64,000 bases of DNA from Roseburia hominis A2-183 (GTDB lineage Bacteria > Bacillota > Clostridia > Lachnospirales > Lachnospiraceae), in the NCBI RefSeq assembly GCF_000225345.1, contig NC_015977.1, forward strand, positions 3,162,001 to 3,226,000, in the 5' to 3' direction. The notes beneath the pieces are model-generated. The model made no database searches. It worked only from the letters and a program-made list of their open reading frames with translations, and was not told the DNA's origin. The translations under genes were made by a program, and so were the position numbers. Numbering within the stretch: position 1 is the first letter of the stretch; each line of letters begins with the position of its first letter. This document shows, piece after piece, positions 1 to 64,000 of the stretch.

Positions 1-512
1 GTCGGTGTCTGTATCTCCACACCGGGCGCCGCGATACTTTTCCCGCTTTTTAAGACGCCGCCCCGCACAACGGTACATTCCACCGCGACAGACGATCCGC
101 AGCGGAATTGTTCTTCTACTTTTAATGCAATCCTGCCGTCGTCCAGCAAAATCTCCTGTCCGGGCGCAAGCGCCACAAGCAGCGTTCCCGGCACCGGAAT
201 CTCCGTCGGATCAAACAGATTGTTTTGTCCGTCCGCCACAAGGCTCAGACCGTCTCCCTCTTTTAAAAGACGTTCTGCCCCAAGCGTACCGATGCGGAGC
301 TCCGGTCCCCGCAAGTCAATCAGAATCTCTGGCGTTCCGTCATGCAGCCGGCTCCATGCGCTGTGGATGCCGGAGATCCACGCATCCGCTTCTTCCAGAT
401 CCGCATGGGACAGATTGATTCTAATTCCTGTCATTCCTTTTTCAAACAAATGAACCAGCATCTCTGTATCACAGCATGCTGGTCCGATGGTTCCGTAAAT
501 TTTTGTCTTCAT
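1..512 (-). CDS. pyk: Pyruvate kinase, N-terminal part (cut by window edge)
   Basis: The gene starts at ATG 512 and runs off the left edge, so about 170 residues are visible. Pyruvate kinase makes pyruvate and ATP from phosphoenolpyruvate in the cytoplasm. Three family motifs are readable: the opening TKIYGTIGPA block, GMTGIRINLSHA around residues 26-37, and DLRGPELRIGTL around residues 66-77, which corresponds to the conserved DLRGPEIR segment. The region after it fits the B domain (small beta barrel). A GGAGAG ribosome site lies about 8 bases upstream. It is the last gene of a minus-strand run after GNAT and CorA. The sequence is less conserved than a main glycolytic enzyme would be, so it may be a second pyruvate kinase. 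The C-terminal part cannot be judged. Confidence 0.82.
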   Translation of the reverse strand, partial: MKTKIYGTIGPACCDTEMLVHLFEKGMTGIRINLSHADLEEADAWISGIHSAWSRLHDGTPEILIDLRGPELRIGTLGAERLLKEGDGLSLVADGQNNLFDPTEIPVPGTLLVALAPGQEILLDDGRIALKVEEQFRCGSSVAVECTVVRGGVLKSGKSIAAPGVEIQTP

Positions 513-590
513 TATACTCTTCTCTCCGCGCAGCTGCTCTGCTGCGCCGCCCGTGATTCGATCGTGCGGCAGATTCTCCCGCCGCTTGTT

Positions 591-1532
591 CTATAGCATC
601 TTTTTCTTACGCAGTATCAGCATCGTGATAATGCAGATCAACAGAGTCAGCACACAGATCAGCAAAAATCCGTGCGGCGTATTAGCAAACGGCATCCACC
701 GCTCATCCACGTTCATTCCATAGATACCGGAAATGACCGTCGGAATCGCCATGACAATCGTGATTGAGGTCAGATACTTCATGACGTTGTTCAGGCGGTT
801 GTCAATCACGGAGGACATCAGTTCTCTGGTACCGTTGATGATGTCACGGTAGATGGAAGTCATCTCGATCGCCTGCTGGTTCTCGACTATAACATCCCCC
901 AGAAGCTCCGTATCCTCCGGGTACTGCTCCAGTCTCTTATAGCGCGTCAGCCGGTCTAACACCACGCCGTTTGCACGCAGGGATGTGGCAAAATAGACCA
1001 GCGTGGACTCCAGTTCGTGCAGATCAATCAGATCCACGTCCTCGGTGTGTTGTCCGATCCGCTCCTCAATCTCCGTACGGCGCTTATCAATGATGCGCAG
1101 ATTGGTCTGGTAGATCGTCGCGGTGCGGTACAGAATCTGGTACACAAAGCGCAGGCGCTTTTTCGTGCTGAACTCCTTCACGCGGTTGATCACAAAATTC
1201 TTGAGCACCGGCGTATCCTCCGTGCACACCGTCACGATCACATCCTGCGTTAAGATAATGCCGAGAGGGATTGTCGTGTAGGACTGCTTATCGTGCCGGA
1301 TCTCTGTCGTCGGAACGTCCACCAGAATCAGCGTATATCCGTCCTGCAGCTCGATACGGGAGCTTTCCTCCTCATCGAGTGCTGCCTTGATATCGTCGAT
1401 ATCCACATTCAGCACATCGGCAATCTCCTCACATTCCTCCTGCGTGGGACTGATCATCCGCACCCACACGCCGTCCTGCAGCTTCTCCTCCTCATGTATC
1501 ACCTGATTATCGGTCATAAAATATTTCATCAT
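591..1532 (-). CDS. corA: CorA-family magnesium/divalent cation channel
   Basis: This 313-residue protein is of normal CorA length. A long acidic and alpha-helical cytoplasmic domain occupies about the first 250 residues. Two C-terminal membrane helices follow. The diagnostic pore motif GMN is at residues 272-274, inside YGMNVDERW, and a basic tail (RKKK) ends the protein. CorA proteins form pentameric channels that take up Mg2+ and sometimes Co2+ or Ni2+. The start is MMKYF, 21 bases after the upstream acetyltransferase gene, so the two are probably co-transcribed. No M-box riboswitch is seen in front of it. Confidence 0.93.
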   Translation of the reverse strand: MMKYFMTDNQVIHEEEKLQDGVWVRMISPTQEECEEIADVLNVDIDDIKAALDEEESSRIELQDGYTLILVDVPTTEIRHDKQSYTTIPLGIILTQDVIVTVCTEDTPVLKNFVINRVKEFSTKKRLRFVYQILYRTATIYQTNLRIIDKRRTEIEERIGQHTEDVDLIDLHELESTLVYFATSLRANGVVLDRLTRYKRLEQYPEDTELLGDVIVENQQAIEMTSIYRDIINGTRELMSSVIDNRLNNVMKYLTSITIVMAIPTVISGIYGMNVDERWMPFANTPHGFLLICVLTLLICIITMLILRKKKML

Positions 1533-1553
1533 AGCTTTTGCCCTATATCCTCT

Positions 1554-2045
1554 CTACCTGTCATATAGAATCTGATATGCATTCAGACTGAGTTTTCTTC
1601 CAAACTTTGTCCCTGCATTTTTAATCTGACCGCAATACTCAAATCCATACACCTCATGCAGATGAATGCTCGCCGCATTCTCACTGGTGATTAAAGAGAT
1701 GACCGTGTCAATCTCGTCACACTCTGCTGCATAGGCAAGCACTTTCTCCATCAGGCTGCGGCCGATGCCACGCCCTCGATAATCCTTGTGTACATAAATT
1801 GAAATCTCCACCGCAGGGTCAAATGCCTTGCGGTCCCTGTAACGGGAAAGCGACGCATATCCCGCCACCTTGCCGTCCTCCACATCAACATAAATGACAT
1901 AGCGCCCGTTATGCTCCGCAAACCATGCCTTCCGGTTCTCCATGTTTTTGACTTCCGTATCAAACGTTGCCGTCGTGTGAAGAATCGCTTCATTATATAT
2001 ATCCATCAATGCAGAAATATCCTGCAGTACCGCTCTGCGTATCAT
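1554..2045 (-). CDS. GNAT acetyltransferase, phosphinothricin/YncA-like
   Basis: A 163-residue single-domain GNAT enzyme. The acetyl-CoA loop is visible as RGRGIG at residues 90-95. The N-terminus (IRRAVLQDISALMDIYNEAI) and the segment AGYASLSRYRDRKAFDPAVE match the Pat/YncA subgroup. That subgroup acetylates the amino group of phosphinothricin, methionine sulfoximine or related amino acid analogues. The true substrate cannot be told from sequence. It lies directly upstream of corA with a 21-base gap, and the terminator of the preceding gene lies about 45 bases upstream of its start. Confidence 0.88.
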   Translation of the reverse strand: MIRRAVLQDISALMDIYNEAILHTTATFDTEVKNMENRKAWFAEHNGRYVIYVDVEDGKVAGYASLSRYRDRKAFDPAVEISIYVHKDYRGRGIGRSLMEKVLAYAAECDEIDTVISLITSENAASIHLHEVYGFEYCGQIKNAGTKFGRKLSLNAYQILYDR

Positions 2046-2086
2046 TCTCTTACCAGCTTTCGTGTCCTAAAATGTCTCTGTAACAG

Positions 2087-2121
2087 AAAACGCCTTCGGA
2101 ATCCGAAGGCGTTTTCCCTTT
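2087..2121. terminator. Rho-independent terminator behind the EamA transporter gene
   Basis: An 11-bp perfect stem (AACGCCTTCGG paired with CCGAAGGCGTT) has a 3-base loop. T-rich tracts lie on both sides, so it can act in either direction. Because both neighbouring genes are on the minus strand, its likely job is to end the transporter transcript just before the acetyltransferase gene. Confidence 0.85.
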
Positions 2122-2179
2122 TTTATCATATCACAGTTTTTCTGGCACTTCTACGCTAAATTTGCAAAATCACAGGAAA

Positions 2180-3082
2180 TCACGCGCCACGTTTCCGCTC
2201 CGGAAGCTGCGCCAGAATGATTGCAGCAAACATCAGCACACAGCCGGAAAGCTCACGTACCGAGAGCGCCTGCCCTAATATTACCCAGCCTGCAATCAAT
2301 GAAATTACCGACTCCAGGCTGAGGATTAAGGACGCCACCGTTGGGTTCATGCCACGCTGTCCGACAATCTGGAGTGTGTACGCCACGCCACAGGAAAAAA
2401 CACCTGCGTACAGCACAGGAACCCACGCCTGCAGAACCGCTCCCATATCCGGTTTCTCAAACAGCCACATGCAGACCGCCGACAGCAGTGCACACACAAA
2501 AAACTGGATGCACGACATTTTTACACCGTCCGCCAGCGGCGCAAAATAATCAATAACAAGAATGTGCGCCGAAAATGCAAATGCCGACAGCAGAACGAAC
2601 AGATCTCCCTTCTGCAGGGAAAAGCTGCCATCTGTCATACATAAAATGTATAACCCCGCGACAGCCAGCGCCACAGCGGCCCAGATTTTGATTCCCGCCT
2701 TTTTTCCTAAAAAAATACTTAATATCGGCACCAGCACAATGTACATCGCTGTGATAAATCCCGCCTTGCCTACTGTTGTATACTGTATTCCGATCTGTTG
2801 CAGATTGCCTGCCACAAAAAGCATGACCCCGCAGCAGATTCCGCCAAGCAGCAGATTTTTCCGGCTTCCCGGTGTCTTTCCGGCATCCTCTTCCTTTGCA
2901 CCTGTTCTATGAAACACTGCAATACATGGGATCAGCACTAGCCCGCCAATCACATTCCGCACTACGTTAAAGGTAAACGGTCCGATATAATCCATTCCAA
3001 CACTCTGCGCCACAAACGCAACGCCCCAGATCGTTGCCGTCAAAAGCAGCAGCAAAGATTGTCTCATCACAAATTTATTCAT
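2180..3082 (-). CDS. EamA/DMT-family transporter
   Basis: A 300-residue integral membrane protein with about ten hydrophobic helices in two repeated halves. The first half has TATIWGVAFVAQSVGMDYIGPFTFN, typical of EamA (drug/metabolite transporter) proteins, which usually export amino acids or metabolites. The longer possible reading frame upstream is not family-like: its extra 52 residues are an out-of-frame reading of a glnQ remnant. I therefore place the start at MNKFVMRQS. The ribosome site there is weak. It lies downstream of the thiamine genes on the same strand, but a functional link is not shown. Confidence 0.85.
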   Translation of the reverse strand: MNKFVMRQSLLLLLTATIWGVAFVAQSVGMDYIGPFTFNVVRNVIGGLVLIPCIAVFHRTGAKEEDAGKTPGSRKNLLLGGICCGVMLFVAGNLQQIGIQYTTVGKAGFITAMYIVLVPILSIFLGKKAGIKIWAAVALAVAGLYILCMTDGSFSLQKGDLFVLLSAFAFSAHILVIDYFAPLADGVKMSCIQFFVCALLSAVCMWLFEKPDMGAVLQAWVPVLYAGVFSCGVAYTLQIVGQRGMNPTVASLILSLESVISLIAGWVILGQALSVRELSGCVLMFAAIILAQLPERKRGA

Positions 3083-3089
3083 CACCCTA

Positions 3090-3329
3090 CTACAGAACGC
3101 TCCGCAGGAACTGTCTTGCCTCTGGCGTCTTCGGATTGGAAAAAATCTCCTCCGGCTTTCCTTCCTCAAGAATTCTTCCATCCGCCATAAAGACAACCTT
3201 GTCCGCAAGTCCGACTTTTCCGATCCGTTCTTTTGCAAGAGCTTCTGTCCTTCCTTTCTCCATCTTTTTTACATGAACAGGCGCCAGCATTACATTCTCA
3301 AGTACAGTCTTGTGTGGGAACAGATTGAA
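3090..3329 (-). pseudogene. Remnant of a GlnQ-type amino-acid ABC transporter ATPase
   Basis: About 79 codons read as a polar amino acid ABC ATPase that has lost its middle. The first part (FNLFPHKTVLENVMLAPV to VGLADK) is the Q-loop and following helical region. It is joined directly to VVFMADGRILEEGKPEEIFSNPK, which is the very C-terminal part of the family. Signature motif, Walker B and H-loop, normally between these pieces, are missing, and so is everything before FNLFPH, including Walker A. The remnant is wedged between a HAD gene and the EamA gene. The HAD frame runs into it. It cannot make a working ATPase. Confidence 0.85.
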
Positions 3330-3945
3330 TCTCCCGCACATAGCAGTCCGCCAGGCCGGCAATCGCCTCCTGATCATTTCTGCTCGTCTCATCGTAAAGC
3401 CCCACCGTATAAAACCCGGCTGCCTTTGCCGTCTTAATCGCATAGAGCGCATCCTCGAACACCCAGGTGTCCGCCGGGTGCGTACCAAGTGCCTTTGCCG
3501 CTGCCAGATAGATGTCCGGCCTTTCTTTTCCCGCGCCGATCTCCGTGCAGGTAAAAATCTGTTTAAAATAGCCGGCAAGTCCTGTCCGCGCGAGCGCCGC
3601 CTCCACCATCGGCCGGTTCGTCGCGGTGGCGACCGCCATCGGTATTCCCCGCTTTTTGAGCGATTCCAGATATACCGCAACGCCCGGCTTCGGCAGAACC
3701 TCATCCCGGTATGCCGCAAACACAATCGCGTCCATGTCCGTCACAATCGTATCGGGGGAATCCGGCAAACCGTACCTTTCCTTCACATACACAGCTCCGT
3801 CCCGCATGCTCATGGGAAAAAGCACATCTCCGAGCCCTTCTTCCGGTTCGATTCCCCGGTTCCGCAAATACTGCTCGCCGACGTGAACCCACACCTGCAT
3901 GGAGTCTAGCAGCGTGCCGTCCATATCAAAAATTGCCCCCTTCAT
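3298..3945 (-). CDS. HAD-superfamily phosphatase (beta-phosphoglucomutase-like subclass)
   Basis: A 215-residue HAD hydrolase. Motif I is FDMDGTLLDS with catalytic Asp7 and Asp9, motif II/III and motif IV (WVFEDALYAIKTAKAAG) are present, and a helical cap follows motif I. The chosen start is MKGAIF at 3945, whose ATGA overlaps the thiE stop; the longer frame upstream is only thiE read in another frame. Placement directly after thiE suggests a phosphatase acting on thiamine intermediates, but that is inference. The last nine residues (QSVPTQDCT) come from reading into the glnQ remnant, so the natural C-terminus has been replaced. Confidence 0.87.
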   Translation of the reverse strand: MKGAIFDMDGTLLDSMQVWVHVGEQYLRNRGIEPEEGLGDVLFPMSMRDGAVYVKERYGLPDSPDTIVTDMDAIVFAAYRDEVLPKPGVAVYLESLKKRGIPMAVATATNRPMVEAALARTGLAGYFKQIFTCTEIGAGKERPDIYLAAAKALGTHPADTWVFEDALYAIKTAKAAGFYTVGLYDETSRNDQEAIAGLADCYVREIQSVPTQDCT

Positions 3946-4589
3946 TCCTGATCCCCCGCCATTTCCTCTACCAGAGCGCGCAGACGTCTCGTCGCCGCCT
4001 CGATATCCTTCTGTGCAAAAATGGCACTGATCACGGCAACGCCGCACAGACCGTTTCCGCGCAGCTGCAGAAGATTCTCCTCCTTGATGCCGCCGATCGC
4101 AATGACCGGAATCTTTACCGTCTCGCAGATGGCACGTATCGTCGCCGCATCAATGTGTCCCGCCTCCGGTTTGGAACTGGTCGTAAACGCAGCGCCAACG
4201 CCCAGATAATCCGCGCCATGGCGTTCTGCGCGGAGCGCTTCTTCCACATTATGCGCAGATACGCCGATGATTTTGTCAGCGCCCAGAATGGCACGCACAT
4301 CGCCGGCTTCCATATCATCCTGCCCGACATGCACCCCGTCCGCGTCAATCTCTTTCGCAAGCGCCACGTCGTCGTTGATCACAAACGGCACGCCGTACCG
4401 CCGGCACACTGCCTGGATCTCCAACGCCTCCGCACGGAGTGCTTCCCCGGTCAGCTTTTTTTCCCGTAGCTGGACAAATGTCGCGCCTCCCCGGAGCGCT
4501 TCTTCCACCTGCGCCCCCAGCGTTGTTCCCTCGCTCCAGCTTCGATCAGTCACTGCATAAAGCAGCAGATCTCTTTTATCGCACTTCAT
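3942..4589 (-). CDS. thiE: Thiamine-phosphate synthase ThiE
   Basis: A 215-residue TIM-barrel enzyme that joins HMP pyrophosphate and thiazole phosphate into thiamine phosphate. Visible family blocks are LYAVTDRSW at the start, ATFVQLREKKL, FVINDDVALAKEIDADGVHVGQDDM, YLGVGAAFTTSSKPEAG and PVIAIGGIKEEN. The start MKCDKRD at 4589 lies inside the last codons of thiM, giving translational overlap, and the stop overlaps the HAD start by four bases. The three genes form a tight operon for thiazole and thiamine salvage. No thiC or thiD is in the window. Confidence 0.93.
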   Translation of the reverse strand: MKCDKRDLLLYAVTDRSWSEGTTLGAQVEEALRGGATFVQLREKKLTGEALRAEALEIQAVCRRYGVPFVINDDVALAKEIDADGVHVGQDDMEAGDVRAILGADKIIGVSAHNVEEALRAERHGADYLGVGAAFTTSSKPEAGHIDAATIRAICETVKIPVIAIGGIKEENLLQLRGNGLCGVAVISAIFAQKDIEAATRRLRALVEEMAGDQE

Positions 4590-5475
4590 AACGAATCCTT
4601 CCCTCCAGCATTTTCTGGTCCATCCGGTACACAGCATCAATGATACCGGTCCCGTAGGAGGCATTTCCGCCGCATAAACCGCGCTGCTCCCATGCAATCT
4701 CTCCTGCTGCATTCATCACGCAGACTGCCGCCGCGACCGCCTCCATGCCGCGCGCCGCGCATGCTGCTCCTCCCGCAGTATTCCCGCCGGTGCTTCCAGC
4801 CGGCGCTTCCATATTCCGCGCCACCGCGAGGAACGCCGCCGCAAGTCCGGAGAGCTGGCACCCGGTTCCGGTCACCCGGCTCATTTCCTCTCTCCCTCCG
4901 CGGATCACCACACACTGCTGTCCGTCCGAGACAAGATCGATCGCACCGGTCACCGCCACCACCGCGCCAAGGCGCTTAGAGACCGCCTTTACGAATGTGA
5001 CCGCCTCCGCGAGCGTCTCCTCCGTGACCACATCCACCGGACGCACATCCACACCGCCCGCGGCGCCGGCCGCCTTCTTTTCTGCCAGTTCAGAAAGCGT
5101 CCGGATCTCCGACATGTTGCCGCGTATGGCGGTAAACGTCACCGCCCCCAACAGCTCTTCTGCCATCTTCCGGCGAAATGCGCTCGCACCGACGCCGACC
5201 GGGTCAAGCACTACCGGAATCCCGTTCCCGTTTGCCGCCTTTCCCGCCGCAAGCATTGCCTGCTCTCTGCGCTCGCCAGGAGTTCCCATATTAAGGGCGA
5301 GCGCCCCCGCATGCGCCGTGATCTCTCCCATCTCCTGCGGCTCGTCCGCCATGACCGGGTTCGCTCCACACGCCAGGATCATGTTTGCCACGTCATGCGC
5401 CGTCACATAATTCGTGATACAGTGTACCCGCGGCGCCGCCGCTCTTATTTTTTCCAGATATTCGTATGCTTCCAA
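4576..5475 (-). CDS. thiM: Hydroxyethylthiazole kinase ThiM
   Basis: A 299-residue ribokinase-fold kinase that phosphorylates 4-methyl-5-hydroxyethylthiazole for thiamine salvage. Key blocks are VHCITNYVTAHDVANMILACGANPVMAD near the N-terminus, VVLDPVGVGASAFR, RGNMSEIRTL, and the catalytic anion-hole region VTGTGCQLSGLAAAF. The start codon is UUG (TTG at 5475-5473), with GGGGAAG six bases upstream; no ATG or GTG fits the conserved N-terminus. A consensus promoter lies at 5543-5572. Alanine- and glycine-rich stretches in the C-terminal third make it slightly longer than typical ThiM (about 265-275). Confidence 0.93.
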   Translation of the reverse strand: MEAYEYLEKIRAAAPRVHCITNYVTAHDVANMILACGANPVMADEPQEMGEITAHAGALALNMGTPGERREQAMLAAGKAANGNGIPVVLDPVGVGASAFRRKMAEELLGAVTFTAIRGNMSEIRTLSELAEKKAAGAAGGVDVRPVDVVTEETLAEAVTFVKAVSKRLGAVVAVTGAIDLVSDGQQCVVIRGGREEMSRVTGTGCQLSGLAAAFLAVARNMEAPAGSTGGNTAGGAACAARGMEAVAAAVCVMNAAGEIAWEQRGLCGGNASYGTGIIDAVYRMDQKMLEGRIRYEVR

Positions 5476-5542
5476 GTAATGCTTCCCCTTTTTCCAACGC
5501 CATTTTATAAATATTTTCCACTTTTTAGAAATTTCTTACACT

Positions 5543-5572
5543 ATATTAAGACATTCTTCATTTTGCCGTCAA
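5543..5572 (-). promoter_or_regulatory. Sigma-A promoter of thiM-thiE-HAD
   Basis: On the minus strand TTGACG and TAATAT are separated by 18 bases. The leader to the UUG start would be only about 60-65 bases. That is too short for a TPP riboswitch, and none of the riboswitch core motifs is visible there. Confidence 0.6.
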
Positions 5573-5730
5573 GCTTCCGACACATTTTCCCGATAAGATA
5601 GAATCATCAAAAGGAGCTGTTGAGTTTCGACGCGGGGGTTGGGGTTCTGTCAGTTCCGCCTAAAAACTCTCTCACCGGCACTGCCGGCGGGTTTTATATA
5701 TATTCCATATACTATATTACACTATTTCAA
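5573..5730. other. Intergenic stretch without recognised gene
   Basis: Between the thiM promoter and the terminator of the next gene lies a GC-rich segment with a short inverted repeat (CCGGC ACT GCCGG, followed by CGGGTTTTATATA). Short open frames here have no family-like content. A small RNA or a decayed gene is possible, but nothing specific can be supported. Confidence 0.4.
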
Positions 5731-5777
5731 AAAGCCTTTCGGAAGTCCCTCCTACACTTCCGAAAGGCTTTTTTTCA
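5731..5777. terminator. Bidirectional terminator behind the AI-2E family gene
   Basis: A 16-bp stem (AAAGCCTTTCGGAAGT with its complement) encloses a 9-base loop. It is followed by T7 on the plus strand and by TTTT on the minus strand. It lies about 80 bases beyond the stop of the minus-strand transporter gene. Confidence 0.85.
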
Positions 5778-5855
5778 TTTATCCACAAGACTGCTCTTCT
5801 GCGGATAAAAAAGCTGCCTGATCTTATCGCGGAAGAACCCTCTTCTCTCCCCAAA

Positions 5856-7076
5856 TTACCCGGCGGTATTCCCGCTGCCGCCGGTCTTGTCACTAACCTC
5901 TGGCCCGGCCGCCGCAGCGCCGCCTGACGGCGCGTTCCAGCGGCTCTCGGGAATCTCCCGCTCCCGCAGTCTTTTTTTCACAAACATGGCAAACAGTGCG
6001 TACAGCACGGAGCAAAGCGGAATGAACACCAGAATACCCAGGATGCCGAACATGTTGCCGCCGACGGTCACTGCCACCAGCACCCAGATGGAGGGCAGTC
6101 CGACGGAACTTCCCACCACGTGCGGGTAGATCAGATTTCCCTCTATCTGCTGCAGCACCAGAAACAGCACCAGAAACCACACCGCCTGCACCGGATCTAC
6201 CATCACGATCAGAAGCATTCCGATGACACAGCCGATAAATGCGCCGAAAATCGGAATCAGCGCCGTTATCGCAATCACGATTCCGGTCAGCATCGCATAC
6301 GGCATCCCCAGAATCGACATGGTAATGACAAACAAGGTGCCGAGAATCACCGCCTCCACGCACTGCCCGGACAGGAAACTGGAAAACACCTGATTGGACA
6401 GAGCTGCCACCGAGAGAATCTTCTCCGTGGCCTTCTCCGGAAAGACTGCGTACAGAATCTGTTTTGCCTGTCTCGCCAGACGCTCCTTCTGGAACAGCAC
6501 ATAGATGGAAAACGTAAACGCAATCACAAACGTCACCACACCGCTCACGATCCCGGAAAAAATACCAACGCCGGAGCTCACAACCCCCGCCGCAAAATTC
6601 TGCACAAACGTCACAATCGAGTCGGCAAGCGATGACCAGTCAATATTAAGCTCCGCCACCGCAGGGGCAAGTGCCGGATAGCTGTCCGGAAGATCTGTCA
6701 GCCACTTCTGTACGGCTTTTACCGCAACCGGAACCTGCTGTACAATCATGGAAATCGTATTTCCAAGCTCCGGTATCACGACCACAAGTGCCAGCGTGAT
6801 AATACCGATCACAAGCGCAAGCGTCAGCAGATAGGCAACGGGTCTTCTCCATTTTGCAAGCTTCCCGTTCTTCGCAAACAGATGCCGCTCGATACTCTTC
6901 ATCGGAACATTGATCACGAATGCGATCGCGCCTCCAACCAGAAACGGCATCACAATCCCCAGCACAAAATCCACCGCTCCGATCACCACGTCAAAATGCT
7001 CCATCCCGCAATAGAGCAGAATCCCAAATGCAATGATCTGCATCATCCGTTTCCGCGTCTCCTTTGATATCTCCAT
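5856..7076 (-). CDS. AI-2E family (YtvI/PerM-type) membrane transporter
   Basis: A 406-residue protein with seven to eight membrane helices. Two segments mark the AI-2E/PerM family: the paired N-terminal helices ending in PFLVGGAIAFVINVPM, and the C-terminal block TALIPIFGAFIGCVIGMLLI followed by QQIEGNLIYPHVVGSSVGL. Members export small molecules or ions; some move autoinducer-2, others are Na+/H+ antiporters, so the substrate is open. The start MEISKET at 7076 has a GGAAGAGAG ribosome site, while the longer frame upstream overlaps the TraX gene and is not family-like. Confidence 0.87.
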   Translation of the reverse strand: MEISKETRKRMMQIIAFGILLYCGMEHFDVVIGAVDFVLGIVMPFLVGGAIAFVINVPMKSIERHLFAKNGKLAKWRRPVAYLLTLALVIGIITLALVVVIPELGNTISMIVQQVPVAVKAVQKWLTDLPDSYPALAPAVAELNIDWSSLADSIVTFVQNFAAGVVSSGVGIFSGIVSGVVTFVIAFTFSIYVLFQKERLARQAKQILYAVFPEKATEKILSVAALSNQVFSSFLSGQCVEAVILGTLFVITMSILGMPYAMLTGIVIAITALIPIFGAFIGCVIGMLLIVMVDPVQAVWFLVLFLVLQQIEGNLIYPHVVGSSVGLPSIWVLVAVTVGGNMFGILGILVFIPLCSVLYALFAMFVKKRLREREIPESRWNAPSGGAAAAGPEVSDKTGGSGNTAG

Positions 7077-7102
7077 ACTTACTCTCTTCCTCTCTTTCTC
7101 TC

Positions 7103-7828
7103 CTACACCACCGCAATCTGCGCGGTTCCCATCCCTACACAGATCAGATAAAGAACCAATAGATGCACCGGGTAGAACGCATAGAACAGGTACTTTATGT
7201 TCCATCCGCGCTTTCCATTATAGAACGCAATCGGGATAAACGCCACGATCGCCGGAAGTTCCCAGCAGAACGCCAGGCAGCCTGCCACGATCTGTAATCC
7301 CCGCATCTGTCTCGTCATATAAAACACCAGAATTGCGAGCACGCCTTTTGCATCATAATCTGTGTGCAGCAGATAGGCCGCACCCATTCCCCCGAATGTG
7401 ATGATGACAAGCAGCGCACTGCGCAAAACCGGATGCCACTCCTGCTTTTTCACCACCGCATCAAACAGCATGATCGTAAGAAGCCCGATCAGCAGCGTGA
7501 AAAATACATTCTGATAGCCGAATTCCAGTATTTTCCCGGAAAATGCCAGATCGAACGGTATCTCCGACAGCAGGGCAAATCCAAACAACCGAAGTGCATA
7601 TTTTTTCCGGCTGCCCGTGTAAAAAAATCCCTCCACAAGCAGAAAACAGAAAATAGGGAATGCCACTCTGCCGACGGCGCGCATCGCATAATAGATCTTA
7701 TAGAGCATCTCACTCCCCTGTCCGGCAATCAGCAGTCTGGCAATGACCGCCGCTCCGATATGGTCGATCAGCATCGTGATGATCGCGATCAACTTCAATG
7801 TGCTTCCGCTCAATCCTTTTTGAGGCAT
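7103..7828 (-). CDS. TraX-family membrane protein
   Basis: A 241-residue polytopic membrane protein. The segment LKLIAIITMLIDHIGA at the N-terminus, the AVGRVAFPIFCFLLVEGF block and RLFGFALLSEIPFDLAF are the hallmark of TraX (PF05857). Conjugative TraX acetylates pilin, but chromosomal Lachnospiraceae copies lie outside conjugation loci, as here, and probably act as membrane acyltransferases; that role is inference. The start MPQKGLS at 7828 is the family-like one; longer upstream codons run through the pyrF terminator. It lies directly downstream of pyrF. Confidence 0.87.
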   Translation of the reverse strand: MPQKGLSGSTLKLIAIITMLIDHIGAAVIARLLIAGQGSEMLYKIYYAMRAVGRVAFPIFCFLLVEGFFYTGSRKKYALRLFGFALLSEIPFDLAFSGKILEFGYQNVFFTLLIGLLTIMLFDAVVKKQEWHPVLRSALLVIITFGGMGAAYLLHTDYDAKGVLAILVFYMTRQMRGLQIVAGCLAFCWELPAIVAFIPIAFYNGKRGWNIKYLFYAFYPVHLLVLYLICVGMGTAQIAVV

Positions 7829-7855
7829 CTTCCCCACCGTCCTTTTCTTCCTATG

Positions 7856-7895
7856 AAAAAAAGAGGAGACCAGGCTGTTTCGTCCATCTCCTCTT
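7856..7895 (-). terminator. Terminator of pyrF
   Basis: On the minus strand AAGAGGAGA pairs with TCTCCTCTT around a 17-base loop and is followed by a T5 run. It sits 14 bases after the pyrF stop and just before the TraX start, so the TraX gene may depend on read-through. Confidence 0.75.
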
Positions 7896-7908
7896 CGTGT
7901 ATGCCGTC

Positions 7909-8607
7909 CTAACCTACAAATTCTTCCACACATCTGCGGTATGCCGCTACCGGATCCGCCGCCTGTGTGATCGGTCTTCCGACTACGATGTAATCCGATC
8001 CGAGTTCCTTTGCCTTTGCAGGTGTCGTCACACGCTTCTGATCTCCCACATCGCCGTCCGCAAAACGCACGCCCGGTGTGATCGTCAAAAACTTTTCTCC
8101 GCAGACTGCATGTACCTTACCCGCCTCAAGCGGCGAGCATACGACTCCGTCCAGTCCTGCTTCCATGGTATTTTTCGCATAGTGCATGACCGTCTCATCG
8201 ATCGGCTTGTCAATCCACAGCTCCTGCTGCATCACTTCCTCGCTCGTGGAGGTAAGCTGCGTCACCGCGATCAGCAGCGGTCTGCTGCCGTCCGCTCTCG
8301 TCAGTCCCTCCAGTGCCGCCTGCATCATGCCCTTTGTTCCCGCTGCATGTACATTGCACATATCGACATCCAGTCCCGAGAGAACCGCCATCGCCTTTTT
8401 CACCGTGTTCGGAATGTCATGAAGCTTCAGATCAAGGAAGATCTTGTGTCCCATCCCCTTGATGGTACGCACGATGTCCGGTCCTTCCGCATAAAAAAGC
8501 TCCATTCCAATCTTGACGAACGGCTTCTCGTCCTTGAACTTCTCAAGAAACGCAATGACTTCTGCCTTACTGTTAAAATCACATGCAATAATAACGTCTT
8601 TTCCCAT
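7909..8607 (-). CDS. pyrF: Orotidine 5'-phosphate decarboxylase
   Basis: A 232-residue TIM-barrel enzyme that turns OMP into UMP, the last step of pyrimidine synthesis. The catalytic motif [11 protein letters not shown] is at residues 59-69, with Asp59, Lys61 and Asp64 being the charged tetrad members. IIACDFNSK near the start and [18 protein letters not shown] near the end complete the site, and VGRPIT binds phosphate. The start has a GGGAGGAAG ribosome site. It stands alone, apart from other pyr genes, with its own promoter at 8648-8676 and a terminator. Confidence 0.95.
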
Positions 8608-8647
8608 GTCTTCCTCCCGTGTTCTTCACTCGCAAATCATCAGTGCA

Positions 8648-8676
8648 ATTATACACTGCACCAGGGGCTTTGACAA
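8648..8676 (-). promoter_or_regulatory. Sigma-A promoter of pyrF
   Basis: On the minus strand TTGTCA and TATAAT are separated by 17 bases. CAGTG and CACTG form a short inverted repeat over the -10 box. No PyrR-type leader hairpin with anti-antiterminator is evident in the 40-base leader. Confidence 0.75.
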
Positions 8677-8955
8677 GGCAATTCGCGTTCTGTTGACAGA
8701 ATCTTTATCCTTGATCCTTTTTCCTTTAATCGCAATAAAACTCCTTCTTTCATCCAAAAATTCCGGTTGTGGCAAGTGATATTCCTGCATCGTTCTGCGT
8801 ATTGTCGGGATTCCCCATCGTCCTGATTGGAAAAACTGGACAGCGAATCATATAAATGTCTGGGACATCCCTGGTTTGCACTCTTTATCTGTTGGAGTTT
8901 CACATTTAAGTTTCTGAATTAACTCTAATTTTTCAAGTAATTCTTTCGTTGTCAT
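8660..8955 (-). pseudogene. Remnant of an AlbA_2-type ATP-binding transcriptional regulator
   Basis: The frame opening at 8955 reads KELLEKLELIQKLKCETPTDKE, the usual N-terminus of AlbA_2-domain regulators, and is then interrupted. Continuing in the neighbouring frame are SANQGCPRHLYDSLSSFSNQDDG, the next conserved block of the same family, and, after a large internal gap, a third piece RRTMQEYHLPQPEFLDERRSF that resembles the family C-terminus. At least one frameshift and a deletion of several hundred residues are needed to explain this, so it is a dead gene. Identification rests on motif memory and should be treated as likely, not certain. Confidence 0.65.
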
Positions 8956-9024
8956 TTTAGTTCTCCCCATATTTTTATATCGTATCACTATTTTTTGTGT
9001 AAGAAACTCAAATTTTATTTCACG

Positions 9025-9067
9025 AACTCAAAAAGGAACTCAAATAATTTGAGTTCCTTTTTGAGTT
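9025..9067. terminator. 43-bp near-perfect palindrome, bidirectional terminator-like
   Basis: Two perfect 21-base arms (9025-9045 and 9047-9067) surround a single base. Within it a GGAACTCAAAT stem is followed by TTTTTG on both strands, so it fits a bidirectional Rho-independent terminator. Further half-copies of AACTCAAA lie just upstream at 9004-9013. Confidence 0.65.
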
Positions 9068-9123
9068 CCTTCCTATGGATATCACCCGGCATTAAATGCC
9101 CATACAGACTAAAGCCCATACAT

Positions 9124-9147
9124 AAAAAGGAGCCACAGAGTGACTCC
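9124..9147 (-). terminator. Terminator behind the Abi gene
   Basis: On the minus strand GGAGTCAC and GTGGCTCC pair with one wobble and are followed by TTTTTATG. It lies about 85 bases beyond the Abi stop. Confidence 0.65.
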
Positions 9148-9232
9148 TCCAGTGCAGTCCGAAAACATACACCTCTTTCATTACATATAATATATCTTAT
9201 ATCCTTGAAAAATGCAAGTTTTTATTATTTTT

Positions 9233-10207
9233 TCAAACATTCAAATACGCCTCTAACCCCACAACCTTTGCCGGAACATTATTCTGTATAATATGATCGT
9301 AAATCTCCGAAGCAACACTATTCTGCAGTCGCTGATTCTCTTCCTTGTACTTATTTAGCAAAGTCAATGCTCTCGTACCACTAAAATCCACTCGTTTAAG
9401 AAGACAGCACACAATTATAATATAATCAATCAGAGAATACAACGTAATATTCTGAATACCCGTTTCTTTTTCTACCCATTTTTTAAGCACGGGGCTGATT
9501 TTCCGATCTTTAAATCTAGTATCGAAAATAATATTATTATGTGCAACAGAATTCCGCAGTGCTTTCAAAGTGTAAATCATGATAGAAAGTAAATTTTTAT
9601 TAGCATCTATCGAAATATCAAACATATTCATCTGCTTTAAGATATTCTCACGTACCGCCTCATTTAGGCACTCAAAAAAACCTGCCAGATCACTAAGATA
9701 TAGTATTTCAAAAACGACCCAGATAGGTGCATCTTCTCCTCTATTATAAAAGTGCCGCACCATTTGATTTTCTTTTTCTTCTTCATCATGATAGCGCGCA
9801 GCTAATTTGGCGTACACCGAATTACGCAATTTAAGGCGTTTTGACTGCAATTTCGTATTTGTCGTATTATCACTCATACGTTCTTTATAAAGATGCTCAA
9901 AAGTGCCAAGCTTAAGACCTTTCACTGATTCATTGCACACAATATTTTTAAGTGCTGTCTCAATAAACATAAGTTCCGGATACAGCGCTGCCTTCAAATT
10001 ATTATCATACTCAATAACCGCTACCACCTCGCTGAAATCAGAATATGGAATCTGCCTGTAACTATTTCCGGCAAAACGGTATCCCTTATACCCATGATAA
10101 TAGCCATAGCTTGTTAATTGCTGTTTTTGATAACTTCCGCTAATTTGTATTTTGCAATCATTTCTCAAATGCCGCATTAACCCATTGATTGTCTGCGGAG
10201 AGTTCAT
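9233..10207 (-). CDS. Abi-family (Abi_2, AbiD/AbiF-like) abortive infection protein
   Basis: A 324-residue soluble protein. The N-terminal pattern, with GLMRHLRNDCKIQISG followed by QLTSYGYYHGYKGYRF, is typical of Abi_2 proteins, which guard against phage by killing or arresting the infected cell. The HEPN ribonuclease motif R-x4-H is present as RNSVAH at residues 218-223. That supports an RNA-cutting toxin. The gene is visibly AT-richer than its neighbours and lies between a dead regulator and a tRNA gene, which suggests acquisition by transfer. No antitoxin gene is adjacent; many Abi_2 proteins act alone. Confidence 0.86.
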   Translation of the reverse strand: MNSPQTINGLMRHLRNDCKIQISGSYQKQQLTSYGYYHGYKGYRFAGNSYRQIPYSDFSEVVAVIEYDNNLKAALYPELMFIETALKNIVCNESVKGLKLGTFEHLYKERMSDNTTNTKLQSKRLKLRNSVYAKLAARYHDEEEKENQMVRHFYNRGEDAPIWVVFEILYLSDLAGFFECLNEAVRENILKQMNMFDISIDANKNLLSIMIYTLKALRNSVAHNNIIFDTRFKDRKISPVLKKWVEKETGIQNITLYSLIDYIIIVCCLLKRVDFSGTRALTLLNKYKEENQRLQNSVASEIYDHIIQNNVPAKVVGLEAYLNV

Positions 10208-10361
10208 TCAGGTTCCTCCTCTCGTCATTGTTTGTATTGCTTTTGTAATTATTTTAACAAAATCCATCCTATCTGACAAGCAGTGAACCTATTATCAGGC
10301 AAGAAAGTGTACTATCTTCTCTCTTAACATTCATGATCCTTTTCTTCTGATATTCTATACA

Positions 10362-10400
10362 CAAAAAACCGCCAACCCTTGATCTCTCTAAGGTTGACGG
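10362..10400 (-). terminator. Terminator of tRNA-Pro
   Basis: On the minus strand CCGTCAACC pairs with GGTTGGCGG (one G-T wobble) and is followed by TTTTTTG. It begins about 15 bases after the tRNA 3' end. Confidence 0.85.
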
Positions 10401-10414
10401 TCTCTACCAGTCAG

Positions 10415-10488
10415 TCGATGCGACAGGATTCGAACCTGCGACCTCTGCGTCCCGAACGCAGCGCTCTACCAAGCTGAGCCACGCATCG
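10415..10488 (-). tRNA. tRNA-Pro (anticodon CGG)
   Basis: The 74-base cloverleaf has a seven-pair acceptor stem (CGATGCG with CGCATCG), discriminator A, a D arm with GCTCAGCTTGGTAGAGC, an anticodon stem CTGCG/CGCAG with loop TTCGGGA, and a T arm with GGTTCGAATCC. The anticodon CGG reads CCG (proline). The 3' CCA is not encoded. It is a single isolated tRNA gene with its own terminator. Confidence 0.95.
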
Positions 10489-10620
10489 ATATTTATGAAG
10501 CACTTTGTTGTCTCTCAAATCGTGCTTCATTATATTATCACAAGTTTTTCTGTTTGTCCAGAAAAATTTTGTATTTTTTTAATTTTTTTGAAATTTCAAA
10601 CAAAGCCGCCTAAAATATAT

Positions 10621-10855
10621 GATATAATGAACTCTGACGAGTTCATATTAGAAGTTCCTGCGGAACTTCGGATGCGCAGAAGTCGGCGCAGAAAAGAGGA
10701 TATAATGAACTCTGACGAGTTCATATTAGAAGTTCCTGCGGAACTTCGGATGCGCAGAAGTCGGCGCAAAAAAGAGGATATAATGAACTCTGACGAGTTC
10801 ATATTAGAAGTTCCTGCGGAACTTCGGATGCGCAGAAAGCAGCGCAAAAAGAGGA
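10621..10855. repeat. Three tandem copies of a 78-bp double-hairpin repeat
   Basis: Copies begin at 10621, 10699 and 10777 with exactly 78 bases between them and differ at only a few positions, mostly at the end of the third. Each copy starts with GATATAATG and holds two inverted repeats: GAACTC-TGAC-GAGTTC and GAAGTTCC-TGC-GGAACTTC. The block ends about 45 bases before the SDR start. The frame through it on either strand simply repeats the same peptide and is not credible as a protein. Confidence 0.9.
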
Positions 10856-10897
10856 TATACCGTATTCACAATATAAATAGAAGAAAGGTCTTTCATC

Positions 10898-11629
10898 ATG
10901 TATAAAACCGTACTCATTACCGGCGCCTCACGCGGCATCGGGCGGGCGATCGCCTGCGCCTTTGCCAGGGAGGGCTGCCGTCTGGTCATCAACTGTTCCC
11001 ACTCCGAAAAGGAGCTGCTGGCGCTGGCAGACGAATTAAGGGAAACCTGCCATGTGGACGTACTCACCAGCATCGGCGACGTATCGGACTATACCTATAT
11101 GGAACAGCTTTTCTCCCAAAGCGAAGCCCGCTTCGGCGGCATCGACATTCTTGTAAACAATGCCGGCATCTCGCATATCGGCCTGCTGGAAGATATGACC
11201 ATCGATGAGTGGAACCGCATCATCGGCGTCAATCTGACCTCCGTCTTTTCCGCGAGCAAGCTTGCCCTGCCACACATGATCCACCAGAAATCCGGGAAAA
11301 TCTTAAACATCTCCTCGATCTGGGGAAATGTCGGCGCCTCATGCGAGGTCGCATACTCCGCCTGCAAAGGTGGCATCAATTCCTTCACCCGCGCCCTCGC
11401 CAAGGAGCTCGCTCCGAGCAACATCCAGGTCAACGCGATCGCCTGCGGCGTGATCGACACCGAGATGAATTCCTGCTTTTCCGAGGAAGAGCGCGCCCAG
11501 CTCGCCGAGGAAATCCCCGCCGGGCGCTTCGGCGCGCCGGAGGAAGTGGCATCGCTTGCCGTGCAGATTACCACCGGAAACGACTACCTGACCGGACAGA
11601 TCATCACCCTCGACGGCGGCTACCTCTAG
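10898..11629 (+). CDS. SDR-family oxidoreductase (FabG/YmfI-like)
   Basis: A 243-residue classical short-chain dehydrogenase. The NAD(P) loop TGASRGIG is at 8-15, NNAG at 87-90, and the catalytic Ser140, Tyr153 and Lys157 (YSACK) are in place. The C-terminal LTGQIITLDGG matches 3-oxoacyl-ACP reductases. The sequence around INCSHSEKEL also resembles YmfI, the reductase that acts on 5-aminopentanol-modified elongation factor P in Bacillus. With no fab genes nearby, that role is at least as likely as fatty acid synthesis. The start follows an AAAGG ribosome site downstream of the 78-bp repeats. Confidence 0.88.
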   Translation: MYKTVLITGASRGIGRAIACAFAREGCRLVINCSHSEKELLALADELRETCHVDVLTSIGDVSDYTYMEQLFSQSEARFGGIDILVNNAGISHIGLLEDMTIDEWNRIIGVNLTSVFSASKLALPHMIHQKSGKILNISSIWGNVGASCEVAYSACKGGINSFTRALAKELAPSNIQVNAIACGVIDTEMNSCFSEEERAQLAEEIPAGRFGAPEEVASLAVQITTGNDYLTGQIITLDGGYL

Positions 11630-11684
11630 GAGCCGCAACGCAGGCTGTAGGCATTCGCCACGGGTTTCTGCCCGCTTAGCCCGC

Positions 11685-13796
11685 TTACTCCGCCACCAGC
11701 ACGATCGCCGTGCGCGGCGGAACCTTCAATGTCTTCTTATAATAAAATTCTGTGCAGGACTCCATATCTCTGCCGTCCTCGTACTCCACGGACGTGTTGA
11801 CACACACTTTCCACTGGAGCCCGTTCGGCAGTTCCGGAAGCTGCATCACTAACGTCTCCCAGTAAGCATTCATACAATAGAACACAATATCGTCCCGCGT
11901 GTCGTGCTCATCTCTTCCCGCATACATGATGCCGATGAGCCGGCTGTTGGAATCCGTACCGCCGTTCCATGGATAACCGTTGTGAATGCTGATCTCCGGC
12001 AGATTGCATGCCACCGGCTTCGTCTTCTTGCGCAGAATGGCATAGCGCTTCCGGAAATCGATCATATACCGCACAAAATCATGAATCTCCCGGTATTTTT
12101 CCAGCCTCGTCCAGTCCAGCCAGGATATGATGTTGTCCTGACAGTAGGCATTGTTGTTGCCAAACTGCGTGTTGCAGAACTCGTCGCCGCCGTAGAACAT
12201 CGCCGGTCCGCGGCTGCAGAGCAGCGTCGCAAACGCATTTTTCACCATGCGCCGGCGCAGTCCCTCGATCTGCGGATCGTCCGTCTCTCCCTCGACACCG
12301 CAGTTCCAGCTGTTTCCGTTGTTGTCGCCGTCCGTATTGTTCCAGCCGTTTTTCTCATTGTGCTTCGTATTGTACGAGTACAGATCATAGAGCGTAAAAC
12401 CGTCATGACAGGTCAGGAAATTCACCGATGCGCTCTCACCTCTGTGCACCGGATCGTACAGATCCGTCGAACCGATGATGCGGTTGATCGCGGTTCCCGC
12501 CATGCTCCCGTCGCCCTTTAAAAAGCGGCGCATATCATCTCTGTATCTGCCGTTCCACTCTGACCATCTGCGAAATGCCGGAAAGCTTCCCACCTGGTAA
12601 AGTCCTGCCGCATCCCACGCCTCGGCGATCAGCTTCACATGTCCTAAGATCGGGTCGCAGGCGATCCCCTGTAAGATCGGCGGATCCGGCATCGGCGCCC
12701 CGTTCTGGTCACGCGTCAGAATCGAAGCCAGATCGAACCGAAAACCGTCCACGCGGTACTCCATCACCCAGTAGCGCAGGCAGTCAATGATAAACTTGCG
12801 CATGATCGGGTGGTTGCAGTTCATGGCATTGCCACATCCGCTGAAATTGTAGTAATGTCCATCCGGCGTCAGCATATAATAAATATTATTATCAATGCCC
12901 TTAAATGAAAAACACGGTCCATTCTCATTTCCCTCGGCAGTATGGTTAAACACGACATCCAGAATGACTTCCATGCCGTTTGCCTTGAGTTCACTGATCA
13001 GCAGCTTTAACTCGTCTCCCTCGTGATTGTGCTCTACCACGGACGAATAGCTGGTGTTCGGCGCAAAAAAGCTTACCGTATTGTACCCCCAGTAATTGTA
13101 CAGCTGCACGCCGTCCACCACACGGGCGCTCTCCATCTCATCGAACTCAAAAATCGGGAGAAGCTCGATCGCGTTGACGCCAAGATCCTTCAGATACGGA
13201 ATCTTCTGGCGCAGTCCCTCAAACGTGCCGCCTGCCGTCACCCCGGAAGAAGCGTCCCTGGTAAATCCTCTTACATGTGTCTCGTATATGATCAGATCCT
13301 CCGCCGGAATCTCCGGAAACGTCATTTTTCCCCAGTCAAAATTATTCTCCACCACACGGGCGTGATACACAAAGCCCTCGTCACTCTCCGGGCGCTCGCC
13401 CCAGTTCCGCTGCCCCGTCACTGCCTTCGCAAACGGATCCAGCAGCACATTGTTCTTGTCAAACAACAGCCCCCTGGACTCATCATACGGTCCGTCCAGC
13501 TGAAACGCGTATTCAAATTCATCAATCTTCAAGCCGAATACCAGCATTGCGAACGTGTTGCCAATGTGGTATGCCTCTGGATACTTCAGTCTGGCGTATG
13601 GCTCCTTTTCCTGCGGCCGGAACAGCAGAAGCGTACATCCCGTCGCGCCGACCGAATGAATCGTAAAGCTCACTCCTCTCGCCGTCGGCACTGCGCCTTC
13701 TGAATTGTAAAATCCCGGGCGCACCATAAAACCGTCAATCTCATCCAATGGCGGGAGCATGACTCCCCGATCCTGTCTGTGGCCTAATCCTGCCAT
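11685..13796 (-). CDS. glgX: Glycogen debranching enzyme GlgX / isoamylase-type (GH13)
   Basis: A 703-residue alpha-amylase-family enzyme that hydrolyses alpha-1,6 branch points of glycogen or limit dextrin in the cytoplasm. An N-terminal carbohydrate-binding fold (residues about 20-120) precedes the catalytic barrel. The four GH13 motifs are readable: DVVFNHTAEGN, GFRFDLAS (nucleophile Asp), LIAEAWD (acid/base Glu) and FLTCHDGFTL. The LYNYWGYNTVSFFAPN block is typical of GlgX. There is no signal peptide. It has its own promoter and converges with the SDR gene. No glgP or glgB is nearby. Confidence 0.92.
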   Translation of the reverse strand: MAGLGHRQDRGVMLPPLDEIDGFMVRPGFYNSEGAVPTARGVSFTIHSVGATGCTLLLFRPQEKEPYARLKYPEAYHIGNTFAMLVFGLKIDEFEYAFQLDGPYDESRGLLFDKNNVLLDPFAKAVTGQRNWGERPESDEGFVYHARVVENNFDWGKMTFPEIPAEDLIIYETHVRGFTRDASSGVTAGGTFEGLRQKIPYLKDLGVNAIELLPIFEFDEMESARVVDGVQLYNYWGYNTVSFFAPNTSYSSVVEHNHEGDELKLLISELKANGMEVILDVVFNHTAEGNENGPCFSFKGIDNNIYYMLTPDGHYYNFSGCGNAMNCNHPIMRKFIIDCLRYWVMEYRVDGFRFDLASILTRDQNGAPMPDPPILQGIACDPILGHVKLIAEAWDAAGLYQVGSFPAFRRWSEWNGRYRDDMRRFLKGDGSMAGTAINRIIGSTDLYDPVHRGESASVNFLTCHDGFTLYDLYSYNTKHNEKNGWNNTDGDNNGNSWNCGVEGETDDPQIEGLRRRMVKNAFATLLCSRGPAMFYGGDEFCNTQFGNNNAYCQDNIISWLDWTRLEKYREIHDFVRYMIDFRKRYAILRKKTKPVACNLPEISIHNGYPWNGGTDSNSRLIGIMYAGRDEHDTRDDIVFYCMNAYWETLVMQLPELPNGLQWKVCVNTSVEYEDGRDMESCTEFYYKKTLKVPPRTAIVLVAE

Positions 13797-13834
13797 CGCC
13801 GCTCCTCCTTCTTCCTTTTGCGTACTATATTACT

Positions 13835-13862
13835 ATTATACGCACTCCGTCTATTTTTTCAA
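13835..13862 (-). promoter_or_regulatory. Sigma-A promoter of glgX
   Basis: On the minus strand TTGAAA and TATAAT are separated by 16 bases. The leader to the ATG is about 30 bases and carries GGAGGAG. Confidence 0.7.
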
Positions 13863-13926
13863 CTGCTCTGGCGCTCATCTGCGCCCCTTCCGGTGTGAAA
13901 AGTATCCCGTTTTGCCGCCGGCTTTC

Positions 13927-13973
13927 TTGTCATTTTCCCGTCAAAATGGTATCATATCTACAGAAATGATACC
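13927..13973 (+). promoter_or_regulatory. Promoter and operator-like inverted repeat of the flavin reductase gene
   Basis: TTGTCA (13927-13932) and TATCAT (13950-13955) are 17 bases apart. The -10 box lies inside a perfect inverted repeat, GGTATCAT (13948-13955) and ATGATACC (13966-13973), with a 10-base gap, which is what a repressor site over the start of transcription would look like. Confidence 0.65.
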
Positions 13974-13993
13974 GACAGAAAGGAAGTAATCTT

Positions 13994-14500
13994 ATGCACA
14001 CATTCCAACCGTTACCATTTGATCTTGTAGAATTTAATCCATTTACCAAAATCGGCAAAGAGTGGGCGCTCGTCACAGCCGGCAACAAGGAAAAAGCCAA
14101 CACGATGACCGTAAGCTGGGGCGGTGTCGGTGTCCTCTGGGGCAAAAATGTTGCTTTCATTTTTGTGCGTGATTCCCGCTACACCAAAGAATTCATCGAC
14201 GCGAACGAATTTTTCTCCATTACCTTCCTGTCCGGGCAATACCGTGACGCATTAAATTACTGCGGTTCCCATTCCGGAAGAGACGAAGACAAATTCGCCG
14301 CGGCAGGTCTTAACCTCGCCACGCGCCACAACATCCCTTACGTGGACGAGGGCAACTTTGTCCTTCTCTGCGAGAAAATGTCTGCCACCCGCATCACGGA
14401 AGACTCTTTTCTTCTCCCTGAGATCAAGGAAAAATGGTACAAGGACGGCGATATGCACACCATGTATGTCGCGGAGATCATCGATATTCTCGCCCGTTAA
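13994..14500 (+). CDS. Flavin reductase-like FMN-binding protein
   Basis: A 168-residue split-barrel flavin reductase-family protein. The core pattern is readable: WALVTAGNKEKANTMTVSWGGVGVLWGKNVAFIFVRDSRYT, then FSITFL and a HSGRDEDKFAAAGL segment. Such proteins bind FMN and reduce flavins or act as small NADPH-dependent oxidoreductases; the substrate is unknown. The start follows AAAGGAAG. A promoter with an inverted repeat precedes it, so the expression is probably controlled by a local or redox-sensing repressor. The pectinesterase gene follows after 28 bases on the same strand. Confidence 0.88.
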   Translation: MHTFQPLPFDLVEFNPFTKIGKEWALVTAGNKEKANTMTVSWGGVGVLWGKNVAFIFVRDSRYTKEFIDANEFFSITFLSGQYRDALNYCGSHSGRDEDKFAAAGLNLATRHNIPYVDEGNFVLLCEKMSATRITEDSFLLPEIKEKWYKDGDMHTMYVAEIIDILAR

Positions 14501-14528
14501 TTCTATTTTTCCAAAAAGGAAGCCACTT

Positions 14529-15527
14529 ATGTATACAATGACCGTTGCGCCAGGGGCAGATGTCTCTGGCGGCTTTTATTCACTGAAAGCGGCGTTCGCC
14601 GCCATGCCGGAAGATCCGGCGGTTCCCGTGACCATCCGCGTCATGCCCGGAATCTACCACGAAAAATTATCCCTCACACGCCCGAACGTCACGATCGAGG
14701 GCGCAGGAGCATCCCCGTCCGACACCGTGATCTCCTTCGGCGATTACGGCTACGAGATCATGTCGGACGGCATCAAGCGCGGAACCTTCCGCTCCTACAC
14801 CTTTTTCGTGCATGCCGCAGACGTTACGCTGCGCAACTTAACCATCGAGAATACTGCCGGCGACTCCAAAACGCACGGGCAGGCAATTGCACTCTATGCC
14901 GAATGTGACCGTTTTGTCGCGGAATACTGCCGGATTCTCGGGCATCAGGATACGCTTTTTACCGGTCCGCTTCCCCCGGAGGAATACGAGCCCGGCGGCT
15001 TTCGCGGGCCGACCGAGTCCGCACCGCGCATCAACGGCAGACAATATTATCACAACTGCTATATCTGCGGCGATATCGACTTTATTTTCGGCAGTGCGAC
15101 CGCTTACTTTGAAGGCTGTACGATCGCATCCTTAGGACCCGGATATGTCACCGCCGCTTCCACCCCCGAAGGGCAGGAATACGGCTATGTTTTCCACGAC
15201 TGCCGCTTTGCCGCGGAGGGTTGTCCTCAGCACGCGGCCTATATCGGCCGTCCCTGGCGGGATTACGCACGGGTTGTCCTCATGGACTGCGCGATAGGCG
15301 CCCACATTCATCCTGCCGGATTTCATGACTGGGGCAAGGAGCACGCACACGGCACCGTTCTTTTTGCCGAGTATCACAGTTATCCACAGGACGCTGACTG
15401 TGGCTGTGCAGACAGCTGCCGCCCGTTTGCACAGCGTGCAGACTTTGTGGATACCTTAGACGGCGCACAGGCTGCCCATTTTTCCAGAGAGCTTGTGCTG
15501 GCGGGGGACGACGGCTGGCTGCCGTGA
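14529..15527 (+). CDS. Pectinesterase (pectin methylesterase, CE8), apparently cytoplasmic
   Basis: A 332-residue right-handed beta-helix enzyme that removes methyl esters from pectin galacturonate. The CE8 residues are present: Gln118 (HGQA), Gln140 and Asp141 (GHQDTLF), Asp184 in GDIDFIFG, and Arg241 with Trp243 in GRPW. The start MYTMTVAPG at 14529 has an AAGGAAG ribosome site and gives no signal peptide or membrane segment. It therefore probably acts on imported methylated oligogalacturonides. It shares a transcript with the flavin reductase gene by distance. Confidence 0.92.
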   Translation: MYTMTVAPGADVSGGFYSLKAAFAAMPEDPAVPVTIRVMPGIYHEKLSLTRPNVTIEGAGASPSDTVISFGDYGYEIMSDGIKRGTFRSYTFFVHAADVTLRNLTIENTAGDSKTHGQAIALYAECDRFVAEYCRILGHQDTLFTGPLPPEEYEPGGFRGPTESAPRINGRQYYHNCYICGDIDFIFGSATAYFEGCTIASLGPGYVTAASTPEGQEYGYVFHDCRFAAEGCPQHAAYIGRPWRDYARVVLMDCAIGAHIHPAGFHDWGKEHAHGTVLFAEYHSYPQDADCGCADSCRPFAQRADFVDTLDGAQAAHFSRELVLAGDDGWLP

Positions 15528-15535
15528 CCGTTTTC

Positions 15536-15564
15536 TTGTATATTCCGCCAAATGATGGTAAAAT
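15536..15564 (+). promoter_or_regulatory. Sigma-A promoter of the 50-residue membrane protein gene
   Basis: TTGTAT and TAAAAT are separated by 17 bases. The following leader carries AAGGAGG in front of the ATG at 15608. Confidence 0.65.
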
Positions 15565-15607
15565 ACTAACCATAAATGGATTGTTTTGTATTAAGGAGGT
15601 TGTTTTT

Positions 15608-15760
15608 ATGGAAGAAAAGATTTACAAGACAATGGGATCGACTGGCGCTGCAAGCCTTGCCGTCGGCATCTGCGTACTGACAGGCGGCATTGCAGCCGGA
15701 ATTCTTCTCATTGTGAATGGCGCGCGCTTATTGAAGAACCGCGCGAAGATAATATTCTGA
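15608..15760 (+). CDS. Small conserved membrane protein (50 residues)
   Basis: A 50-residue protein starting MEEKIYKTMGSTGAASLAV with an ideal AAGGAGG ribosome site and its own promoter. The central 27 residues are strongly hydrophobic with glycine spacing (VGICVLTGGIAAGILLIVNGARLL), which makes one or two tightly packed membrane segments. The tail is basic. Similar short proteins with an MEEK(I/V)Y start are common in Firmicutes, but no function is known to me. It converges with the ABC operon. Confidence 0.75.
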   Translation: MEEKIYKTMGSTGAASLAVGICVLTGGIAAGILLIVNGARLLKNRAKIIF

Positions 15761-15782
15761 TTTTTCTTTTTATTTGCAGGCA

Positions 15783-16379
15783 TCACAGCCGCATGATGCG
15801 GTCACAGACCTGCTCCATCAGCTTTTCGTCGTGGCTTACGACCAGAAGCCCTATTTTTCGTTCTTTCACTTCCGCCAGCAGGAAGTTCCAGATCTGGCTC
15901 TGGGTGATGGGATCCAGCATGGTGCTGATCTCGTCTGCAATCAGGAACCGTGTTCTCTCCCCCAGAGCCCTCGCTATGCAGAATCGCTGCAGTTCTCCTC
16001 CGGATAGTTCGCCCGGATACCGGTTACACCAATCCCGCTCAATCCCGAGCCCCTCTATCACACGTTCGCTGATCGAATCTCCCTCCTGCAGAACCGCCTG
16101 CATCCGCACGCGCGGATTGACCGCCTGCTCCGGATGCTGCCAGATCATCTGCACCGGGCAGTAACCGCTCCCCGGAAGCGGCATATCATCCACACAGACA
16201 CGTCCAGTCACCGGCGTGCGGCAGCCCGCCAGAATCTGACAGAGCGTCGTCTTACCAAAGCCGCTCGGCGCGGCGATCCCCAGCCGGTCGGTACTCCCCA
16301 GTTCCAGACTCACATCCGACAGCACCTCTCTGCTGCCCCCCGGATATTTATAGCTGATATGTTCCGCTTTCAGTCTCAC
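15783..16379 (-). CDS. ABC transporter ATPase, second subunit (NikE/OppF-type)
   Basis: A 198-residue ATPase, short for the family (about 250-330). The start is GTG at 16379, behind GGAGGAAAC; codons further upstream overlap the other ATPase gene. Walker A reads APSGFGKTT (residues 37-45), so its first Gly is Ala. The signature LSGGELQRF, Walker B LIADE and H-loop VVSHD are intact. It lacks the C-terminal oligopeptide-transporter extension. It is the last gene of a five-gene importer operon and probably pairs with the larger ATPase as a heterodimer on the inner membrane face. Confidence 0.87.
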   Translation of the reverse strand: MRLKAEHISYKYPGGSREVLSDVSLELGSTDRLGIAAPSGFGKTTLCQILAGCRTPVTGRVCVDDMPLPGSGYCPVQMIWQHPEQAVNPRVRMQAVLQEGDSISERVIEGLGIERDWCNRYPGELSGGELQRFCIARALGERTRFLIADEISTMLDPITQSQIWNFLLAEVKERKIGLLVVSHDEKLMEQVCDRIMRL

Positions 16380-16411
16380 CGGACGTTTCCTCCTCTCCCT
16401 CTGATAGTTCT

Positions 16412-17425
16412 TTATGAATTCTCTGTATACAATATGCAGCGTACCCTGCCGCCGCGTACACAAGCGACCGGAATCTCCCCGTCACACGCCTCCCGACGGT
16501 CGGCGCAGCGCGGTGCAAACGGACATCCTGCCGGCAGATCTTTGACGTAAGGCTGTGTTCCGGGCAGTGCCGCAAACCCGCGCCCCGGCAGCGCCTCATA
16601 CAGCGCTCTCGTATATGGGTGCCGCAACAGCGTCTCGTCCGCAAAATCTGTCACCTTCGCTTCCTCCACGGTCGTCCCGGCATAAAACACAACGATCCGG
16701 TCCGCCACTTCAAGCGCCAGTTCCAGATCATGTGTAATCAGAAGCACACCGTTTCCATCGTCCGCAAATGTCCGGAAATCCTGCATCGCCTGTTTTGCCA
16801 GCGCAAGATCCATGCCCGGCGTCGGCTCGTCCGCAATGATCAGGCGCGGCTGCCACATCAGTGCCGTCAGTAAAAGCACACGGCGCGCCATGCCGCCGGA
16901 TAGTTCAAACGGATAGAGATCCGCAACTTCGTCCGCAAGCCCATACCTTGCAAGGAGTTCCCGCATCCGCGCTTCCTCCTGCCGCTTTTCCCGGTCTGCT
17001 CCGCAAAAAAGCTTCTGCCGCTTTCCCTGGTCTGCTCCGCAAAAAAGCTTCTGCCGCTTCTTCGTTTCCCCAATGATCTGTCTGCCGACCTTCATCAGAG
17101 GATCAAGATAATTGACACTCTGCGGCACCAGCGCGATCTCCCTGCCGCGCAGCGCCTTTAATTCCGCCTCGCCGCAGGCGCTTCCCCGGTAAAAAATACT
17201 GCCGCTTGCAGCCGCATTGGCGGGGAGAATTCCCATTATGGCATGCGCCAGAAGGCTTTTTCCCGATCCGCTGCTCCCGACGACCGCGACGATCTCACCC
17301 TCACGCACCGTCACATTCAGATCACGGATCACCGGAAGTTCCCCTTGCTTTGCGCTGCGCTTCTCATACTGCGCGAAAGATACCGTCAGATGCTCGATGC
17401 GCAGTAATTCTTTTTTCTCTTCCAT
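16412..17425 (-). CDS. ABC transporter ATPase, first subunit (NikD/OppD-type)
   Basis: A 337-residue ATPase with Walker A GSSGSGKS at 50-57, Q-loop VPQSVNYLDP, signature LSGGMARRV, Walker B LIIADEPT and H-loop LITHD. The C-terminal extension has the cysteine pattern CPFAPRCADRREAC of OppD/DppD/NikD subunits. Between Q-loop and signature, residues 123-146 carry a duplicated KRQKLFCGAD segment from a 36-bp tandem repeat, an in-frame expansion in a surface loop. It overlaps nothing and is 33 bases from the second ATPase. Confidence 0.9.
   Translation of the reverse strand: MEEKKELLRIEHLTVSFAQYEKRSAKQGELPVIRDLNVTVREGEIVAVVGSSGSGKSLLAHAIMGILPANAAASGSIFYRGSACGEAELKALRGREIALVPQSVNYLDPLMKVGRQIIGETKKRQKLFCGADQGKRQKLFCGADREKRQEEARMRELLARYGLADEVADLYPFELSGGMARRVLLLTALMWQPRLIIADEPTPGMDLALAKQAMQDFRTFADDGNGVLLITHDLELALEVADRIVVFYAGTTVEEAKVTDFADETLLRHPYTRALYEALPGRGFAALPGTQPYVKDLPAGCPFAPRCADRREACDGEIPVACVRGGRVRCILYTENS
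16979..17060. repeat. 36-bp tandem repeat inside an ATPase gene
   Basis: Two copies (16979-17014 and 17015-17050) differ at two or three positions, and a third partial copy of about 10 bases follows. Because the unit is a multiple of three, the coding frame is kept and 12 residues are repeated. Confidence 0.88.
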
Positions 17426-17448
17426 CGTTTTTCTCCACTCAAAATCTT

Positions 17449-18312
17449 CTACAGCTGCGCGCTCGACGGGTCAAGCAGCGCCTTTAAGCCGCTCCCGATC
17501 CGGTCGAAAAGAACCACCACGCCGACCAGCGCCAGTCCCGGGAAGAGCGCCAACCACCATTTTCCGGTGCTCAGATACGACATGCTCTCCGAGAGGATCA
17601 CGCCAATCGCCGGCTTCTCCGGCGGCAGTCCAAAGCCCAGAAACGTGATGCTCGCCTCATGCAGGATCGCGTGCGGGAACAATAACACCAGTCCCACAAG
17701 GAACTGCGGAAGAATCTGCGGAAAAATGTGCCATCTGGCAATGTACCACGGACTTTTCCCGAGCTGTTTTGCAATGCCAACGTACGCCGCCTCCCGCACC
17801 TGCAGGATCTCCCCGCGGATCACGCGCGCGAGGTTCGGCCAGTGTGTCAGCGCCACACCGACAACCACACCCTTTTCACCCTTTCCAAGCGCGTAGGAAA
17901 TCAATAGCAACAGCACAATATGCGGAACTCCCATCATCAGATCAATGCACCAGCTGATGATGCCGTCCGCCCATTTTCCGCCGACCGCCGCGGCAGTTCC
18001 AAGGAAAAGCGCAAGCACTGCGCTGACCGCCGACGCCAGCACACCGATGCGGATGCTCGTGGAGAGCCCCGCCAGCGTGCGCGACAGCATATCACGCCCC
18101 ATCCAGTCCGTCCCAAACAGATACTTAAGGCACGGCGGCAGATTTTTGCGCGAAAAATCCGTGACCACCGCCCGCTCCTCCAGACAGATTCCAGCCACTG
18201 CAACGGCTGCTAAAAGCAGCACTGCCGCCAGAAGAAAGCGCCGCATCCACTGGCGCCCGTTGCGTCTGCCCGCCGTGTGGGCAGCAATCGTCATATGACC
18301 GGTTTTATCCAT
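17449..18312 (-). CDS. ABC transporter permease (NikC/DppC-type)
   Basis: A 287-residue inner-membrane permease. A single N-terminal helix is followed by a periplasm-side segment with LFGTDWMGRDMLSRTLAG, the DppC-subfamily hallmark. Five core helices follow. The cytoplasmic EAA loop that docks on the ATPases is visible as EAAYVGIAKQLGKSPW. The 3' end of the other permease gene overlaps its start by 8 bases, so translation is coupled. Confidence 0.92.
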   Translation of the reverse strand: MDKTGHMTIAAHTAGRRNGRQWMRRFLLAAVLLLAAVAVAGICLEERAVVTDFSRKNLPPCLKYLFGTDWMGRDMLSRTLAGLSTSIRIGVLASAVSAVLALFLGTAAAVGGKWADGIISWCIDLMMGVPHIVLLLLISYALGKGEKGVVVGVALTHWPNLARVIRGEILQVREAAYVGIAKQLGKSPWYIARWHIFPQILPQFLVGLVLLFPHAILHEASITFLGFGLPPEKPAIGVILSESMSYLSTGKWWLALFPGLALVGVVVLFDRIGSGLKALLDPSSAQL

Positions 18313-19303
18313 GACTTCTGCCCCTCCTTATCTGCGGATCAATCACACCGTAAAGTACATTTGCCGCAAGATTTCCGAGGAATACGAACAGTGTGCTGAT
18401 GACCGTGATCGCCAAAAGCAGCGACACATCGCTCCCCAGCCCGGCATCAATCGCTGCCTGTCCGAGTCCCGGATAAGAAAATACCTGCTCCACGAGCACC
18501 GAGCCGCCAAAGATCTCACTGATGGAACCAAACTGCAGGGTGATGGCAGGCAGCACCAGATTGCGCAGGGCATGTCTTTTTACGATATAGCCGCTGCTCT
18601 CCCCGCGCGCGCGCGCAAACAGCACATAGTCGCTCTCCATGATCGCAATCATTTTTTCCCGGGTGTGCAGCGTGATGTTTGCCACGCCCGTCAGCCCGAG
18701 CGTCAGCGCCGGGAGAATCAGATGCCGGATGCGCACGCCGATGCCCGCCTCCGCCGCCGTCATGCCTGCCGGCAGATTCATGCCGAACGGCAGCCAGCCG
18801 AGCCACACGGCAAAGATCATCAAGAGCAGCAGACCGATCCAGAATGCCGGCGTGCTAGCCAGAAGCAGCGCATACCCGCGGATCAGATGGTCCGGCAGAC
18901 GGTCTTTAAAATACCCCGCCACAATGCCGAGCACAAGCCCCAGAATTCCGGACAGTACCCACGCCACGCACATCAGCGCAAACGAGTTGCCGAACTTCTC
19001 CGCAACGACCTCCGCGACCGGGCGGTTATATTTCAGCGAAGTGCCCATATCCCCCCGCACAAAATCCTTCGCCCAGTTCAGATAGCGCTCCGCCGGCGGC
19101 ACATCCTTTCCCCAGTAGGACTCCATCTGCGCCCGTTTCTCCGGCGTCATGCGCATGTAAGCCGTCGCTCCGACGTTCGCCTGTACCGGATCAATCGGAG
19201 ACAGCGACACCAGCATAAACGCGGCAATGCTGACACCGATCAGCAGTGTCAGCATTTTTATTACATTTTTTATGAAAAAGCTTATGTAATGCCTGATATT
19301 CAT
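18305..19303 (-). CDS. ABC transporter permease (NikB/DppB-type)
   Basis: A 332-residue permease starting MNIRHYISFF; the longer frame upstream reads out of the binding protein gene and is rejected. Family features are the N-terminal helix with FMLVSLSPIDPV, the periplasmic loop with GDMGTSLKYNRPV, and the EAA loop segment ARARGESSGYIVKRHALRN. It pairs with the NikC/DppC-type permease to form the channel. The gap to the binding protein gene is 11 bases. Confidence 0.92.
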   Translation of the reverse strand: MNIRHYISFFIKNVIKMLTLLIGVSIAAFMLVSLSPIDPVQANVGATAYMRMTPEKRAQMESYWGKDVPPAERYLNWAKDFVRGDMGTSLKYNRPVAEVVAEKFGNSFALMCVAWVLSGILGLVLGIVAGYFKDRLPDHLIRGYALLLASTPAFWIGLLLLMIFAVWLGWLPFGMNLPAGMTAAEAGIGVRIRHLILPALTLGLTGVANITLHTREKMIAIMESDYVLFARARGESSGYIVKRHALRNLVLPAITLQFGSISEIFGGSVLVEQVFSYPGLGQAAIDAGLGSDVSLLLAITVISTLFVFLGNLAANVLYGVIDPQIRRGRSHG

Positions 19304-19314
19304 TCTTCCCTCAT

Positions 19315-20994
19315 CTATTCCCAGGTCCACTGGTCGACATTGTTGACTAACGACCAGCCGTGACCGTGCGGATGCAGCTTCTGCTCCGCCACTGCCAGGC
19401 CATCCCGCGCAAAGTAGAGATGATCCACGTTGGCAAACCATACCCAGAGTGCCTCGGCATCCGGTCCGACATCTTCCTGTGCCTGCTGCCAGAGACTGTA
19501 GGACTCATTCATATCTGTCGCAGCAAGTGCCGCATCCAGAAGTTCGTCCGTCTTCTCATTGGAATATCCCGTAAAATTGCAGGAACCGCCGGTATAATAC
19601 AGCTGATAATCCTCCACCGGCGAGTTGGAACCCCAGCCCCAGGTAATTGGGTCGGAGTACATCTTTGTATACAACTCGTCCCAGCTTCCCAGACCTTCGT
19701 ATAATACGTTTATTCCTACCGCTTTCATCTGGTTGGAGAGCTCTGCCGTGAGCGCCTGCCGCACGGAATCGGACGCGGAATAATACACGGTAAATTCCGC
19801 TTTCTGTCCGTCTTTTTCCACAATGCCGTCGCCGTCCGTATCACTCCATCCACCGTCCGCAAGAATCTGCTCTGCCTTTTCCACATCATACGGGATAATC
19901 ATGGACTCGCTCGACCACGGCATGTTATCCGATACGCTGTAAGCGACCTCGCCGTAGCCGTTTAACACATGATCGATCATGGTCTGACGGTCAAGCGCGT
20001 AGTTCATCGCCCGGCGGAGTGCCACATCGCATGTCACATCGTTTCCCGCCGCATACACGGTATCCCCGTCGACAACCTCGCTGCCCGCCGGAATCGACGG
20101 AAGCGAGATTCCCCTGGAATCCACCGACTTACAGACCAGAAGCTGATAGCCGTCCACCTGCTCGTCGCTGTACACCGCAGACGTGTAGGCGATATCCACC
20201 TGTCCCGCTTTTACCGCCGCAAGCGCCGCGTCTTCCTCCATGAACAGGACAATGACTTTTTTCATCTGCACTTCATCCCCGTAGTAGTCCGGATTCGCCT
20301 CCAAAACGACCTGCTGCCCTTTGTCCCACTGTGTCAGGATATATCTGCCGGAACCGACCGGGTTCTCCCCGTAGGCTGCTTCATCGTAGCAGTGCTCCGG
20401 CACGATACCGAACACCGCCAGTGTATACAAAAACGCATTGTACGGCTTGCTCATGTGGAAAATCACCGTGGTATCATCCGGTGCCTCCACAGAATCGAGC
20501 ATACTTAAGTCCGCCTCCGAATTCGGCGTGGCAAGCGCCGTGTTAAACGTAAATGCCGCATCAGACGCCGTCAGCGGTTCCCCGTCCGTGAACTTCACAT
20601 CGTCCCGGATGTGAAACGTCCAGGTCAGTCCGTCCTCACTCACACTGTAATCCGTCGCCAGATCGTTCTCGAACTCCATATCCACGTTCGTCCGGATCAG
20701 CGTCGACTGGATCAGCGGCTCATGGCAGTGTTCCCCGCAGCCCCAGTTGATGCACGGGTTAAATCCCGCCGCCGGCTCCGACGAAGGACTCATCGCCACG
20801 ATGACCGTATCCGCGGTTCCTGCCACGCTCTGCGCCGCATTCCCGTCTCCGGCGCTGTCTTTTCCCTGTACTGCCTCTGTCGCCGTACCATCTGCGTTAT
20901 TGCCTGTCTGCTCCGCACCTGTGCTGCCGCATCCGGCAAACAGATTCATCGTCACTACCGCTGCCCCAAGCAGCGCCATCCACCTCTTTTTCAT
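19315..20994 (-). CDS. Substrate-binding lipoprotein of a nickel/peptide-type ABC importer (SBP family 5)
   Basis: A 559-residue lipoprotein with a lipobox FAGC at residues 19-22 and then a low-complexity linker. The SBP_bac_5 fold is shown by EDGLTWTFHIRDDVKFTDGEPLTASD. The gene order SBP-permease-permease-ATPase-ATPase is that of nikABCDE. The ligand is uncertain. A Cys/His cluster (CINWGCGEHCHEP, residues about 83-95) and a His-rich stretch near the end (HPHGHGW) would fit metal or metal-chelate binding. Peptide uptake is the main alternative. No NikR site was recognised upstream. Confidence 0.9.
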   Translation of the reverse strand: MKKRWMALLGAAVVTMNLFAGCGSTGAEQTGNNADGTATEAVQGKDSAGDGNAAQSVAGTADTVIVAMSPSSEPAAGFNPCINWGCGEHCHEPLIQSTLIRTNVDMEFENDLATDYSVSEDGLTWTFHIRDDVKFTDGEPLTASDAAFTFNTALATPNSEADLSMLDSVEAPDDTTVIFHMSKPYNAFLYTLAVFGIVPEHCYDEAAYGENPVGSGRYILTQWDKGQQVVLEANPDYYGDEVQMKKVIVLFMEEDAALAAVKAGQVDIAYTSAVYSDEQVDGYQLLVCKSVDSRGISLPSIPAGSEVVDGDTVYAAGNDVTCDVALRRAMNYALDRQTMIDHVLNGYGEVAYSVSDNMPWSSESMIIPYDVEKAEQILADGGWSDTDGDGIVEKDGQKAEFTVYYSASDSVRQALTAELSNQMKAVGINVLYEGLGSWDELYTKMYSDPITWGWGSNSPVEDYQLYYTGGSCNFTGYSNEKTDELLDAALAATDMNESYSLWQQAQEDVGPDAEALWVWFANVDHLYFARDGLAVAEQKLHPHGHGWSLVNNVDQWTWE

Positions 20995-21053
20995 TATTTA
21001 TTCTCCCTTGTTAAAATTGCCGGCATTTCTGCCCAGTGCACAAAGGATAGCAT

Positions 21054-21080
21054 GAAAAAGAGGGGCCGCACAAGCCCCTC
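21054..21080 (-). terminator. Terminator behind the rhodanese-TtcA gene
   Basis: On the minus strand GAGGGGC and GCCCCTC form a 7-bp GC stem with a 7-base loop, followed by TTTTTC. It lies 31 bases after the stop. Confidence 0.85.
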
Positions 21081-21110
21081 GGGGGGATAAAAATGACACA
21101 AAATCAAAGA

Positions 21111-22277
21111 TTATGCTTTGTCATATTCATCCAGAAAATGATGGCGGACACCATCTTTTTTATAACCGATCACAGTGTTCAGGTTGACGTTCTCCACACT
21201 GCGGAAGATATTCTTCTCAATGTAAGGATTCTTCTTGCGAAGCTCCCGGATCAGATCCTTGATCTCCGCGCGCTTGGAACCCTTCTCCGTACCGCCGCAG
21301 GAAGCACAGCTTTCCGTGAAACGGCAGGCACACTGAATAAAGTGCAGGTCATTGTAATTCATCCAGTGGATGATGTCCTCCTCGCGCACCAGATACAGCG
21401 GACGGATCAGCTCCATCCCCGGGAAGTTCGTACTGTGCAGCTTCGGCATCATCGTCTGTACCTGCGCCCCGTAAAGCATTCCCATAAGGATGGTCTCGAT
21501 CACATCATCAAAATGATGCCCCAGCGCAATCTTGTTGCAGCCGAGCTCCTTTGCCTTGCTGTAGAGATGCCCTCTGCGCATGCGCGCGCACAGGTAGCAC
21601 GGAGATTCCTCCTCACCCGCCACAATGTCAAAGATCTCGGAAGTAAATACCGTGATCGGGACGTTTAAGATTCTGGCGTTGTTTACGATCGTCTCGTAGT
21701 TGATCTCATTGTACCCCGGATTCATGACGAGGAATACCACCTCGAAATTCTTCTTGCCGTGGCGCTCCAGCTCCTGAAACAGCTTCGCCATCAACATGGA
21801 ATCTTTTCCTCCGGAAATACAGACGGCGATCTTGTCACCGTCCTGGATCAGCTCGTATTCGTTGATCGCCTTTGTGAACTTCCGCCAGATCTCTTTGCGG
21901 AACTTTTTGACAATGCTGCGCTCGATCTCGCTGCAGCGGTCCAGGTTCTTCTCTTCGGCATCCGGCGCTTTTGTCTGTTCCATGGATTCTAACAGCTTCA
22001 TGCGCAGGTACGCACGGTATCCGCCCTGCACACTGTATACCTCATAACCCTCCTCTAAAAGCTCGCGCGCCAGCTCGTCGCTGCGCTCTCCCGTATAGCA
22101 GATCAGGTAGACCGGGCAGTCCTTGGGCACCTCGTCCTTATGCGCCTCAAACTCCTCCCAGTAGATATGCTTTGCTCCCGGATATGTCTCTCTCAAAAAA
22201 TCAGCTTCTCTGCGGATGTCTATGATTACTTTTTCCCGCTCGTCCTTCTGCAGTTCTTCTATGGTTCTCTGATACAT
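21111..22277 (-). CDS. Rhodanese-TtcA fusion, tRNA sulfuration enzyme
   Basis: A 388-residue two-domain protein. Residues 1-95 are a rhodanese domain with active-site Cys60 in LICYTGERS. From about 130 on there is a TtcA/TtuA-type PP-loop ATPase: SGGKDS at 155-160, PCYLC (Cys227, Cys230) and a third cysteine set at 316-327. These enzymes activate a tRNA base with ATP and insert sulfur, TtcA making 2-thiocytidine at position 32. The fused rhodanese would supply the persulfide directly. It follows tcdA after 16 bases, so two tRNA-modification genes share a transcript. Confidence 0.88.
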   Translation of the reverse strand: MYQRTIEELQKDEREKVIIDIRREADFLRETYPGAKHIYWEEFEAHKDEVPKDCPVYLICYTGERSDELARELLEEGYEVYSVQGGYRAYLRMKLLESMEQTKAPDAEEKNLDRCSEIERSIVKKFRKEIWRKFTKAINEYELIQDGDKIAVCISGGKDSMLMAKLFQELERHGKKNFEVVFLVMNPGYNEINYETIVNNARILNVPITVFTSEIFDIVAGEEESPCYLCARMRRGHLYSKAKELGCNKIALGHHFDDVIETILMGMLYGAQVQTMMPKLHSTNFPGMELIRPLYLVREEDIIHWMNYNDLHFIQCACRFTESCASCGGTEKGSKRAEIKDLIRELRKKNPYIEKNIFRSVENVNLNTVIGYKKDGVRHHFLDEYDKA

Positions 22278-22293
22278 GCCTGTCCCTCATTCT

Positions 22294-23049
22294 CTATTCT
22301 GCCGCAAGGTCCTTGATGACCTCCGATGCAATGATCAATCCTGCCACCGATGGCACAAATGCGTTGGAACCCGGAATCGCACGGCGCTCCGTACATTTAT
22401 GCTTTGCTCCCGGCGGGCAGATGCAGTGTGCACGGCAGCTGATCGACATATCCTCGATCGGCGTGACCGGCTGCTCCCTGGAATATACCACCTTCAGTTT
22501 CTTCACCCCGCGCTTTTTGAGCTCGCGGCGCATAACCTTCGCCAGCGGGCAGACCGACGTCTTATAGATGTCCGCCACCTCAAACATTGCCGGATTCAGC
22601 TTATTGCCGGCGCCCATGCTGCTGATGATCGGCGTTCCTGTCTCCTGCGCCTGCATGACCAGCGCAATCTTTGCCGTCACGGTATCGACTGCGTCCACGA
22701 CGTACGAATAGCTCGAAAAATCGAACTCGTCTCTCGTCTCCGGCAGATAGAAGCACTTGTGCACCTCCACCTTACAGTCCGGGTTAATGTCGAGGATGCG
22801 GTCCCGCATGACCTCCACCTTATATTTCCCTACGGTGCTGCGCGTTGCAATGATCTGACGGTTCAGATTGGTGAGGCAGACCTTATCATCGTCGATCAGA
22901 TCGATAGCTCCCACACCGCTGCGCACCAGCGCCTCTACGGTGTAGCCTCCCACACCGCCAATGCCAAAAACAGCGACCCTCGCACGCGAGAGCCGCTCCA
23001 TAGCCTCTTTTCCTAATAATAATTCTGTTCTGGAAAATTGATTTAACAT
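22294..23049 (-). CDS. tcdA: tRNA threonylcarbamoyladenosine dehydratase TcdA
   Basis: A 251-residue E1-like (ThiF/MoeB-fold) protein that cyclises t6A37 of tRNA to ct6A using ATP. The nucleotide loop is GIGGVGG at 29-35, IDDDKVCLTNLNRQ is the acidic/Arg adenylation site, and VVDAVDTVTAK and PVTPIEDMS are family blocks. CRAHCICPPGAKHKCTERR carries extra cysteines typical of this group. It lies between nadA and the rhodanese-TtcA gene in one orientation. Confidence 0.93.
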   Translation of the reverse strand: MLNQFSRTELLLGKEAMERLSRARVAVFGIGGVGGYTVEALVRSGVGAIDLIDDDKVCLTNLNRQIIATRSTVGKYKVEVMRDRILDINPDCKVEVHKCFYLPETRDEFDFSSYSYVVDAVDTVTAKIALVMQAQETGTPIISSMGAGNKLNPAMFEVADIYKTSVCPLAKVMRRELKKRGVKKLKVVYSREQPVTPIEDMSISCRAHCICPPGAKHKCTERRAIPGSNAFVPSVAGLIIASEVIKDLAAE

Positions 23050-23109
23050 AGATACTCCTGTATATTGTAACGTTTACGCCTGTCCGCTTCTATCATATAG
23101 CGTCCGCCG

Positions 23110-24033
23110 TTATTTTGCAAGTTCCAACATGCGCTGCAGCGGCTTTGCGGCACGGGTCAGGATCTCGTCGGAGAGCGTGATCTCCTCAAGTTCTCCGCTG
23201 CCGAGCTTCTCAAGCACCTGCTCGACTTTATCGATCGTCACTTTCTTCATGTTCGGGCAGAACTGTCTGTGTCCCACCGAATAGAACTTCTTATCCGGAT
23301 TCTTCTGCTGCAGTTCAAAGAATACGCCCATCTCCGTGCAGATGATGAACTTTTTGCAGTCGCTCTGCGTCGCAAAATCAATAATCTCAGACGTGCTTCC
23401 CACGAAATCGGACATCGCAACCACGTCCTCGGTACACTCCGGGTGCGTCAGCACCAGTGCGTCCGGACAGGCATCCTTTGCCGCCTGCAGCTCTGCCGCG
23501 TGAATGCTCTTATGCACATGGCAGAAGCCGTCGTGGAAAATGAAATGCTTCTCCGGCAGCTTTTCCGCCACATATCTGCCGAGGTTGTTGTCCGGCACGA
23601 AGAAAATATTCTTCTGCGGAATGTTGGACACGACTTTTACCGCGTTGGAGGAAGTCACGCACACATCCGATACCGCCTTAATCTCCGCCGTGGAGTTCAC
23701 ATAGCAGACCACTGCCAGATCTTCGTATTCCTCTCTCACTTCCGCGATCCGGTCTGCCGTAATCATATGTGCCATCGGGCAGTCCGCACACTCGTCCGCC
23801 ATCACAACCGTCTTATCCGGGTTTAAGATCTTCGCGCTCTCACCCATAAACGTCACTCCGGCAAACAGAATCGTCTTCTGCGGCACCTTCGTCGCAACCT
23901 TGCTCAGATAAAAGGAATCACCCACATAATCGGCAATCTCCTGCACGGCGCCGTCCACATAATAATGCGCAAGAATGACAACATCCTTCTCTTTCTGCAA
24001 TTCCTTGATCCGCTTCGCTCTCTCTGCTTCCAT
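23110..24033 (-). CDS. nadA: Quinolinate synthase NadA
   Basis: A 307-residue enzyme that makes quinolinate from iminoaspartate and dihydroxyacetone phosphate in NAD synthesis. The three [4Fe-4S] ligands are Cys82 (DECADC), Cys171 (GFCHVH) and Cys259 (RQFCPN). ILAHYYVDGAVQEIADYVGDS is the conserved N-terminus and THPECTEDV a further block. The partners nadB and nadC are not next to it, which is unusual, so it may be part of a scattered regulon. A palindromic operator candidate lies upstream at 24065-24082. Confidence 0.95.
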   Translation of the reverse strand: MEAERAKRIKELQKEKDVVILAHYYVDGAVQEIADYVGDSFYLSKVATKVPQKTILFAGVTFMGESAKILNPDKTVVMADECADCPMAHMITADRIAEVREEYEDLAVVCYVNSTAEIKAVSDVCVTSSNAVKVVSNIPQKNIFFVPDNNLGRYVAEKLPEKHFIFHDGFCHVHKSIHAAELQAAKDACPDALVLTHPECTEDVVAMSDFVGSTSEIIDFATQSDCKKFIICTEMGVFFELQQKNPDKKFYSVGHRQFCPNMKKVTIDKVEQVLEKLGSGELEEITLSDEILTRAAKPLQRMLELAK

Positions 24034-24064
24034 TTTTATCTCCGTTCTCTATACATCCGCTTTT

Positions 24065-24082
24065 CAGGTGACAAGACACCTG
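24065..24082. promoter_or_regulatory. Palindromic operator candidate upstream of nadA
   Basis: CAGGTG and CACCTG form a perfect inverted repeat around ACAAGA, with a second overlapping one (GTGACA and TGTCAC). It lies 32 bases upstream of the nadA start. It resembles the niacin-responsive NiaR sites I recall from other Firmicutes; that assignment is inference. Confidence 0.5.
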
Positions 24083-24200
24083 TCACGATAGATTGTCATT
24101 GTGATACTTTGATATCATATCATGTTTTCAGCAAATGTCCAGAGTTTTCCTGTCTCTGCGCCTGTTTTTCCGGGATGCCCCGCACTTTTCCCATGCACTA

Positions 24201-24302
24201 ACAGACCTTCCGCACTTTCCACGGTCAAAAACAGACCTTCCACACATTTCACGGTCAAAAACAGACCTTCCACACATTTCACGGTCAAAAAAAAGACCCT
24301 CC
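24201..24302. repeat. Three tandem 30-bp repeats behind cysK
   Basis: Copies start at 24201, 24231 and 24261; the second and third are identical and the first differs at four positions, and a partial fourth copy follows. On the minus strand each unit has GACC, 15 bases, GGTC and then a T5 run, so the array looks like a string of weak terminators behind cysK. Confidence 0.85.
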
Positions 24303-24345
24303 GGCGGCACAGGCAAAACCCGTGCTGCCAAAGGATCCGGCATTT
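24293..24345 (-). terminator. Probable terminator region of cysK
   Basis: On the minus strand GGCAGCACGGG and CCTGTGCCGCC pair with two imperfect positions around a short T-rich loop, followed by GGAGGGTC and a T8 run before the 30-bp repeats. Confidence 0.5.
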
Positions 24346-24362
24346 GCTCTTCGAGCGGTCTC

Positions 24363-25301
24363 CTAGTTCTTTGCAAACAGGGAGGTGGACAGATATCTGT
24401 CTCCGGAATCCGGAAGCAGAGCCACGATCGTCTTGCCCTTGTTCTCCGGTCTTGCAGCCAGAATGGCTGCCGCCTTTAATGCTGCGCCGGAAGAGATACC
24501 TACGAGGATACCTTCGCTACGTGCAAACGCTCTTCCCTCTGTAAATGCGTCGTCGTTCTCGATCGTGATGACTTCATCGTACACCTTGGTGTTGAGTACA
24601 TCCGGAACAAATCCTGCGCCGATACCCTGAATCTTATGTGCACCCGGTGTGCCCTTGGATAATACCGGGCTGGTCGCCGGCTCTACCGCAACGATCTTCA
24701 CGTTCGGGTTCTTCTCCTTTAAGTACTCGCCGACACCGGTTACCGTTCCACCGGTACCTACGCCTGCTACAAAGATATCAACCTTACCGTCTGTCTGCTC
24801 CCAGATCTCCGGTCCTGTGGTTGCCTTGTGCGCCGCCGGGTTTGCCGGGTTCACGAACTGTCCTAAGATCACAGCGCCCGGTGTGGACTCCTTTAATTCC
24901 TCTGCCTTGGCAATGGCGCCCTTCATGCCCTTCGCGCCCTCTGTCAGTACCAGTTCTGCGCCGTATGCCGCCAGAAGGTTTCTGCGCTCTACGCTCATCG
25001 TATCCGGCAATGTCAGGATGGCATGGTAGCCCTTTGCCGCAGCAACTGCTGCAAGTCCGATACCTGTGTTGCCGGAGGTCGGCTCAATAATGGTTGCGCC
25101 CGGTTTTAAGATGCCCTTCTTCTCCGCATCCTCGATCATCGCCAGTGCGATACGATCCTTTACCGATCCTGCCGGGTTTAAATACTCCAGCTTTCCCAGG
25201 ATCGTTGCGTCCTTTACGCCTGCTTCCGCAGAGTAGCGGTTCAGCTTTAATAAAGGTGTGTTTCCAATCAGGTCCAGTGCGCTCTCAGCAATTTTACTCA
25301 T
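24363..25301 (-). CDS. cysK: Cysteine synthase CysK
   Basis: A 312-residue PLP enzyme that makes cysteine from O-acetylserine and sulfide. The PLP lysine is Lys48 in [20 protein letters not shown] binds the substrate carboxylate, [11 protein letters not shown] binds the PLP phosphate, and [10 protein letters not shown] is also present. The start has AGGAGG. It has a perfect consensus promoter about 80 bases upstream. That leader would leave room for a regulator site. Confidence 0.96.
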
Positions 25302-25387
25302 AATAAAATCCTCCTGTTCTCAATTCATTTCCGTTTCTATGGTGTTTTTTTATTTTCCTATAAAACTACTATGTTTTGTATGAATTG

Positions 25388-25416
25388 ATTATAGGACGCT
25401 ATTTCTTATTTGTCAA
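25388..25416 (-). promoter_or_regulatory. Consensus sigma-A promoter of cysK
   Basis: On the minus strand TTGACA and TATAAT are separated by exactly 17 bases. The promoter lies within and just behind the 3' end of the DUF3021 gene. Downstream, the leader holds an imperfect inverted repeat (CATAGTAG and CTATAAAA) that could be a site for an Rrf2-type cysteine regulator such as CymR; that is only a suggestion. Confidence 0.8.
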
Positions 25417-25861
25417 GCGCTATTTTCTTATTTATACGATTTATTTTGGCGCACCATCCAAGATACTGGAAAATCCAGATTCCGGCGAAGATCGCACAAA
25501 AGATTGCGACGTAGCTAAGCACGCCCGCGACGCTGCGCTCCATCCAGTATGCCGCATACGCCACCGGAAGCACCGAGCCGAGTGTAATCAGAAAATACGC
25601 CGCCGTCTGACCGGCAAGACTCCAGCGATCCACTTCCCACACGACCGATCCCGCCGCATACACCATGCCAACCAGACCACACAGCACCGTCTGCACCACA
25701 ACTGCCCGTATCTCACTCCCCATCGCGTCCACAAACGCGGGCACACACGGATAGTAGCTGCCGTCGCCCCAGAATGCCGACATCATGACCGTGATCACAT
25801 AGCCGATCGCAATCCCGGTTGGAATTCCGAACAGTCCTCTCAGTAACACTTTCTTTTTCAT
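25406..25861 (-). CDS. DUF3021 membrane protein
   Basis: A four-helix membrane protein of about 151 residues (MKKKVLLRGLFGIPTGIAIG start). The four hydrophobic segments, GYVITVMMSAFWGDGSYY and the C-terminal WIFQYLGWCAKINRIN match DUF3021, which is almost always encoded next to a LytTR regulator and is thought to act as its membrane partner. An alternative start eight codons earlier overlaps the regulator stop by four bases (ATGA); either way translation is coupled. Confidence 0.85.
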   Translation of the reverse strand: MKKKVLLRGLFGIPTGIAIGYVITVMMSAFWGDGSYYPCVPAFVDAMGSEIRAVVVQTVLCGLVGMVYAAGSVVWEVDRWSLAGQTAAYFLITLGSVLPVAYAAYWMERSVAGVLSYVAIFCAIFAGIWIFQYLGWCAKINRINKKIALDK

Positions 25862-25881
25862 ATCTCTCACCATTCCCTTTC

Positions 25882-26322
25882 TCATATTCCCAGCAGCCGC
25901 TTGATCTTTGCCACATATCTGCGCGAGACGTAAGCCGTCTGCCCTCCCGCGAGGTTCACGCAGATCGTACCCGAAAAACTCAGGTCAAACCGTTTTGCCA
26001 TTTTCAGATTGATGATCTCCGAATTTGAGATCCGTACGAAACGCGTCTGATCCAGCCGTTCCTCCGCCTCGTAAAGCCGCATCCGAAGCAGATATTCGCC
26101 CTTTGCCGTCACCGCGTAGACTTTTCCTTTTGCCGCATACACACGGATAATGTCCGCCTGCTCCAGTATCTCCAGTGTGTCTCCCGCAAAACCGGAGATC
26201 ATCTGTACCGACGGCTCCTCCAGTTTTTTTAGGATTCCGTTGACTTCCTCTGTCATTTTCGCTGCCCGGATCAGTACCTCAGTCTCCTCCAGTGCTTTGT
26301 CCAGTTCAATATTGATTTTCAC
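25882..26322 (-). CDS. LytTR DNA-binding regulator
   Basis: A 146-residue protein with no receiver domain. An N-terminal helical part (residues 1-50) is followed by a LytTR domain in which YEAEERLDQTRFVRISNSEIINL and GGQTAYVSRRYVAKIKRLLG are typical. The start is GTG at 26322 behind GGAGG; upstream codons are not family-like. With the DUF3021 gene it forms the common two-gene regulatory unit that often controls its own operon or an exporter. No target gene is adjacent. Confidence 0.87.
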   Translation of the reverse strand: MKINIELDKALEETEVLIRAAKMTEEVNGILKKLEEPSVQMISGFAGDTLEILEQADIIRVYAAKGKVYAVTAKGEYLLRMRLYEAEERLDQTRFVRISNSEIINLKMAKRFDLSFSGTICVNLAGGQTAYVSRRYVAKIKRLLGI

Positions 26323-26390
26323 ATGCTCCTCCTCTCCGAAATTTCTTCCTCTGCCGGCATGTTTTCGTGTCCTCAAGAACTGTATTTAAC

Positions 26391-26430
26391 ATAACAAAAA
26401 TGAGGTGCCTTTGCACCCCATTTTTCATAA
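26391..26430. terminator. Terminator between the LytTR and MalY/PatB-type genes
   Basis: AAAAATGAGGTGC and GCACCCCATTTTT form an imperfect 13-bp stem with a 4-base loop. T/A tracts lie on both sides. It ends the C-S lyase transcript on the minus strand. Confidence 0.8.
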
Positions 26431-26455
26431 GTGGTTCCTATTTACACACGATCGG

Positions 26456-27646
26456 TCATTTGACACATTCCCGCACTGCACGCGCGAGCCGCTCTAACGC
26501 CTCCGAAAGCACGCTGCGCGGGCATGCCACATTGATCCGCTCGAAGCCTCTTCCCGCCGCGCCGAAGATGTCACCGGAATCCAGCCACAGTCCAGCCTTT
26601 TTTACAATCAGATCCTCCAGTTCCCTCCTTGAGAGTCCCAGACTCCGGAAATCCACCCACAGCAGATACGTTCCCTCCGGCTCCACCGCCTTTACCTGCG
26701 GAATCTGTTCTTCCAGAAAATGCTGCGCATAGGCAAGATTCTCACGGATATATGCTTTCACCGCTTCATACCACTCTTCGCCGTGCCGGTACGCCGCCTC
26801 ACATGCCACAAGCCCCATGGTGTTAAGCTGGCTGTAGCCGGACGCCCCGACCGCCTGCTCGAACTTCCGCCGCAGCGCATCATCCGGGATAAAAATATTG
26901 GAGACCTGAAGTCCCGCAAGGTTAAAGGTCTTGCTCGGCGCCGTGCAGGTCACCACAAATTTCCGGTAGCTTTCCTCGAGTCCCGCCAGCACCTGATGCG
27001 ATCCCTCAAAGACGAAATCCGCGTGGATTTCATCGCTGACCACAATCACTCCGTACCGCTCGCAGATGTCACCCAGCCGCAGAAGCTCCTCCTTTGTCCA
27101 CACCCGGCCGACCGGGTTGTGCGGGTTGCAGAGGAAAAAGAGCTTCACCTTACAGCTGCGTATTTTTTCTTCAAAATCCGTAAAATCGATCCGGTATCTT
27201 CCGTCCTCTCCCTGCACGAGCGTGTTATCCACAATCTTCCTGCCGTTATCGCGGATTACCTGCGAAAACGGATAGTAGACCGGCTGCTGCAGCAGCACCG
27301 CGTCACCCGGCTCGGTGAACGCCCGCACCGCCTGTGCCAGCGCAAAAACAATCCCCGGCGTCTTGACCAGCCAGGTTTCCTCCACGTTCCATCCGTAATG
27401 CCGACTCATCCAGCCCGCAACCGCCTCAAAGTAGCTGCCTTCCACCTCGCTGTAGCCGAAGATGCCGTGCGCCACGTTGCCAGAGAGCGCCTCCTGTATA
27501 TAGGAAGAAACCTGGAAATCCATGTCGGCAACCCAAAGCGGCAGCACGTCCTTCGGCTTTCCCCGCTGTACCGCAAAATCATATTTGAGTGAATTGGTAT
27601 GTGTCCGGTCAATGACCGTGTCAAAATCCAGATTTTTCTCTGCCAT
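26456..27646 (-). CDS. MalY/PatB-type cystathionine beta-lyase aminotransferase
   Basis: A 396-residue fold-type I PLP enzyme that cleaves C-S bonds of cystathionine or cysteine to give homocysteine or sulfide, ammonia and pyruvate. The PLP lysine is Lys239 in APSKTFNLAG, NPHNPVG is at 174-180 and Asp205 (SDEIHADF) contacts the pyridine nitrogen. The N-terminal LPLWVADMDF is diagnostic of MalY/PatB as opposed to general aminotransferases. Start has GGAGGAAG. It lies two genes from cysK, so sulfur amino acid metabolism is a local theme. Confidence 0.92.
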   Translation of the reverse strand: MAEKNLDFDTVIDRTHTNSLKYDFAVQRGKPKDVLPLWVADMDFQVSSYIQEALSGNVAHGIFGYSEVEGSYFEAVAGWMSRHYGWNVEETWLVKTPGIVFALAQAVRAFTEPGDAVLLQQPVYYPFSQVIRDNGRKIVDNTLVQGEDGRYRIDFTDFEEKIRSCKVKLFFLCNPHNPVGRVWTKEELLRLGDICERYGVIVVSDEIHADFVFEGSHQVLAGLEESYRKFVVTCTAPSKTFNLAGLQVSNIFIPDDALRRKFEQAVGASGYSQLNTMGLVACEAAYRHGEEWYEAVKAYIRENLAYAQHFLEEQIPQVKAVEPEGTYLLWVDFRSLGLSRRELEDLIVKKAGLWLDSGDIFGAAGRGFERINVACPRSVLSEALERLARAVRECVK

Positions 27647-27739
27647 GTCTCTTCCTCCGCGCAGCAGCGTCTTCTGCTGTTATCTTATGCCGTCTGCTCC
27701 CGGGCGGTTCAGCAGCCATCATCGTCCCGCAGGATCCAC

Positions 27740-28396
27740 CTAGGCCGGGATCTGTGCGTTCTCTTTCTCTCCGGCGAGCATTTCCTTTAACTTTGCATAC
27801 ACTGCCTCCGCCAGCGCGGCATGCCCTTCCTCATTCATGTGCTCTCTGTCTTCCTCACTTGGCTTTGCATATGCGGATGCCGCCAGAAACGAAATGCCCC
27901 GCTCATGCGCGATCCGCCGGTAAACCTCCGGCAGCCGCTTTGACACCGCAACGGAGCTCTCATCAAATTCGGGATCGTACCCTGCCTCGCCAACGCCCTC
28001 GCCGAGTGCGATCGGCGACATCAAAAGAATCTTACTGTCCGGGATGCTGCTTCTGATCTGGTCGAGCAGCCGCTCCACGCCTCTCCCGATTACCTCCGCC
28101 GATGTATCGTACATCGTCTTGCAGTCGTTCGTCCCGAGCATCAGCACAACCACATCAACCGGCTTATGCGTCTCTAAGATCACAGATAAAAGCTCCGTTC
28201 CCCGTCTGCCATCCCGCAACGGATCATCAAAAACCGTCGTCCGTCCGCACAGTCCTTCCTCGACAATGCGGCAGCCATCCTCCCACAGCCGCTGCCCGAT
28301 CCGTCCGCTCCAGCGGGTGTCCCAGTCATAGCGATCCTTCGTTCCCGGTATCAATCCGTATGTATTTGAATCTCCAAAGCATAATATCTGTTTCAT
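27740..28396 (-). CDS. SGNH/GDSL-family esterase
   Basis: A 218-residue single-domain hydrolase. The GDS nucleophile motif is FGDSNTYG with Ser10, the oxyanion block is LMLGTNDCK, and the C-terminal Asp-x-x-His pattern is in EDREHMNEEGHAALA. It matches arylesterase-type SGNH enzymes (GDSNTYG group) that act on short acyl esters. There is no signal peptide. The substrate is unknown. It has its own promoter at 28436-28464, divergent from the cstA leader. Confidence 0.9.
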   Translation of the reverse strand: MKQILCFGDSNTYGLIPGTKDRYDWDTRWSGRIGQRLWEDGCRIVEEGLCGRTTVFDDPLRDGRRGTELLSVILETHKPVDVVVLMLGTNDCKTMYDTSAEVIGRGVERLLDQIRSSIPDSKILLMSPIALGEGVGEAGYDPEFDESSVAVSKRLPEVYRRIAHERGISFLAASAYAKPSEEDREHMNEEGHAALAEAVYAKLKEMLAGEKENAQIPA

Positions 28397-28435
28397 AGAA
28401 GCCGCGCTCCTTTCTCATACTGTTCTGATAGGAAT

Positions 28436-28464
28436 ACTATATATTATGTTTTTTTATTTGTCAA
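28436..28464 (-). promoter_or_regulatory. Sigma-A promoter of the SGNH esterase gene
   Basis: On the minus strand TTGACA and TATAGT are separated by 17 bases. It lies back to back with the cstA leader promoter. Confidence 0.7.
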
Positions 28465-28500
28465 CCGTCTTTACCAGATTCTTACATTAAAAATTTGTAC

Positions 28501-28529
28501 TTGACTTTTACACATCACAGTGCTATCTT
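28501..28529 (+). promoter_or_regulatory. Promoter of the T-box leader and cstA
   Basis: TTGACT (28501-28506) and TATCTT (28524-28529) are separated by 17 bases, about 10 bases upstream of the first conserved leader bases. Confidence 0.6.
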
Positions 28530-28539
28530 CATAATCAAA

Positions 28540-28840
28540 CAAAGAGCAAATGCAAGGAACAGAACACGGTTTACTGATTCCCCGCATCACAGAGAGCCGT
28601 CGGTCGGTGCGAGACGGTATGCGGTTTCAGGAACTATCCTCTGCGAGCAGTGCACTGAACCAAGTAGGTGTCACCGGGATTCCCCCGTTACAGGGAAGCT
28701 TATTGCTGCAGGCTTACGCCCGCAAAGATGAGATTGAGAGGTCGTTTTTTACGACAAGCAAAGTGGTAACGCGGAAGCTTACGCCTTCGTCTTTGGCTGC
28801 ACATTCGTGCAGCGGGACGGGGGCGTTTTTGTTTTACAGA
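28540..28840 (+). promoter_or_regulatory. T-box riboswitch in front of cstA
   Basis: A tRNA-sensing leader. The distal stem I with AGAGAG and the loop GGTCGGTGCGA is visible at about 28590-28615. The T-box sequence AAGTGGTAACGCGG is at 28761-28774. The terminator follows, a long GC-rich hairpin around a GCTGCAC/GTGCAGC core that ends in GGGGGCGTTTTTG. The antiterminator bulge reads TGGT, which predicts a tRNA with discriminator A. The specifier lies within GAACTATCC (about 28630); CTA (Leu), TAT (Tyr) or ATC (Ile) all agree with that discriminator and I cannot decide. An uncharged tRNA would switch cstA on. Confidence 0.88.
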
Positions 28841-28908
28841 AAATGCCATCCTTCTCTTTGCCCAATGTTGATCTATCAGAAAGGAGCCGCCTTCGGGCGG
28901 GAAAAAAA

Positions 28909-30600
28909 ATGAATGGTTTAGTGATTATCTTAATCGGAATCGTAGCACTGGGTGCCGGCTACCTCTTTTACGGGCGCTGGCTGGCAAAGAAATGGGGCAT
29001 TGATCCAAACGCCAAGACTCCTGCTTACACCCATGAGGACGGGGAGGATTACGTACCGTCTTCCAGATTTACTGTGTTTTCTCATCAGTTTTCTTCCATC
29101 GCAGGAGCGGGGCCTGTCACCGGTCCGATCTTAGCCTCCGTATTCGGCTGGGTGCCGGTACTCTTGTGGCTGATCATCGGTGGTCTGTTTTTCGGCGCGG
29201 TACAGGATTTCGGTGCGCTGTATGCCTCGGTCAAAAATGAGGGCAAGTCGATGGGTATGATTATTGAAAAATATATCGGCAAGACCGGACGGAAGCTCTT
29301 CATGCTGTTCTGCTGGCTGTTTACCCTGCTTGTCATTGCAGCGTTCACGGACATGGTTGCCGGTACGTTCGTCGGAAAAGGCGTGGACGGCATGACTGCC
29401 GAGACCTCCTACGCAAACTCCGCCGCTGCTTCCATCTCCATGCTCTTTATCGTCGTCGCCGTTGTCTTCGGTCTGATCCAGAAGCATGTCGGCAAGATGA
29501 ATGAAGTGGTAAAAGCGGTTGTTGCAATCGCGCTGCTCGTTGCCATGTTTGCAGTGGGTATGGCACTTCCGATCTGCACCACCAAATCCGCCTGGATCTA
29601 CATTGTCATGGCGTATCTGTTTCTGGCATCCGTCATGCCGATGTGGCTTCTCATGCAGCCGCGTGATTATATGACAACGTTCATGCTGCTCGGCATGATC
29701 ATCGGCGCGGTGGTCGGCGTTCTCGTCGCTCATCCTGCCATGCAGTTAAACGCTTTTAACGGCTTTACCGTAAACGGCAGCAGCCTTTTCCCGACGCTGT
29801 TCGTCACGATCGCCTGCGGTGCCGTCTCCGGTTTCCACAGCCTGGTCTCCTCGGGAACGTCCTCCAAGACGATCAGCAACGAAAAAGATATGCCGATGGT
29901 CGGCTACGGCGCCATGGTCGTAGAATCTCTGCTCGGCATTGTCTCCCTTGTCGTTGTCGGCGCTGTCGCCGTAAACGGAACCAAACCGGACGGAACTCCG
30001 TTCGCCATCTTCTCCTCCGGCGTTGCCGGTTTCCTTGAGAAGTTTGGTCTTCCGGTACAGGTTGCCACGGTCTTCATGACCATGTGCGTCTCCGCGCTTG
30101 CGCTGACATCTCTGGATTCCGTCGCACGTATCGGGCGTATGTCCTTCCAGGAACTGTTCTACGGCGACACGACCGATCCAGCAAAAATGTCTCCGCTGCA
30201 GCGCGTGCTGACAAACAAATATTTTGCCACGGTCATCACCCTGTTCTTCGGCTATCTGCTGACACTCGGCGGATATAACAATGTATGGCCGCTGTTCGGT
30301 TCCGCGAACCAGCTTCTCGCCGCACTCGTCCTGATCGCACTGGCAGTCTTCTTAAAGACAACCGGACGCACCGGCTGGACGCTCTACATACCGATGTTTG
30401 CCATGCTCGCCGTGACGTTCACCGCACTCATCCAGAAGACGATCGCTCTGGTGAAAAACATCGCGGGCGGTCAGGCGACATTCCTCGTCGACGGACTGCA
30501 GTTCATCGTTGCCGTACTTTTAATGGTGCTCGGCGTTCTGGTTGCCTTCAGCTGCTTAAAGAAGCTGTTTGGAAAGAGCAGTGCCGGTCAGGCGGCATAA
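28909..30600 (+). CDS. cstA: CstA-family carbon starvation/peptide-pyruvate transporter
   Basis: A 563-residue membrane protein with about 16 helices. The CstA domain is clear: RFTVFSHQFSSIAGAGPVTGPILASVFGWVPVLLW, GGLFFGAVQDFGALYASVKNEGKSMG, HSLVSSGTSSKTISNEKD and LTSLDSVARIGR. CstA proteins take up pyruvate or peptides/amino acids. T-box control here points to an amino acid or peptide. It is the short type (no long C-terminal extension). The start at 28909 is preceded by AAGGAG, a UUCG hairpin and A7 (see findings). An approximately 630-bp palindromic element follows the stop. Confidence 0.93.
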   Translation: MNGLVIILIGIVALGAGYLFYGRWLAKKWGIDPNAKTPAYTHEDGEDYVPSSRFTVFSHQFSSIAGAGPVTGPILASVFGWVPVLLWLIIGGLFFGAVQDFGALYASVKNEGKSMGMIIEKYIGKTGRKLFMLFCWLFTLLVIAAFTDMVAGTFVGKGVDGMTAETSYANSAAASISMLFIVVAVVFGLIQKHVGKMNEVVKAVVAIALLVAMFAVGMALPICTTKSAWIYIVMAYLFLASVMPMWLLMQPRDYMTTFMLLGMIIGAVVGVLVAHPAMQLNAFNGFTVNGSSLFPTLFVTIACGAVSGFHSLVSSGTSSKTISNEKDMPMVGYGAMVVESLLGIVSLVVVGAVAVNGTKPDGTPFAIFSSGVAGFLEKFGLPVQVATVFMTMCVSALALTSLDSVARIGRMSFQELFYGDTTDPAKMSPLQRVLTNKYFATVITLFFGYLLTLGGYNNVWPLFGSANQLLAALVLIALAVFLKTTGRTGWTLYIPMFAMLAVTFTALIQKTIALVKNIAGGQATFLVDGLQFIVAVLLMVLGVLVAFSCLKKLFGKSSAGQAA

Positions 30601-30612
30601 TATTGGCGTAAT

Positions 30613-31240
30613 AAGGAATTGCCGCAATAAGCATAGACCTCTTTGGGGCGATAAGTAATATTATAAGAAACAGATACTTAAAAGTTCCAGATAACCATGC
30701 GGCGGCAAATCTGACCGCAAAATCCGGTATTTCTAACCATGCCGCTGCTGGCATCTGTGATGATCCGTGTCTTTCCAAGTTTGGAGCACTCCACGGACTG
30801 TGTCCGCAAGCCAGCAGACAATTTTAGGACTTTTGTGTGTGTCCCTTGCGGCACCAGACAACAGATGGCATAAATGCCATCTTTATGTCGAACAAAACAT
30901 AACCGCGCGAAGCCGCTGTCTGAGTCGGCATCTGCCCTATTTTCAATAGCAGATGCCGGCGAGTTCGGTTCGCGCAGTTTTATATTGTCTGTGAAGAGGT
31001 GCCATTAGGGACACCAGAAAGTCCGCTCATTGTCTGCGGCTTGTCGGACACACTCCGTGAGTGTCCAAACATGGCCAAGACACGGAACGGGATGCCAGCC
31101 ACGGCATGGAAGAAATACACGAATTTTGCTTCAAAGAATTTGCCGCCGTCTGTTTATTCTGGAACTTTTTTGTTCTCTGGTCTTCTTATAATATTACTTA
31201 TCAAAGCAAAGCACGGTATGCTTATTGCGGCAGTTCCTTT
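30613..31240. repeat. Giant palindromic intergenic repeat, copy 1
   Basis: The 628-bp gap between cstA and the convergent DUF6440 gene is one imperfect palindrome. The outer arms (30613-30670 and 31183-31240) share GCCGCAATAAGCATA and GATAAGTAATATTATAAGAA in inverted order. Further blocks mirror each other: TTTGGA..ACTC..ACGGA..TGTGTCCG, GCAGACAAT and GGACTTT. The centre (30904-30975) is a hairpin closed by GCGCGAA/TTCGCGC with core GGCATCTGC/GCAGATGCC. Short frames exist on both strands, but they are repeats of each other and have no coding character. Confidence 0.88.
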
Positions 31241-31423
31241 TTATTCATTTATCACCGGCGAAATGACCGGCTTTCCGTCGCGGTCCAGAAGCGGCGTCAT
31301 TCCTCCCGCATATCCGCTTGCGTGAAACACATAATTCACGCCAGTTTCCTTGTCCACCCAGATTTCCGTGGTCGTCATCGTTCCCTGGGAATAAACCTTT
31401 TCAAATCTCTGGTCCTTTGCCAT
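31241..31423 (-). CDS. DUF6440 family protein
   Basis: A 60-residue protein, MAKDQRFEKVYSQGTMTTTE then IWVDKETGVNYVFHASGYAGGMTPLLD. It matches the small Firmicutes family DUF6440, of unknown function, probably a compact beta fold. Start has AAGGAGGAAG. Its stop touches the end of palindromic copy 1. It stands alone between that repeat and the MFS gene. Confidence 0.88.
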   Translation of the reverse strand: MAKDQRFEKVYSQGTMTTTEIWVDKETGVNYVFHASGYAGGMTPLLDRDGKPVISPVINE

Positions 31424-31481
31424 TTTTCTTCCTCCTTAAATTGGTTGTGTGTGACTCTCTGATTTCTATCATACACATCTG

Positions 31482-32651
31482 TTATATTTTTACAACTTTT
31501 TCCTTGCGGGTGATGCGGAATGTTGTCTCCACCATCGTAATCATCAGGACAACAAACCCCAGCAGATAGACCGGCAGGATGGAAAAAGATACCGCATTGC
31601 CGAGGAGTCCGAACAGCGGCGGAATAAACGTCGAACCGACATAAGCGCTTGCCATCTGGATTCCAATAATCGCTCCCGAATTTTCCGCCCCGAAATTATA
31701 TGGTGTGGAATGGATAATGCACGGGTAAATAGGCGCACACCCCAGACCTATCACAAGAAAAGCTGCAAACGCGACCGTATAGGACTTCACCGGAAGGCAC
31801 AGGATAAAAATCCCGCAGACAAGAATACCGGTTCCCAGCAAAATCATTTTACGGTCGCCAAGCCGATCGGTAATGATTCCGCTGATGAATCTTCCGGCAG
31901 TAATCCCTATATAGAACAGCGCGGCAAAACCGGCCGCACGATCTGCAGCAATCCCTTTTACCTCAACAAAATAGGTACTTGCCCACTGCATAGTCGTAGC
32001 TTCTGCAGCACAGTAAGCGAAAAATCCAAGCAAAAGAAACGGAACCCCCTTGATCTTAAGCGCACCGGTTAGACCTACACTTTTTCCGTCCTCCCGGGAT
32101 GTACTCTGGTTCACATTCCATACCGGCAGAGTAACAAGCAGAAGCAGTGCAATGCCAAGCTGTATCAGCCCAACCATGCGATAACCGCTGTTCCATGTCC
32201 TGTTTGCCAATGCATAGCTCATAATGAACGGACTGACGATGGTACCGACGCCCCAGAAGCAATGCAGCCAGCTCATATGCTTCGCTTTATAATGAAGCGC
32301 GATATAGTTGTTAAGTGCTGCGTCAATGGCTCCCGCTCCCAACCCGTAAGGAACAGCAAAAACAATCAGCATCCAGAACCGGCTGGAAAAGGAAAAGCCG
32401 AACAGCGCAATGACCGTAAGAAAAACACTGGCAACGGTTACGATTCTCGTGCCGAATTTTCTGGTCAGCTTATCAGAAAGAAGACTCGAGATAATTGTTC
32501 CGCCAGAGATAACCATAGATACGATGCCCATATAGGACACCGGCACGCCGAGTTCGGTATGCATCACCGGCCAGCCGGATCCCAGAAGTGAATCCGGTAA
32601 GCCCAGGCTGATAAAAGCGATATAAATTAAGATTAGCAAAAATATGTACAT
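31482..32651 (-). CDS. Major facilitator superfamily transporter
   Basis: A 389-residue permease with twelve predicted helices in two halves. SLGLPDSLLGSGWPVMHTELGVP at the N-terminus and the loop after helix 2 (SDKLTRKFGTRIV) give the MFS signature. ITDRLGDRKMILLG is its counterpart after helix 8. The sequence resembles the FucP/YfkF-like group often annotated as sugar or unknown-substrate carriers; the substrate cannot be told. Its 5' end is 15 bases from the HEPN gene, so it may share a transcript with the MNT-HEPN pair. Confidence 0.87.
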   Translation of the reverse strand: MYIFLLILIYIAFISLGLPDSLLGSGWPVMHTELGVPVSYMGIVSMVISGGTIISSLLSDKLTRKFGTRIVTVASVFLTVIALFGFSFSSRFWMLIVFAVPYGLGAGAIDAALNNYIALHYKAKHMSWLHCFWGVGTIVSPFIMSYALANRTWNSGYRMVGLIQLGIALLLLVTLPVWNVNQSTSREDGKSVGLTGALKIKGVPFLLLGFFAYCAAEATTMQWASTYFVEVKGIAADRAAGFAALFYIGITAGRFISGIITDRLGDRKMILLGTGILVCGIFILCLPVKSYTVAFAAFLVIGLGCAPIYPCIIHSTPYNFGAENSGAIIGIQMASAYVGSTFIPPLFGLLGNAVSFSILPVYLLGFVVLMITMVETTFRITRKEKVVKI

Positions 32652-32666
32652 CTTCTAATTACCCTC

Positions 32667-33056
32667 TCATAATATTGACAAAATATGATCCGGCTGGGAA
32701 GCAATATACTCTTTCACAATTGTGTTACAATATGTTTTCACAATCTCACTATCGTAATCATGTGCGAGTTCATTTCTTACTTTGAGCATGTCCATCCATG
32801 TATCATCCGAAATCAAGTTTGCCTTAAATGCTTCACGCAGAACATCCCTTGGAGAACCTGTAACGAATCCTGTTATTGCATAATACTGTACCAATATGTC
32901 CTTCATTACCTTCCACGATAAATCAAAAGTAATACTAAATTTTGCACTGGTTCCGCTTAATACAAAGGAATCCGTAAGATCTCTTTCCCTGGCCTCCGCC
33001 AAAGCATCCAGCGAATTGCAAAATGATTGAAACCGTCTGTCAAATTTCGCGTCCAT
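32667..33056 (-). CDS. HEPN toxin-type protein (nucleotidyltransferase substrate-binding family)
   Basis: A 129-residue all-alpha protein of the HI0074/NTase_sub_bind family. The HEPN RNase motif R-x4-H-x-Y is complete: RNELAHDY with Arg94, His99 and Tyr101. It overlaps the end of the MNT gene by 17 bases. In type VII toxin-antitoxin pairs (HepT-MntA) such a HEPN RNase is kept inactive by AMPylation of the Tyr by its MNT partner. That is known for relatives and inferred here. It is AT-richer than the flanks. Confidence 0.88.
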   Translation of the reverse strand: MDAKFDRRFQSFCNSLDALAEARERDLTDSFVLSGTSAKFSITFDLSWKVMKDILVQYYAITGFVTGSPRDVLREAFKANLISDDTWMDMLKVRNELAHDYDSEIVKTYCNTIVKEYIASQPDHILSIL

Positions 33057-33309
33057 ATTGTTTTATATCCTCCATCAATAAATCATTCCTACAGGTATCC
33101 ATATTTAATAAATCAACACTGTACAAGGTCGGCAGTTCTTCGACTTTTTCAAGCAGCTCATCAAAATCAGCCCCGCCGGACACCGCAATATCTATGTCAC
33201 TGCGTTCCCCGGCTGTCCCTTTTGCCCGCGATCCATATAAAATCACTTTTTTCGCACCATGCTCTCTGCAAAGATCCGCAACCCGGCTTATCACTTCATC
33301 TGCTTTCAT
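33040..33309 (-). CDS. MNT-type minimal nucleotidyltransferase (antitoxin)
   Basis: An 89-residue nucleotidyltransferase with GSRAKG at 26-31 and the catalytic Asp38 and Asp40 (SDIDIAV). The start MKADEVIS is chosen because the preceding 21 residues of the longer frame are not family-like. It forms an overlapping two-gene unit with the HEPN gene and should AMPylate it. The pair is a type VII toxin-antitoxin or phage-defence unit. Confidence 0.88.
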   Translation of the reverse strand: MKADEVISRVADLCREHGAKKVILYGSRAKGTAGERSDIDIAVSGGADFDELLEKVEELPTLYSVDLLNMDTCRNDLLMEDIKQYGREI

Positions 33310-33343
33310 ATATCTCCCCCCTCTTTCAGCTGCGTCTCTTACT

Positions 33344-33724
33344 CTATCCGCGCCTGTTGCCATTTTCGTCAAACGTGCGCTTCAACGCTTTTTCCACAAG
33401 AATAACAGAACCAATCAGAACCAAAACCTGAACCGCTTCGATGACAAGCGTTACTGTCCCTACTACATCTTCACCCGATTTTGCAAACGGGATTTGAGCG
33501 AGAACCGTCGGCACCAGCAATATGATGCCTGATTTGATCCATAACTTTCCGCAACAGTCATGCGCAAATGCCCAGGTATCCTTATTCTTTTCGGACATGG
33601 CAGTTCTATAGCCGATCAGCCCGTTTATCTCTTTTGGAGGATTTTTGTACATACAGTAACCCGCTATCACCATAATAGAAGGCATCAATAGATTACATAA
33701 AAACATCGCTATAAAAAATCCCAT
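33344..33724 (-). CDS. SdpI/YhfL family membrane protein
   Basis: A 126-residue protein with three membrane helices and the family-specific loop INGLIGYRTAMSEKNKDTWAFAHDCCGKLW. Bacillus SdpI gives immunity to the SdpC killing factor, but most members of this family have unknown roles. It precedes the MNT-HEPN pair on the same strand, with a 34-base gap. Confidence 0.88.
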   Translation of the reverse strand: MGFFIAMFLCNLLMPSIMVIAGYCMYKNPPKEINGLIGYRTAMSEKNKDTWAFAHDCCGKLWIKSGIILLVPTVLAQIPFAKSGEDVVGTVTLVIEAVQVLVLIGSVILVEKALKRTFDENGNRRG

Positions 33725-33745
33725 ATTTTCCTCCTGTCTCCCGGA

Positions 33746-34216
33746 TTACAGTATCTTTTCCATCCCGATCTTCTGCGGCACGAGCCCGCACTTCTCGTAG
33801 AACTTCCGCGCATTTTCATTACATGCCCAGACATTGAGGGTCACATTGTAACAGCCGGACGCCTTCGCATAATCCAGCACATACCGGTACAACTGCTGCC
33901 CGATATGCTGTCCTCTGCAGTTCTCATCCACACACAGATCGTCAATATAGAGGCTCTTGATGTCCGTTAAGATATTGTCATTGATGTGCTGCTGGAAAAC
34001 GCAGAATGCGTAGCCTAAGATATTGCCCGCTCCGTCATCCGCAACAAAAATCGGGCGCGTCGTATCCTCTAAAATTTCCTTTAATTCGTCATCGTTGTAT
34101 TTTCTGGCATTTGCCCGGAATAAATCCGGCCGTCCGTTATGATGAACCGTTAATACCTGTGACAGGAGCCGGTCAATCCCCGGAATGTCCTGTGTACCTG
34201 CATGTCTGATCTGCAT
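33746..34216 (-). CDS. GNAT acetyltransferase
   Basis: A 156-residue GNAT enzyme. The acetyl-CoA region is LYIDDLCVDENCRGQHIGQQLYRYVLDYAK, with the Q/RxxGxG-like loop RGQHIG, and the end NENARKFYEKCGLVPQKIGMEK is typical. The substrate is unknown. A promoter lies at 34277-34306 (TTGCCG, 18 bases, TATAAT on the minus strand). It reads away from the MarR gene. Confidence 0.88.
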   Translation of the reverse strand: MQIRHAGTQDIPGIDRLLSQVLTVHHNGRPDLFRANARKYNDDELKEILEDTTRPIFVADDGAGNILGYAFCVFQQHINDNILTDIKSLYIDDLCVDENCRGQHIGQQLYRYVLDYAKASGCYNVTLNVWACNENARKFYEKCGLVPQKIGMEKIL

Positions 34217-34272
34217 AAAAGTGCTCCTTTTCTGTTTGCCGCTTGTATATCATTTTATTGTGCTATTACAAG

Positions 34273-34435
34273 CATTATATCATATGCGTCTTTGCTTCGG
34301 CAAAAGTCCGGAAAACCTCTGGTTTCCCGGACCCGCGGGCGCGTTCACATGGAACATATCCGTCCGACACATGCAAGCATGCACGTCCGTCTTTATTCCA
34401 TGCTCACTTTTGCCTTCGCGAACATTATATCATAT
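34273..34435. repeat. 137-bp fold-back element flanked by 13-bp direct repeats
   Basis: CATTATATCATAT occurs at 34273-34285 and again at 34423-34435. Between them lies a nested palindrome: GGCAAAAGT (34299) with ACTTTTGCC (34406), CATGGAA with TTCCATG further in, and a GCATGC-containing core. A side hairpin (34306-34332, 12 bp with one mismatch) followed by TTTTG on the minus strand could be a terminator. The copies of the direct repeat supply TATAAT boxes on the minus strand. Confidence 0.65.
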
Positions 34436-34500
34436 TTTTTTCATATCCACTCTTTACATTTCTGTTATCCTTCCGCAACTATCCCATTTATATCTTCACG

Positions 34501-34563
34501 CAAAGATGTTGACTTATCAACATCTTTGCGCTATAATCCGAGATATTGATTTATCAACATCTT
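34501..34563 (+). promoter_or_regulatory. Promoter and twin MarR operators
   Basis: TTGACT (34509-34514) and TATAAT (34532-34537) have a 17-base spacer. A perfect palindrome with 12-base arms, CAAAGATGTTGA and TCAACATCTTTG, spans 34501-34528 and covers the -35 box. A second one with one mismatch, GATATTGA and TCAACATC, with the same 4-base gap, lies at 34542-34561 just after the -10 box. This is a textbook layout for autorepression. Confidence 0.85.
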
Positions 34564-34577
34564 GCAAAGGAGCGCCC

Positions 34578-35039
34578 ATGGATCATCGTTTTGAAACCTT
34601 TTCACTCTCCATCCTGGAGTTGAACCGGTACTTACAGAAAATCAAAGAGCTGGAAATGAAGCAGTTCGGGCTGAAGGCCAGTCACACCATGTGTCTCTAT
34701 TACCTTGGACAACACCCGGAGGGGCTGACCGCAACGCAGCTCACAGAACTCTGCAAGGAGGACAAAGCCGCCGTCTCCCGCTGTCTCTCACAGCTTAGCG
34801 ACCGGCAGCTTGTCGTCTGCGAACAGCCGGAAGATCACAAGCGATCCTACCGGTCGCACTACATGCTTACCGTTCAAGGGCGCTCCGTTGTAAGCGGCAT
34901 CCAGACACGCATCAAAGAAGCGCTCTCCTACGGTGGACGCGGGCTGACGGAGGAAAGGCGCCGCGATTTCTATGGCACTCTTGCAATCATCAGTGAAAAC
35001 CTGTCTGACTATCTGACCGAACACAGTCAGCAAAAATAA
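34578..35039 (+). CDS. MarR-family transcriptional regulator
   Basis: A 153-residue winged-helix regulator. The recognition region TATQLTELCKEDKAAVSRCLSQLSDRQLVVCEQPEDHKRSYRS is typical MarR, with N-terminal helix MKQFGLKASHTMCLYYL. The start at 34578 has AAAGGAG. Two palindromes in its promoter are probably its own binding sites. DegV follows after 18 bases and is probably in the same operon, which suggests that a fatty acid or lipophilic ligand may be sensed; that is inference from DegV binding fatty acids. Confidence 0.9.
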   Translation: MDHRFETFSLSILELNRYLQKIKELEMKQFGLKASHTMCLYYLGQHPEGLTATQLTELCKEDKAAVSRCLSQLSDRQLVVCEQPEDHKRSYRSHYMLTVQGRSVVSGIQTRIKEALSYGGRGLTEERRRDFYGTLAIISENLSDYLTEHSQQK

Positions 35040-35057
35040 AAATATATGGAGAATCTT

Positions 35058-35909
35058 ATGGAAAAAATCAGAATTATCACAGACTCAGCATCCGATCTCT
35101 CTGCTTCTACCAGAGAAGACCTCACCATTCTGCCGCTTGCGATCCGCTTCGGCGATACGGAATACCTCGACGGCGTCACAATCAGCCATCACGAATTCTA
35201 CGAAAAGCTGATTGAGAGCGACACTCTTCCCACGACCAGCCTGGTATCCCCCGCCGCTTTTGAAGAGGTATATGCCAGGGCGGTGGCGGACGGGGAGACC
35301 GTCATTGCAATCACGATCTCTGGCCGTCTCTCCGGCACTTACCAGAGTGCCACGATCGCAGCAGAAGATTTTGCAGGAAAAGTTTTTGTCATCGACAGCT
35401 ATAACGCCACCATCGGCGAGGGCATTCTGGTCAAGTATGCGCTTCTGTTAAAAGATCAGGGATTATCAGCCAAAGAAATTGTCGGAATCTTAGAAGCCTC
35501 CAAGGAGCAGATCCACACTCTCGGTGTCCTGGATACGCTGGAATATTTGAAAAAAGGCGGCCGCATCTCCGCCGCCACCGCATTTCTCGGCGGCGCCATG
35601 GCGATCAAGCCGGTCGTTGCCGTATCGGAAGGCGAGATCATCATGCTCGGCAAGGCGCGTGGCTCCAAAAACGGGAATAATTTTCTCATGAAGGAAATAG
35701 AAAAGGCAGACGGAATCGATTTTACCCGCCCCTTCTGCCTCGGTTACACCGGACTCAGCGATGAGATGCTGCAAAAATATATCAAAGACAGCGAAGCACT
35801 CTGGAGCGGACACACGGACCAGCTCCCGGTCTGCTCCCTCGGTGCGACGATCGGAACCCATGTCGGTCCCGGCGCCATCGCCGTCGCATTTTTCTCACCG
35901 CAGTCTTAA
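35058..35909 (+). CDS. DegV-family fatty acid-binding protein
   Basis: A 283-residue DegV protein: IRIITDSASDLS at the N-terminus, SLVSPAAFEEVY, ISGRLSGTYQSA, LEYLKKGGRIS and GATIGTHVGPGAIAVAF. DegV (FakB-type) proteins hold a fatty acid for FakA phosphorylation. The start MEKIRI at 35058 has GGAGA at proper distance; an in-frame ATG four codons earlier is less likely. Its stop overlaps the stop of the convergent bile salt hydrolase gene by three bases. Confidence 0.93.
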   Translation: MEKIRIITDSASDLSASTREDLTILPLAIRFGDTEYLDGVTISHHEFYEKLIESDTLPTTSLVSPAAFEEVYARAVADGETVIAITISGRLSGTYQSATIAAEDFAGKVFVIDSYNATIGEGILVKYALLLKDQGLSAKEIVGILEASKEQIHTLGVLDTLEYLKKGGRISAATAFLGGAMAIKPVVAVSEGEIIMLGKARGSKNGNNFLMKEIEKADGIDFTRPFCLGYTGLSDEMLQKYIKDSEALWSGHTDQLPVCSLGATIGTHVGPGAIAVAFFSPQS

Positions 35910-36889
35910 TTCTGTCCGTTCTGCCAGCTCACCTGACCTTCCGCGATCATCGGATAGCAGGTGAGCGTTGTTCCGTCGAGATCTTCCGCATGCATGTCCA
36001 CGCCCATGATCCGGTGATTGTCATAGGTCGTGTAATAGTAGATTCCTCTGGTCGCATTACAGCAGGACGTATAAATCGTAATCTCGTATTTTCCTTCCGC
36101 CACTTCACAGCAGCCTCTCTGCTGATCCACCGACCCTAAAATATGGAAAAACTGGCTGACGCTCTCCGCCTCCGAATCGCCGGAAACGGCATTCATCCTC
36201 GTGAACGCCACACGCGCAAAACGGGACGCGGAAGAGAGATCTCCCGGAAGTCCCAACGCACCCATTCCGCGGCTGTAAGTGTTAAGCGGAACATCTTTTG
36301 CGAAAGAATTCTCCGGCTGCTTCGGGGACAGTCCGATATAGTTGTTGAGCATAAACATCTGCTGTGCAAACGGTGGATTGTTCGTAAGAACGCCCACCGG
36401 ATTCTCGTAGACGTGCAGACCATCCGCCACCGACTCCACCGTGATTGCCTCATTTTCGTCTGCGATGATCCAGTGCAGCTGTGACGCCGGGAACTGCTCG
36501 GCGAACGGGGTTCCGACCAGATTTATTTTTGCAAGGAGCGCCCGCACCTCATCCATCGTCGCGCATTGGCGGAGCACCCACGGGATGAACTCAAATGAAG
36601 CCACATTCTCTTTTCCCTCAGTCACCTCTGCGTAGACGGCATTTCCAACGAAGTTCAGACCTGCCATGCCGATCCCCTTCTCGTTGATGGCATCATAATA
36701 CAGCGGATAATCCCCTGCCACATGCGCCATGCCGATGATGGCATAATGCTCCTCTGCCTGTCCCATATGCCGGAAGTGAAATTCATAATTCCGCGGTGTG
36801 ATGACGATCTCCTCACCGTAGGAAAATTCATAATCCAGTGTTCTTCCAAAATAAAAATCCTTCGTCCGATAGGTTGCTGCTGTACACAT
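35906..36889 (-). CDS. bsh: Bile salt hydrolase / choloylglycine hydrolase
   Basis: A 327-residue N-terminal nucleophile hydrolase. Cys2 becomes the catalytic N-terminus after Met removal. Arg16 and Asp19 (FGRTLDYE), Asn79 (GLNFVGN), Asn171 (TNNPPF) and Arg223 (SASRFAR) match the active site of bile salt hydrolases rather than penicillin V acylases. It deconjugates glycine or taurine bile salts and marks a gut organism. There is no signal peptide. The start has AGGGAG. It lies opposite the MarR-DegV operon. Confidence 0.94.
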   Translation of the reverse strand: MCTAATYRTKDFYFGRTLDYEFSYGEEIVITPRNYEFHFRHMGQAEEHYAIIGMAHVAGDYPLYYDAINEKGIGMAGLNFVGNAVYAEVTEGKENVASFEFIPWVLRQCATMDEVRALLAKINLVGTPFAEQFPASQLHWIIADENEAITVESVADGLHVYENPVGVLTNNPPFAQQMFMLNNYIGLSPKQPENSFAKDVPLNTYSRGMGALGLPGDLSSASRFARVAFTRMNAVSGDSEAESVSQFFHILGSVDQQRGCCEVAEGKYEITIYTSCCNATRGIYYYTTYDNHRIMGVDMHAEDLDGTTLTCYPMIAEGQVSWQNGQN

Positions 36890-36937
36890 AATCGCTTCTC
36901 CCTCTTAAAAATAAAACTTGTGATATATTCTCTTTTT

Positions 36938-37990
36938 TCACGCCTTGACTGCCCAGCGCATTTTGGTGGAACGCGCCCTTCCATTCGCGGCGCACTCCTG
37001 CGCCGACGGACGGATGACGTCCTTCGCATAGTCACTGTAAATACCACTCTTATATCCCTCTTTGAGCGCCTGCTTCACAAGCTTGTCCTCCCCCGAGTGG
37101 AAGGTGAGAATTGCCACGCGCCCGCCCGGTCTTAATGCTCCCGGAAGCTTTTCCATGAATTCATACAGCACCTCAAACTCCTGGTTCACATCGATGCGCA
37201 GTGCCTGGAATGTGCGTTGGCAGGTCTTTTTGATTGTGTCCTTTTTCTCCTTCTCCGGCAGAAAATCCAGCGTATCCTCGATCACCCTGCGCAGCTTTGT
37301 CGTCGTGTCGATGCGGCTGCCCCTGCGGATCTCGTCCGTGATCGCTTTTGCCAGCTCCTCACAGTACGGCTCGTCGGAGTTCTCATAGAGCATCCCGGCA
37401 AGTTCCTCCCGCGTGATCGTATCCAGCCGCTCCGCCGCGCTGATCCCCGTCTCCTGATTGAGCCTGAGATCCAGCGGTCCATCCACCTTAAACGAGAAGC
37501 CGCGCTTCGGATTGTCGATCTGCATGGACGACACGCCAAGATCCGCCAGAATAAAGTCGAAGCCGCCGACCTCTTTTGCGATCTCATCGATCGTGCAGAA
37601 ATTCTGAAGGCGCACCGTCAAAAGATCCTCCCCGAATCCCAGATCCTCCAGACGCTTTTTCGTCTTGGCGGACTCCTCCGGGTCCACATCGGTCGCCCAG
37701 ATATGTCCCTGTCCTTTCAGACATTCCAGCATGGCACGCGTGTGCCCGCCGTAGCCGAGCGTCGCATCAAATCCCTGCTCTCCGGGCTCAATCTGCAAAA
37801 AGTCCAGAATTTCTTTTACCATAATCGAGATATGCATTCCCGCCGGCGTATTTCCCTTCCGGATCACATGCTCGATCGTATCCTGATATTTCTCCGGCTG
37901 CAGTTCCTTATATTTTTCCTCAAACTTCTTCGGGTATTTTCCCTTGTAACGCACCCGCCGCTTGTGCGGTGTCTGTGTCTCCTGTTCCAT
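36938..37990 (-). CDS. rsmH: RsmH-family 16S rRNA (cytosine-N4) methyltransferase
   Basis: A 350-residue SAM enzyme. The family blocks are readable: GFDATLGYGGHTRAML (SAM loop), ILADLGVSSMQIDNPKRGFSF, the helical insert, FQALRIDVNQEFEVL and AILTFHSGEDKLVKQ. A basic N-terminal extension of about 45 residues (KRRVRYKGKYPKKFEEKYKE) is not in standard RsmH. The gene is not in a division/cell wall (dcw) cluster, so it is probably the second RsmH paralogue seen in some Clostridia. Its exact target base may differ. A DUF1266 gene precedes it by nine bases. Confidence 0.9.
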   Translation of the reverse strand: MEQETQTPHKRRVRYKGKYPKKFEEKYKELQPEKYQDTIEHVIRKGNTPAGMHISIMVKEILDFLQIEPGEQGFDATLGYGGHTRAMLECLKGQGHIWATDVDPEESAKTKKRLEDLGFGEDLLTVRLQNFCTIDEIAKEVGGFDFILADLGVSSMQIDNPKRGFSFKVDGPLDLRLNQETGISAAERLDTITREELAGMLYENSDEPYCEELAKAITDEIRRGSRIDTTTKLRRVIEDTLDFLPEKEKKDTIKKTCQRTFQALRIDVNQEFEVLYEFMEKLPGALRPGGRVAILTFHSGEDKLVKQALKEGYKSGIYSDYAKDVIRPSAQECAANGRARSTKMRWAVKA

Positions 37991-37999
37991 CCTTCTCTC

Positions 38000-39928
38000 C
38001 TACTCCCAGTCTTTTACCAGTTCTGTATTGTACTCCGACTGAATATTTTCGACGGCTTCTCCCGCCGCCCTCCGGTAAAAATAGATCCTGTCGTCATCGC
38101 TGTCATTTTTCCAGAATTGATATCCATAGATGTAGCTTTCAAAAATCTCCTCAAAGCTTCCATATTCCTTCTGCAGTCTCTGCGCAATCGGCAGACACTG
38201 GTCGAGGCACTCCTCGAGGCTGATGTAGCCGCACTGATAGCACAGTCCCGTGATGCGCATAATACGGACATAATCCCAAGCATCCACACCGCGCGTGTCC
38301 AGATGTCCATACGCATCATAGCATACCCATGTCCGGCACTGCTCATCCTCCGGGATCTCACTGATGCTTATAATATCGACATAGCCATCCTCATCCATCG
38401 ACAGATACCCTTTTTTCAGGTAAGTTTCAAACGCATGACGGTAAGACGCTCTGGTTCCTTTTTTCAGCATCTGGCTGATCGTGCGGGTCGCCGTTGCCCG
38501 GCTCGTAATGCCCCACCAGTCAGACAGATATTCCTTCACCTGCTCCTGATCCCAGTCTTCTCTAGAATGACCGCCCAGTTCGCCATATTCTCCGTTCTCA
38601 AACGGTACATAGATCGCGTAAGCATCTATGATCCAGCGCACAGTCGGGTCGTCCTTCACGTCCTCAAACGTCAGATCCGACTCCGCCTTTTGGGAATCAT
38701 AAGAGATCAGCAGACTGTCGGCATCCTGGTTGTAAGCCACATAGTGGTTTCCTGCATACACAAACATGAGCGCGATCACAACCACTGCCGCCACAGTACC
38801 CGCAATCAGATTCCGAAGCTTCATCTGGATATCCGGCGCTCCGTCTTTTTCTGAAAATGCATATGGAAGATGCGCACCATCAAACCAGATATCTGCTTTT
38901 CCGCCAACCATATCCTGCACATTTCCCACATTTGCCTGCCGTACCGGATACATGGCACGCGCCTCGCACTTTCGCCCCAGTTCATCCATGAACTCATACA
39001 GATAATATTTGGTCGCGCCATTTTTCCCGGTTGTTATGACGCGGGCAATTCTGGCGTGATAACGCTTTGCCTGCGCTTTTGCTTTCTTCAGATAGCGGTA
39101 CTGCATCACCTTGCTCAAAAGGGCGAGCAATGTCATATAAAGCCCCGCCTCTCCCATCAGAAGCATCGTGCGTGCAGTGTCATGGGACGTGTTAAACCGG
39201 TACGCAATCGCGTACAAAAATATGATTCCCCCCAGTGCAAGTGCCGCAAGTGGGATTGCCTGCAGGCGGCTGTAACGCCGGTACGCCTCCGACAAGTGCC
39301 ACTCCGCCACCCAGACCCGCTCTTCCGGTTCTTCCATCTCCACCGAACCGGCAATGTCTTCTCCTGCGTATGCTGCGTCCCCGGCATATGCCGCGTCTTC
39401 TGCATATGCCGTCCGTCTCCAGGTCTGGTTTGCTGTGCGCTGCGCGGCACCCGCATATGCCCCGTTCCTATTTCCCGGCGCATTGATGATCCGCGTCATG
39501 AGAAAATAGCGGAGCGTTTTATCCGCCTTCCGCTGTATCAGCCAGATTCTAAGCCCAAGTATCGCGGCAATCACGGTAAGTATCAGCACCAGCTGCAGAT
39601 CGTCCTGCGGATTTAACGAGGTTAAGCTGTAGCGGAGTCCCGCAAAAATAATCCCCAACAGCGGAAGCAACAGTAGCAGAAGCACAATCTGTGTCACATT
39701 GGGCGCACTCTTTGCATCCACTGTATCTTCCTTCACTTCCACGCGGTACGTCTTGCGCGCTCTTCCTTCCTCCCTGCTTTTGAGCCGGATCAGATAACGA
39801 TCCGCCGCTTCCGTCTGTACCGTCTGCACCCATTTCCATCCGGGGCTGTCCGGCATATTTACATTCTCACTGTACTGCAGATTTCTGCAGACCGCCTTTT
39901 TGTCGCTGTGACATAATCCAACCGCCAT
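38000..39928 (-). CDS. Large membrane protein with C-terminal DUF1266 domain
   Basis: A 642-residue protein. Two hydrophobic helices lie at about 80-125, a repeated AYAGDAAYAGE linker at about 160-195, two helices at about 230-275, and one at about 370-390. From about 410 to the end the soluble part has YLSDWWGITSRATATRTISQML, WDYVRIMRITGLCYQCGYIS and FEEIFESYIYGYQFW, the pattern of DUF1266, whose role is unknown. The middle part (YYLYEFMDELGRKCEARAMYPVRQ) looks like a DUF3592-like beta region. I can offer no function. It precedes rsmH by nine bases. Confidence 0.75.
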   Translation of the reverse strand: MAVGLCHSDKKAVCRNLQYSENVNMPDSPGWKWVQTVQTEAADRYLIRLKSREEGRARKTYRVEVKEDTVDAKSAPNVTQIVLLLLLLPLLGIIFAGLRYSLTSLNPQDDLQLVLILTVIAAILGLRIWLIQRKADKTLRYFLMTRIINAPGNRNGAYAGAAQRTANQTWRRTAYAEDAAYAGDAAYAGEDIAGSVEMEEPEERVWVAEWHLSEAYRRYSRLQAIPLAALALGGIIFLYAIAYRFNTSHDTARTMLLMGEAGLYMTLLALLSKVMQYRYLKKAKAQAKRYHARIARVITTGKNGATKYYLYEFMDELGRKCEARAMYPVRQANVGNVQDMVGGKADIWFDGAHLPYAFSEKDGAPDIQMKLRNLIAGTVAAVVVIALMFVYAGNHYVAYNQDADSLLISYDSQKAESDLTFEDVKDDPTVRWIIDAYAIYVPFENGEYGELGGHSREDWDQEQVKEYLSDWWGITSRATATRTISQMLKKGTRASYRHAFETYLKKGYLSMDEDGYVDIISISEIPEDEQCRTWVCYDAYGHLDTRGVDAWDYVRIMRITGLCYQCGYISLEECLDQCLPIAQRLQKEYGSFEEIFESYIYGYQFWKNDSDDDRIYFYRRAAGEAVENIQSEYNTELVKDWE

Positions 39929-40053
39929 GTTTCTCTCCTTATCAAGTCATTCCCCGCTTTTCCGGAAATGCCCTGTTTCTTTCGTGTATGTCATCCTAAG
40001 ATGACCCAGATAAAATTGTAATTGATTGCCGCACATTTTACAACCGTTGATAT

Positions 40054-40082
40054 TTGCAAAATATGTTTCCCGACGTTATAAT
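40054..40082 (+). promoter_or_regulatory. Sigma-A promoter of the Cof-type HAD gene
   Basis: TTGCAA and TATAAT are separated by 17 bases, about 65 bases in front of the ATG. Confidence 0.7.
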
Positions 40083-40147
40083 ACAGCTGTTGTATCCAGA
40101 AACATTTACAGAACAGGGCGCACATCAGCCCCGGAACGGAGAATCCC

Positions 40148-40942
40148 ATGATAAAACTGATTGCCACCGATGTCGACGGGACACTGGTAAAAGACGGAAC
40201 GATGCAGATCGATCCCGAATACATGACTGTCATTAAGGAACTTGTCCAGAAAGGAATCATTTTTGCCGTCTGCTCCGGCAGACAGTTCATCAGTGAGCGG
40301 AAGCTGTTTGCACCGATCAAAGATCAGCTGCTCTACATCACGGACGGCGGCACGGTCGTGCGCACCCCGCAGGAGATTCTGATGGTTCACACGATGCCGC
40401 GCGACGTCTGGAGCGGCATGTGCCGCATGGTGCAGGAACAGATGCCGCACTGCGACTGTTTTGTCGCCACACCGGACTACTGTCTCGCCGAAGACGCCGG
40501 AAGCCGCATGTTCCACTGGCTGCGCGATTCCTACGGCTACGATATCCGGGAGGCAGAGCGTCTATCTGACATCCCGGAGCAGGATATCATCAAGTTCACC
40601 GTCTACCACAAATCTGCCTGTGAGGAAATGTGTGCGCCGCTCTTCACCCCGGCATGGAAGGACAAGGCACAGCTTGCCGCCGCCGGCAAAGAGTGGATGG
40701 ACTGCAATCCGCTCGGTGCGAACAAGGGAACCGCGATCGAGTTCGTGCAGAAGCATTTCGGCATTTCACCGGAAGAGACCTGCACGTTCGGGGATAACCT
40801 GAACGACATCGAGATGCTGCAGAACGCCGGCAGGAGTTACGCCGTCGCCAACGCCAGGGCGGAAGTCATCGCCGCGGCAAAAGATACCTGTGCGCCCTAC
40901 TGGGAGAATGGAGTCCTCCAGATCTTAAAAACATTTTTATAA
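40148..40942 (+). CDS. Cof-type HAD hydrolase
   Basis: A 264-residue class IIB HAD phosphatase. Motif I is TDVDGTLVK (Asp8, Asp10), motif II CSGR, motif III Lys in GANKGTAIE and motif IV FGDNLNDIEML. The large cap inserted between motifs II and III is of the Cof type. Members dephosphorylate sugar phosphates or flavin and pyridoxal phosphates; the substrate is unknown. It ends at palindromic copy 3 and converges with pgi. Confidence 0.92.
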   Translation: MIKLIATDVDGTLVKDGTMQIDPEYMTVIKELVQKGIIFAVCSGRQFISERKLFAPIKDQLLYITDGGTVVRTPQEILMVHTMPRDVWSGMCRMVQEQMPHCDCFVATPDYCLAEDAGSRMFHWLRDSYGYDIREAERLSDIPEQDIIKFTVYHKSACEEMCAPLFTPAWKDKAQLAAAGKEWMDCNPLGANKGTAIEFVQKHFGISPEETCTFGDNLNDIEMLQNAGRSYAVANARAEVIAAAKDTCAPYWENGVLQILKTFL

Positions 40943-41560
40943 AGAAAAAGAATCGTGTCCATCCAGCGGCAGTGCCCCGGCGTACACGGTTCTTTTTCTT
41001 TTGTCGTTATGACGGCTTGTGCATATTGCAGGAAATCGCGGCAGCGCATTCTGTCGCAAAATTCCGCAGTTCTATCGGACGCGTCAACGGCATCTGCGAT
41101 GATTCCTGTCTTTTTGAGGTTCGACAGTGCACCACGGATGTTCGCGGGCAATCGGACATTTTCGACGGCTTTTGTGTCTCGCTTGGCAGACCGATGAGTA
41201 AAACCGGACCGCGCAAACGACTGTCTGAGGTGTCTGCCGCCGTGTTTTAAATGCGGGCAGACACCGAGTTTCGGATTGCGCGGTCTGATCGGGACTTTGT
41301 GAAGCGGTCTGCCTAGCGAGACTAGAAAGCCGACGCTTTGTCCGTTGCCTGCGGACACCCGCGGCGCGCAGTCGAACGCCAAAAGAGACAGCAAACCGGA
41401 TGCCGTTGACGCATCCGAAGAACTTCTGAAATTTTGCTCCAAAGAATTGCACTGCCGCTATTCCTGCAATACTGCCATGCCGTCCGCCCTTCCCAACGCA
41501 CAAAAAAAGAACTGTGTACGCCGCGCATCTGCCGCAGGACGTGACACAGTTCTTTTTCGT
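40941..41560. repeat. Giant palindromic intergenic repeat, copy 3 (diverged subfamily)
   Basis: The whole 620-bp gap between the Cof-type HAD gene and pgi is an imperfect palindrome. Left blocks such as GCGTCAACGGCATC, GGCAGACC and TATTGCAGGAA reappear inverted on the right. The centre closes with CCGCGCAA/TTGCGCGG and GTGTCTGCC/GGCAGACAC. Each outer end is also a hairpin of its own (40941-41001 and 41505-41558) with an AAAAAGAA stem that ends in TTCTTTTT, so the ends look like strong terminators facing both genes. The overall plan matches copies 1 and 2, but only short blocks are identical. Confidence 0.82.
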
Positions 41561-41564
41561 TATA

Positions 41565-43145
41565 TTAAATGTTTAACAGATCGCTGAATACCTTCAGGGC
41601 GCCGTCGGTCTCATGTGCAAGCACGCGCTTTGCCAGAACCTTTCCAAGCTGTACGCCTTCCTGGTCGAAGCTGTTCACATTCCACAGGAAGCCCTGGAAC
41701 ATGATCTTGTTCTCAAAGTGTGCCAGAAGTGCTCCGAGAGACTGCGGGTTCACCTGCTCACCGATGATGATGCTGGATGGACGTCCACCCTCGAAATTCT
41801 TGTTGCGGTTCTCGTCGGATTTGCCGCATGCGAATGCCACGATCTGAGCTGCGACATTTGCGCAAAGCTTCTGCTGGCTTGTGCTGTCCTGGATCACAAC
41901 ATCTGTGCCGATCTGGCTGTTCTTAAAGCCGACAAACTGAAGCGGTACGATGTCTGTGCCCTGATGCAGCAGCTGGTAGAACGAATGCTGTCCGTTCGTG
42001 CCAGGCTCGCCGAAGATCACCGGTCCTGTCGGGTAGTCTACCGGCTCACCGAAACGGTTCACCGACTTACCGTTGGACTCCATATCAAGCTGCTGTAAAT
42101 GTGCCGGGAAGCGGCTGAGTGCCTGTGAGTAAGGAAGCACTGCCGTTGCCGGATAGCCCAGTACGTTGCGCTCGTAAACGCCAATCAGTGCATCGAGCAT
42201 CTCCGGGTTCTTCAATACGTCTTTGTTTGCGGAAAGCTGATCCTCTGCAGCAGCTCCCTCGAGGAACTGTGCGAACACTTCCGGTCCGAACGCCAGGGAT
42301 AATACGGCACCGCCGACTGCGGAAGTAGAGGAGAAACGTCCTCCGATATAGTCATCCATAAAGAATGCCGCAAGGTAATCATCACTCTTTGCCAGCGGGG
42401 ATGTCTCGCTCGTTACAGCAATCATATGCTTGGAAGGATCCAGTCCCGCTTTCTTTAACGCATCTTTTACGAAGGACTCGTTCGTCAGGGTCTCCAGTGT
42501 CGTACCAGACTTGGATACCAGTACGAAAATGGCATGCGCCACATCGGTGGAATTCAGCACTGCTGCAGCATCATCCGGGTCTACATTGCTGATGAACTTT
42601 GCCTCCATCTTGAACTTGCCGTTTTTCTTCGCCCAGTTCTCAAGTGCCAGATACATCGCACGCGGACCGAGGTCACTACCACCGATACCGATCTGAACAA
42701 CTGTTGTGAACTTTTCTCCTGCCGCATTGGTGATCTCGCCGGAATGTACCTTGTTGGCAAAATCAGCGATTCTCTCCTGCTGCTCTACATAGAAGCTACG
42801 CTTATCCACACCGTCTGCCGTCACAGCATCACCGAGCTGTCCGCGTGTCATGTGATGAAGCACCAGACGCTTCTCACCGGTGTTGATCACCTCACCATTG
42901 TAAAGTGCCTCAAACTTCTCCGCAAGCTGTGCTTCCTCAGCCAGCTTTACAAGTGCTGCAAGCACCTTATCATCCACCTGCTTGGCTGCATAGTTGTAAG
43001 AAAATCCGCCAGCCATCGGCACACTGTAATTCTTCACACGGTCAGCACCGTTCTCTCCGGACATTGCCTCGACAAGATTCACACGTTCCACTTCGGAAAG
43101 CTCCTTGAAAGAAGCAAGGGTATCCAAGTTGTTCCAGGTAACCAT
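41565..43145 (-). CDS. pgi: Glucose-6-phosphate isomerase
   Basis: A 526-residue phosphosugar isomerase that interconverts glucose-6- and fructose-6-phosphate. Key blocks are VVQIGIGGSDLGPRAMYLAL, LVSKSGTTLETLTNE, DDYIGGRFSSTSAVGG, FGEPGTNGQHSFYQLLHQG (catalytic His region) and the C-terminal Lys region. Its length and GTNGQHSFYQL motif put it in the long, eukaryote/proteobacteria-like group rather than the 450-residue Bacillus group. The start has GGAGG. It follows thrS on the same strand with a 102-base gap. Confidence 0.95.
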   Translation of the reverse strand: MVTWNNLDTLASFKELSEVERVNLVEAMSGENGADRVKNYSVPMAGGFSYNYAAKQVDDKVLAALVKLAEEAQLAEKFEALYNGEVINTGEKRLVLHHMTRGQLGDAVTADGVDKRSFYVEQQERIADFANKVHSGEITNAAGEKFTTVVQIGIGGSDLGPRAMYLALENWAKKNGKFKMEAKFISNVDPDDAAAVLNSTDVAHAIFVLVSKSGTTLETLTNESFVKDALKKAGLDPSKHMIAVTSETSPLAKSDDYLAAFFMDDYIGGRFSSTSAVGGAVLSLAFGPEVFAQFLEGAAAEDQLSANKDVLKNPEMLDALIGVYERNVLGYPATAVLPYSQALSRFPAHLQQLDMESNGKSVNRFGEPVDYPTGPVIFGEPGTNGQHSFYQLLHQGTDIVPLQFVGFKNSQIGTDVVIQDSTSQQKLCANVAAQIVAFACGKSDENRNKNFEGGRPSSIIIGEQVNPQSLGALLAHFENKIMFQGFLWNVNSFDQEGVQLGKVLAKRVLAHETDGALKVFSDLLNI

Positions 43146-43247
43146 AATAGATTCCTCCTATCTATTCTTGCACTTATTCTTATATTATTGATCGTAGTGA
43201 TTATACTATTAAATCAACACAAGTTCAACACTACGCCGTATCGTTCT

Positions 43248-45023
43248 TTATTTTGCGGCAGCCGGATTCAGTTTCTTCGTGCGGATATCCTCCTGCAACA
43301 TGGCGAGGAAGTCTTCCATGGATACCGTCGTAGACTGCTGCTCTCCGTGAAGTCTGTAGCTTACCGTCCGGTCTGCCACTTCGTTCTTGCCGAGAACCAG
43401 AAGATACGGAACTTTTTCCATCTGTGCCTCTCTGATCCGATAGCCCAGCTTCTCGTTTCTCTCATCGATCTCCACACGGATTCCGTTATCCTCAAGGTAT
43501 TTGTATACCTCATGAGAATATGCATTCAACTCCTCATCCTCATTCTTGACCGGAAGGATCTTTGCCTGTACCGGTGCGAGCCAGAGCGGCAGGTTGCCTT
43601 TCGTCTCCTCCAGAATGTAAGCCATGAAACGATCCAGGGAACCAAGGATTGCTCTGTGAAGAACAACCGGAGTCTTCTTCGTTCCGTCACTGTCAATGTA
43701 GGTCAAGTTGAACTTCGCCGGCAGGCAGAAATCCAGCTGGCAGGTAGAAAGTGTGTACTCGTTGCCGATTGCCGGTTTTACGTTGACATCCAGCTTCGGG
43801 CCGTAGAATGCCGCCTCGCCGATCTCCTCTGTATACTCGATGCCGATATCATTTAATACCTTTCGGAGTGCATTCTCCGCCATATCCCACATAGCGTCGT
43901 CGTCGTGATATTTCACCTTGTCCGCCGGGTCTCTTAAGGACAGTACACAGCGGTAATCGGTGATATTGAAGTCTTTGTAGGTGTCAAAAATCAGAGCCAC
44001 CACGCTGGCGAACTCAGACTCAATCTGCTCCGGTGTCACGAACAGGTGCGCGTCGTTCTGGCAGAAATGTCTTCCTCTCTCAATACCCTTTAACGTACCG
44101 CTCGCCTCGAAACGGAAGTCGTGTGCGATCTCACCGATACGGATCGGCAGATCTTTGTAGGAATGCATTCTGTTTGCATAGATCATCATGTGATGCGGAC
44201 AGTTCATCGGACGCAGAACGAAGGACTCTCCCTCCACCTCCATTGCCGGGAACATGTTCTCCTTATAGTGATCCCAGTGACCGGAAGTCTTGTACAGACC
44301 AACCGTGCCGACACACGGCGTCATAACGTGCAGATAGCCGAGTTTTCTCTCTTTTGCCTTGATGTAATTCTCAAGCTCCTGCCATACGGTATAGCCCTTC
44401 GGAAGGAACATCGGCAGTCCGCGTCCTACCAGATCGTCGGACATAAACAGCTGCATCTCCTTGCCGATCTTTCTGTGATCGCGCTCCTTTGCCTCCTCCA
44501 AAAGCTTCAGATGTGCCTCCAGCTCCTCGGCTGTCGGGAAACATACACCGTAAATACGCTGCATCACGTGGTTGTTCGCATCGCCCTTCCAGTACACGCC
44601 GGAATATTTTACCAGCTTGAAATTCTTGCAGAGCTTTGTATTGTCCACGTGCGGTCCGCGGCAAAGATCTGTAAAATCGCCCTGGTCGTAGACGGAGATC
44701 GTTCCGTCCTCCAGATCGCTGATCAGATCCAGCTTGTACTCGTCGTTCTTAAAAAGCTCTAATGCCTCTGCCTTTGAGATCTCACGTCTGTAGATCTTCT
44801 TGCCCTCTTTGCAGATCTTCTTCATCTCTTTTTCGATCGCCGCGATCACGTCGTCGTTGACTGCGTTATCGCCAAGATCGATATCATAATAAAATCCTTC
44901 CTTTACGACCGGGCCTACCCAGAACTTTGCTTCCGGGTATAAGTGCTTGACTGCCTGTGCCATTACATGCGCGCAGGAATGATTGAGTGTGTTCAGTCTC
45001 TCATCTGCTTTAAAATCTACCAT
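43248..45023 (-). CDS. thrS: Threonyl-tRNA synthetase without TGS domain
   Basis: A 591-residue class II synthetase. The usual N-terminal TGS domain (about 60 residues) is absent: the protein begins at MVDFKADERLNTLNHSCAHV, the start of the editing domain, with its HSCAH and the downstream CRGPH pieces. The catalytic core carries RPMNCPHHMMIY with the zinc Cys, DFRFEASGTLKGIERGR (motif 2) and VVLHRAILGSLDRF (motif 3). The anticodon-binding domain follows. The start has AAGGAGG; codons upstream belong to the T-box leader. Expression is controlled by a T-box. Confidence 0.95.
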   Translation of the reverse strand: MVDFKADERLNTLNHSCAHVMAQAVKHLYPEAKFWVGPVVKEGFYYDIDLGDNAVNDDVIAAIEKEMKKICKEGKKIYRREISKAEALELFKNDEYKLDLISDLEDGTISVYDQGDFTDLCRGPHVDNTKLCKNFKLVKYSGVYWKGDANNHVMQRIYGVCFPTAEELEAHLKLLEEAKERDHRKIGKEMQLFMSDDLVGRGLPMFLPKGYTVWQELENYIKAKERKLGYLHVMTPCVGTVGLYKTSGHWDHYKENMFPAMEVEGESFVLRPMNCPHHMMIYANRMHSYKDLPIRIGEIAHDFRFEASGTLKGIERGRHFCQNDAHLFVTPEQIESEFASVVALIFDTYKDFNITDYRCVLSLRDPADKVKYHDDDAMWDMAENALRKVLNDIGIEYTEEIGEAAFYGPKLDVNVKPAIGNEYTLSTCQLDFCLPAKFNLTYIDSDGTKKTPVVLHRAILGSLDRFMAYILEETKGNLPLWLAPVQAKILPVKNEDEELNAYSHEVYKYLEDNGIRVEIDERNEKLGYRIREAQMEKVPYLLVLGKNEVADRTVSYRLHGEQQSTTVSMEDFLAMLQEDIRTKKLNPAAAK

Positions 45024-45065
45024 TTTCTTCCTCCTTGTTCTGCGTCCGGGTGCTTTTTCCGGACG

Positions 45066-45350
45066 AAAAAAATCCCCCATACAGACCTGTGCCTGTATGA
45101 GGGACGAATATACTGTATCCGCGGTTCCACCCTGCTTATTCCCGTAAAACCATGCCGGACTGCCGGATCCCCTCGGATCACGCATCCCACTGTCGGGAAA
45201 TCACTCGTTTGATGATAACGGAATCACCGGACCGGATTAGGGCCGCTCAGAGGTGGTCTTTCCAGGGCTTTCTTCCAAGATGCTTCCACCGTATGCATCT
45301 CTCTCTGTAGGGTGCCGCACTGGTACTCTTCTCTTCTTCGCGCTGCTTTA
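45066..45350 (-). promoter_or_regulatory. T-box riboswitch in front of thrS
   Basis: On the minus strand the leader has a stem I with AGTA and GAAAGACCACC. Its ACC specifier codes for threonine. The T-box GGGTGGAACCGCGG is at 45132-45119, followed by the terminator stem CCCTCATACAG/CTGTATGGGGG and a T7 run at 45073-45066. The antiterminator bulge TGGA predicts discriminator U, which suits tRNA-Thr. This agreement is a good internal check. Confidence 0.93.
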
Positions 45351-45446
45351 GATTCTATTTCAAAAAATCAGAACTGTCAAGGTGTTTGCAGCGAATTTCC
45401 GAAAACAATCTGCTTTTCCCACCCTGCATAGTGGCTTATCATCTGC

Positions 45447-45542
45447 TCATTGCAGCGCCGCCGCCCAGATCAGCCCGGTCAGCTCATCCGCCGCAAACAA
45501 CACTTTTTGCATCTCGTGCACCGGTTCCACATCGATCGTCGT
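45447..45542 (-). pseudogene. C-terminal remnant of an HD-domain phosphohydrolase
   Basis: A 31-codon open stretch without start reads TTIDVEPVHEMQKVLFAADELTGLIWAAALQ in two adjoining pieces of that order. DELTGLI followed by alanines is the conserved C-terminal block of a widespread HD-family hydrolase of Clostridia, where it normally continues LMRPSK. The rest of the gene is gone. It sits just after the 61-residue protein gene, in the upstream flank of thrS. Confidence 0.6.
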
Positions 45543-45545
45543 TCC

Positions 45546-45731
45546 TCAGCCGACCGATGCTTCCACAATCTCGTACTGCATCAGCTCGTATTTCAATCTG
45601 CTTCCCTCCATAATCTCCGCCGGAAGCAGTGCCCGCGCCACAAGCTTCAGATCTTCTGACGGGATATCCGTTCTTCTTAAGTTCGCGTAATCTCCATCGA
45701 TCGAGACCACTTCATAATACCATGTCTCCAT
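45546..45731 (-). CDS. Small conserved hypothetical protein (61 residues)
   Basis: Sequence METWYYEVVSIDGDYANLRRTD followed by LKLVARALLPAEIMEGSRLKYE. It has a good AAAGGAG ribosome site. The composition and alternating hydrophobic pattern suggest a small OB- or SH3-like beta barrel. Similar short proteins occur in Lachnospiraceae; I know no function. It overlaps the tail of the HD-hydrolase remnant by position only. Confidence 0.65.
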   Translation of the reverse strand: METWYYEVVSIDGDYANLRRTDIPSEDLKLVARALLPAEIMEGSRLKYELMQYEIVEASVG

Positions 45732-45778
45732 TGTTCTCTCCTTTGTAACCTCTTTCTATTCCGCATCCCGCGCCGCTG

Positions 45779-46162
45779 TTAAAACCGCAGACCGCATTTC
45801 GGGCAGAATTCATAATCCTCCGTCGTCGTAAAACCACAATTTCTGCACTGTTTTGTGGTATTCCAGCCGTTTCCACGATTCCCCGGATGCACCGGACGCA
45901 AATGTTGTGGCAGAATCTCGACATCCCCGCCGCGCGCAATCCGTTTTCCAATCTCCGCGTCCAGCTCATAGAGCGCATTGCAGCAGCTCGCCTGCACATA
46001 GTAGTGTCTGTTCCATTTTATGCAGGGGATAAAGAAAAGCGAAAATACGGTGTATGTCATGAACACCTGATATCTGCCGTAAGCTCCGCAGGCATCGCAG
46101 GTCATCATCTGGTGAAAATCAAAATCTTTTCTGCCGTCCGTAATTCCCATAATAAAAAACAT
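45779..46162 (-). CDS. Zinc-ribbon membrane-associated protein
   Basis: A 127-residue protein. Three cysteine pairs are seen: CDAC near residue 22, a CC pair after the hydrophobic segment, and CRNCGFTTTEDYEFCPKCG at the C-terminus, a classical zinc ribbon. One hydrophobic stretch (VFMTYTVFSLFFIPCI) may enter the membrane. Function unknown; such zinc-ribbon proteins often serve as small sensors or adapters. It precedes the 61-residue gene on the same strand. Confidence 0.8.
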   Translation of the reverse strand: MFFIMGITDGRKDFDFHQMMTCDACGAYGRYQVFMTYTVFSLFFIPCIKWNRHYYVQASCCNALYELDAEIGKRIARGGDVEILPQHLRPVHPGNRGNGWNTTKQCRNCGFTTTEDYEFCPKCGLRF

Positions 46163-46261
46163 GTGTCCTCACGCTCCGTTCTCTTGCCGTTTGTTATCTG
46201 TTATTATAGACATATCTATCGATTGTTACAACGATAATCTTGCAAAACCGTCCGGATGATA

Positions 46262-46380
46262 TACCGCGCTCATTGCGCCTGGATTTCATGTGGGTTCCGC
46301 CCGGGTTCCGCTTGGATTTCGTTCGGATTTCATGCAGATTCCACCTGGCTTCCGCTTGGATTTCGTTTGGATTTCGACAA
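46262..46380. repeat. Degenerate TGGATTTC repeat block
   Basis: The block contains several irregular copies of a 10-12-base unit around TGGATTTC or GGGTTCCGC. A larger unit, GCTTGGATTTCGTT-GGATTTC, occurs twice about 65 bases apart. It lies upstream of the manganese riboswitch promoter and is not obviously coding. Confidence 0.65.
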
Positions 46381-46395
46381 ATAGCGACATTTTTA

Positions 46396-46424
46396 TTGAC
46401 ATCTTTTTTGCCCCGTCCTAAAAT
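46396..46424 (+). promoter_or_regulatory. Promoter of the manganese riboswitch and CaCA exchanger gene
   Basis: TTGACA (46396-46401) and TAAAAT (46419-46424) are separated by 17 bases, directly in front of the riboswitch P1 stem. Confidence 0.85.
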
Positions 46425-46431
46425 AGCCTTA

Positions 46432-46575
46432 ATAAAAGGGAGTAGTTTTCATCTTCGGATGCGCCAGACGCTGCGCGCAGAAGCTGAAATAATAATCGTC
46501 ATCACGCCGCAAGGCCGGTTATTATTGTAAGTAACGAGACTTTTATCACTCATTTTTGATGCGATAAAGGTCTTT
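46432..46575 (+). promoter_or_regulatory. yybP-ykoY manganese riboswitch with terminator
   Basis: The aptamer (46432-46547) has the 5' block AAAAGGGAGTAG. Its 3' block has CGTCATCACGCCGCAAGGC and ends in AACGAGACTTTTAT, the two conserved loop regions of yybP-ykoY. P1 pairs ATAAAAG with CTTTTAT. The same 3' strand also pairs with GATAAAGGTC just downstream, forming a terminator followed by T7. The two folds exclude each other, so Mn2+ binding should turn the gene on. The assignment is by motif recall. Confidence 0.85.
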
Positions 46576-46613
46576 TTTTATACCCATTTCTTTGTCGCAG
46601 GAAAGGAACACGT

Positions 46614-47531
46614 ATGGAATATGTATTGTTACTCATCGGTTTTGTACTCTTAGTTAAGGGCGCGGATTTCTTTGTGGAGGGAAGTTCTTCGCTCGCCAAA
46701 ATCTTAAAGGTGCCCAGCGTCATCATCGGTCTTACGATCGTTGCCATGGGAACCAGCGCTCCGGAGGCGTCCGTCAGCATCAACGCGGCGCTTGGCGGCA
46801 GCAACGATATTGCCATCAGCAATGTCGTCGGATCGAATATATTCAACGGTCTGGTTGTGGTCGGAATCTGCGCCTTTTTGTCCGGCTTTCAGACGAACGC
46901 GGAGATCTTAAAGCGGGACATGCCTGTCAATATTCTGGTCACGCTGATTCTGTGCCTCATGTTTCTCGACGGAACGCTCGGCCGCGTCGAAGGTTTTCTT
47001 CTTCTGGCAGGAATGGTTCTCTACATCACATGCATGATCCGTTCCGCCCTGCGCAACCGTGAGGAAGGCGAGGTCTGTAAGGTATTACCGCTTCCGAAAA
47101 GTATCCTCTTTATGGGTGGCGGACTTGCCGCTGTCATCTTCGGTGGCGATCTGGTCGTCGACAACGCCTGCATCATCGCCGCAAACTTCGGTGTCAGCCA
47201 GAATTTTATCGGATTGACCATCATCGCCATCGGCACTTCCCTGCCAGAACTCGTCACCTCGATTGTGGCAACCAGAAAAGGAGACAGCGGGCTGGCGCTC
47301 GGCAATGCGGTCGGATCAAATCTCTTCAATATCTTGTTTATCCTCGGCATGTCCGCTGCCATCTCGCCGCTTCATGTGCTCGGCGAATCAGTGATCGACT
47401 GCGTCCTGCTGCTCTGCAGCGGTATCCTGCTGTTTGTTTTCGCGAGAACCAAACGGTCCATGAGCCGTGCGGAGGGCGCCGTCTGCGTGTTATTATACGT
47501 CGCCTACACGGCATATCTCTTTGTAAGATAA
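46614..47531 (+). CDS. Calcium/sodium antiporter (CaCA family, YrbG-like)
   Basis: A 305-residue exchanger with ten helices and two inverted alpha repeats: GTSAPEASVSINAALGGSND followed by VVGSNIFN, and GTSLPELVTSIVATRKGDSG followed by AVGSNLFN. The acidic and Asn residues in these repeats bind the cation. YrbG-like proteins extrude Ca2+ in exchange for Na+ or H+. Because a manganese riboswitch controls it, export of Mn2+ is a realistic alternative here. The gene ends at palindromic copy 2. Confidence 0.92.
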   Translation: MEYVLLLIGFVLLVKGADFFVEGSSSLAKILKVPSVIIGLTIVAMGTSAPEASVSINAALGGSNDIAISNVVGSNIFNGLVVVGICAFLSGFQTNAEILKRDMPVNILVTLILCLMFLDGTLGRVEGFLLLAGMVLYITCMIRSALRNREEGEVCKVLPLPKSILFMGGGLAAVIFGGDLVVDNACIIAANFGVSQNFIGLTIIAIGTSLPELVTSIVATRKGDSGLALGNAVGSNLFNILFILGMSAAISPLHVLGESVIDCVLLLCSGILLFVFARTKRSMSRAEGAVCVLLYVAYTAYLFVR

Positions 47532-47542
47532 CCTCTTACACA

Positions 47543-48133
47543 AAGGAACTGTCGCAATAGGCATATCGCTCTTTGCTTTGATAAGTAATATTATGAGAAA
47601 CGCACTTGGGAATTTCATGTGGAAATGCAGATGGAATATTCGTTGGAGAAAAATGTGAACATTTCTTCCAGCTGAATGTTTGCATCGGATTCCGTGTCTC
47701 TTCCACGTTTGAACACTCCCGGAGTGTGTCCGACAAATCAGAGACAATGGGCGAACTTTCTAGTGGCGGCTAATGCCGCTGCTTCATAGACATTATAAAA
47801 TCGCGCGAACCGAAACTCATTGCCATCTGCTATTGAAGATAAGGCAGATGGCAACTCAGACATCGGCTTCGCGCGATTATGTTTTATTCAGCAGCGGCAA
47901 AAGCGCCACACGAAAGTTCTTAAATTGTCTCATGATTTGCGGACACAGTCCGTGGAGTGCTCCAAACTTGGAAAGACACGGATCATCAAGGATGCAAACA
48001 TTCGGCTGGTTAGAAATGCCACATTTTTTGAACCGAATATCCATCCGCATTTCCATCTGAAATCCCACGGTGTGGTCTTTTGATAATATTACTTATCAAA
48101 GCAAAGAAGTTCTATGCTTATTGCGGCAATTCC
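47543..48133. repeat. Giant palindromic intergenic repeat, copy 2
   Basis: About 590 bp between the CaCA gene and the convergent TRAP gene. The outer arms share AAGGAACTG..GCAATA and GATAAGTAATATTAT with their inverted copies near 48080-48133. Inside, TTTGCATC, CCGTGTCT, GTGTCCG and the centre GCGCGAAxCCGA/TCGGCTTCGCGC mirror each other. The segment 47935-47985, read on the minus strand, matches copy 1 at 30760-30810 with no visible difference for more than 40 bases. Copy 2 is thus a close relative in the opposite orientation. Confidence 0.88.
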
Positions 48134-48145
48134 ACAGGTCTATCC

Positions 48146-49447
48146 TTAGACTAATCCCATGAGGCTAGGAACTCCGAGGGAGAGTCCCGGTACAAAGGTT
48201 ACCAGAAGAAGCATCACAATCAGTACCAGGAAATATGGAATAAGCTTCGGTGTTACTTCCTCAATCGATACATGTCCGATACCGCATCCGACAAAAAGTA
48301 CGGAGCCTACCGGCGGTGTGATATTTCCAAGGCACATATTGAAAATTAGCATTACGCCAAACTGGATGTCGCTCATGCCAAAGCTCTGTGCAATCGGCAG
48401 GAAGATCGGTGTAAAAATCAAGATTGCCGGTGTGATGTCCATGAACATACCGATGATCAGCAGAATAACGTTCATCAGAATGAAGATGACATATTTGTTT
48501 GTGGATACCGAGAGCAGCGCGCTGCTGATTGCTGCCGGGATTCCGGAATAAGCCATCACGAATGACATCGCGGAAGAAGCAGAAATCAAAAACAGGATGA
48601 TTCCGGAAGTCTTGGCAGAGTTCAGGAGAATCTCCATAAATCCCTTGAAATCGATACTCTTGTAGATGATGGACAGGATGAGGCAGTAAAGAACTGCAAT
48701 ACCTGCACCTTCTGTTGCAGTAAAGATGCCGGATACGATACCGCCGATAACGATAATGATCAGCAGCAGGGACGGAATGGCATCCCAGATCGTCTTTGCA
48801 ACACTGATGGATTTGTCACGGCCGGTCGCCTTGATGCCCATTTTTTTCGCATAGATGAACGCAACCACCATACAGCCGAGTCCCATGAGGATACCCGGAA
48901 CATATCCAGCCATGAACAGCGTGGAAATGGATACGCCGCCGGCTACGGTAGAGTAAACGATGAATGCAGAGGTCGGAGGAATCAGAAGTCCGGTCGGTGC
49001 GGAAGCAATGTTGGCTGCCGCCGAGTAAGCCGGATCATACTCCTGCTCTTTTTCAATCGGACTGATACATCCGCCCATTGCAGATGCAGCCGCTACGGAA
49101 GAACCGGAGAGCGCTCCAAAAAGCATGTTTCCAAGGATATTGGCCTGTGCCAGGTTTCCCGGAAGTTTTCCCACAAAAAGCTGTGCAAAATTGACAAGTC
49201 TCTTTGCGATACCGCCATTGTTCATGATGTTACCGGCGAGGATGAACAGCGGAACCGCCAGCAGGGAAAAACTTTCGATACCGGAATTCATCTTCTGCAT
49301 GGTAATAAACGTAATCTGATCCCAGGAAAGGGTAGACATTGCAGTTACGATGGAAGATACAATAATACTTACAGAAATCGGAACACCCATGAACAGCAGT
49401 ACGCCGAAAACGACAAACAAAATGATAGTTGTTAGTACGATATTCAT
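48146..49447 (-). CDS. TRAP transporter large permease DctM
   Basis: A 433-residue permease with about twelve helices. FSLLAVPLFILAGNIMNNGGIAKRLVNFA, LSGSSVAAASAMGG and MFMDITPAILIFTPIFLPIAQSFGM with TPPVGSVLFVGCGI are characteristic of DctM. TRAP permeases use a sodium gradient and a binding protein to import acids such as C4-dicarboxylates, sialic acid or uronates. The gene follows dctQ after 11 bases. Confidence 0.95.
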   Translation of the reverse strand: MNIVLTTIILFVVFGVLLFMGVPISVSIIVSSIVTAMSTLSWDQITFITMQKMNSGIESFSLLAVPLFILAGNIMNNGGIAKRLVNFAQLFVGKLPGNLAQANILGNMLFGALSGSSVAAASAMGGCISPIEKEQEYDPAYSAAANIASAPTGLLIPPTSAFIVYSTVAGGVSISTLFMAGYVPGILMGLGCMVVAFIYAKKMGIKATGRDKSISVAKTIWDAIPSLLLIIIVIGGIVSGIFTATEGAGIAVLYCLILSIIYKSIDFKGFMEILLNSAKTSGIILFLISASSAMSFVMAYSGIPAAISSALLSVSTNKYVIFILMNVILLIIGMFMDITPAILIFTPIFLPIAQSFGMSDIQFGVMLIFNMCLGNITPPVGSVLFVGCGIGHVSIEEVTPKLIPYFLVLIVMLLLVTFVPGLSLGVPSLMGLV

Positions 49448-49458
49448 TTTTTCCCTCC

Positions 49459-49950
49459 TTATTCTTCTACTTTGTTTCCGGTAATGTCTTCGTAGAGATT
49501 AATAATCTGTGCGATGATGATAAAGATGCCGGAAATCGGTGCGATGGAATATACCAGCGTTCTCGGAACTCCCAGAAGTGCGGAGAATTCCGCCCTTGCA
49601 GACACTGCCAGCTTATAACCGCCAATCGTGATTACAAAGATTGCAAGGAGTAGAATCAGCGCATCAATGAAGATAACCAGAATCTGATGCGGTCTTCCAG
49701 TCAGTTTATCTCTTACCAGGGTCAGTGCCATATGCTCTCTGGTGGAAAATGCATAGGCCGCGCCGATAAAGCCGGTCCAGATCAGCGAGTACTTTACCAG
49801 TTCCTCGGTAAATGCCGCCGGGCTGTTGAGGACGTATCTGGTGAATACCTGCCACAATACCAGGAAGGTCATGAACGTCAGAAGGACTGCGCAGCAAGCC
49901 GCGAGAACTTTGTTCATATATTTCTTAATCGTGCCTAAGGTCTTAGCCAT
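49459..49950 (-). CDS. TRAP transporter small permease DctQ
   Basis: A 163-residue protein with four helices. LVLWQVFTRYVLNSPAAFTEELVKYSLIWTGFIGAAYAFSTREHMAL is the conserved DctQ core. It makes the two-protein membrane complex with DctM. It is 3 bases from the binding protein gene, and the start follows GGAG in AGGAGGAG. Confidence 0.94.
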   Translation of the reverse strand: MAKTLGTIKKYMNKVLAACCAVLLTFMTFLVLWQVFTRYVLNSPAAFTEELVKYSLIWTGFIGAAYAFSTREHMALTLVRDKLTGRPHQILVIFIDALILLLAIFVITIGGYKLAVSARAEFSALLGVPRTLVYSIAPISGIFIIIAQIINLYEDITGNKVEE

Positions 49951-49953
49951 TTT

Positions 49954-50997
49954 TTACTCCTCCTCTTCTCTGATTCCATCAATTCTATCCAGCAAATCCG
50001 CAACTCCCGGATATTCTTCGCGGTATTCATCGATCATTCCCGCCGTCGCTTCACGGAAAGCTTCCTTATCTACATCGTAGACAAATTCCACACCCATATC
50101 TTCCGCTTCCGTAATTGCTTCATCCACAGCCTGATCCCATGCTTCCTTGTGCCATTCGGTCGCATCGTGCGCACACTGCAGGATGATTTCCTGATCCTCC
50201 GGAGCAATATTGTTCCATACTTTTGCTGACATGACCATCACGTCAGGAATCATCGCGTGCTGGTCAACAGAGTACACCTTGCAGACCTCGCCGTGCTTAC
50301 CTGTGGTCAATGCCGTCTCGTTGTTCTCGGTACCATCGATAATGCCGGTGGAAAGAGCGGTATAAACATCACCATAGGACATTGCCACCGGAGTTCCGCC
50401 AAGCGCTGTCAGCATATCCGTCTGTGACTTCATATCCTGTACACGGATTTTTAATCCCTTTAAATCTTCCGGCACACGGATTGCCTTGTCTTTGGTGTAG
50501 AAGGAACGGGCGCCGGACGTAAAGTAGGTAATCGTCACAAATCCGTCTTCCTCGGAGGAAAGGAAGAAATCCTGCATGTCCTCAGAATCCATAATGTCGT
50601 AGAAGTCTTCGGTATCATTGAAAATGTACGGAAGGCCGAACGTATTGTAAGCTTCGTTATAGGTGGCAAGACCCGGTGCGGAAACCTTGGTCATTGCGAT
50701 TACGCCTGCCTGCAACTGCTCTAAGTTCTCTGTCTCAGAACCAAGCTGTCCGTTCGGGAAAATGTTGATAATGATGCGTCCGTCGGTCTTCTCTTTTACC
50801 TCATCCGCAAACTGCGTCATGGCAATATGTACGGTGTGCGTCTCGGAAAGACCGTGTGCCAGAGTCAATACCATCGGATTCTCTGCCGTTGCCTCTGCAC
50901 TGCTGGAAACTCCGGAGTTTGCGCCACAGCCGCCTGCCGCAATTACGGTCGGCAGAACGAGCGCTGCCGCCAAAATGAGGGCGATGTTCTTTTTCAT
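49954..50997 (-). CDS. TRAP transporter substrate-binding lipoprotein DctP
   Basis: A 347-residue lipoprotein. The lipobox is AAGGC (Cys at about 24). The DctP core is LAHGLSETHTVHIAMTQFADEVKEKTDGRI, FPNGQLGSETENLEQLQAG and LKGLKIRVQ. The Arg of KIRV is the residue that binds the ligand carboxylate in characterised DctP proteins, so the ligand is probably an organic acid or acid sugar. The GH31 gene is next upstream, with a 39-base gap. Confidence 0.94.
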   Translation of the reverse strand: MKKNIALILAAALVLPTVIAAGGCGANSGVSSSAEATAENPMVLTLAHGLSETHTVHIAMTQFADEVKEKTDGRIIINIFPNGQLGSETENLEQLQAGVIAMTKVSAPGLATYNEAYNTFGLPYIFNDTEDFYDIMDSEDMQDFFLSSEEDGFVTITYFTSGARSFYTKDKAIRVPEDLKGLKIRVQDMKSQTDMLTALGGTPVAMSYGDVYTALSTGIIDGTENNETALTTGKHGEVCKVYSVDQHAMIPDVMVMSAKVWNNIAPEDQEIILQCAHDATEWHKEAWDQAVDEAITEAEDMGVEFVYDVDKEAFREATAGMIDEYREEYPGVADLLDRIDGIREEEE

Positions 50998-51036
50998 TGC
51001 TTTTGTTCTCCTTTTCCTTTTTTATTCTAATTTAAA

Positions 51037-53550
51037 TTACATTCCAATCATATCGAATACCTCAAAGGAAATCATCACATGATGATCCTTTTTCGGATTC
51101 GGGTACTTCACCTGTACCGACTTTAAGCTCTGGCTGTAATACCAGCCGGTCTGCGCCTCTTCAAATTTGCGTCTGTGAAGAAAATGCGGAACTTCCACAC
51201 CGTCAATCTGAACATAGAACGGCGCTTTTTCCCTGTGTACCACATCCAGATACATCGTGTCCACGGTATTCTCATAATTTCCTTCATAAGTGAAGTCCAC
51301 ACAGGTTCTGACTCCTGCCGTCACTTTAATATGGGTCTTAAGATATGCCCCGTTCTGGTACTCATTGGTCTTTCCGTCATCGTCATATACGGTAAATTCA
51401 GAATCTACGTCCGGCGCCATAAGAATATGAAGTCCGGTTACCGTCTCATGCATCAGGTTGTAGATCTGATTCTCCGCCATCGGAATAATCGCACCGCTCT
51501 TGATGTAAAGCGGGATGGAACTGATATCGACCGGCACCTCGATCGTCTGTCCCTGCGCATACTCTTCTCTGGTATAAAAATCATAGAAACGAACGTTCTC
51601 ATCCCCCGTCTGCGGCAGGTAAATGCTTCTGGTCTTTGCTCCTTTTTCCACAACATTAGCTACCAGGAGTGAATCGCCCCACATAAAATCTACGCCTTCA
51701 TTGTAGGTCTTCGGGTCATTCTGAAATGCCATAAACATCGGCTCCATAATCGGAAGACCGGTCTCATGCGCTCTGCTCTCCAGAGAATACAGATACGGAA
51801 TCATGCGGTAGCGGAACTTGATTGCGTCCCGGATATACTGCTTCTTGTCCGTGTACATCCACGGTTCCGTTACCGTATTGTCGGTGTTGGTCGAGTGGAT
51901 GGAAAATCTCGGCATAAAGATACCGTTCTGCACCCAGCGGACGAAAAGCTCCGGTTCCGGAGAAACACCATAGAAACCTCCGACATCGCAGCCGTGGTTT
52001 GCGACTCCGGAGAGTCCCATTCCGAGAATGGTTGCGATATTGTATTTTAACGTATCCCAGCAGGTCAGGTTATCGCCTGCCCACACCTGTGCGTATCGCT
52101 GGATTCCGGCATGTCCGGACCGGCACACGGAAAACGGGCGAACCGATGGATTGTACTCCGTTACCGCTTCATTGGACAGCTGGCACATCAGGTTGCTCAT
52201 AACCGGCTTCATCGTACCGATCGTGCTGCCTTTTCCCTCAAAATATACTCTGGCATCCTTGTCTACCATGGAATCGTATTCACAGTTATCGTTCCATACA
52301 GACTCGCAGCCATACTGGATCAGACCCTGCTTCAGATACTCTTTCCAGTTCTTGCGGTTCTCTTCTTTGGTAAAGTCGACGAAAATTCCGGTTCCACCCC
52401 ACCATGTACCGATTCCCGGCTCATCCGTTGTGCTGTCGAGGACGAACATCTTCTTTTCCTTCATCTCCTCCAAAAGCGGATGAACGAGAAGCATTCCCGG
52501 CTTTACATTCGGTGAGACAACGATGCCCGCCTGCTTCATCTTTGCAAACCAGTCCGCCGGGTCCTTGAATCTTTTATAATTCCAGGTAAAGCTGCATCTC
52601 TTGATGCCCTGCTCTGTCTCAACGGCACAATATCCGGAAGAAAGCTGGAAACCATCCACCGGAATGCCCTCTTCCCTGGTGGTGTCAATGAATTCCAGAA
52701 TTGCATCGTCACAGTTCTCCGGCAGTTCCGGATAGTACATCGACGATCCCAGATATCCGAATGCAGCCTTCGGAAGAAGAATGGACTTTCCTGTCAGATC
52801 GGTGTAGCGCTCAACGACCTCCCCGATCGACGGTCCCGCGATCAGGAATAAATCCACATCGCCGGCATCTGCACGGAAGGAAGAATAACGATGCCAGTAA
52901 TTCCGCTTCTCGCGTCCCATATTGAAGTCACATTCTGCCGTGCTGTGGTAGAAATATCCTACAGCTTTTTTCGTGCTGCGCTGCAGCTTGATATAGAACG
53001 GAATATGCTTGTACAGGGAATCTGTCTCCTTCGCATTGTATCCCATCGCATCTCCGGGAGCCATGTTCATATATTTTTCTGCTTTATTGATCTCGCCGCC
53101 TTTTTCACCAAATCCGTAAAAATAATCGTCATCCTCGATCTGGCTGGTATGAATGCGGCGCCTGTTAGAATCCTCACGGTACGCAAGCTCCGGAATATCC
53201 GCATGAAGCATGGTTCCTTCTGCATCATAGACACAGATACGGAATGGATCTTTTTCCACTTCCACACGGAGCTTCTTTCCGGTAATCACTGCCCTGGTCT
53301 CACCATCCACCAGTGCAGCTTCCGCTACGTTAATCCGCTTCCGGTAATCCTTCATCAGTTCATCTGTGCGGGATTCCCACGCGGTTGTTACCAGACTGTA
53401 GGATGCTTCATCCCAGTCTCCGTCAAAGCCCGCCCGGATACGGATGATATCATCCGTAAGGAACCATACACGAATCTCCACTGCATCTGCAGCAATCGAA
53501 TAATAATGATTCTGTGCTGTGACAGCACCTGCTTTGTAACATACTTTCAC
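51037..53550 (-). CDS. Glycoside hydrolase family 31 (alpha-glucosidase/alpha-xylosidase-like)
   Basis: An 837-residue GH31 enzyme without signal peptide. The N-terminal beta-sandwich (about 1-250) precedes the barrel. The likely nucleophile is Asp421 in VWNDNCEYD and the acid/base is Asp493 in VWAGDN; NHGCDVGGFYG closes the site. The C-terminal beta domains fill 640-837. The start is GTG at 53550 behind GGAGG. Co-transcription with a TRAP importer suggests it hydrolyses an imported alpha-linked acidic disaccharide. The exact specificity (glucose, xylose, galactose or other) cannot be read. An AraC regulator lies divergently upstream. Confidence 0.92.
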   Translation of the reverse strand: MKVCYKAGAVTAQNHYYSIAADAVEIRVWFLTDDIIRIRAGFDGDWDEASYSLVTTAWESRTDELMKDYRKRINVAEAALVDGETRAVITGKKLRVEVEKDPFRICVYDAEGTMLHADIPELAYREDSNRRRIHTSQIEDDDYFYGFGEKGGEINKAEKYMNMAPGDAMGYNAKETDSLYKHIPFYIKLQRSTKKAVGYFYHSTAECDFNMGREKRNYWHRYSSFRADAGDVDLFLIAGPSIGEVVERYTDLTGKSILLPKAAFGYLGSSMYYPELPENCDDAILEFIDTTREEGIPVDGFQLSSGYCAVETEQGIKRCSFTWNYKRFKDPADWFAKMKQAGIVVSPNVKPGMLLVHPLLEEMKEKKMFVLDSTTDEPGIGTWWGGTGIFVDFTKEENRKNWKEYLKQGLIQYGCESVWNDNCEYDSMVDKDARVYFEGKGSTIGTMKPVMSNLMCQLSNEAVTEYNPSVRPFSVCRSGHAGIQRYAQVWAGDNLTCWDTLKYNIATILGMGLSGVANHGCDVGGFYGVSPEPELFVRWVQNGIFMPRFSIHSTNTDNTVTEPWMYTDKKQYIRDAIKFRYRMIPYLYSLESRAHETGLPIMEPMFMAFQNDPKTYNEGVDFMWGDSLLVANVVEKGAKTRSIYLPQTGDENVRFYDFYTREEYAQGQTIEVPVDISSIPLYIKSGAIIPMAENQIYNLMHETVTGLHILMAPDVDSEFTVYDDDGKTNEYQNGAYLKTHIKVTAGVRTCVDFTYEGNYENTVDTMYLDVVHREKAPFYVQIDGVEVPHFLHRRKFEEAQTGWYYSQSLKSVQVKYPNPKKDHHVMISFEVFDMIGM

Positions 53551-53699
53551 GAGTTTTCCTCCTTTGGTTTTGTAACTCTTTTTCTTATTGTCTATATCCG
53601 GTTCATTCAGATCTGTTTTCCTTCTGTCATCATCTTACAAAAACTCAGGTTCAATAACTATACAGACTTTGTTCAAAATCGCACTTTTTTTTACATATC

Positions 53700-53728
53700 T
53701 TGCACTTGTTGCGTTTTTGCTTTATAAT
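53700..53728 (+). promoter_or_regulatory. Promoter of the AraC gene next to GH31
   Basis: TTGCAC and TATAAT are separated by 17 bases, about 40 bases in front of the chosen start. The 200-base gap also has to hold the GH31 promoter on the other strand, which I could not place with confidence. Confidence 0.7.
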
Positions 53729-53769
53729 TTCCATAGAAACAGAGTTTTTTATTTTCTATGAGGTGCCTT

Positions 53770-54591
53770 ATGATTGATGTTGCACAGACAAGTATGGCAG
53801 CCGGTGCAGCCTGCGCCATCGCCCAGGTAACTGGCGTCAATGACAATATGTCACAGTCTCACTATCACGATTATTTTGAGCTGTATTTTCTCGACAGCGG
53901 GGAGCGCTATCATCTGATGGATGACAAGCTCTTCAAGCTTCAGGCCGGGGACTGTATTCTCTTCCCTCCACAGACGATGCACCGTTCCTACGGTGACCAG
54001 GATATGGCATTTTCGCGGGTGGTGCTGTATTTCCGCCCGAAAACGATCACCTCGGCGGATCTTCTTCATAAGCTTCTCCACTCGCAGGTGGTTTACCGTC
54101 CTGACAGTCAGGAGCTTCACCAGCTGCGGCGCATCATCTATGCCATGGAAGAGGAGCAGCATTCGCATCTGGACTGCCACGACGAATGTATGCAGTCTCT
54201 TTTGAACCTGATTATGGTGCAGCTTCTGCGCATGAATCAGGAGAGCACCGGCATCCTCCGCGAGACCCGGGTTACCAAAGTGATTCAGTATATCCATAAC
54301 CATTATGCAGAAGATATCACACTCAAGGACCTCTCCGAGCGTTTTTATGTCAGCGAATATTACCTCTGCCGGGAATTCAAGAAAAGTACCAAGCGCACGA
54401 TCGTGGAGTATATCAAGCAGACCCGCATCATGAACGCCAAGCGGCTCTTCATGGAAACGGACCGGAATGTCACCGAAGTCGCCAGAGAAACCGGGTTTTC
54501 CAATCTGACACATTTTAACCGGGTCTTCCGGGAAGTCGCGGATGTTACACCGTCCGAGTACCGGAAACGCTGTCAGGAGCTGCACCGCTAA
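53770..54591 (+). CDS. AraC-family regulator of the TRAP-GH31 locus
   Basis: A regulator of about 273 residues. An N-terminal cupin (HYHDYFELYFLDSGERYHLMD and LQAGDCILFPPQTMHRS) binds the inducer. The C-terminal pair of helix-turn-helix units is LKDLSERFYVSEYYLCREFKKSTKRTIVEYI and NVTEVARETGFSNLTHFNRVFRE. The start MIDVAQ at 53770 has GAGGTG; another ATG lies four codons earlier. Its position opposite the GH31-TRAP genes makes it their likely sugar-responsive activator. Confidence 0.93.
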   Translation: MIDVAQTSMAAGAACAIAQVTGVNDNMSQSHYHDYFELYFLDSGERYHLMDDKLFKLQAGDCILFPPQTMHRSYGDQDMAFSRVVLYFRPKTITSADLLHKLLHSQVVYRPDSQELHQLRRIIYAMEEEQHSHLDCHDECMQSLLNLIMVQLLRMNQESTGILRETRVTKVIQYIHNHYAEDITLKDLSERFYVSEYYLCREFKKSTKRTIVEYIKQTRIMNAKRLFMETDRNVTEVARETGFSNLTHFNRVFREVADVTPSEYRKRCQELHR

Positions 54592-54643
54592 AGCGTCGGC
54601 AAGCAGGGGGCTTGTTCTCCCTCTTATTTTTCATAAATATACG

Positions 54644-54686
54644 AAAACGGGGCGGCAGAGAAACGCTTCCCTGCCGCCCCGTTTTT
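54644..54686. terminator. Strong bidirectional terminator between AraC and nitroreductase genes
   Basis: AAAACGGGGCGGCAG and CTGCCGCCCCGTTTT form a perfect 15-bp stem with a 12-base loop, with T/A tracts on both sides. It serves both convergent genes. Confidence 0.92.
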
Positions 54687-54737
54687 ATAATGTGATATCT
54701 TTGTTTGCCAACCTTCTGCTCTCGGAATATTGGCTTA

Positions 54738-55235
54738 TCAGTTCATAATATAGTGCACTCTGCTCTCCTCATACCGGTCTTCCTGCGCTCTCTCCTCTGC
54801 CGGGTAACCGCAGGGAACCAGCGCAAATGCATGAAGATCCTCGGGAATATCCAGCACTTCCTGCACCGCTTTCATTCTGCCTTCGTCCGGCGAAATTCCC
54901 ATCCAGACCGCGCCAAGCCCAAGCTCGTCCGCCTCCAGCAGAAGGTTCTCCACCGCCGCGCTCATATCGATATTAAAATATTCCGGCGCAATCCCCTTAG
55001 ACCGGAAGCACGGCACAAACACGACCGGCGCGTCCTTCGCACATTTTGCATAGGGCGACGCCTCTGACAGCCGCTCGATCACCGCCTTGTCCTTCACCAC
55101 ATAAAATTCCCACGGCTGCTGATTACATGCGGACGGAGCAGCCATCGCCGCTTTTAACATCAGCTCGATTTTCTCCTGCTCCACGTCCCTGTTCTGATAT
55201 TTTCTAACGCTGATTCTGTGAAAAATACTGTTCAT
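54738..55235 (-). CDS. Nitroreductase-family FMN oxidoreductase
   Basis: A 165-residue small nitroreductase. SVRKYQNRDVEQEKIELMLKAAMAAPSACNQQPWEFYVV is the FMN-binding N-terminus, and LGAVWMGISPDEGRMKAVQEVLDIPEDLHAFALVPCGYP is the conserved second half. The start MNSIFHRIS at 55235 is the family one; the 21 upstream codons are not. Members reduce nitro compounds, quinones or flavins with NAD(P)H. Physiological substrate unknown. Confidence 0.92.
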   Translation of the reverse strand: MNSIFHRISVRKYQNRDVEQEKIELMLKAAMAAPSACNQQPWEFYVVKDKAVIERLSEASPYAKCAKDAPVVFVPCFRSKGIAPEYFNIDMSAAVENLLLEADELGLGAVWMGISPDEGRMKAVQEVLDIPEDLHAFALVPCGYPAEERAQEDRYEESRVHYIMN

Positions 55236-55444
55236 CCCGTATCCCTGTCCTCTCTGCATGTTCCGCCGGCAGTCTTCCCTTCTCTTACCTTCTGCCATGC
55301 GCAGCTGTCCCTGCCGCGCTCTGTCTTATGTCCGGTACTCCATATTCCGGCTGTCCATACTTTTTATCTGTAATCTTCCGACACTTCCATGTACTCCCAG
55401 CTGCAATACTCCTCGTTTAGTTCCCGCAATTCCTTTTCGCCATA

Positions 55445-55672
55445 TCAATACTCCTTTCCGATCTCATCCTCAATGCCATACATTTTCTTAAACCGTTCCA
55501 AATCCGCCGGCCCCTTAATCAGCATCACTTCCTCGATCTTTCCCGTATGAAGATCCTTGAAACCGGCAATCTGCTCGCCGTTGCAGATGCTCGCCTTAAT
55601 CACCGGCTTTTGGCTGGCTTTATCATAAGTCTGTTCGGGAATTTTTTTCTTAAACAGTTTCGTTGTGGTCAC
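55445..55672 (-). CDS. Small conserved hypothetical protein (75 residues), possibly cut by a stop
   Basis: Sequence MTTTKLFKKKIPEQTYDKASQKPV, then IKASICNGEQIAGFKDLHTGKIEEVMLI. Similar short proteins occur in Lachnospiraceae; no function is known to me. The frame ends at TGA 55447-55445, but stays open beyond it for 26 further codons (GEKELRELNEEYCSWEYMEV and on) down to TAA at 55364. Either the stop is recent and the protein has lost its tail, or the tail belonged to a neighbouring gene that is gone. Confidence 0.6.
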   Translation of the reverse strand: MTTTKLFKKKIPEQTYDKASQKPVIKASICNGEQIAGFKDLHTGKIEEVMLIKGPADLERFKKMYGIEDEIGKEY

Positions 55673-55901
55673 CTTCTTTCAAATGCGGGCTGATCCTGAG
55701 TAATTTATCCCCTACTCAAATAGCTTTGGTAAATCGTTGGTAAAAATCTACTGTAACATCCCCAAAACACTGTAAAATCAAGTATTTTTAATCAAGGTTA
55801 GTATGTTGCTCTGTGCCTCTGCATCTGTCCAGCTATTTTCTTTCTACTCTTTCCAGATCAATTCCGCAGACAGGTTTCTGAACTAACCAGCTACTGATTT
55901 T

Positions 55902-57713
55902 TTACATTTTCTCCATCCGATAAAATGCGCCTTTTTTCTCTATCAATTCTTCGTAAGAGCCACATTCCAGAACATTTCCTTTTTCAATCACAGCAATCCG
56001 GTCAGCATTGCGAATGGTAGACAGACGGTGGGCTACGATCAGTGTGGTACGTCCTTTCACAAGTTTCTGGATTGAATCCTGAATCTTCTTTTCAGAGATG
56101 CTGTCAAGCGCAGAAGTTGCCTCATCCAGAATCAGGATCTTCGGATTCCGTAAAAATGCGCGGGCAATGGAGATGCGCTGCCGTTGTCCGCCGGAAAGAT
56201 TTTCCCCATGTTCTGTGATCATCGTGTCCAGACCATCAGGCAGTTTCTGGACAACTTCTTCCAGGTTGGCTGCACGGATGACATTCCATAACTGTTCCTC
56301 GGAGATGGATTCAGATCCATAGGTGATATTCTCGCGGAAAGTTCCGGTGAAGAGAATGGACTGTTGTGGAACGACGGCAATCTGCTTTCGGTAGCTGTGC
56401 AGATCCAGTTCCATCAGGTCATTTCCATCAACCAATACCTGTCCGCTGTCAGCTTTCAGGAAACCGATGGCAAGATTGAGGATTGTTGTTTTTCCAGAGC
56501 CGGAACAACCGGCAAAGGCAACTGTTTCCCCCGGCTGAATCTTGAAGTTCAGATGACTTAATACCGGTTTTTCATCGCCTTTATAAGTAAAAGATACATC
56601 CTGAAATGTAATCTCACCTTTCAGATCAACTACTTTTTTCTTCCTACGGTTGTCCTCAATATCATTTGCACAAAGCACATCACCAATCGATTCAACGGAT
56701 TCCAGGCCTTTCGCAATGATTGGCAGCAAAGTCACAATACCTGCAATCTGAGCGACGATGCTGGAAAAATAAGTCTGGTATAAGGTGATATCTCCGACAC
56801 CGATGATTCCTTTCCATGCAATGTAGGCTGTAAATGCAAGACAGAATACCTGAAAGATCTGAAATGCAACCCAGCTGATTGAAGAAAAGTATGTCTGAAT
56901 CATATCAAGCTGAAGCCCTTTTTCAGCAACTTTACGAAGCTGTTCACTCATTTTACGGGCTTCCTGATCTTCCAGAGCGTGAGCTTTCGTTACAGGAATC
57001 ATTTCAACCATTTCCATTACTTTTGCAGAAGTTTCTTCCATTTCTTTACGGAAAGCACGGTTATGGGTTTTGATTTTTCCTTTAAAACCAACAATGATCA
57101 AAACAGAAACCGGTATCGTGCAGAGGAAGAAAAGAAATACGATCCGGCTTTTGAAGATGACCACTCCGAAGGATACACCAATGTTCAGAATGATAGTCAA
57201 AAGAGAGATAAAGATCTGAGATGCAAGATTTTGTATCTGTTCTACATCTCGCATGATCTTCGACTGAAGCCTTCCGGACTGCATTTCCTTGTGATAGGTG
57301 ATCGACAATTGCTGAAGCTTGCAGACTAGGGCTTCGCGCAGTTCTTTCTCTACTGTTCGTACCGTTTTGGCATAGAGCCAGGTATGGATGTAGTTGGTTG
57401 GTATGTTCTGTACCAGAAATACAATCATAAGGATGGTATTCAGAATCAGAATTTTGGTAATATTCCCGTTGTGGTCTGTCACTGCATTGATAATATTAGC
57501 TGTGACGATTGGAAGAACCCAGGTTGGGGAATGCTTGATAATGAAAAAGAAAATGGAACCAGCCAGCGCGCCATAATGTCCCTTGAAAAGAGAAAGAAGC
57601 GTGCGCAGGTTATTTTTTCTGTTCCGGCTGAAGATGTGCATCATGGCAGCTTCTTCCTGCCAGAGATCCTGTTCTGAAGTTTGTTGTATGTTATTTTCTT
57701 TTGTCTCTCCCAT
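55902..57713 (-). CDS. ABC-type multidrug/lipid exporter (membrane and ATPase fused)
   Basis: A 603-residue half-transporter. Six helices occupy about 60-340, with coupling-helix segments such as YHKEMQSGRLQSKIMRDVEQI. The ATPase has Walker A GCSGSGKTT, Q-loop VPQQ, signature LSGGQRQR, Walker B ILILDEATS and H-loop VAHR. It forms homodimers and exports drugs, peptides or lipids. The start at 57713 lies inside the end of the GH113 gene (23-base overlap), so the two are translated together. An upstream ATG in the same frame is not family-like. It is the first gene of a more AT-rich region. Confidence 0.9.
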   Translation of the reverse strand: MGETKENNIQQTSEQDLWQEEAAMMHIFSRNRKNNLRTLLSLFKGHYGALAGSIFFFIIKHSPTWVLPIVTANIINAVTDHNGNITKILILNTILMIVFLVQNIPTNYIHTWLYAKTVRTVEKELREALVCKLQQLSITYHKEMQSGRLQSKIMRDVEQIQNLASQIFISLLTIILNIGVSFGVVIFKSRIVFLFFLCTIPVSVLIIVGFKGKIKTHNRAFRKEMEETSAKVMEMVEMIPVTKAHALEDQEARKMSEQLRKVAEKGLQLDMIQTYFSSISWVAFQIFQVFCLAFTAYIAWKGIIGVGDITLYQTYFSSIVAQIAGIVTLLPIIAKGLESVESIGDVLCANDIEDNRRKKKVVDLKGEITFQDVSFTYKGDEKPVLSHLNFKIQPGETVAFAGCSGSGKTTILNLAIGFLKADSGQVLVDGNDLMELDLHSYRKQIAVVPQQSILFTGTFRENITYGSESISEEQLWNVIRAANLEEVVQKLPDGLDTMITEHGENLSGGQRQRISIARAFLRNPKILILDEATSALDSISEKKIQDSIQKLVKGRTTLIVAHRLSTIRNADRIAVIEKGNVLECGSYEELIEKKGAFYRMEKM

Positions 57714-58647
57714 AGTAGTCTTTAATAACCTCCTGTACCGGTTTGTTGCAGATTTCGTAGCTGGTATCTCTTGCCGCAGTACTTCTGGAAGGAAGAACCG
57801 GTGCCCATTCCCACATGGCAAAACCATTTACCCATGAGCGTTTTGCGCAGGCCTCGAACATAGCTCGATACCAGTCTGGTTGTTCCTCCAGACGTAAAGC
57901 TCCCTGATTTGCCCAATTGTTAGGCACCATTGAGGAACCTTTTCTGGACATGCATCCTGCTTCAGCGAAGAAAAATGGTTTCTTGAACTTCTGAACGACC
58001 CTTTCAATACGGTCAAGTTCCTGTTCCCACTGATCAATCGGATAATATCCGCTGGAGGAGATCATGTCGACACAATCCCACCAGGTTACATTTTCTTCCT
58101 GATATTTATCGGTATTATAGGAAACAGGTCCGTGGTAATAGTTTCGGATCGCAGCGATTACGTTTCTCCATTCTTCACTGCGGTGTTCCGTCATTACCAT
58201 CTCACATCCTGCAATAAAAAGATCACATTGTTCGGCTTCTGCAATTTTGGCATAGTATGTCTGGAATTCTGTGTAAGAGGCAAACCAGTTTTCCCATTTC
58301 GGTTCACATGGAACATCTTTTTCAAAGAAACTGATGTAAGCGCGCCAGACACCGTTTTTACAATTAACGGTAGGTTTCAGGGCAACACGGATGCTCTTGC
58401 TTTTTGCATAACGTATCATATTGATTAATTCTTCATCTGAGAATGTGGCACTGGAAGTGTAACAAATCTCTTCTGAGTGTGCGTGCTCCTGTAGCCCTAC
58501 AGGAGCAAGGATTACGAAATCAGCAGCCGTGTGTTCTATCATATAATCAAAACTATCACGTGCAGTCTGTGTAGAAAGAGAACCACGTTTGTGAAATGGG
58601 GCAAATGTAATTCCTTTAATATATCCAAGTTGATTTTGAATTTTCAT
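57691..58647 (-). CDS. GH113-like glycoside hydrolase (beta-mannanase type)
   Basis: A 318-residue TIM barrel without signal peptide. The N-terminus IKGITFAPFHKRG and the two catalytic glutamates fit GH113: Glu149 (IAGCEM) as acid/base and Glu229 (FFAEAG) as nucleophile. Their positions nearly match those of the characterised Alicyclobacillus mannanase (Glu151 and Glu231, from memory). Substrates of this family are beta-mannans or manno-oligosaccharides. It overlaps the ABC exporter gene and lies opposite an AraC regulator that probably controls it. Confidence 0.82.
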   Translation of the reverse strand: MKIQNQLGYIKGITFAPFHKRGSLSTQTARDSFDYMIEHTAADFVILAPVGLQEHAHSEEICYTSSATFSDEELINMIRYAKSKSIRVALKPTVNCKNGVWRAYISFFEKDVPCEPKWENWFASYTEFQTYYAKIAEAEQCDLFIAGCEMVMTEHRSEEWRNVIAAIRNYYHGPVSYNTDKYQEENVTWWDCVDMISSSGYYPIDQWEQELDRIERVVQKFKKPFFFAEAGCMSRKGSSMVPNNWANQGALRLEEQPDWYRAMFEACAKRSWVNGFAMWEWAPVLPSRSTAARDTSYEICNKPVQEVIKDYYGRDKRK

Positions 58648-58780
58648 TTTAGTAAAAATCTCCTGTCTTTCGAATTATATAGTTTCTGGATGTTTTCTGC
58701 TGAAAGTATATCATGTAGAAAAAAGATATGATATAATGAATCTATTACAAAATTGTAAAAATCTATGATGGAGATAATCT

Positions 58781-59665
58781 GTGAAACCTTATTTTGAATG
58801 CTCAGACAAATTAAACAAACCATATGAAGCCTTTTTATTTGATGCACAGACATCTGAGATGTTTCCAATTCTTCCACATTGGCATTATTTTGTGGAGATT
58901 CTTTACATGGTGGAGGGAAAGGCGTATGTAGAGGCAGGAGAAGAGAATTATGTATTGGAACCGGGAGATCTAATCGTATTTTATCCGCAGATGGCTCATG
59001 CAATTTATTCAGCAGGACAACTTCCAATCCGCTACTATGTTCTGAAATTTGATCCGGTACATCTGAATATATCCGGTTCGGCGCTTCCACCGATTTCGAG
59101 TCTGATCGCCATGGCAGCAGTGGAGCAGAAGCTATCGGTTTATTTTTCGAAAGAGAAATTTAATCAGGAAAAATTGAAGCAGCTGATTCAGGGATCAGTG
59201 AAGACGTTAGAAGAAAAGCAATTTGGTTATGACATTATTATGCATTCGAATTATTGTCTTCTTATGGCAGAAATTCTTCGTGTCTGGAAGCAGGAAGGCT
59301 TTCAGATAAAAAAAAGGAAAAAAGAAACTGTATTAAGCGAAAAATTTACAGAGGTATCTGAGTACATTTCACAGCACTACCAGGAAGCTCTCTCGGTGGC
59401 GGAGCTGGCGGAAAAATTTCATATGAGTTATTCATATTTTGCCGCAATATTCAAGGAGTACTATGGGCAGACCTGCAAGGAGATGGTTCTCACAGTAAGA
59501 CTGCAAAAAGCGGAGGACTTATTGCAATTCACAGATTTTGACCTAACTTATATCAGCCAGGAGACAGGATTTTGTGACTGCAGCCATTTTATCAAGGCGT
59601 TTAAACAGAAGTATGGCGTGACACCTAGGAAGTATAGGATGTGTCATATTTTATATTCAAAATAA
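58781..59665 (+). CDS. AraC-family regulator of the GH113-ABC locus
   Basis: A 294-residue regulator starting at GTG 58781, with GGAG eight bases upstream. The N-terminal cupin has HWHYFVEILYMVEGKAYVEAG and LEPGDLIVFYPQMAHAIYS. The C-terminal helix-turn-helix pair is LSVAELAEKFHMSYSYFAAIFKEYYGQTCKEMV and DLTYISQETGFCDCSHFIKAFKQKYGVTPRKYR. It is divergent from GH113, and a TATAAT box lies at about 58732 (with a poor -35). It is probably the inducer-sensing activator of the glycosidase. Confidence 0.92.
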   Translation: MKPYFECSDKLNKPYEAFLFDAQTSEMFPILPHWHYFVEILYMVEGKAYVEAGEENYVLEPGDLIVFYPQMAHAIYSAGQLPIRYYVLKFDPVHLNISGSALPPISSLIAMAAVEQKLSVYFSKEKFNQEKLKQLIQGSVKTLEEKQFGYDIIMHSNYCLLMAEILRVWKQEGFQIKKRKKETVLSEKFTEVSEYISQHYQEALSVAELAEKFHMSYSYFAAIFKEYYGQTCKEMVLTVRLQKAEDLLQFTDFDLTYISQETGFCDCSHFIKAFKQKYGVTPRKYRMCHILYSK

Positions 59666-59666
59666 A

Positions 59667-59702
59667 AAAGGCTGCTACTCTAAAAAATAACAGCCTTTCT
59701 TA
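59667..59702. terminator. Terminator between AraC and hemerythrin genes
   Basis: AAAGGCTG and CAGCCTTT pair around a 16-base loop, with A-rich and T-rich flanks. It serves both convergent genes. Confidence 0.75.
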
Positions 59703-59707
59703 CTATA

Positions 59708-60106
59708 TCAGCCTTTTGGAATTTGACCATCGACATACAGAATGTGATTAACTAACCACTCTGTGAGATATTTTAAAATTCCCATAATCTGTTCATCTTG
59801 ATCTTCTACCTCATCATTGTGATGTTCCATAAATTCATCAAGTTTATGTATAAATTCCTGATGTTGAACTTTCTGTGTAAATATCTTCTTATAATTAATA
59901 GATTCCATATACTGCTCTTCATCACTAAAGTGTTTTACTGTATAATTTCGGAGATTTTCTAATATTATATCAATCCTATCATATTTATCCGGTGTAAACT
60001 CATCAAGAAGCAGTTCATATGCCTCATCTGCATATTTAAATAACTGCTTGTGTTCTTCGTCTATCATATCTATACCGATATAATATTCTGGTTTCATTTC
60101 ATACAT
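59708..60106 (-). CDS. Bacteriohemerythrin
   Basis: A 132-residue four-helix oxygen- or iron-binding protein. The di-iron ligands fit the family pattern: IDEEHKQLF, HFSDEEQYM, HQEFIHKLDEF and WLVNHILYVD. It binds O2 or serves iron and oxidative stress handling in anaerobes. It is downstream of the HD-GYP gene and of the peroxide regulator group on the same strand, so it probably belongs to the same oxidative stress response. Confidence 0.93.
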   Translation of the reverse strand: MYEMKPEYYIGIDMIDEEHKQLFKYADEAYELLLDEFTPDKYDRIDIILENLRNYTVKHFSDEEQYMESINYKKIFTQKVQHQEFIHKLDEFMEHHNDEVEDQDEQIMGILKYLTEWLVNHILYVDGQIPKG

Positions 60107-60211
60107 AAATTAATCCTACCTTCCGTTTATTTGTTTTATGAACCTGTTCCATACTATTCATAACAGGCAAATGCATTTCTCATGAATTTCCTATATTTTC
60201 TCGTTTTAATG

Positions 60212-61468
60212 TTAGATTCCACCAAAACATTCCCTAATTTTCTTGGAAATATCCGAATCAACAAAACCTTTCTGCGCCATGTCATCGAGTATCTCACACG
60301 TTTTTTCGTGCGATAAACCTTTCTTATATGGTCTGTCCTCGGTTAATGCCTGATAAATATCAATACATGCCATAATACGTTCCGGCTCATTTAATTCAGC
60401 TGCGGTTTTTCCAAAAGGATACCCTTTTCCATTTAACTTTTCATGATGGAAAGCTGCCCAGTCTCGTATTTCTTCAAAATCATTAACCTCTGATAATATA
60501 AGGTATGTATAGCCAGCATGATTCTTCATTTTTGAAAATTCATCATCCGTAAGCTTATCCGGTTTTTCCAAAATTTCATTGCCTACTGCCATCTTCCCAA
60601 TATCATGCAGTGCACCAGCCAGATAAATTTTTTGCACATTAATAGAATCATATCCGATATATTGAGCAAAAAAAGCTGCTTTTTCAGCCACTCCTATAGA
60701 ATGTCTGCTTGTAAAAGAAGATTTATAATCTACAATCTTTGCAAAAAAATCTGCGACATTTTTACACGTTTTCCAATCAAAAACCTGTTTTTGTCTTGGG
60801 ATAATCTCCCATAGCTTCGTTTCAAAAGAATTATCACGTAAACATATAAATGATTCAGAATGTGTGAATGCATGAAAAAAGGCATTCACACATTCTGAAT
60901 CGAATAATCCATCCCTATTTTTTAAAAGGTACTGACATATAAAATTCCAACTGTTATTTCCAGATCCCGTATTATTTCCTATAATATCAATGGTATCTGC
61001 AAGATGAATAATCCTTGCAAACAATGGAATTTCATTCCACTTTTTTTGAAAAGGACCGGTTCCATCGGCATGTTCATGATGATACAAAATCACATTTGAC
61101 ACATCTGTTTTAAATGGAATTTTAGTAATATTTTTTTCACCATAAATACAATGAAGATTTGTTTTTTTCTCGGATAAATCTTTTTTACAATTAATGACGG
61201 AATCCTTTTTCAGTTCTTCCGAAATATATTGTGTCAAAGCATTATCATGCAGTAAAGCACACATGGCTAAATCTTGTAATTCATCACCTTGAATTTTCCA
61301 ATATTCAGCCATGCATATACTTATATAAGCCACTCTTTTTCCATGTTTGTTTTTGATATTTACCAACTCTGCTTCTATACAGTCCAAAGCATAAGAATAG
61401 GCTCCTGCAAGTCCGATGATATCTATACTTAGTTCTTCTTTCATTGGTATAATCCTATCATAATACAT
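60212..61468 (-). CDS. Tandem HD / HD-GYP domain protein
   Basis: A 418-residue protein with two HD domains. The first (about 40-180) has ALLHDNALTQ and HHEHADGTGP. The second (about 250-418) is an HD-GYP domain with SRHSIGVAEKAA, ALHDIGKMAVGNEILEKP, the HHEKLNGKGYP hallmark and ACIDIYQALTEDRPY. HD-GYP enzymes cleave cyclic di-GMP. No sensor domain or membrane segment is present. It starts right after the stop of a flavin reductase stub, so a deletion may have brought it under the control of the Fur/PerR promoter. Confidence 0.9.
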   Translation of the reverse strand: MYYDRIIPMKEELSIDIIGLAGAYSYALDCIEAELVNIKNKHGKRVAYISICMAEYWKIQGDELQDLAMCALLHDNALTQYISEELKKDSVINCKKDLSEKKTNLHCIYGEKNITKIPFKTDVSNVILYHHEHADGTGPFQKKWNEIPLFARIIHLADTIDIIGNNTGSGNNSWNFICQYLLKNRDGLFDSECVNAFFHAFTHSESFICLRDNSFETKLWEIIPRQKQVFDWKTCKNVADFFAKIVDYKSSFTSRHSIGVAEKAAFFAQYIGYDSINVQKIYLAGALHDIGKMAVGNEILEKPDKLTDDEFSKMKNHAGYTYLILSEVNDFEEIRDWAAFHHEKLNGKGYPFGKTAAELNEPERIMACIDIYQALTEDRPYKKGLSHEKTCEILDDMAQKGFVDSDISKKIRECFGGI

Positions 61469-61582
61469 TTATGCTTCTGAGAACTGGTCTTTTCCTACAG
61501 AGCATCCGTTATCTTTTTCTGCTTCTTTAGCGGTCAATATAAACAGTCCATAACTCAACTTATACATTGCTTTTCTATCCAT
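61469..61582 (-). pseudogene. Truncated flavin reductase (N-terminal stub of 37 codons)
   Basis: The reading frame MDRKAMYKLSYGLFILTAKE then EKDNGC is the N-terminus of the flavin reductase/high-molecular-weight rubredoxin family found in Clostridia. After GC the family continuity is lost (SVGKDQFSEA) and the frame stops. The remaining approximately 170 residues, including the FMN site, are missing. Its start overlaps the Fur/PerR stop, as would be expected for an operon partner. It is probably a leftover of a deletion that joined the HD-GYP gene to this operon. Confidence 0.7.
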
Positions 61583-61982
61583 GCTGTTCCTTCTTTACCT
61601 TCTCCCTGCATTTCGGGCAAATGCCTTTAAATGAAATATCATAATCCACAAATTCAATTCCATGAGTGTTATGAATTCTTTCCAGCAAATCCGGTATTTG
61701 ATCCATATCCACATCAAAAACTTCACCGCACTTTATACATCTTACATGGTAATGATTTTTCAATGTAAAATCAAATCGGTTCGGTCCATCCGGAACTTCA
61801 ACCTTTCTTAATGCACCTTCCTCTACCAATATATCAAGATTTCTATATACAGTTCCCTTTCCAATTGTTGGATATGCTTCTTTTATAAATTCATACACTT
61901 CATTTGCCGTAACGTGTCTTCTCATTTCGTATACGGTATTTCTTACAAGATCTTTTTGAATGGTATTTCTCCTACTTGTCAT
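61575..61982 (-). CDS. Fur-family repressor, probably PerR
   Basis: A 135-residue metalloregulator. The winged helix has TANEVYEFIKEAYPTIGKGTVYRNLDILVEEG, the metal site HYHVRCIKCG and ICPKCRE form the two CxxC zinc pairs (Cys82/85 and Cys122/125). Surroundings (YaaA, Bcp, hemerythrin, flavin reductase stub) make peroxide-sensing PerR likelier than iron-sensing Fur. Two palindromes in its promoter region are candidate own operators. The start has AAGGAGG. Confidence 0.9.
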   Translation of the reverse strand: MTSRRNTIQKDLVRNTVYEMRRHVTANEVYEFIKEAYPTIGKGTVYRNLDILVEEGALRKVEVPDGPNRFDFTLKNHYHVRCIKCGEVFDVDMDQIPDLLERIHNTHGIEFVDYDISFKGICPKCREKVKKEQHG

Positions 61983-61988
61983 TTTCCT

Positions 61989-62071
61989 CCTTATTAGGAT
62001 TAGTTCTTAATAAGGATTGTATACCACTATCATCCTGTTGTCAATAAAAATAGTAATAATTCTCATTATTA
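61989..62071 (-). promoter_or_regulatory. Promoter and Fur/PerR box candidates
   Basis: On the minus strand TTGACA (62044-62039) and TACAAT (62021-62016) have a 17-base spacer. An inverted repeat CCTTATTA / TAATAAGG (61989-62015) follows the -10 box, and TAATAAT / ATTATTA with TCTC between (62054-62071) lies upstream of the -35 box. Both resemble AT-rich Fur-family sites and suggest autorepression. Confidence 0.75.
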
Positions 62072-62108
62072 TAAAAGCTTCCAAACTGAGCATCTTTTTC
62101 CTGAATAA

Positions 62109-62858
62109 CTATTTTATTTCGCGTTCAAATACATATTCTGAATCTGAAGATAAATCAGACCTAAACGAATATCCGAGTCTGTCAAATTTCTGAATCTCCA
62201 CCGGATTTTCAATATTATTTTCCGCTATGAATCTGACCATTTCACCACGAGCCATCTTGGCATAGGTACCTTTTGTTACCAATTTATCTCCGGATAACTC
62301 ACAAAATACAATCGTAATATATCTGTCCTGTGATGTCAGATACTTTTCTATACATTTTGAGTATTCTTTTGATGCAAGATTAATGATAATCCTACTGTCA
62401 TCGATTACTGAGCGGTATAACAATTCTCCCCAGTACTCATACAGATTTTTTGCATCTCCAATTCCAACCTTTGCCTGCATTTCAAGACGATAAGGAGTCA
62501 CACCATCCATTGGTTTTAAAATGCCATAAAACGCAGACAAGATTCTTAAATGATTTTTCAAATACTCAAACTGCTGGATTTCAAACACAGATGGTGCCAT
62601 ATATTGAAATGCAATCCCTTCATATGCTAAAACAGCCGGAGTAAGCCTGTTATAAAGATCCATATTTTCCAATCTGTTAAAGTTCTGCTCTGCAATCTTG
62701 TCATTACATTTCCAGATAGCTTTCAGTTCTTCTTTTGATTTGCTTTTCATCCAGTTTAATACTTCTGCTGTCTTATCAATATAGACAGGCAGTTCAACCG
62801 GTGCTAAGTTATCGGTATCTACAATCATCTTTTTTGCAGGTGATAAAATAATCTTCAT
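62109..62858 (-). CDS. yaaA: Peroxide stress protein YaaA
   Basis: A 249-residue DUF328/YaaA protein: MKIILSPAKKM at the N-terminus, LTPAVLAYEGIAFQYM, LRILSAFYGILKPMDGVTPYRLEM, IINLASKEYSK and KLVTKGTYAKMARGEMVRFIAE. YaaA lowers free iron and so limits Fenton damage during peroxide stress and also binds DNA. Its start overlaps the bcp stop by one base. Together with Bcp it forms an operon upstream of the PerR/Fur gene. Confidence 0.95.
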   Translation of the reverse strand: MKIILSPAKKMIVDTDNLAPVELPVYIDKTAEVLNWMKSKSKEELKAIWKCNDKIAEQNFNRLENMDLYNRLTPAVLAYEGIAFQYMAPSVFEIQQFEYLKNHLRILSAFYGILKPMDGVTPYRLEMQAKVGIGDAKNLYEYWGELLYRSVIDDSRIIINLASKEYSKCIEKYLTSQDRYITIVFCELSGDKLVTKGTYAKMARGEMVRFIAENNIENPVEIQKFDRLGYSFRSDLSSDSEYVFEREIK

Positions 62859-63313
62859 TATGCCAATTCCTTAAGCATATTTTCAGGATCATCTGCCGCC
62901 TTGACTTTATCATTTGCCTTTATAATGATTCCCTGCTCATCAATAAGATATGTAGTTCTTACTACGCCAATAGATACTTTTCCATAATTTTTCTTTTCTT
63001 TCCAGACATCATATGCTTCAATAACTTTACGATCCGGATCTGCTAATAGCGTAAATGCCAGTCCGTATTTTTCTTCAAATCTCTTGTGAGACGCTACAGA
63101 GTCCTTGCTTACTCCGAGAATAACAGCTCCCTTCTCAGTAAACTGTGGATAACGCTCAGAAAAGCCACATGCCTGCTTCGTACATCCTGGTGTATTATCC
63201 TTTGGATAAAAATATAAGATCACTTTTTTTCCTGCATAATCGCTTAATTTATGCATTTCTCCATTCTGATCCGGCAATTCAAAGTCCGGTGCTTTTATTC
63301 CTAACTCTAACAT
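62858..63313 (-). CDS. bcp: Thiol peroxidase Bcp (peroxiredoxin)
   Basis: A 151-residue AhpC/TSA peroxiredoxin. Peroxidatic Cys44 (DNTPGCTKQA) and Cys49 (ACGF) make it an atypical two-cysteine Bcp. LGVSKDSVASHKRFEEKYGLAFTLLAD and RTTYLIDEQG complete the fold. It reduces H2O2 and organic peroxides with thioredoxin. It lies between the DUF6219 gene and yaaA with a tight spacing. Confidence 0.95.
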   Translation of the reverse strand: MLELGIKAPDFELPDQNGEMHKLSDYAGKKVILYFYPKDNTPGCTKQACGFSERYPQFTEKGAVILGVSKDSVASHKRFEEKYGLAFTLLADPDRKVIEAYDVWKEKKNYGKVSIGVVRTTYLIDEQGIIIKANDKVKAADDPENMLKELA

Positions 63314-63316
63314 TTA

Positions 63317-63526
63317 CTATTCCTCCGCTTTTGTATTTTCCACCTGTTTTCTTGTTCTTTTATTACCTGAAATCATTTTATGACCAGAATAGACTGCCAT
63401 AATCATGCATATCAGAGAGCCAAATGCAAAGTATTTGTGTGCTGCTTTTAACCCTTTATATCCTGTATAAAAAGTTCCAACCATTGTAACTATTGCTCCG
63501 ATTGACCAATATTTATGTGCTTTCAT
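63317..63526 (-). CDS. DUF6219 small membrane protein
   Basis: A 69-residue protein, starting MKAHKYWSIGAIVTMVGTFY with two membrane helices, a KAAHKYFAFGSL repeat of the same motif, and a charged tail. The two halves look like an internal duplication (AHKYWSIG and AHKYFAFG). The start at 63526 is preferred over one 22 codons upstream, which is not family-like. It is the first gene of the bcp-yaaA transcript. The role is unknown. Confidence 0.85.
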   Translation of the reverse strand: MKAHKYWSIGAIVTMVGTFYTGYKGLKAAHKYFAFGSLICMIMAVYSGHKMISGNKRTRKQVENTKAEE

Positions 63527-63594
63527 GATACACCTCCATATTTTATTATCAACATCATAATACAACAATTTATTATTTTTCAACACCAGCATTT

Positions 63595-63715
63595 TTCATA
63601 GTTTTCTTTTAAGTCAGCAACCACCAGTTCAACTGGTGGTTTGCTATAAGCCCTCCAAAGGGCTATGTTACTACTCGCCCCAAAGGGCGGTGTCACAAGC
63701 ATTTTTACTGGTCCG
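63595..63715 (-). mobile_element. Right-end region of the IS200/IS605 element with subterminal hairpins
   Basis: AACCACCAGTT and AACTGGTGGTT form a perfect 11-bp hairpin around one base (63619-63641). It is followed by AGCCC/GGGCT and CGCCC/GGGCG stems. Subterminal hairpins of this kind are what TnpA recognises at element ends. The exact boundary and target site cannot be fixed from one end. Confidence 0.6.
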
Positions 63716-64000
63716 CTATAAAGCGGTACTTCTTGAATCTTCTTTTCTCGATTCTTCTGCTTGTTCTTTTATATACTTCTGTACTGCCTCGTCTGTGATA
63801 TTACCGATTGTTTCCACATAATATCCTCTTGCCCAAAATGCTGCTTTATCCCACTTACTCTGTAACTCTGGGTGACGATCGTATAGCATTAGGGTGCTTT
63901 TACCCTTTAAATATCCCATAAAATCTGAGACACTTAATTTCGGTGGTATTGCGACACTTAAATGCACATGATCTACACAAACTGCTCCTGCAATTATTTC
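63716..64000 (-). CDS. tnpA: IS200/IS605-family transposase TnpA, C-terminal part (cut by window edge)
   Basis: About 94 residues are visible. The HUH nuclease motif is HVH in CVDHVHLSVAIPP, KLSVSDFMGYLKGKSTLMLYD is the following block, and the catalytic Tyr helix is probably GYYVETIG. TnpA moves single-stranded DNA between hairpins. The open frame goes on past 64000; its apparent start at 63967 within the window is not a real one. Confidence 0.92.
   Translation of the reverse strand, partial: EIIAGAVCVDHVHLSVAIPPKLSVSDFMGYLKGKSTLMLYDRHPELQSKWDKAAFWARGYYVETIGNITDEAVQKYIKEQAEESRKEDSRSTAL

What the first reader, a model, noticed from the sequence alone, without database searches (positions are those of the whole stretch)
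30613..31240. Giant palindromic intergenic repeats: each copy is one inverted repeat of about 600 bp
Reading the cstA/DUF6440 gap on both strands, the right half is an inverted copy of the left over about 300 bases: the terminal arms, the TTTGGA-ACTC-TGTGTCCG block, GCAGACAAT and GGACTTT all pair. A transcript of either strand would fold into one very long hairpin with a GC-rich cap. Bacterial palindromic repeats that I know (REP, BIME, ERIC, BOX, RUP) are 30-250 bp. Two further copies are in the window. It is not a known riboswitch or large ncRNA class that I recognise.
Basis: seen in the sequence. Interest (0 to 1): 0.88.

Follow-up and report, generated by a model that had tools for sequence, protein, structure and literature searches.

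The report
Giant DNA hairpins at gene ends
A gut bacterium carries dozens of copies of a roughly 600-base stretch of DNA that is one long mirror-image hairpin, mostly placed where genes end, and its hairpin shape has been kept in related species even where the letters have changed.

Summary
Window 30609-31243 is one imperfect palindrome (MFE -350/-359 kcal/mol on the two strands, shuffles about -178). All three window copies lie between convergent genes. The genome (genus Roseburia) holds at least 78 copies. A covariance model of the cap, refined across species, hits 13 of 62 genus genomes; 21 of 32 foreign loci examined are palindromes of 525 bp or more.

Pairing is kept by double substitutions (99 of 191 pairs between species; 35 of 45 cap pairs), while some loop letters and left/right asymmetries are conserved. 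G-U and A-C cells are about equally common (627 versus 648), so neither strand is clearly favoured as RNA. It is not coding.

Of 62 copies, 41 sit in convergent, 20 in tandem, 1 in divergent gaps, with T-tracts enriched at the ends.

Best reading: mobile, structure-conserved DNA hairpins retained at gene 3' ends, whose base probably acts as a two-way terminator. No transposase, target duplication or expression evidence was found for this family.

The parts
30609..31243 (+). Copy 1, the giant palindrome of the finding, between convergent cstA and the DUF6440 gene
   Evidence: arms, folding; family member; cap model hit
30609..30911 (+). Left arm of copy 1
   Evidence: inverted pairs I1-I6 and I8; MFE structure
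30856..30889 (+). Optional insertion of about 34 bases in the left arm, with its own small hairpin; present in 12 of the 60 aligned copies
   Evidence: alignment A1, (rows counted by eye)
30865..31012 (+). Cap domain of copy 1 found by covariance model R1
   Evidence: G000:C1:3192865-3193012, 128.9 bits, E 2.3e-31
30969..31243 (+). Right arm of copy 1, ending in CAGTTCCTTTTTA
40921..41582 (+). Copy 2, diverged: 662-bp palindrome, MFE -372.6/-383.9 kcal/mol, between convergent HAD-hydrolase and PGI genes
   Evidence: family match 41027-41470; cap model hit 41176-41320 (106.1 bits)
47541..48134 (-). Copy 3, inverted relative to copy 1, between convergent Na/Ca exchanger and DctM genes
   Evidence: cap model hit 47766-47908 on the minus strand (157.5 bits)
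28807..30600 (+). cstA (PF02554), left neighbour of copy 1
31241..31423 (-). DUF6440 gene (PF20037), right neighbour; its stop codon abuts the palindrome
40148..40942 (+). HAD hydrolase gene (PF08282), left neighbour of copy 2
41565..43145 (-). Phosphoglucose isomerase gene (PF00342), right neighbour of copy 2
46614..47531 (+). Sodium/calcium exchanger gene (PF01699), left neighbour of copy 3
48146..49447 (-). DctM TRAP transporter gene (PF06808), right neighbour of copy 3

Best explanation
This is a dispersed, non-coding family of about 600-bp DNA palindromes. SHOWN: each copy is one hairpin with a conserved cap; arms stay complementary through double substitutions, roughly symmetrically for both strands; copies are numerous, nested, internally deleted, absent at sister sites, and sit at gene 3' ends with T-tracts on their edges. 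INFERRED: the family spreads as a non-autonomous mobile element whose folded DNA (single-stranded hairpin or cruciform) is the recognised form. That would conserve pairing at the DNA level and conserve a few unpaired letters as recognition marks. Insertions survive mainly downstream of genes, where the hairpin base with A-tract on one side and T-tract on the other can serve as a terminator in both directions, so that many copies have replaced the ordinary terminator of a convergent gene pair.
For: At least 78 copies in one genome; 13 of 62 genus genomes with cap model R2. Double compensatory changes: 84 of 155 pairs within the genome, 99 of 191 between species, 35 of 45 cap pairs with 95.9% of cells paired against 72.9% in shuffles. 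G-U 627 versus A-C 648 cells; foreign copies 118 versus 118 on shared pairs; 19 tandem copies read in gene direction 208 versus 183, p = 0.22: DNA-like symmetry. Cap unpaired columns about as conserved as paired ones (entropy 0.28 versus 0.24). Mobility: a full copy inside an older copy (L009); no giant palindrome at the end of cstA in 9 relatives' loci; internally shortened forms. Place: 41 convergent, 20 tandem, 1 divergent of 62, against 14/27/13 of 54 gaps in the window. T-tracts (6 or more T in 8) at 31 of 76 ends of convergent copies against 8% of 342 background windows, p = 4e-13.
Against: No target duplication for this family (37 copies), no linked transposase: 7 Y1 transposase genes were found in the genome, none next to a listed copy (one search compared). 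No expression data. The terminator role is inferred: the downstream T-tract excess over the upstream end in tandem copies is not significant (p = 0.08), and termination would not need 300-bp arms. Insertion into pre-existing hairpins is clear in only 5 of 27 copies, with little average excess. A slight lean to the minus strand exists in this genome: more stable by 10.3 kcal/mol on average in 38 full copies, and A-C 415 versus G-U 334 on shared pairs. Singletons are only mildly rarer in paired than unpaired columns (0.39 versus 0.48 per column), so selection on single copies is not proven.
Confidence: 0.45

Rival explanations
1. Templated arm-to-arm correction. The palindrome is kept by mutation, not selection: replication template switching copies one arm onto the other (quasi-palindrome correction), so mismatches turn into paired double changes on either strand.
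For: Near-equal G-U and A-C counts. Of 128 copy-unique substitutions in paired columns, 58 still pair with their mate. Each copy's own outer arms match each other better than arms of other copies (local score 33.9 versus 19.3), sometimes in runs of double changes in the outer arms. Transversions exceed transitions among singletons (101 versus 60).
Against: Left/right asymmetries persist: for example columns 347/433 are C-A in 60 of 60 copies and 361/419 G-U in 57 of 60, and unpaired motifs such as TGTYTGA opposite GAGT are invariant in 22 cross-species rows. Among close copies one-sided changes dominate (737 versus 115 two-sided at 2.5-5% divergence) and core double changes are mostly scattered singly.
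Confidence: 0.25
2. Giant two-way RNA hairpin. Both transcripts of a convergent pair end in the element; the RNA hairpin terminates transcription and protects or tethers both mRNA 3' ends, and each copy is selected at its locus.
For: 41 of 62 copies are in convergent gaps, mostly within a few tens of bases of the stop codons; T-tracts at the ends; pairing kept even in strongly diverged copies; two both-flank and five one-flank shared sites between species. A survey reports that stem-loops with 4A/4T edges close to convergent genes in Firmicutes may work as bidirectional terminators (PMC1590033, passages seen).
Against: In 19 tandem copies, where one strand is the expected 3' UTR, G-U is not in excess over A-C (208 versus 183, p = 0.22); a small tRNA control gave 5 versus 1 (12 tRNAs). 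Copies at shared sites are not sisters in the tree: L033 groups with L024 and L291 with L283.
Confidence: 0.22
3. A one-strand structured non-coding RNA gene family.
For: Conserved cap with conserved internal-loop letters and strong covariation; the covariance model separates the two orientations (for example 177 versus 55 bits at 1024722).
Against: Near-equal G-U and A-C counts on the two strands and near-equal consensus energies, -441.4 and -444.5; no Rfam match.
Confidence: 0.06
4. A protein-coding relic.
For: ORFs of 108 and 133 codons overlap the right arm of copy 1; the longest stop-free runs are somewhat above shuffles (mean 114 versus 88 codons).
Against: Lengths of core segments vary in all three phases among 60 copies; no period-3 conservation.
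Confidence: 0.01

Closest known systems
MITEs and related small mobile repeats (Correia/NEMIS, RUP, ERIC, RPE, YPAL)
   Same: Dispersed, non-coding, mostly intergenic, inverted-repeat, foldable on both strands, nested insertions and shortened forms. YPAL targets are reported at or next to dyad symmetry (PMC2229807, passages).
   Different: About 600 bp rather than roughly 100-200 bp; palindromic over the whole length; no target duplication found here; no parent insertion sequence found; pairing conserved across species by double changes.
REP/BIME elements and RAYT transposases
   Same: Extragenic palindromes at gene 3' ends in high copy.
   Different: REPs are 20-40 bp (abstract line of PMC3733652, search listing); no Y1 transposase gene lies next to a listed copy here.
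Bidirectional intrinsic terminators of convergent genes
   Same: Hairpin between A-tract and T-tract close to two stop codons.
   Different: About ten times longer, and a repeated homologous family rather than independent local hairpins.
Integron attC sites (recalled, no call)
   Same: Structure-conserved, sequence-variable imperfect palindromes recognised as folded single-stranded DNA with a few marked unpaired bases.
   Different: attC sites are far shorter and belong to gene cassettes; no integrase link was tested here.

Membership tests
MITE | Terminal inverted repeats | tested here: met
   27 copies share ends of the GGAACTGCCGCAATAAGCATA type on both sides; about 30 others have copy-specific ends
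MITE | Target site duplication | tested here: not met
   37 full-length copies show no excess of direct repeats over swapped flanks
MITE | Parent insertion sequence with the same ends | tested here: inconclusive
   Genome-wide end-pattern search found end pairs without a transposase, one pair around a lacZ-type operon; a diverged partner would be missed
MITE | No coding capacity | tested here: met
REP/BIME with RAYT | Short (20-40 bp) palindromic unit | tested here: not met
   palindromes of about 600 bp
REP/BIME with RAYT | Linked Y1 (RAYT) transposase gene | tested here: not met
   7 PF01797 matches in the genome, none adjacent to a listed copy
Structured non-coding RNA family | Covarying base pairs | tested here: met
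Structured non-coding RNA family | One functional strand (G-U tolerated, A-C not) | tested here: not met
   627 versus 648 cells on all pairs, 334 versus 415 on shared pairs; 118 versus 118 in foreign copies
Structured non-coding RNA family | A transcript | not testable with these tools
   no RNA-seq available
Intrinsic terminator | T-tract directly after the stem | tested here: met
   31 of 76 ends of convergent copies have 6 or more T in 8, background 8% of 342 windows; enriched, not present at every end
Intrinsic terminator | Terminates transcription | not testable with these tools
   needs expression data

The most novel reading that the evidence does not exclude
A new kind of genomic element: giant DNA hairpins of fixed length (about 600 bp) whose secondary structure, not sequence, is the inherited and recognised trait. 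They would be read as folded DNA by a dedicated but unidentified protein, and kept at convergent gene ends as two-way transcription or topology boundaries.
Probability: 0.3. Interest if true: 0.93.

Novelty: new variant of a known kind. Interest (0 to 1): 0.8.

Why it matters
Long palindromes are generally held to be unstable in bacteria (general knowledge, recalled), yet here at least 78 imperfect ones of about 600 bp make up roughly 1.3% of a genome (78 x about 600 bp in 3.59 Mb), and the same fold recurs in 13 of 62 genus genomes searched. If the fold is selected as DNA, this is a natural system for studying how cells tolerate, copy and use very long hairpins, and possibly a new class of two-way gene-end boundary. 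The family was nearly invisible to sequence search: blastn reported hits in only 2 of 60 genomes, own one included, while a structure model finds it in 13 of 62. Similar elements may therefore be missed elsewhere.

Tried and rejected
Target duplications: a scan at the ends and a wider scan found no excess of direct repeats, but an excess of inverted matches across the flanks (8 or more bases in 9 of 37 copies against 1.7 expected). Insertion into pre-existing terminator loops: joined flanks are only slightly more foldable than swapped ones, -15.9 versus -14.8 kcal/mol; clear by eye in 5 of 27 copies. Autonomous partner: the 7.2-kb end pair encloses AraC, LacZ-type and transporter ORFs, by reading the ORFs, and no transposase was noticed. 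Y1 transposases: present, not adjacent. One-strand RNA and coding were rejected as described. Phage and plasmid records: no blastn match; two exact cap words in viral contigs: none. An exact double-motif scan of genome contigs found nothing, but it may omit the source genome. Literature: searches returned no listed paper on giant Roseburia palindromes; three papers were seen as passages only.

Full report
1. The observation. Window 30609-31243 holds nested inverted arms along its whole length and folds on either strand as one hairpin of -349.8 and -359.3 kcal/mol, about twice the shuffled means. It starts about 8-12 bases after the cstA stop codon and ends at the stop codon of the DUF6440 gene. 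Copy 3 (47541-48134, inverted) and the diverged copy 2 (palindrome 40921-41582, -372.6/-383.9 kcal/mol) are further members. All three lie between convergent genes.

2. Where it comes from. The genus is Roseburia: contigs of the genus genomes match named Roseburia records by length and place (R. inulinivorans, R. faecis, R. porci, Roseburia sp. RGIG9039). The genome length of 3,592,125 bp is, by recall only, that of R. hominis A2-183. A record labelled R. hominis An869 has only 79% CstA identity, so the species name stays unsure.

3. Copy number. BLAST-type searches of the whole genome gave 63 distinct loci, all confirmed with a profile. A covariance model of the cap (R1, 37 sequences) gives 78 copies on the proper strand. 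150 of 1108 candidates were scored, so 78 is a lower bound. Of the 63 loci folded, 61 reach -290 kcal/mol or lower on the plus strand; the exceptions are L066 and L078 (with two simple shuffles each at about -146 to -203). Copies of about 25-35% divergence fold as strongly as the others.

4. Anatomy. Twenty-seven copies share the ends GGAACTGCCGCAATAAGCATA...TATGCTTATTGCGGCAGTTCC. Inside lie a motif TGATAAGTAATATTA, arms that come in alternative block types on both sides at once, and a cap of about 110 bases whose unpaired columns are about as conserved as its paired ones (entropy 0.28 versus 0.24). Twelve of 60 aligned copies carry an extra small hairpin in the left arm. Arms are not simple mirror images: some mismatches are fixed, for example columns 347/433 C-A in 60 of 60.

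5. Covariation. In the 60-copy alignment RNAalifold predicts 155 pairs, 84 with at least one double change that keeps the pair. Own-arm Watson-Crick fraction in the core of 33 diverged copies is 0.906, against 0.807 when the left arm is paired with another copy's right arm; in the outer arms 0.720 against 0.531. In the cross-species cap alignment (22 rows) 95.9% of cells pair against 72.9% in 500 shuffles, and the covariation score is 0.668 against 0.220, or 0.048-0.127 when slid. The structure was derived from the same alignment, so the slid control is favourable to it. Between 10 own and 12 foreign copies, 99 of 191 pairs have a double change seen in at least two foreign copies. At one shared site (L033 here, L291 in G077) the two copies are 61% identical, with 0.93 and 0.80 of pairs intact, but only 0.62 when arms are swapped.

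6. Which molecule. Consensus energies of the two strands are -441.4 and -444.5, and G-U and A-C cells number 627 and 648 on all pairs. On the 212 pairs shared by both predictions A-C leads, 415 to 334, and the minus strand is on average 10.3 kcal/mol more stable in 38 full copies: a slight lean, not the strong excess expected of a one-strand RNA. Foreign copies give 118 and 118 on shared pairs. In 19 tandem copies, read in gene direction, the counts are 208 and 183 (p = 0.22). A small control of 12 tRNA acceptor stems gave 5 G-U and 1 A-C. I read this as constraint at the DNA level, or on both transcripts.

7. Other species. blastn with copy 1 found the family in 2 of 60 genomes, own one included, the other a 36-base match. 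R1 found it in 5 of 194 relatives, 1 of 119 genera. R2, refined with 12 foreign copies, found it in 13 of 62 genus genomes, own one included, with stricter filters and 49 candidates scored per genome. Of 32 foreign loci examined, 21 contain palindromes of 525 bp or more; others are shorter, cut by contig ends or without a palindrome. Context of 30 foreign loci: 15 convergent, 8 tandem, 4 divergent, 3 unresolved.

8. Place in the genome. Of 63 own loci, 62 have two callable neighbours: 41 convergent, 20 tandem, 1 divergent. A control of 54 gaps in the window gives 14 convergent (3 of them holding these elements), 27 tandem and 13 divergent. ORFs were called greedily with an 80-codon limit; for copy 1 this skipped the 60-codon DUF6440 gene, without changing the class. 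T-tracts (6 or more T in 8) occur at 31 of 76 ends of convergent copies against 8% of 342 background windows (p = 4e-13). In tandem copies the downstream end has 12 of 19 and the upstream end 8 of 19 (p = 0.08, not significant).

9. Mobility. A full copy sits inside an older copy (L009). In nine relatives' loci the end of cstA carries no palindrome longer than 54 bases; one of these loci ends about 70 bases after the gene. Internally shortened copies of about 115 and 190 bp keep both ends. No direct-repeat excess was found. Species clades: own copies form one group (81/84), G073 one (100/100); copies at the shared site L033/L291 are not sisters. So either copies are homogenised within species or the same gene ends are hit repeatedly. 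Shared sites: two with both flanks and five with one flank, among 15 foreign loci; part of that output was cut. By rough estimate a hotspot of some hundreds of convergent gaps could give one or two by chance.

10. How pairing is kept. Between close copies one-sided changes prevail (737 against 115 at 2.5-5% divergence, with 20.5 two-sided expected if independent), and two-sided ones catch up with distance. Copy-unique changes are nearly as common in paired as in unpaired columns (130 in 332 versus 31 in 64), and 58 of 128 still pair. This mixture fits selection on active lineages plus some arm-to-arm copying; the data do not separate them.

11. Neighbouring phenomena. Other Roseburia genomes have their own, apparently unrelated palindrome families. 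In G076 (R. intestinalis by recalled length only) a family of about 310 bp has copies flanked by 7-base direct repeats in 3 of 3 copies with exact ends, read by eye. Large palindromes are otherwise sparse: 9 of 120-314 bp in 800 kb of three other genus genomes and one G077 contig, and 13 of at most 275 bp in 1.34 Mb around 80 named cstA relatives.

12. Verdict. A real, conserved, multi-copy giant palindrome family, not in Rfam and not named in the papers that my searches listed. The structural claims are strong; mobility is well supported but without an enzyme; the terminator role and the DNA-hairpin mechanism are inferences.

Noticed in passing
G076:C1 4066012-4066325, 4026093-4026406, 3137814-3138122 (L155-L157): A separate palindrome family of about 310 bp, with 7-base direct repeats at 3 of 3 exact-ended copies, minimal 40-45 bp forms (2832966, 3685278) and roughly 840-bp double forms (3598559-3599397, 1168606-1169443).
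   Followed up: partly
L147 9256-9513 and 18677-18847, L149 5362-5621 (G079): Another unrelated palindrome family of about 170-260 bp, three related copies in 60 kb.
   Followed up: no
G000:C1 2288928-2296092 (L094): Two inward-facing ends of the element enclose 7.2 kb with AraC-type, transporter and LacZ-type ORFs, as if the interior had been replaced by an operon.
   Followed up: partly
L095 (G000:C1 810676-810783), L096 (988440-988663): Internally deleted mini-versions that keep both ends and remain palindromic.
   Followed up: partly
L009, G000:C1 96652-97568: A full element lies at the centre of an older element and replaces its cap.
   Followed up: partly
window 28546-28797: T-box leader (Rfam RF00230) directly upstream of cstA.
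   Followed up: no
G000:C1 3225761-3226120, running over the right end of the window: IS200-type Y1 transposase gene, one of 7 such matches in the genome.
   Followed up: no
window 30589-30600 and 31268-31276: Inverted similarity continues beyond copy 1 into the coding ends of both neighbours (GCCGGTCA in cstA, TGACCGGC in the DUF6440 gene).
   Followed up: partly
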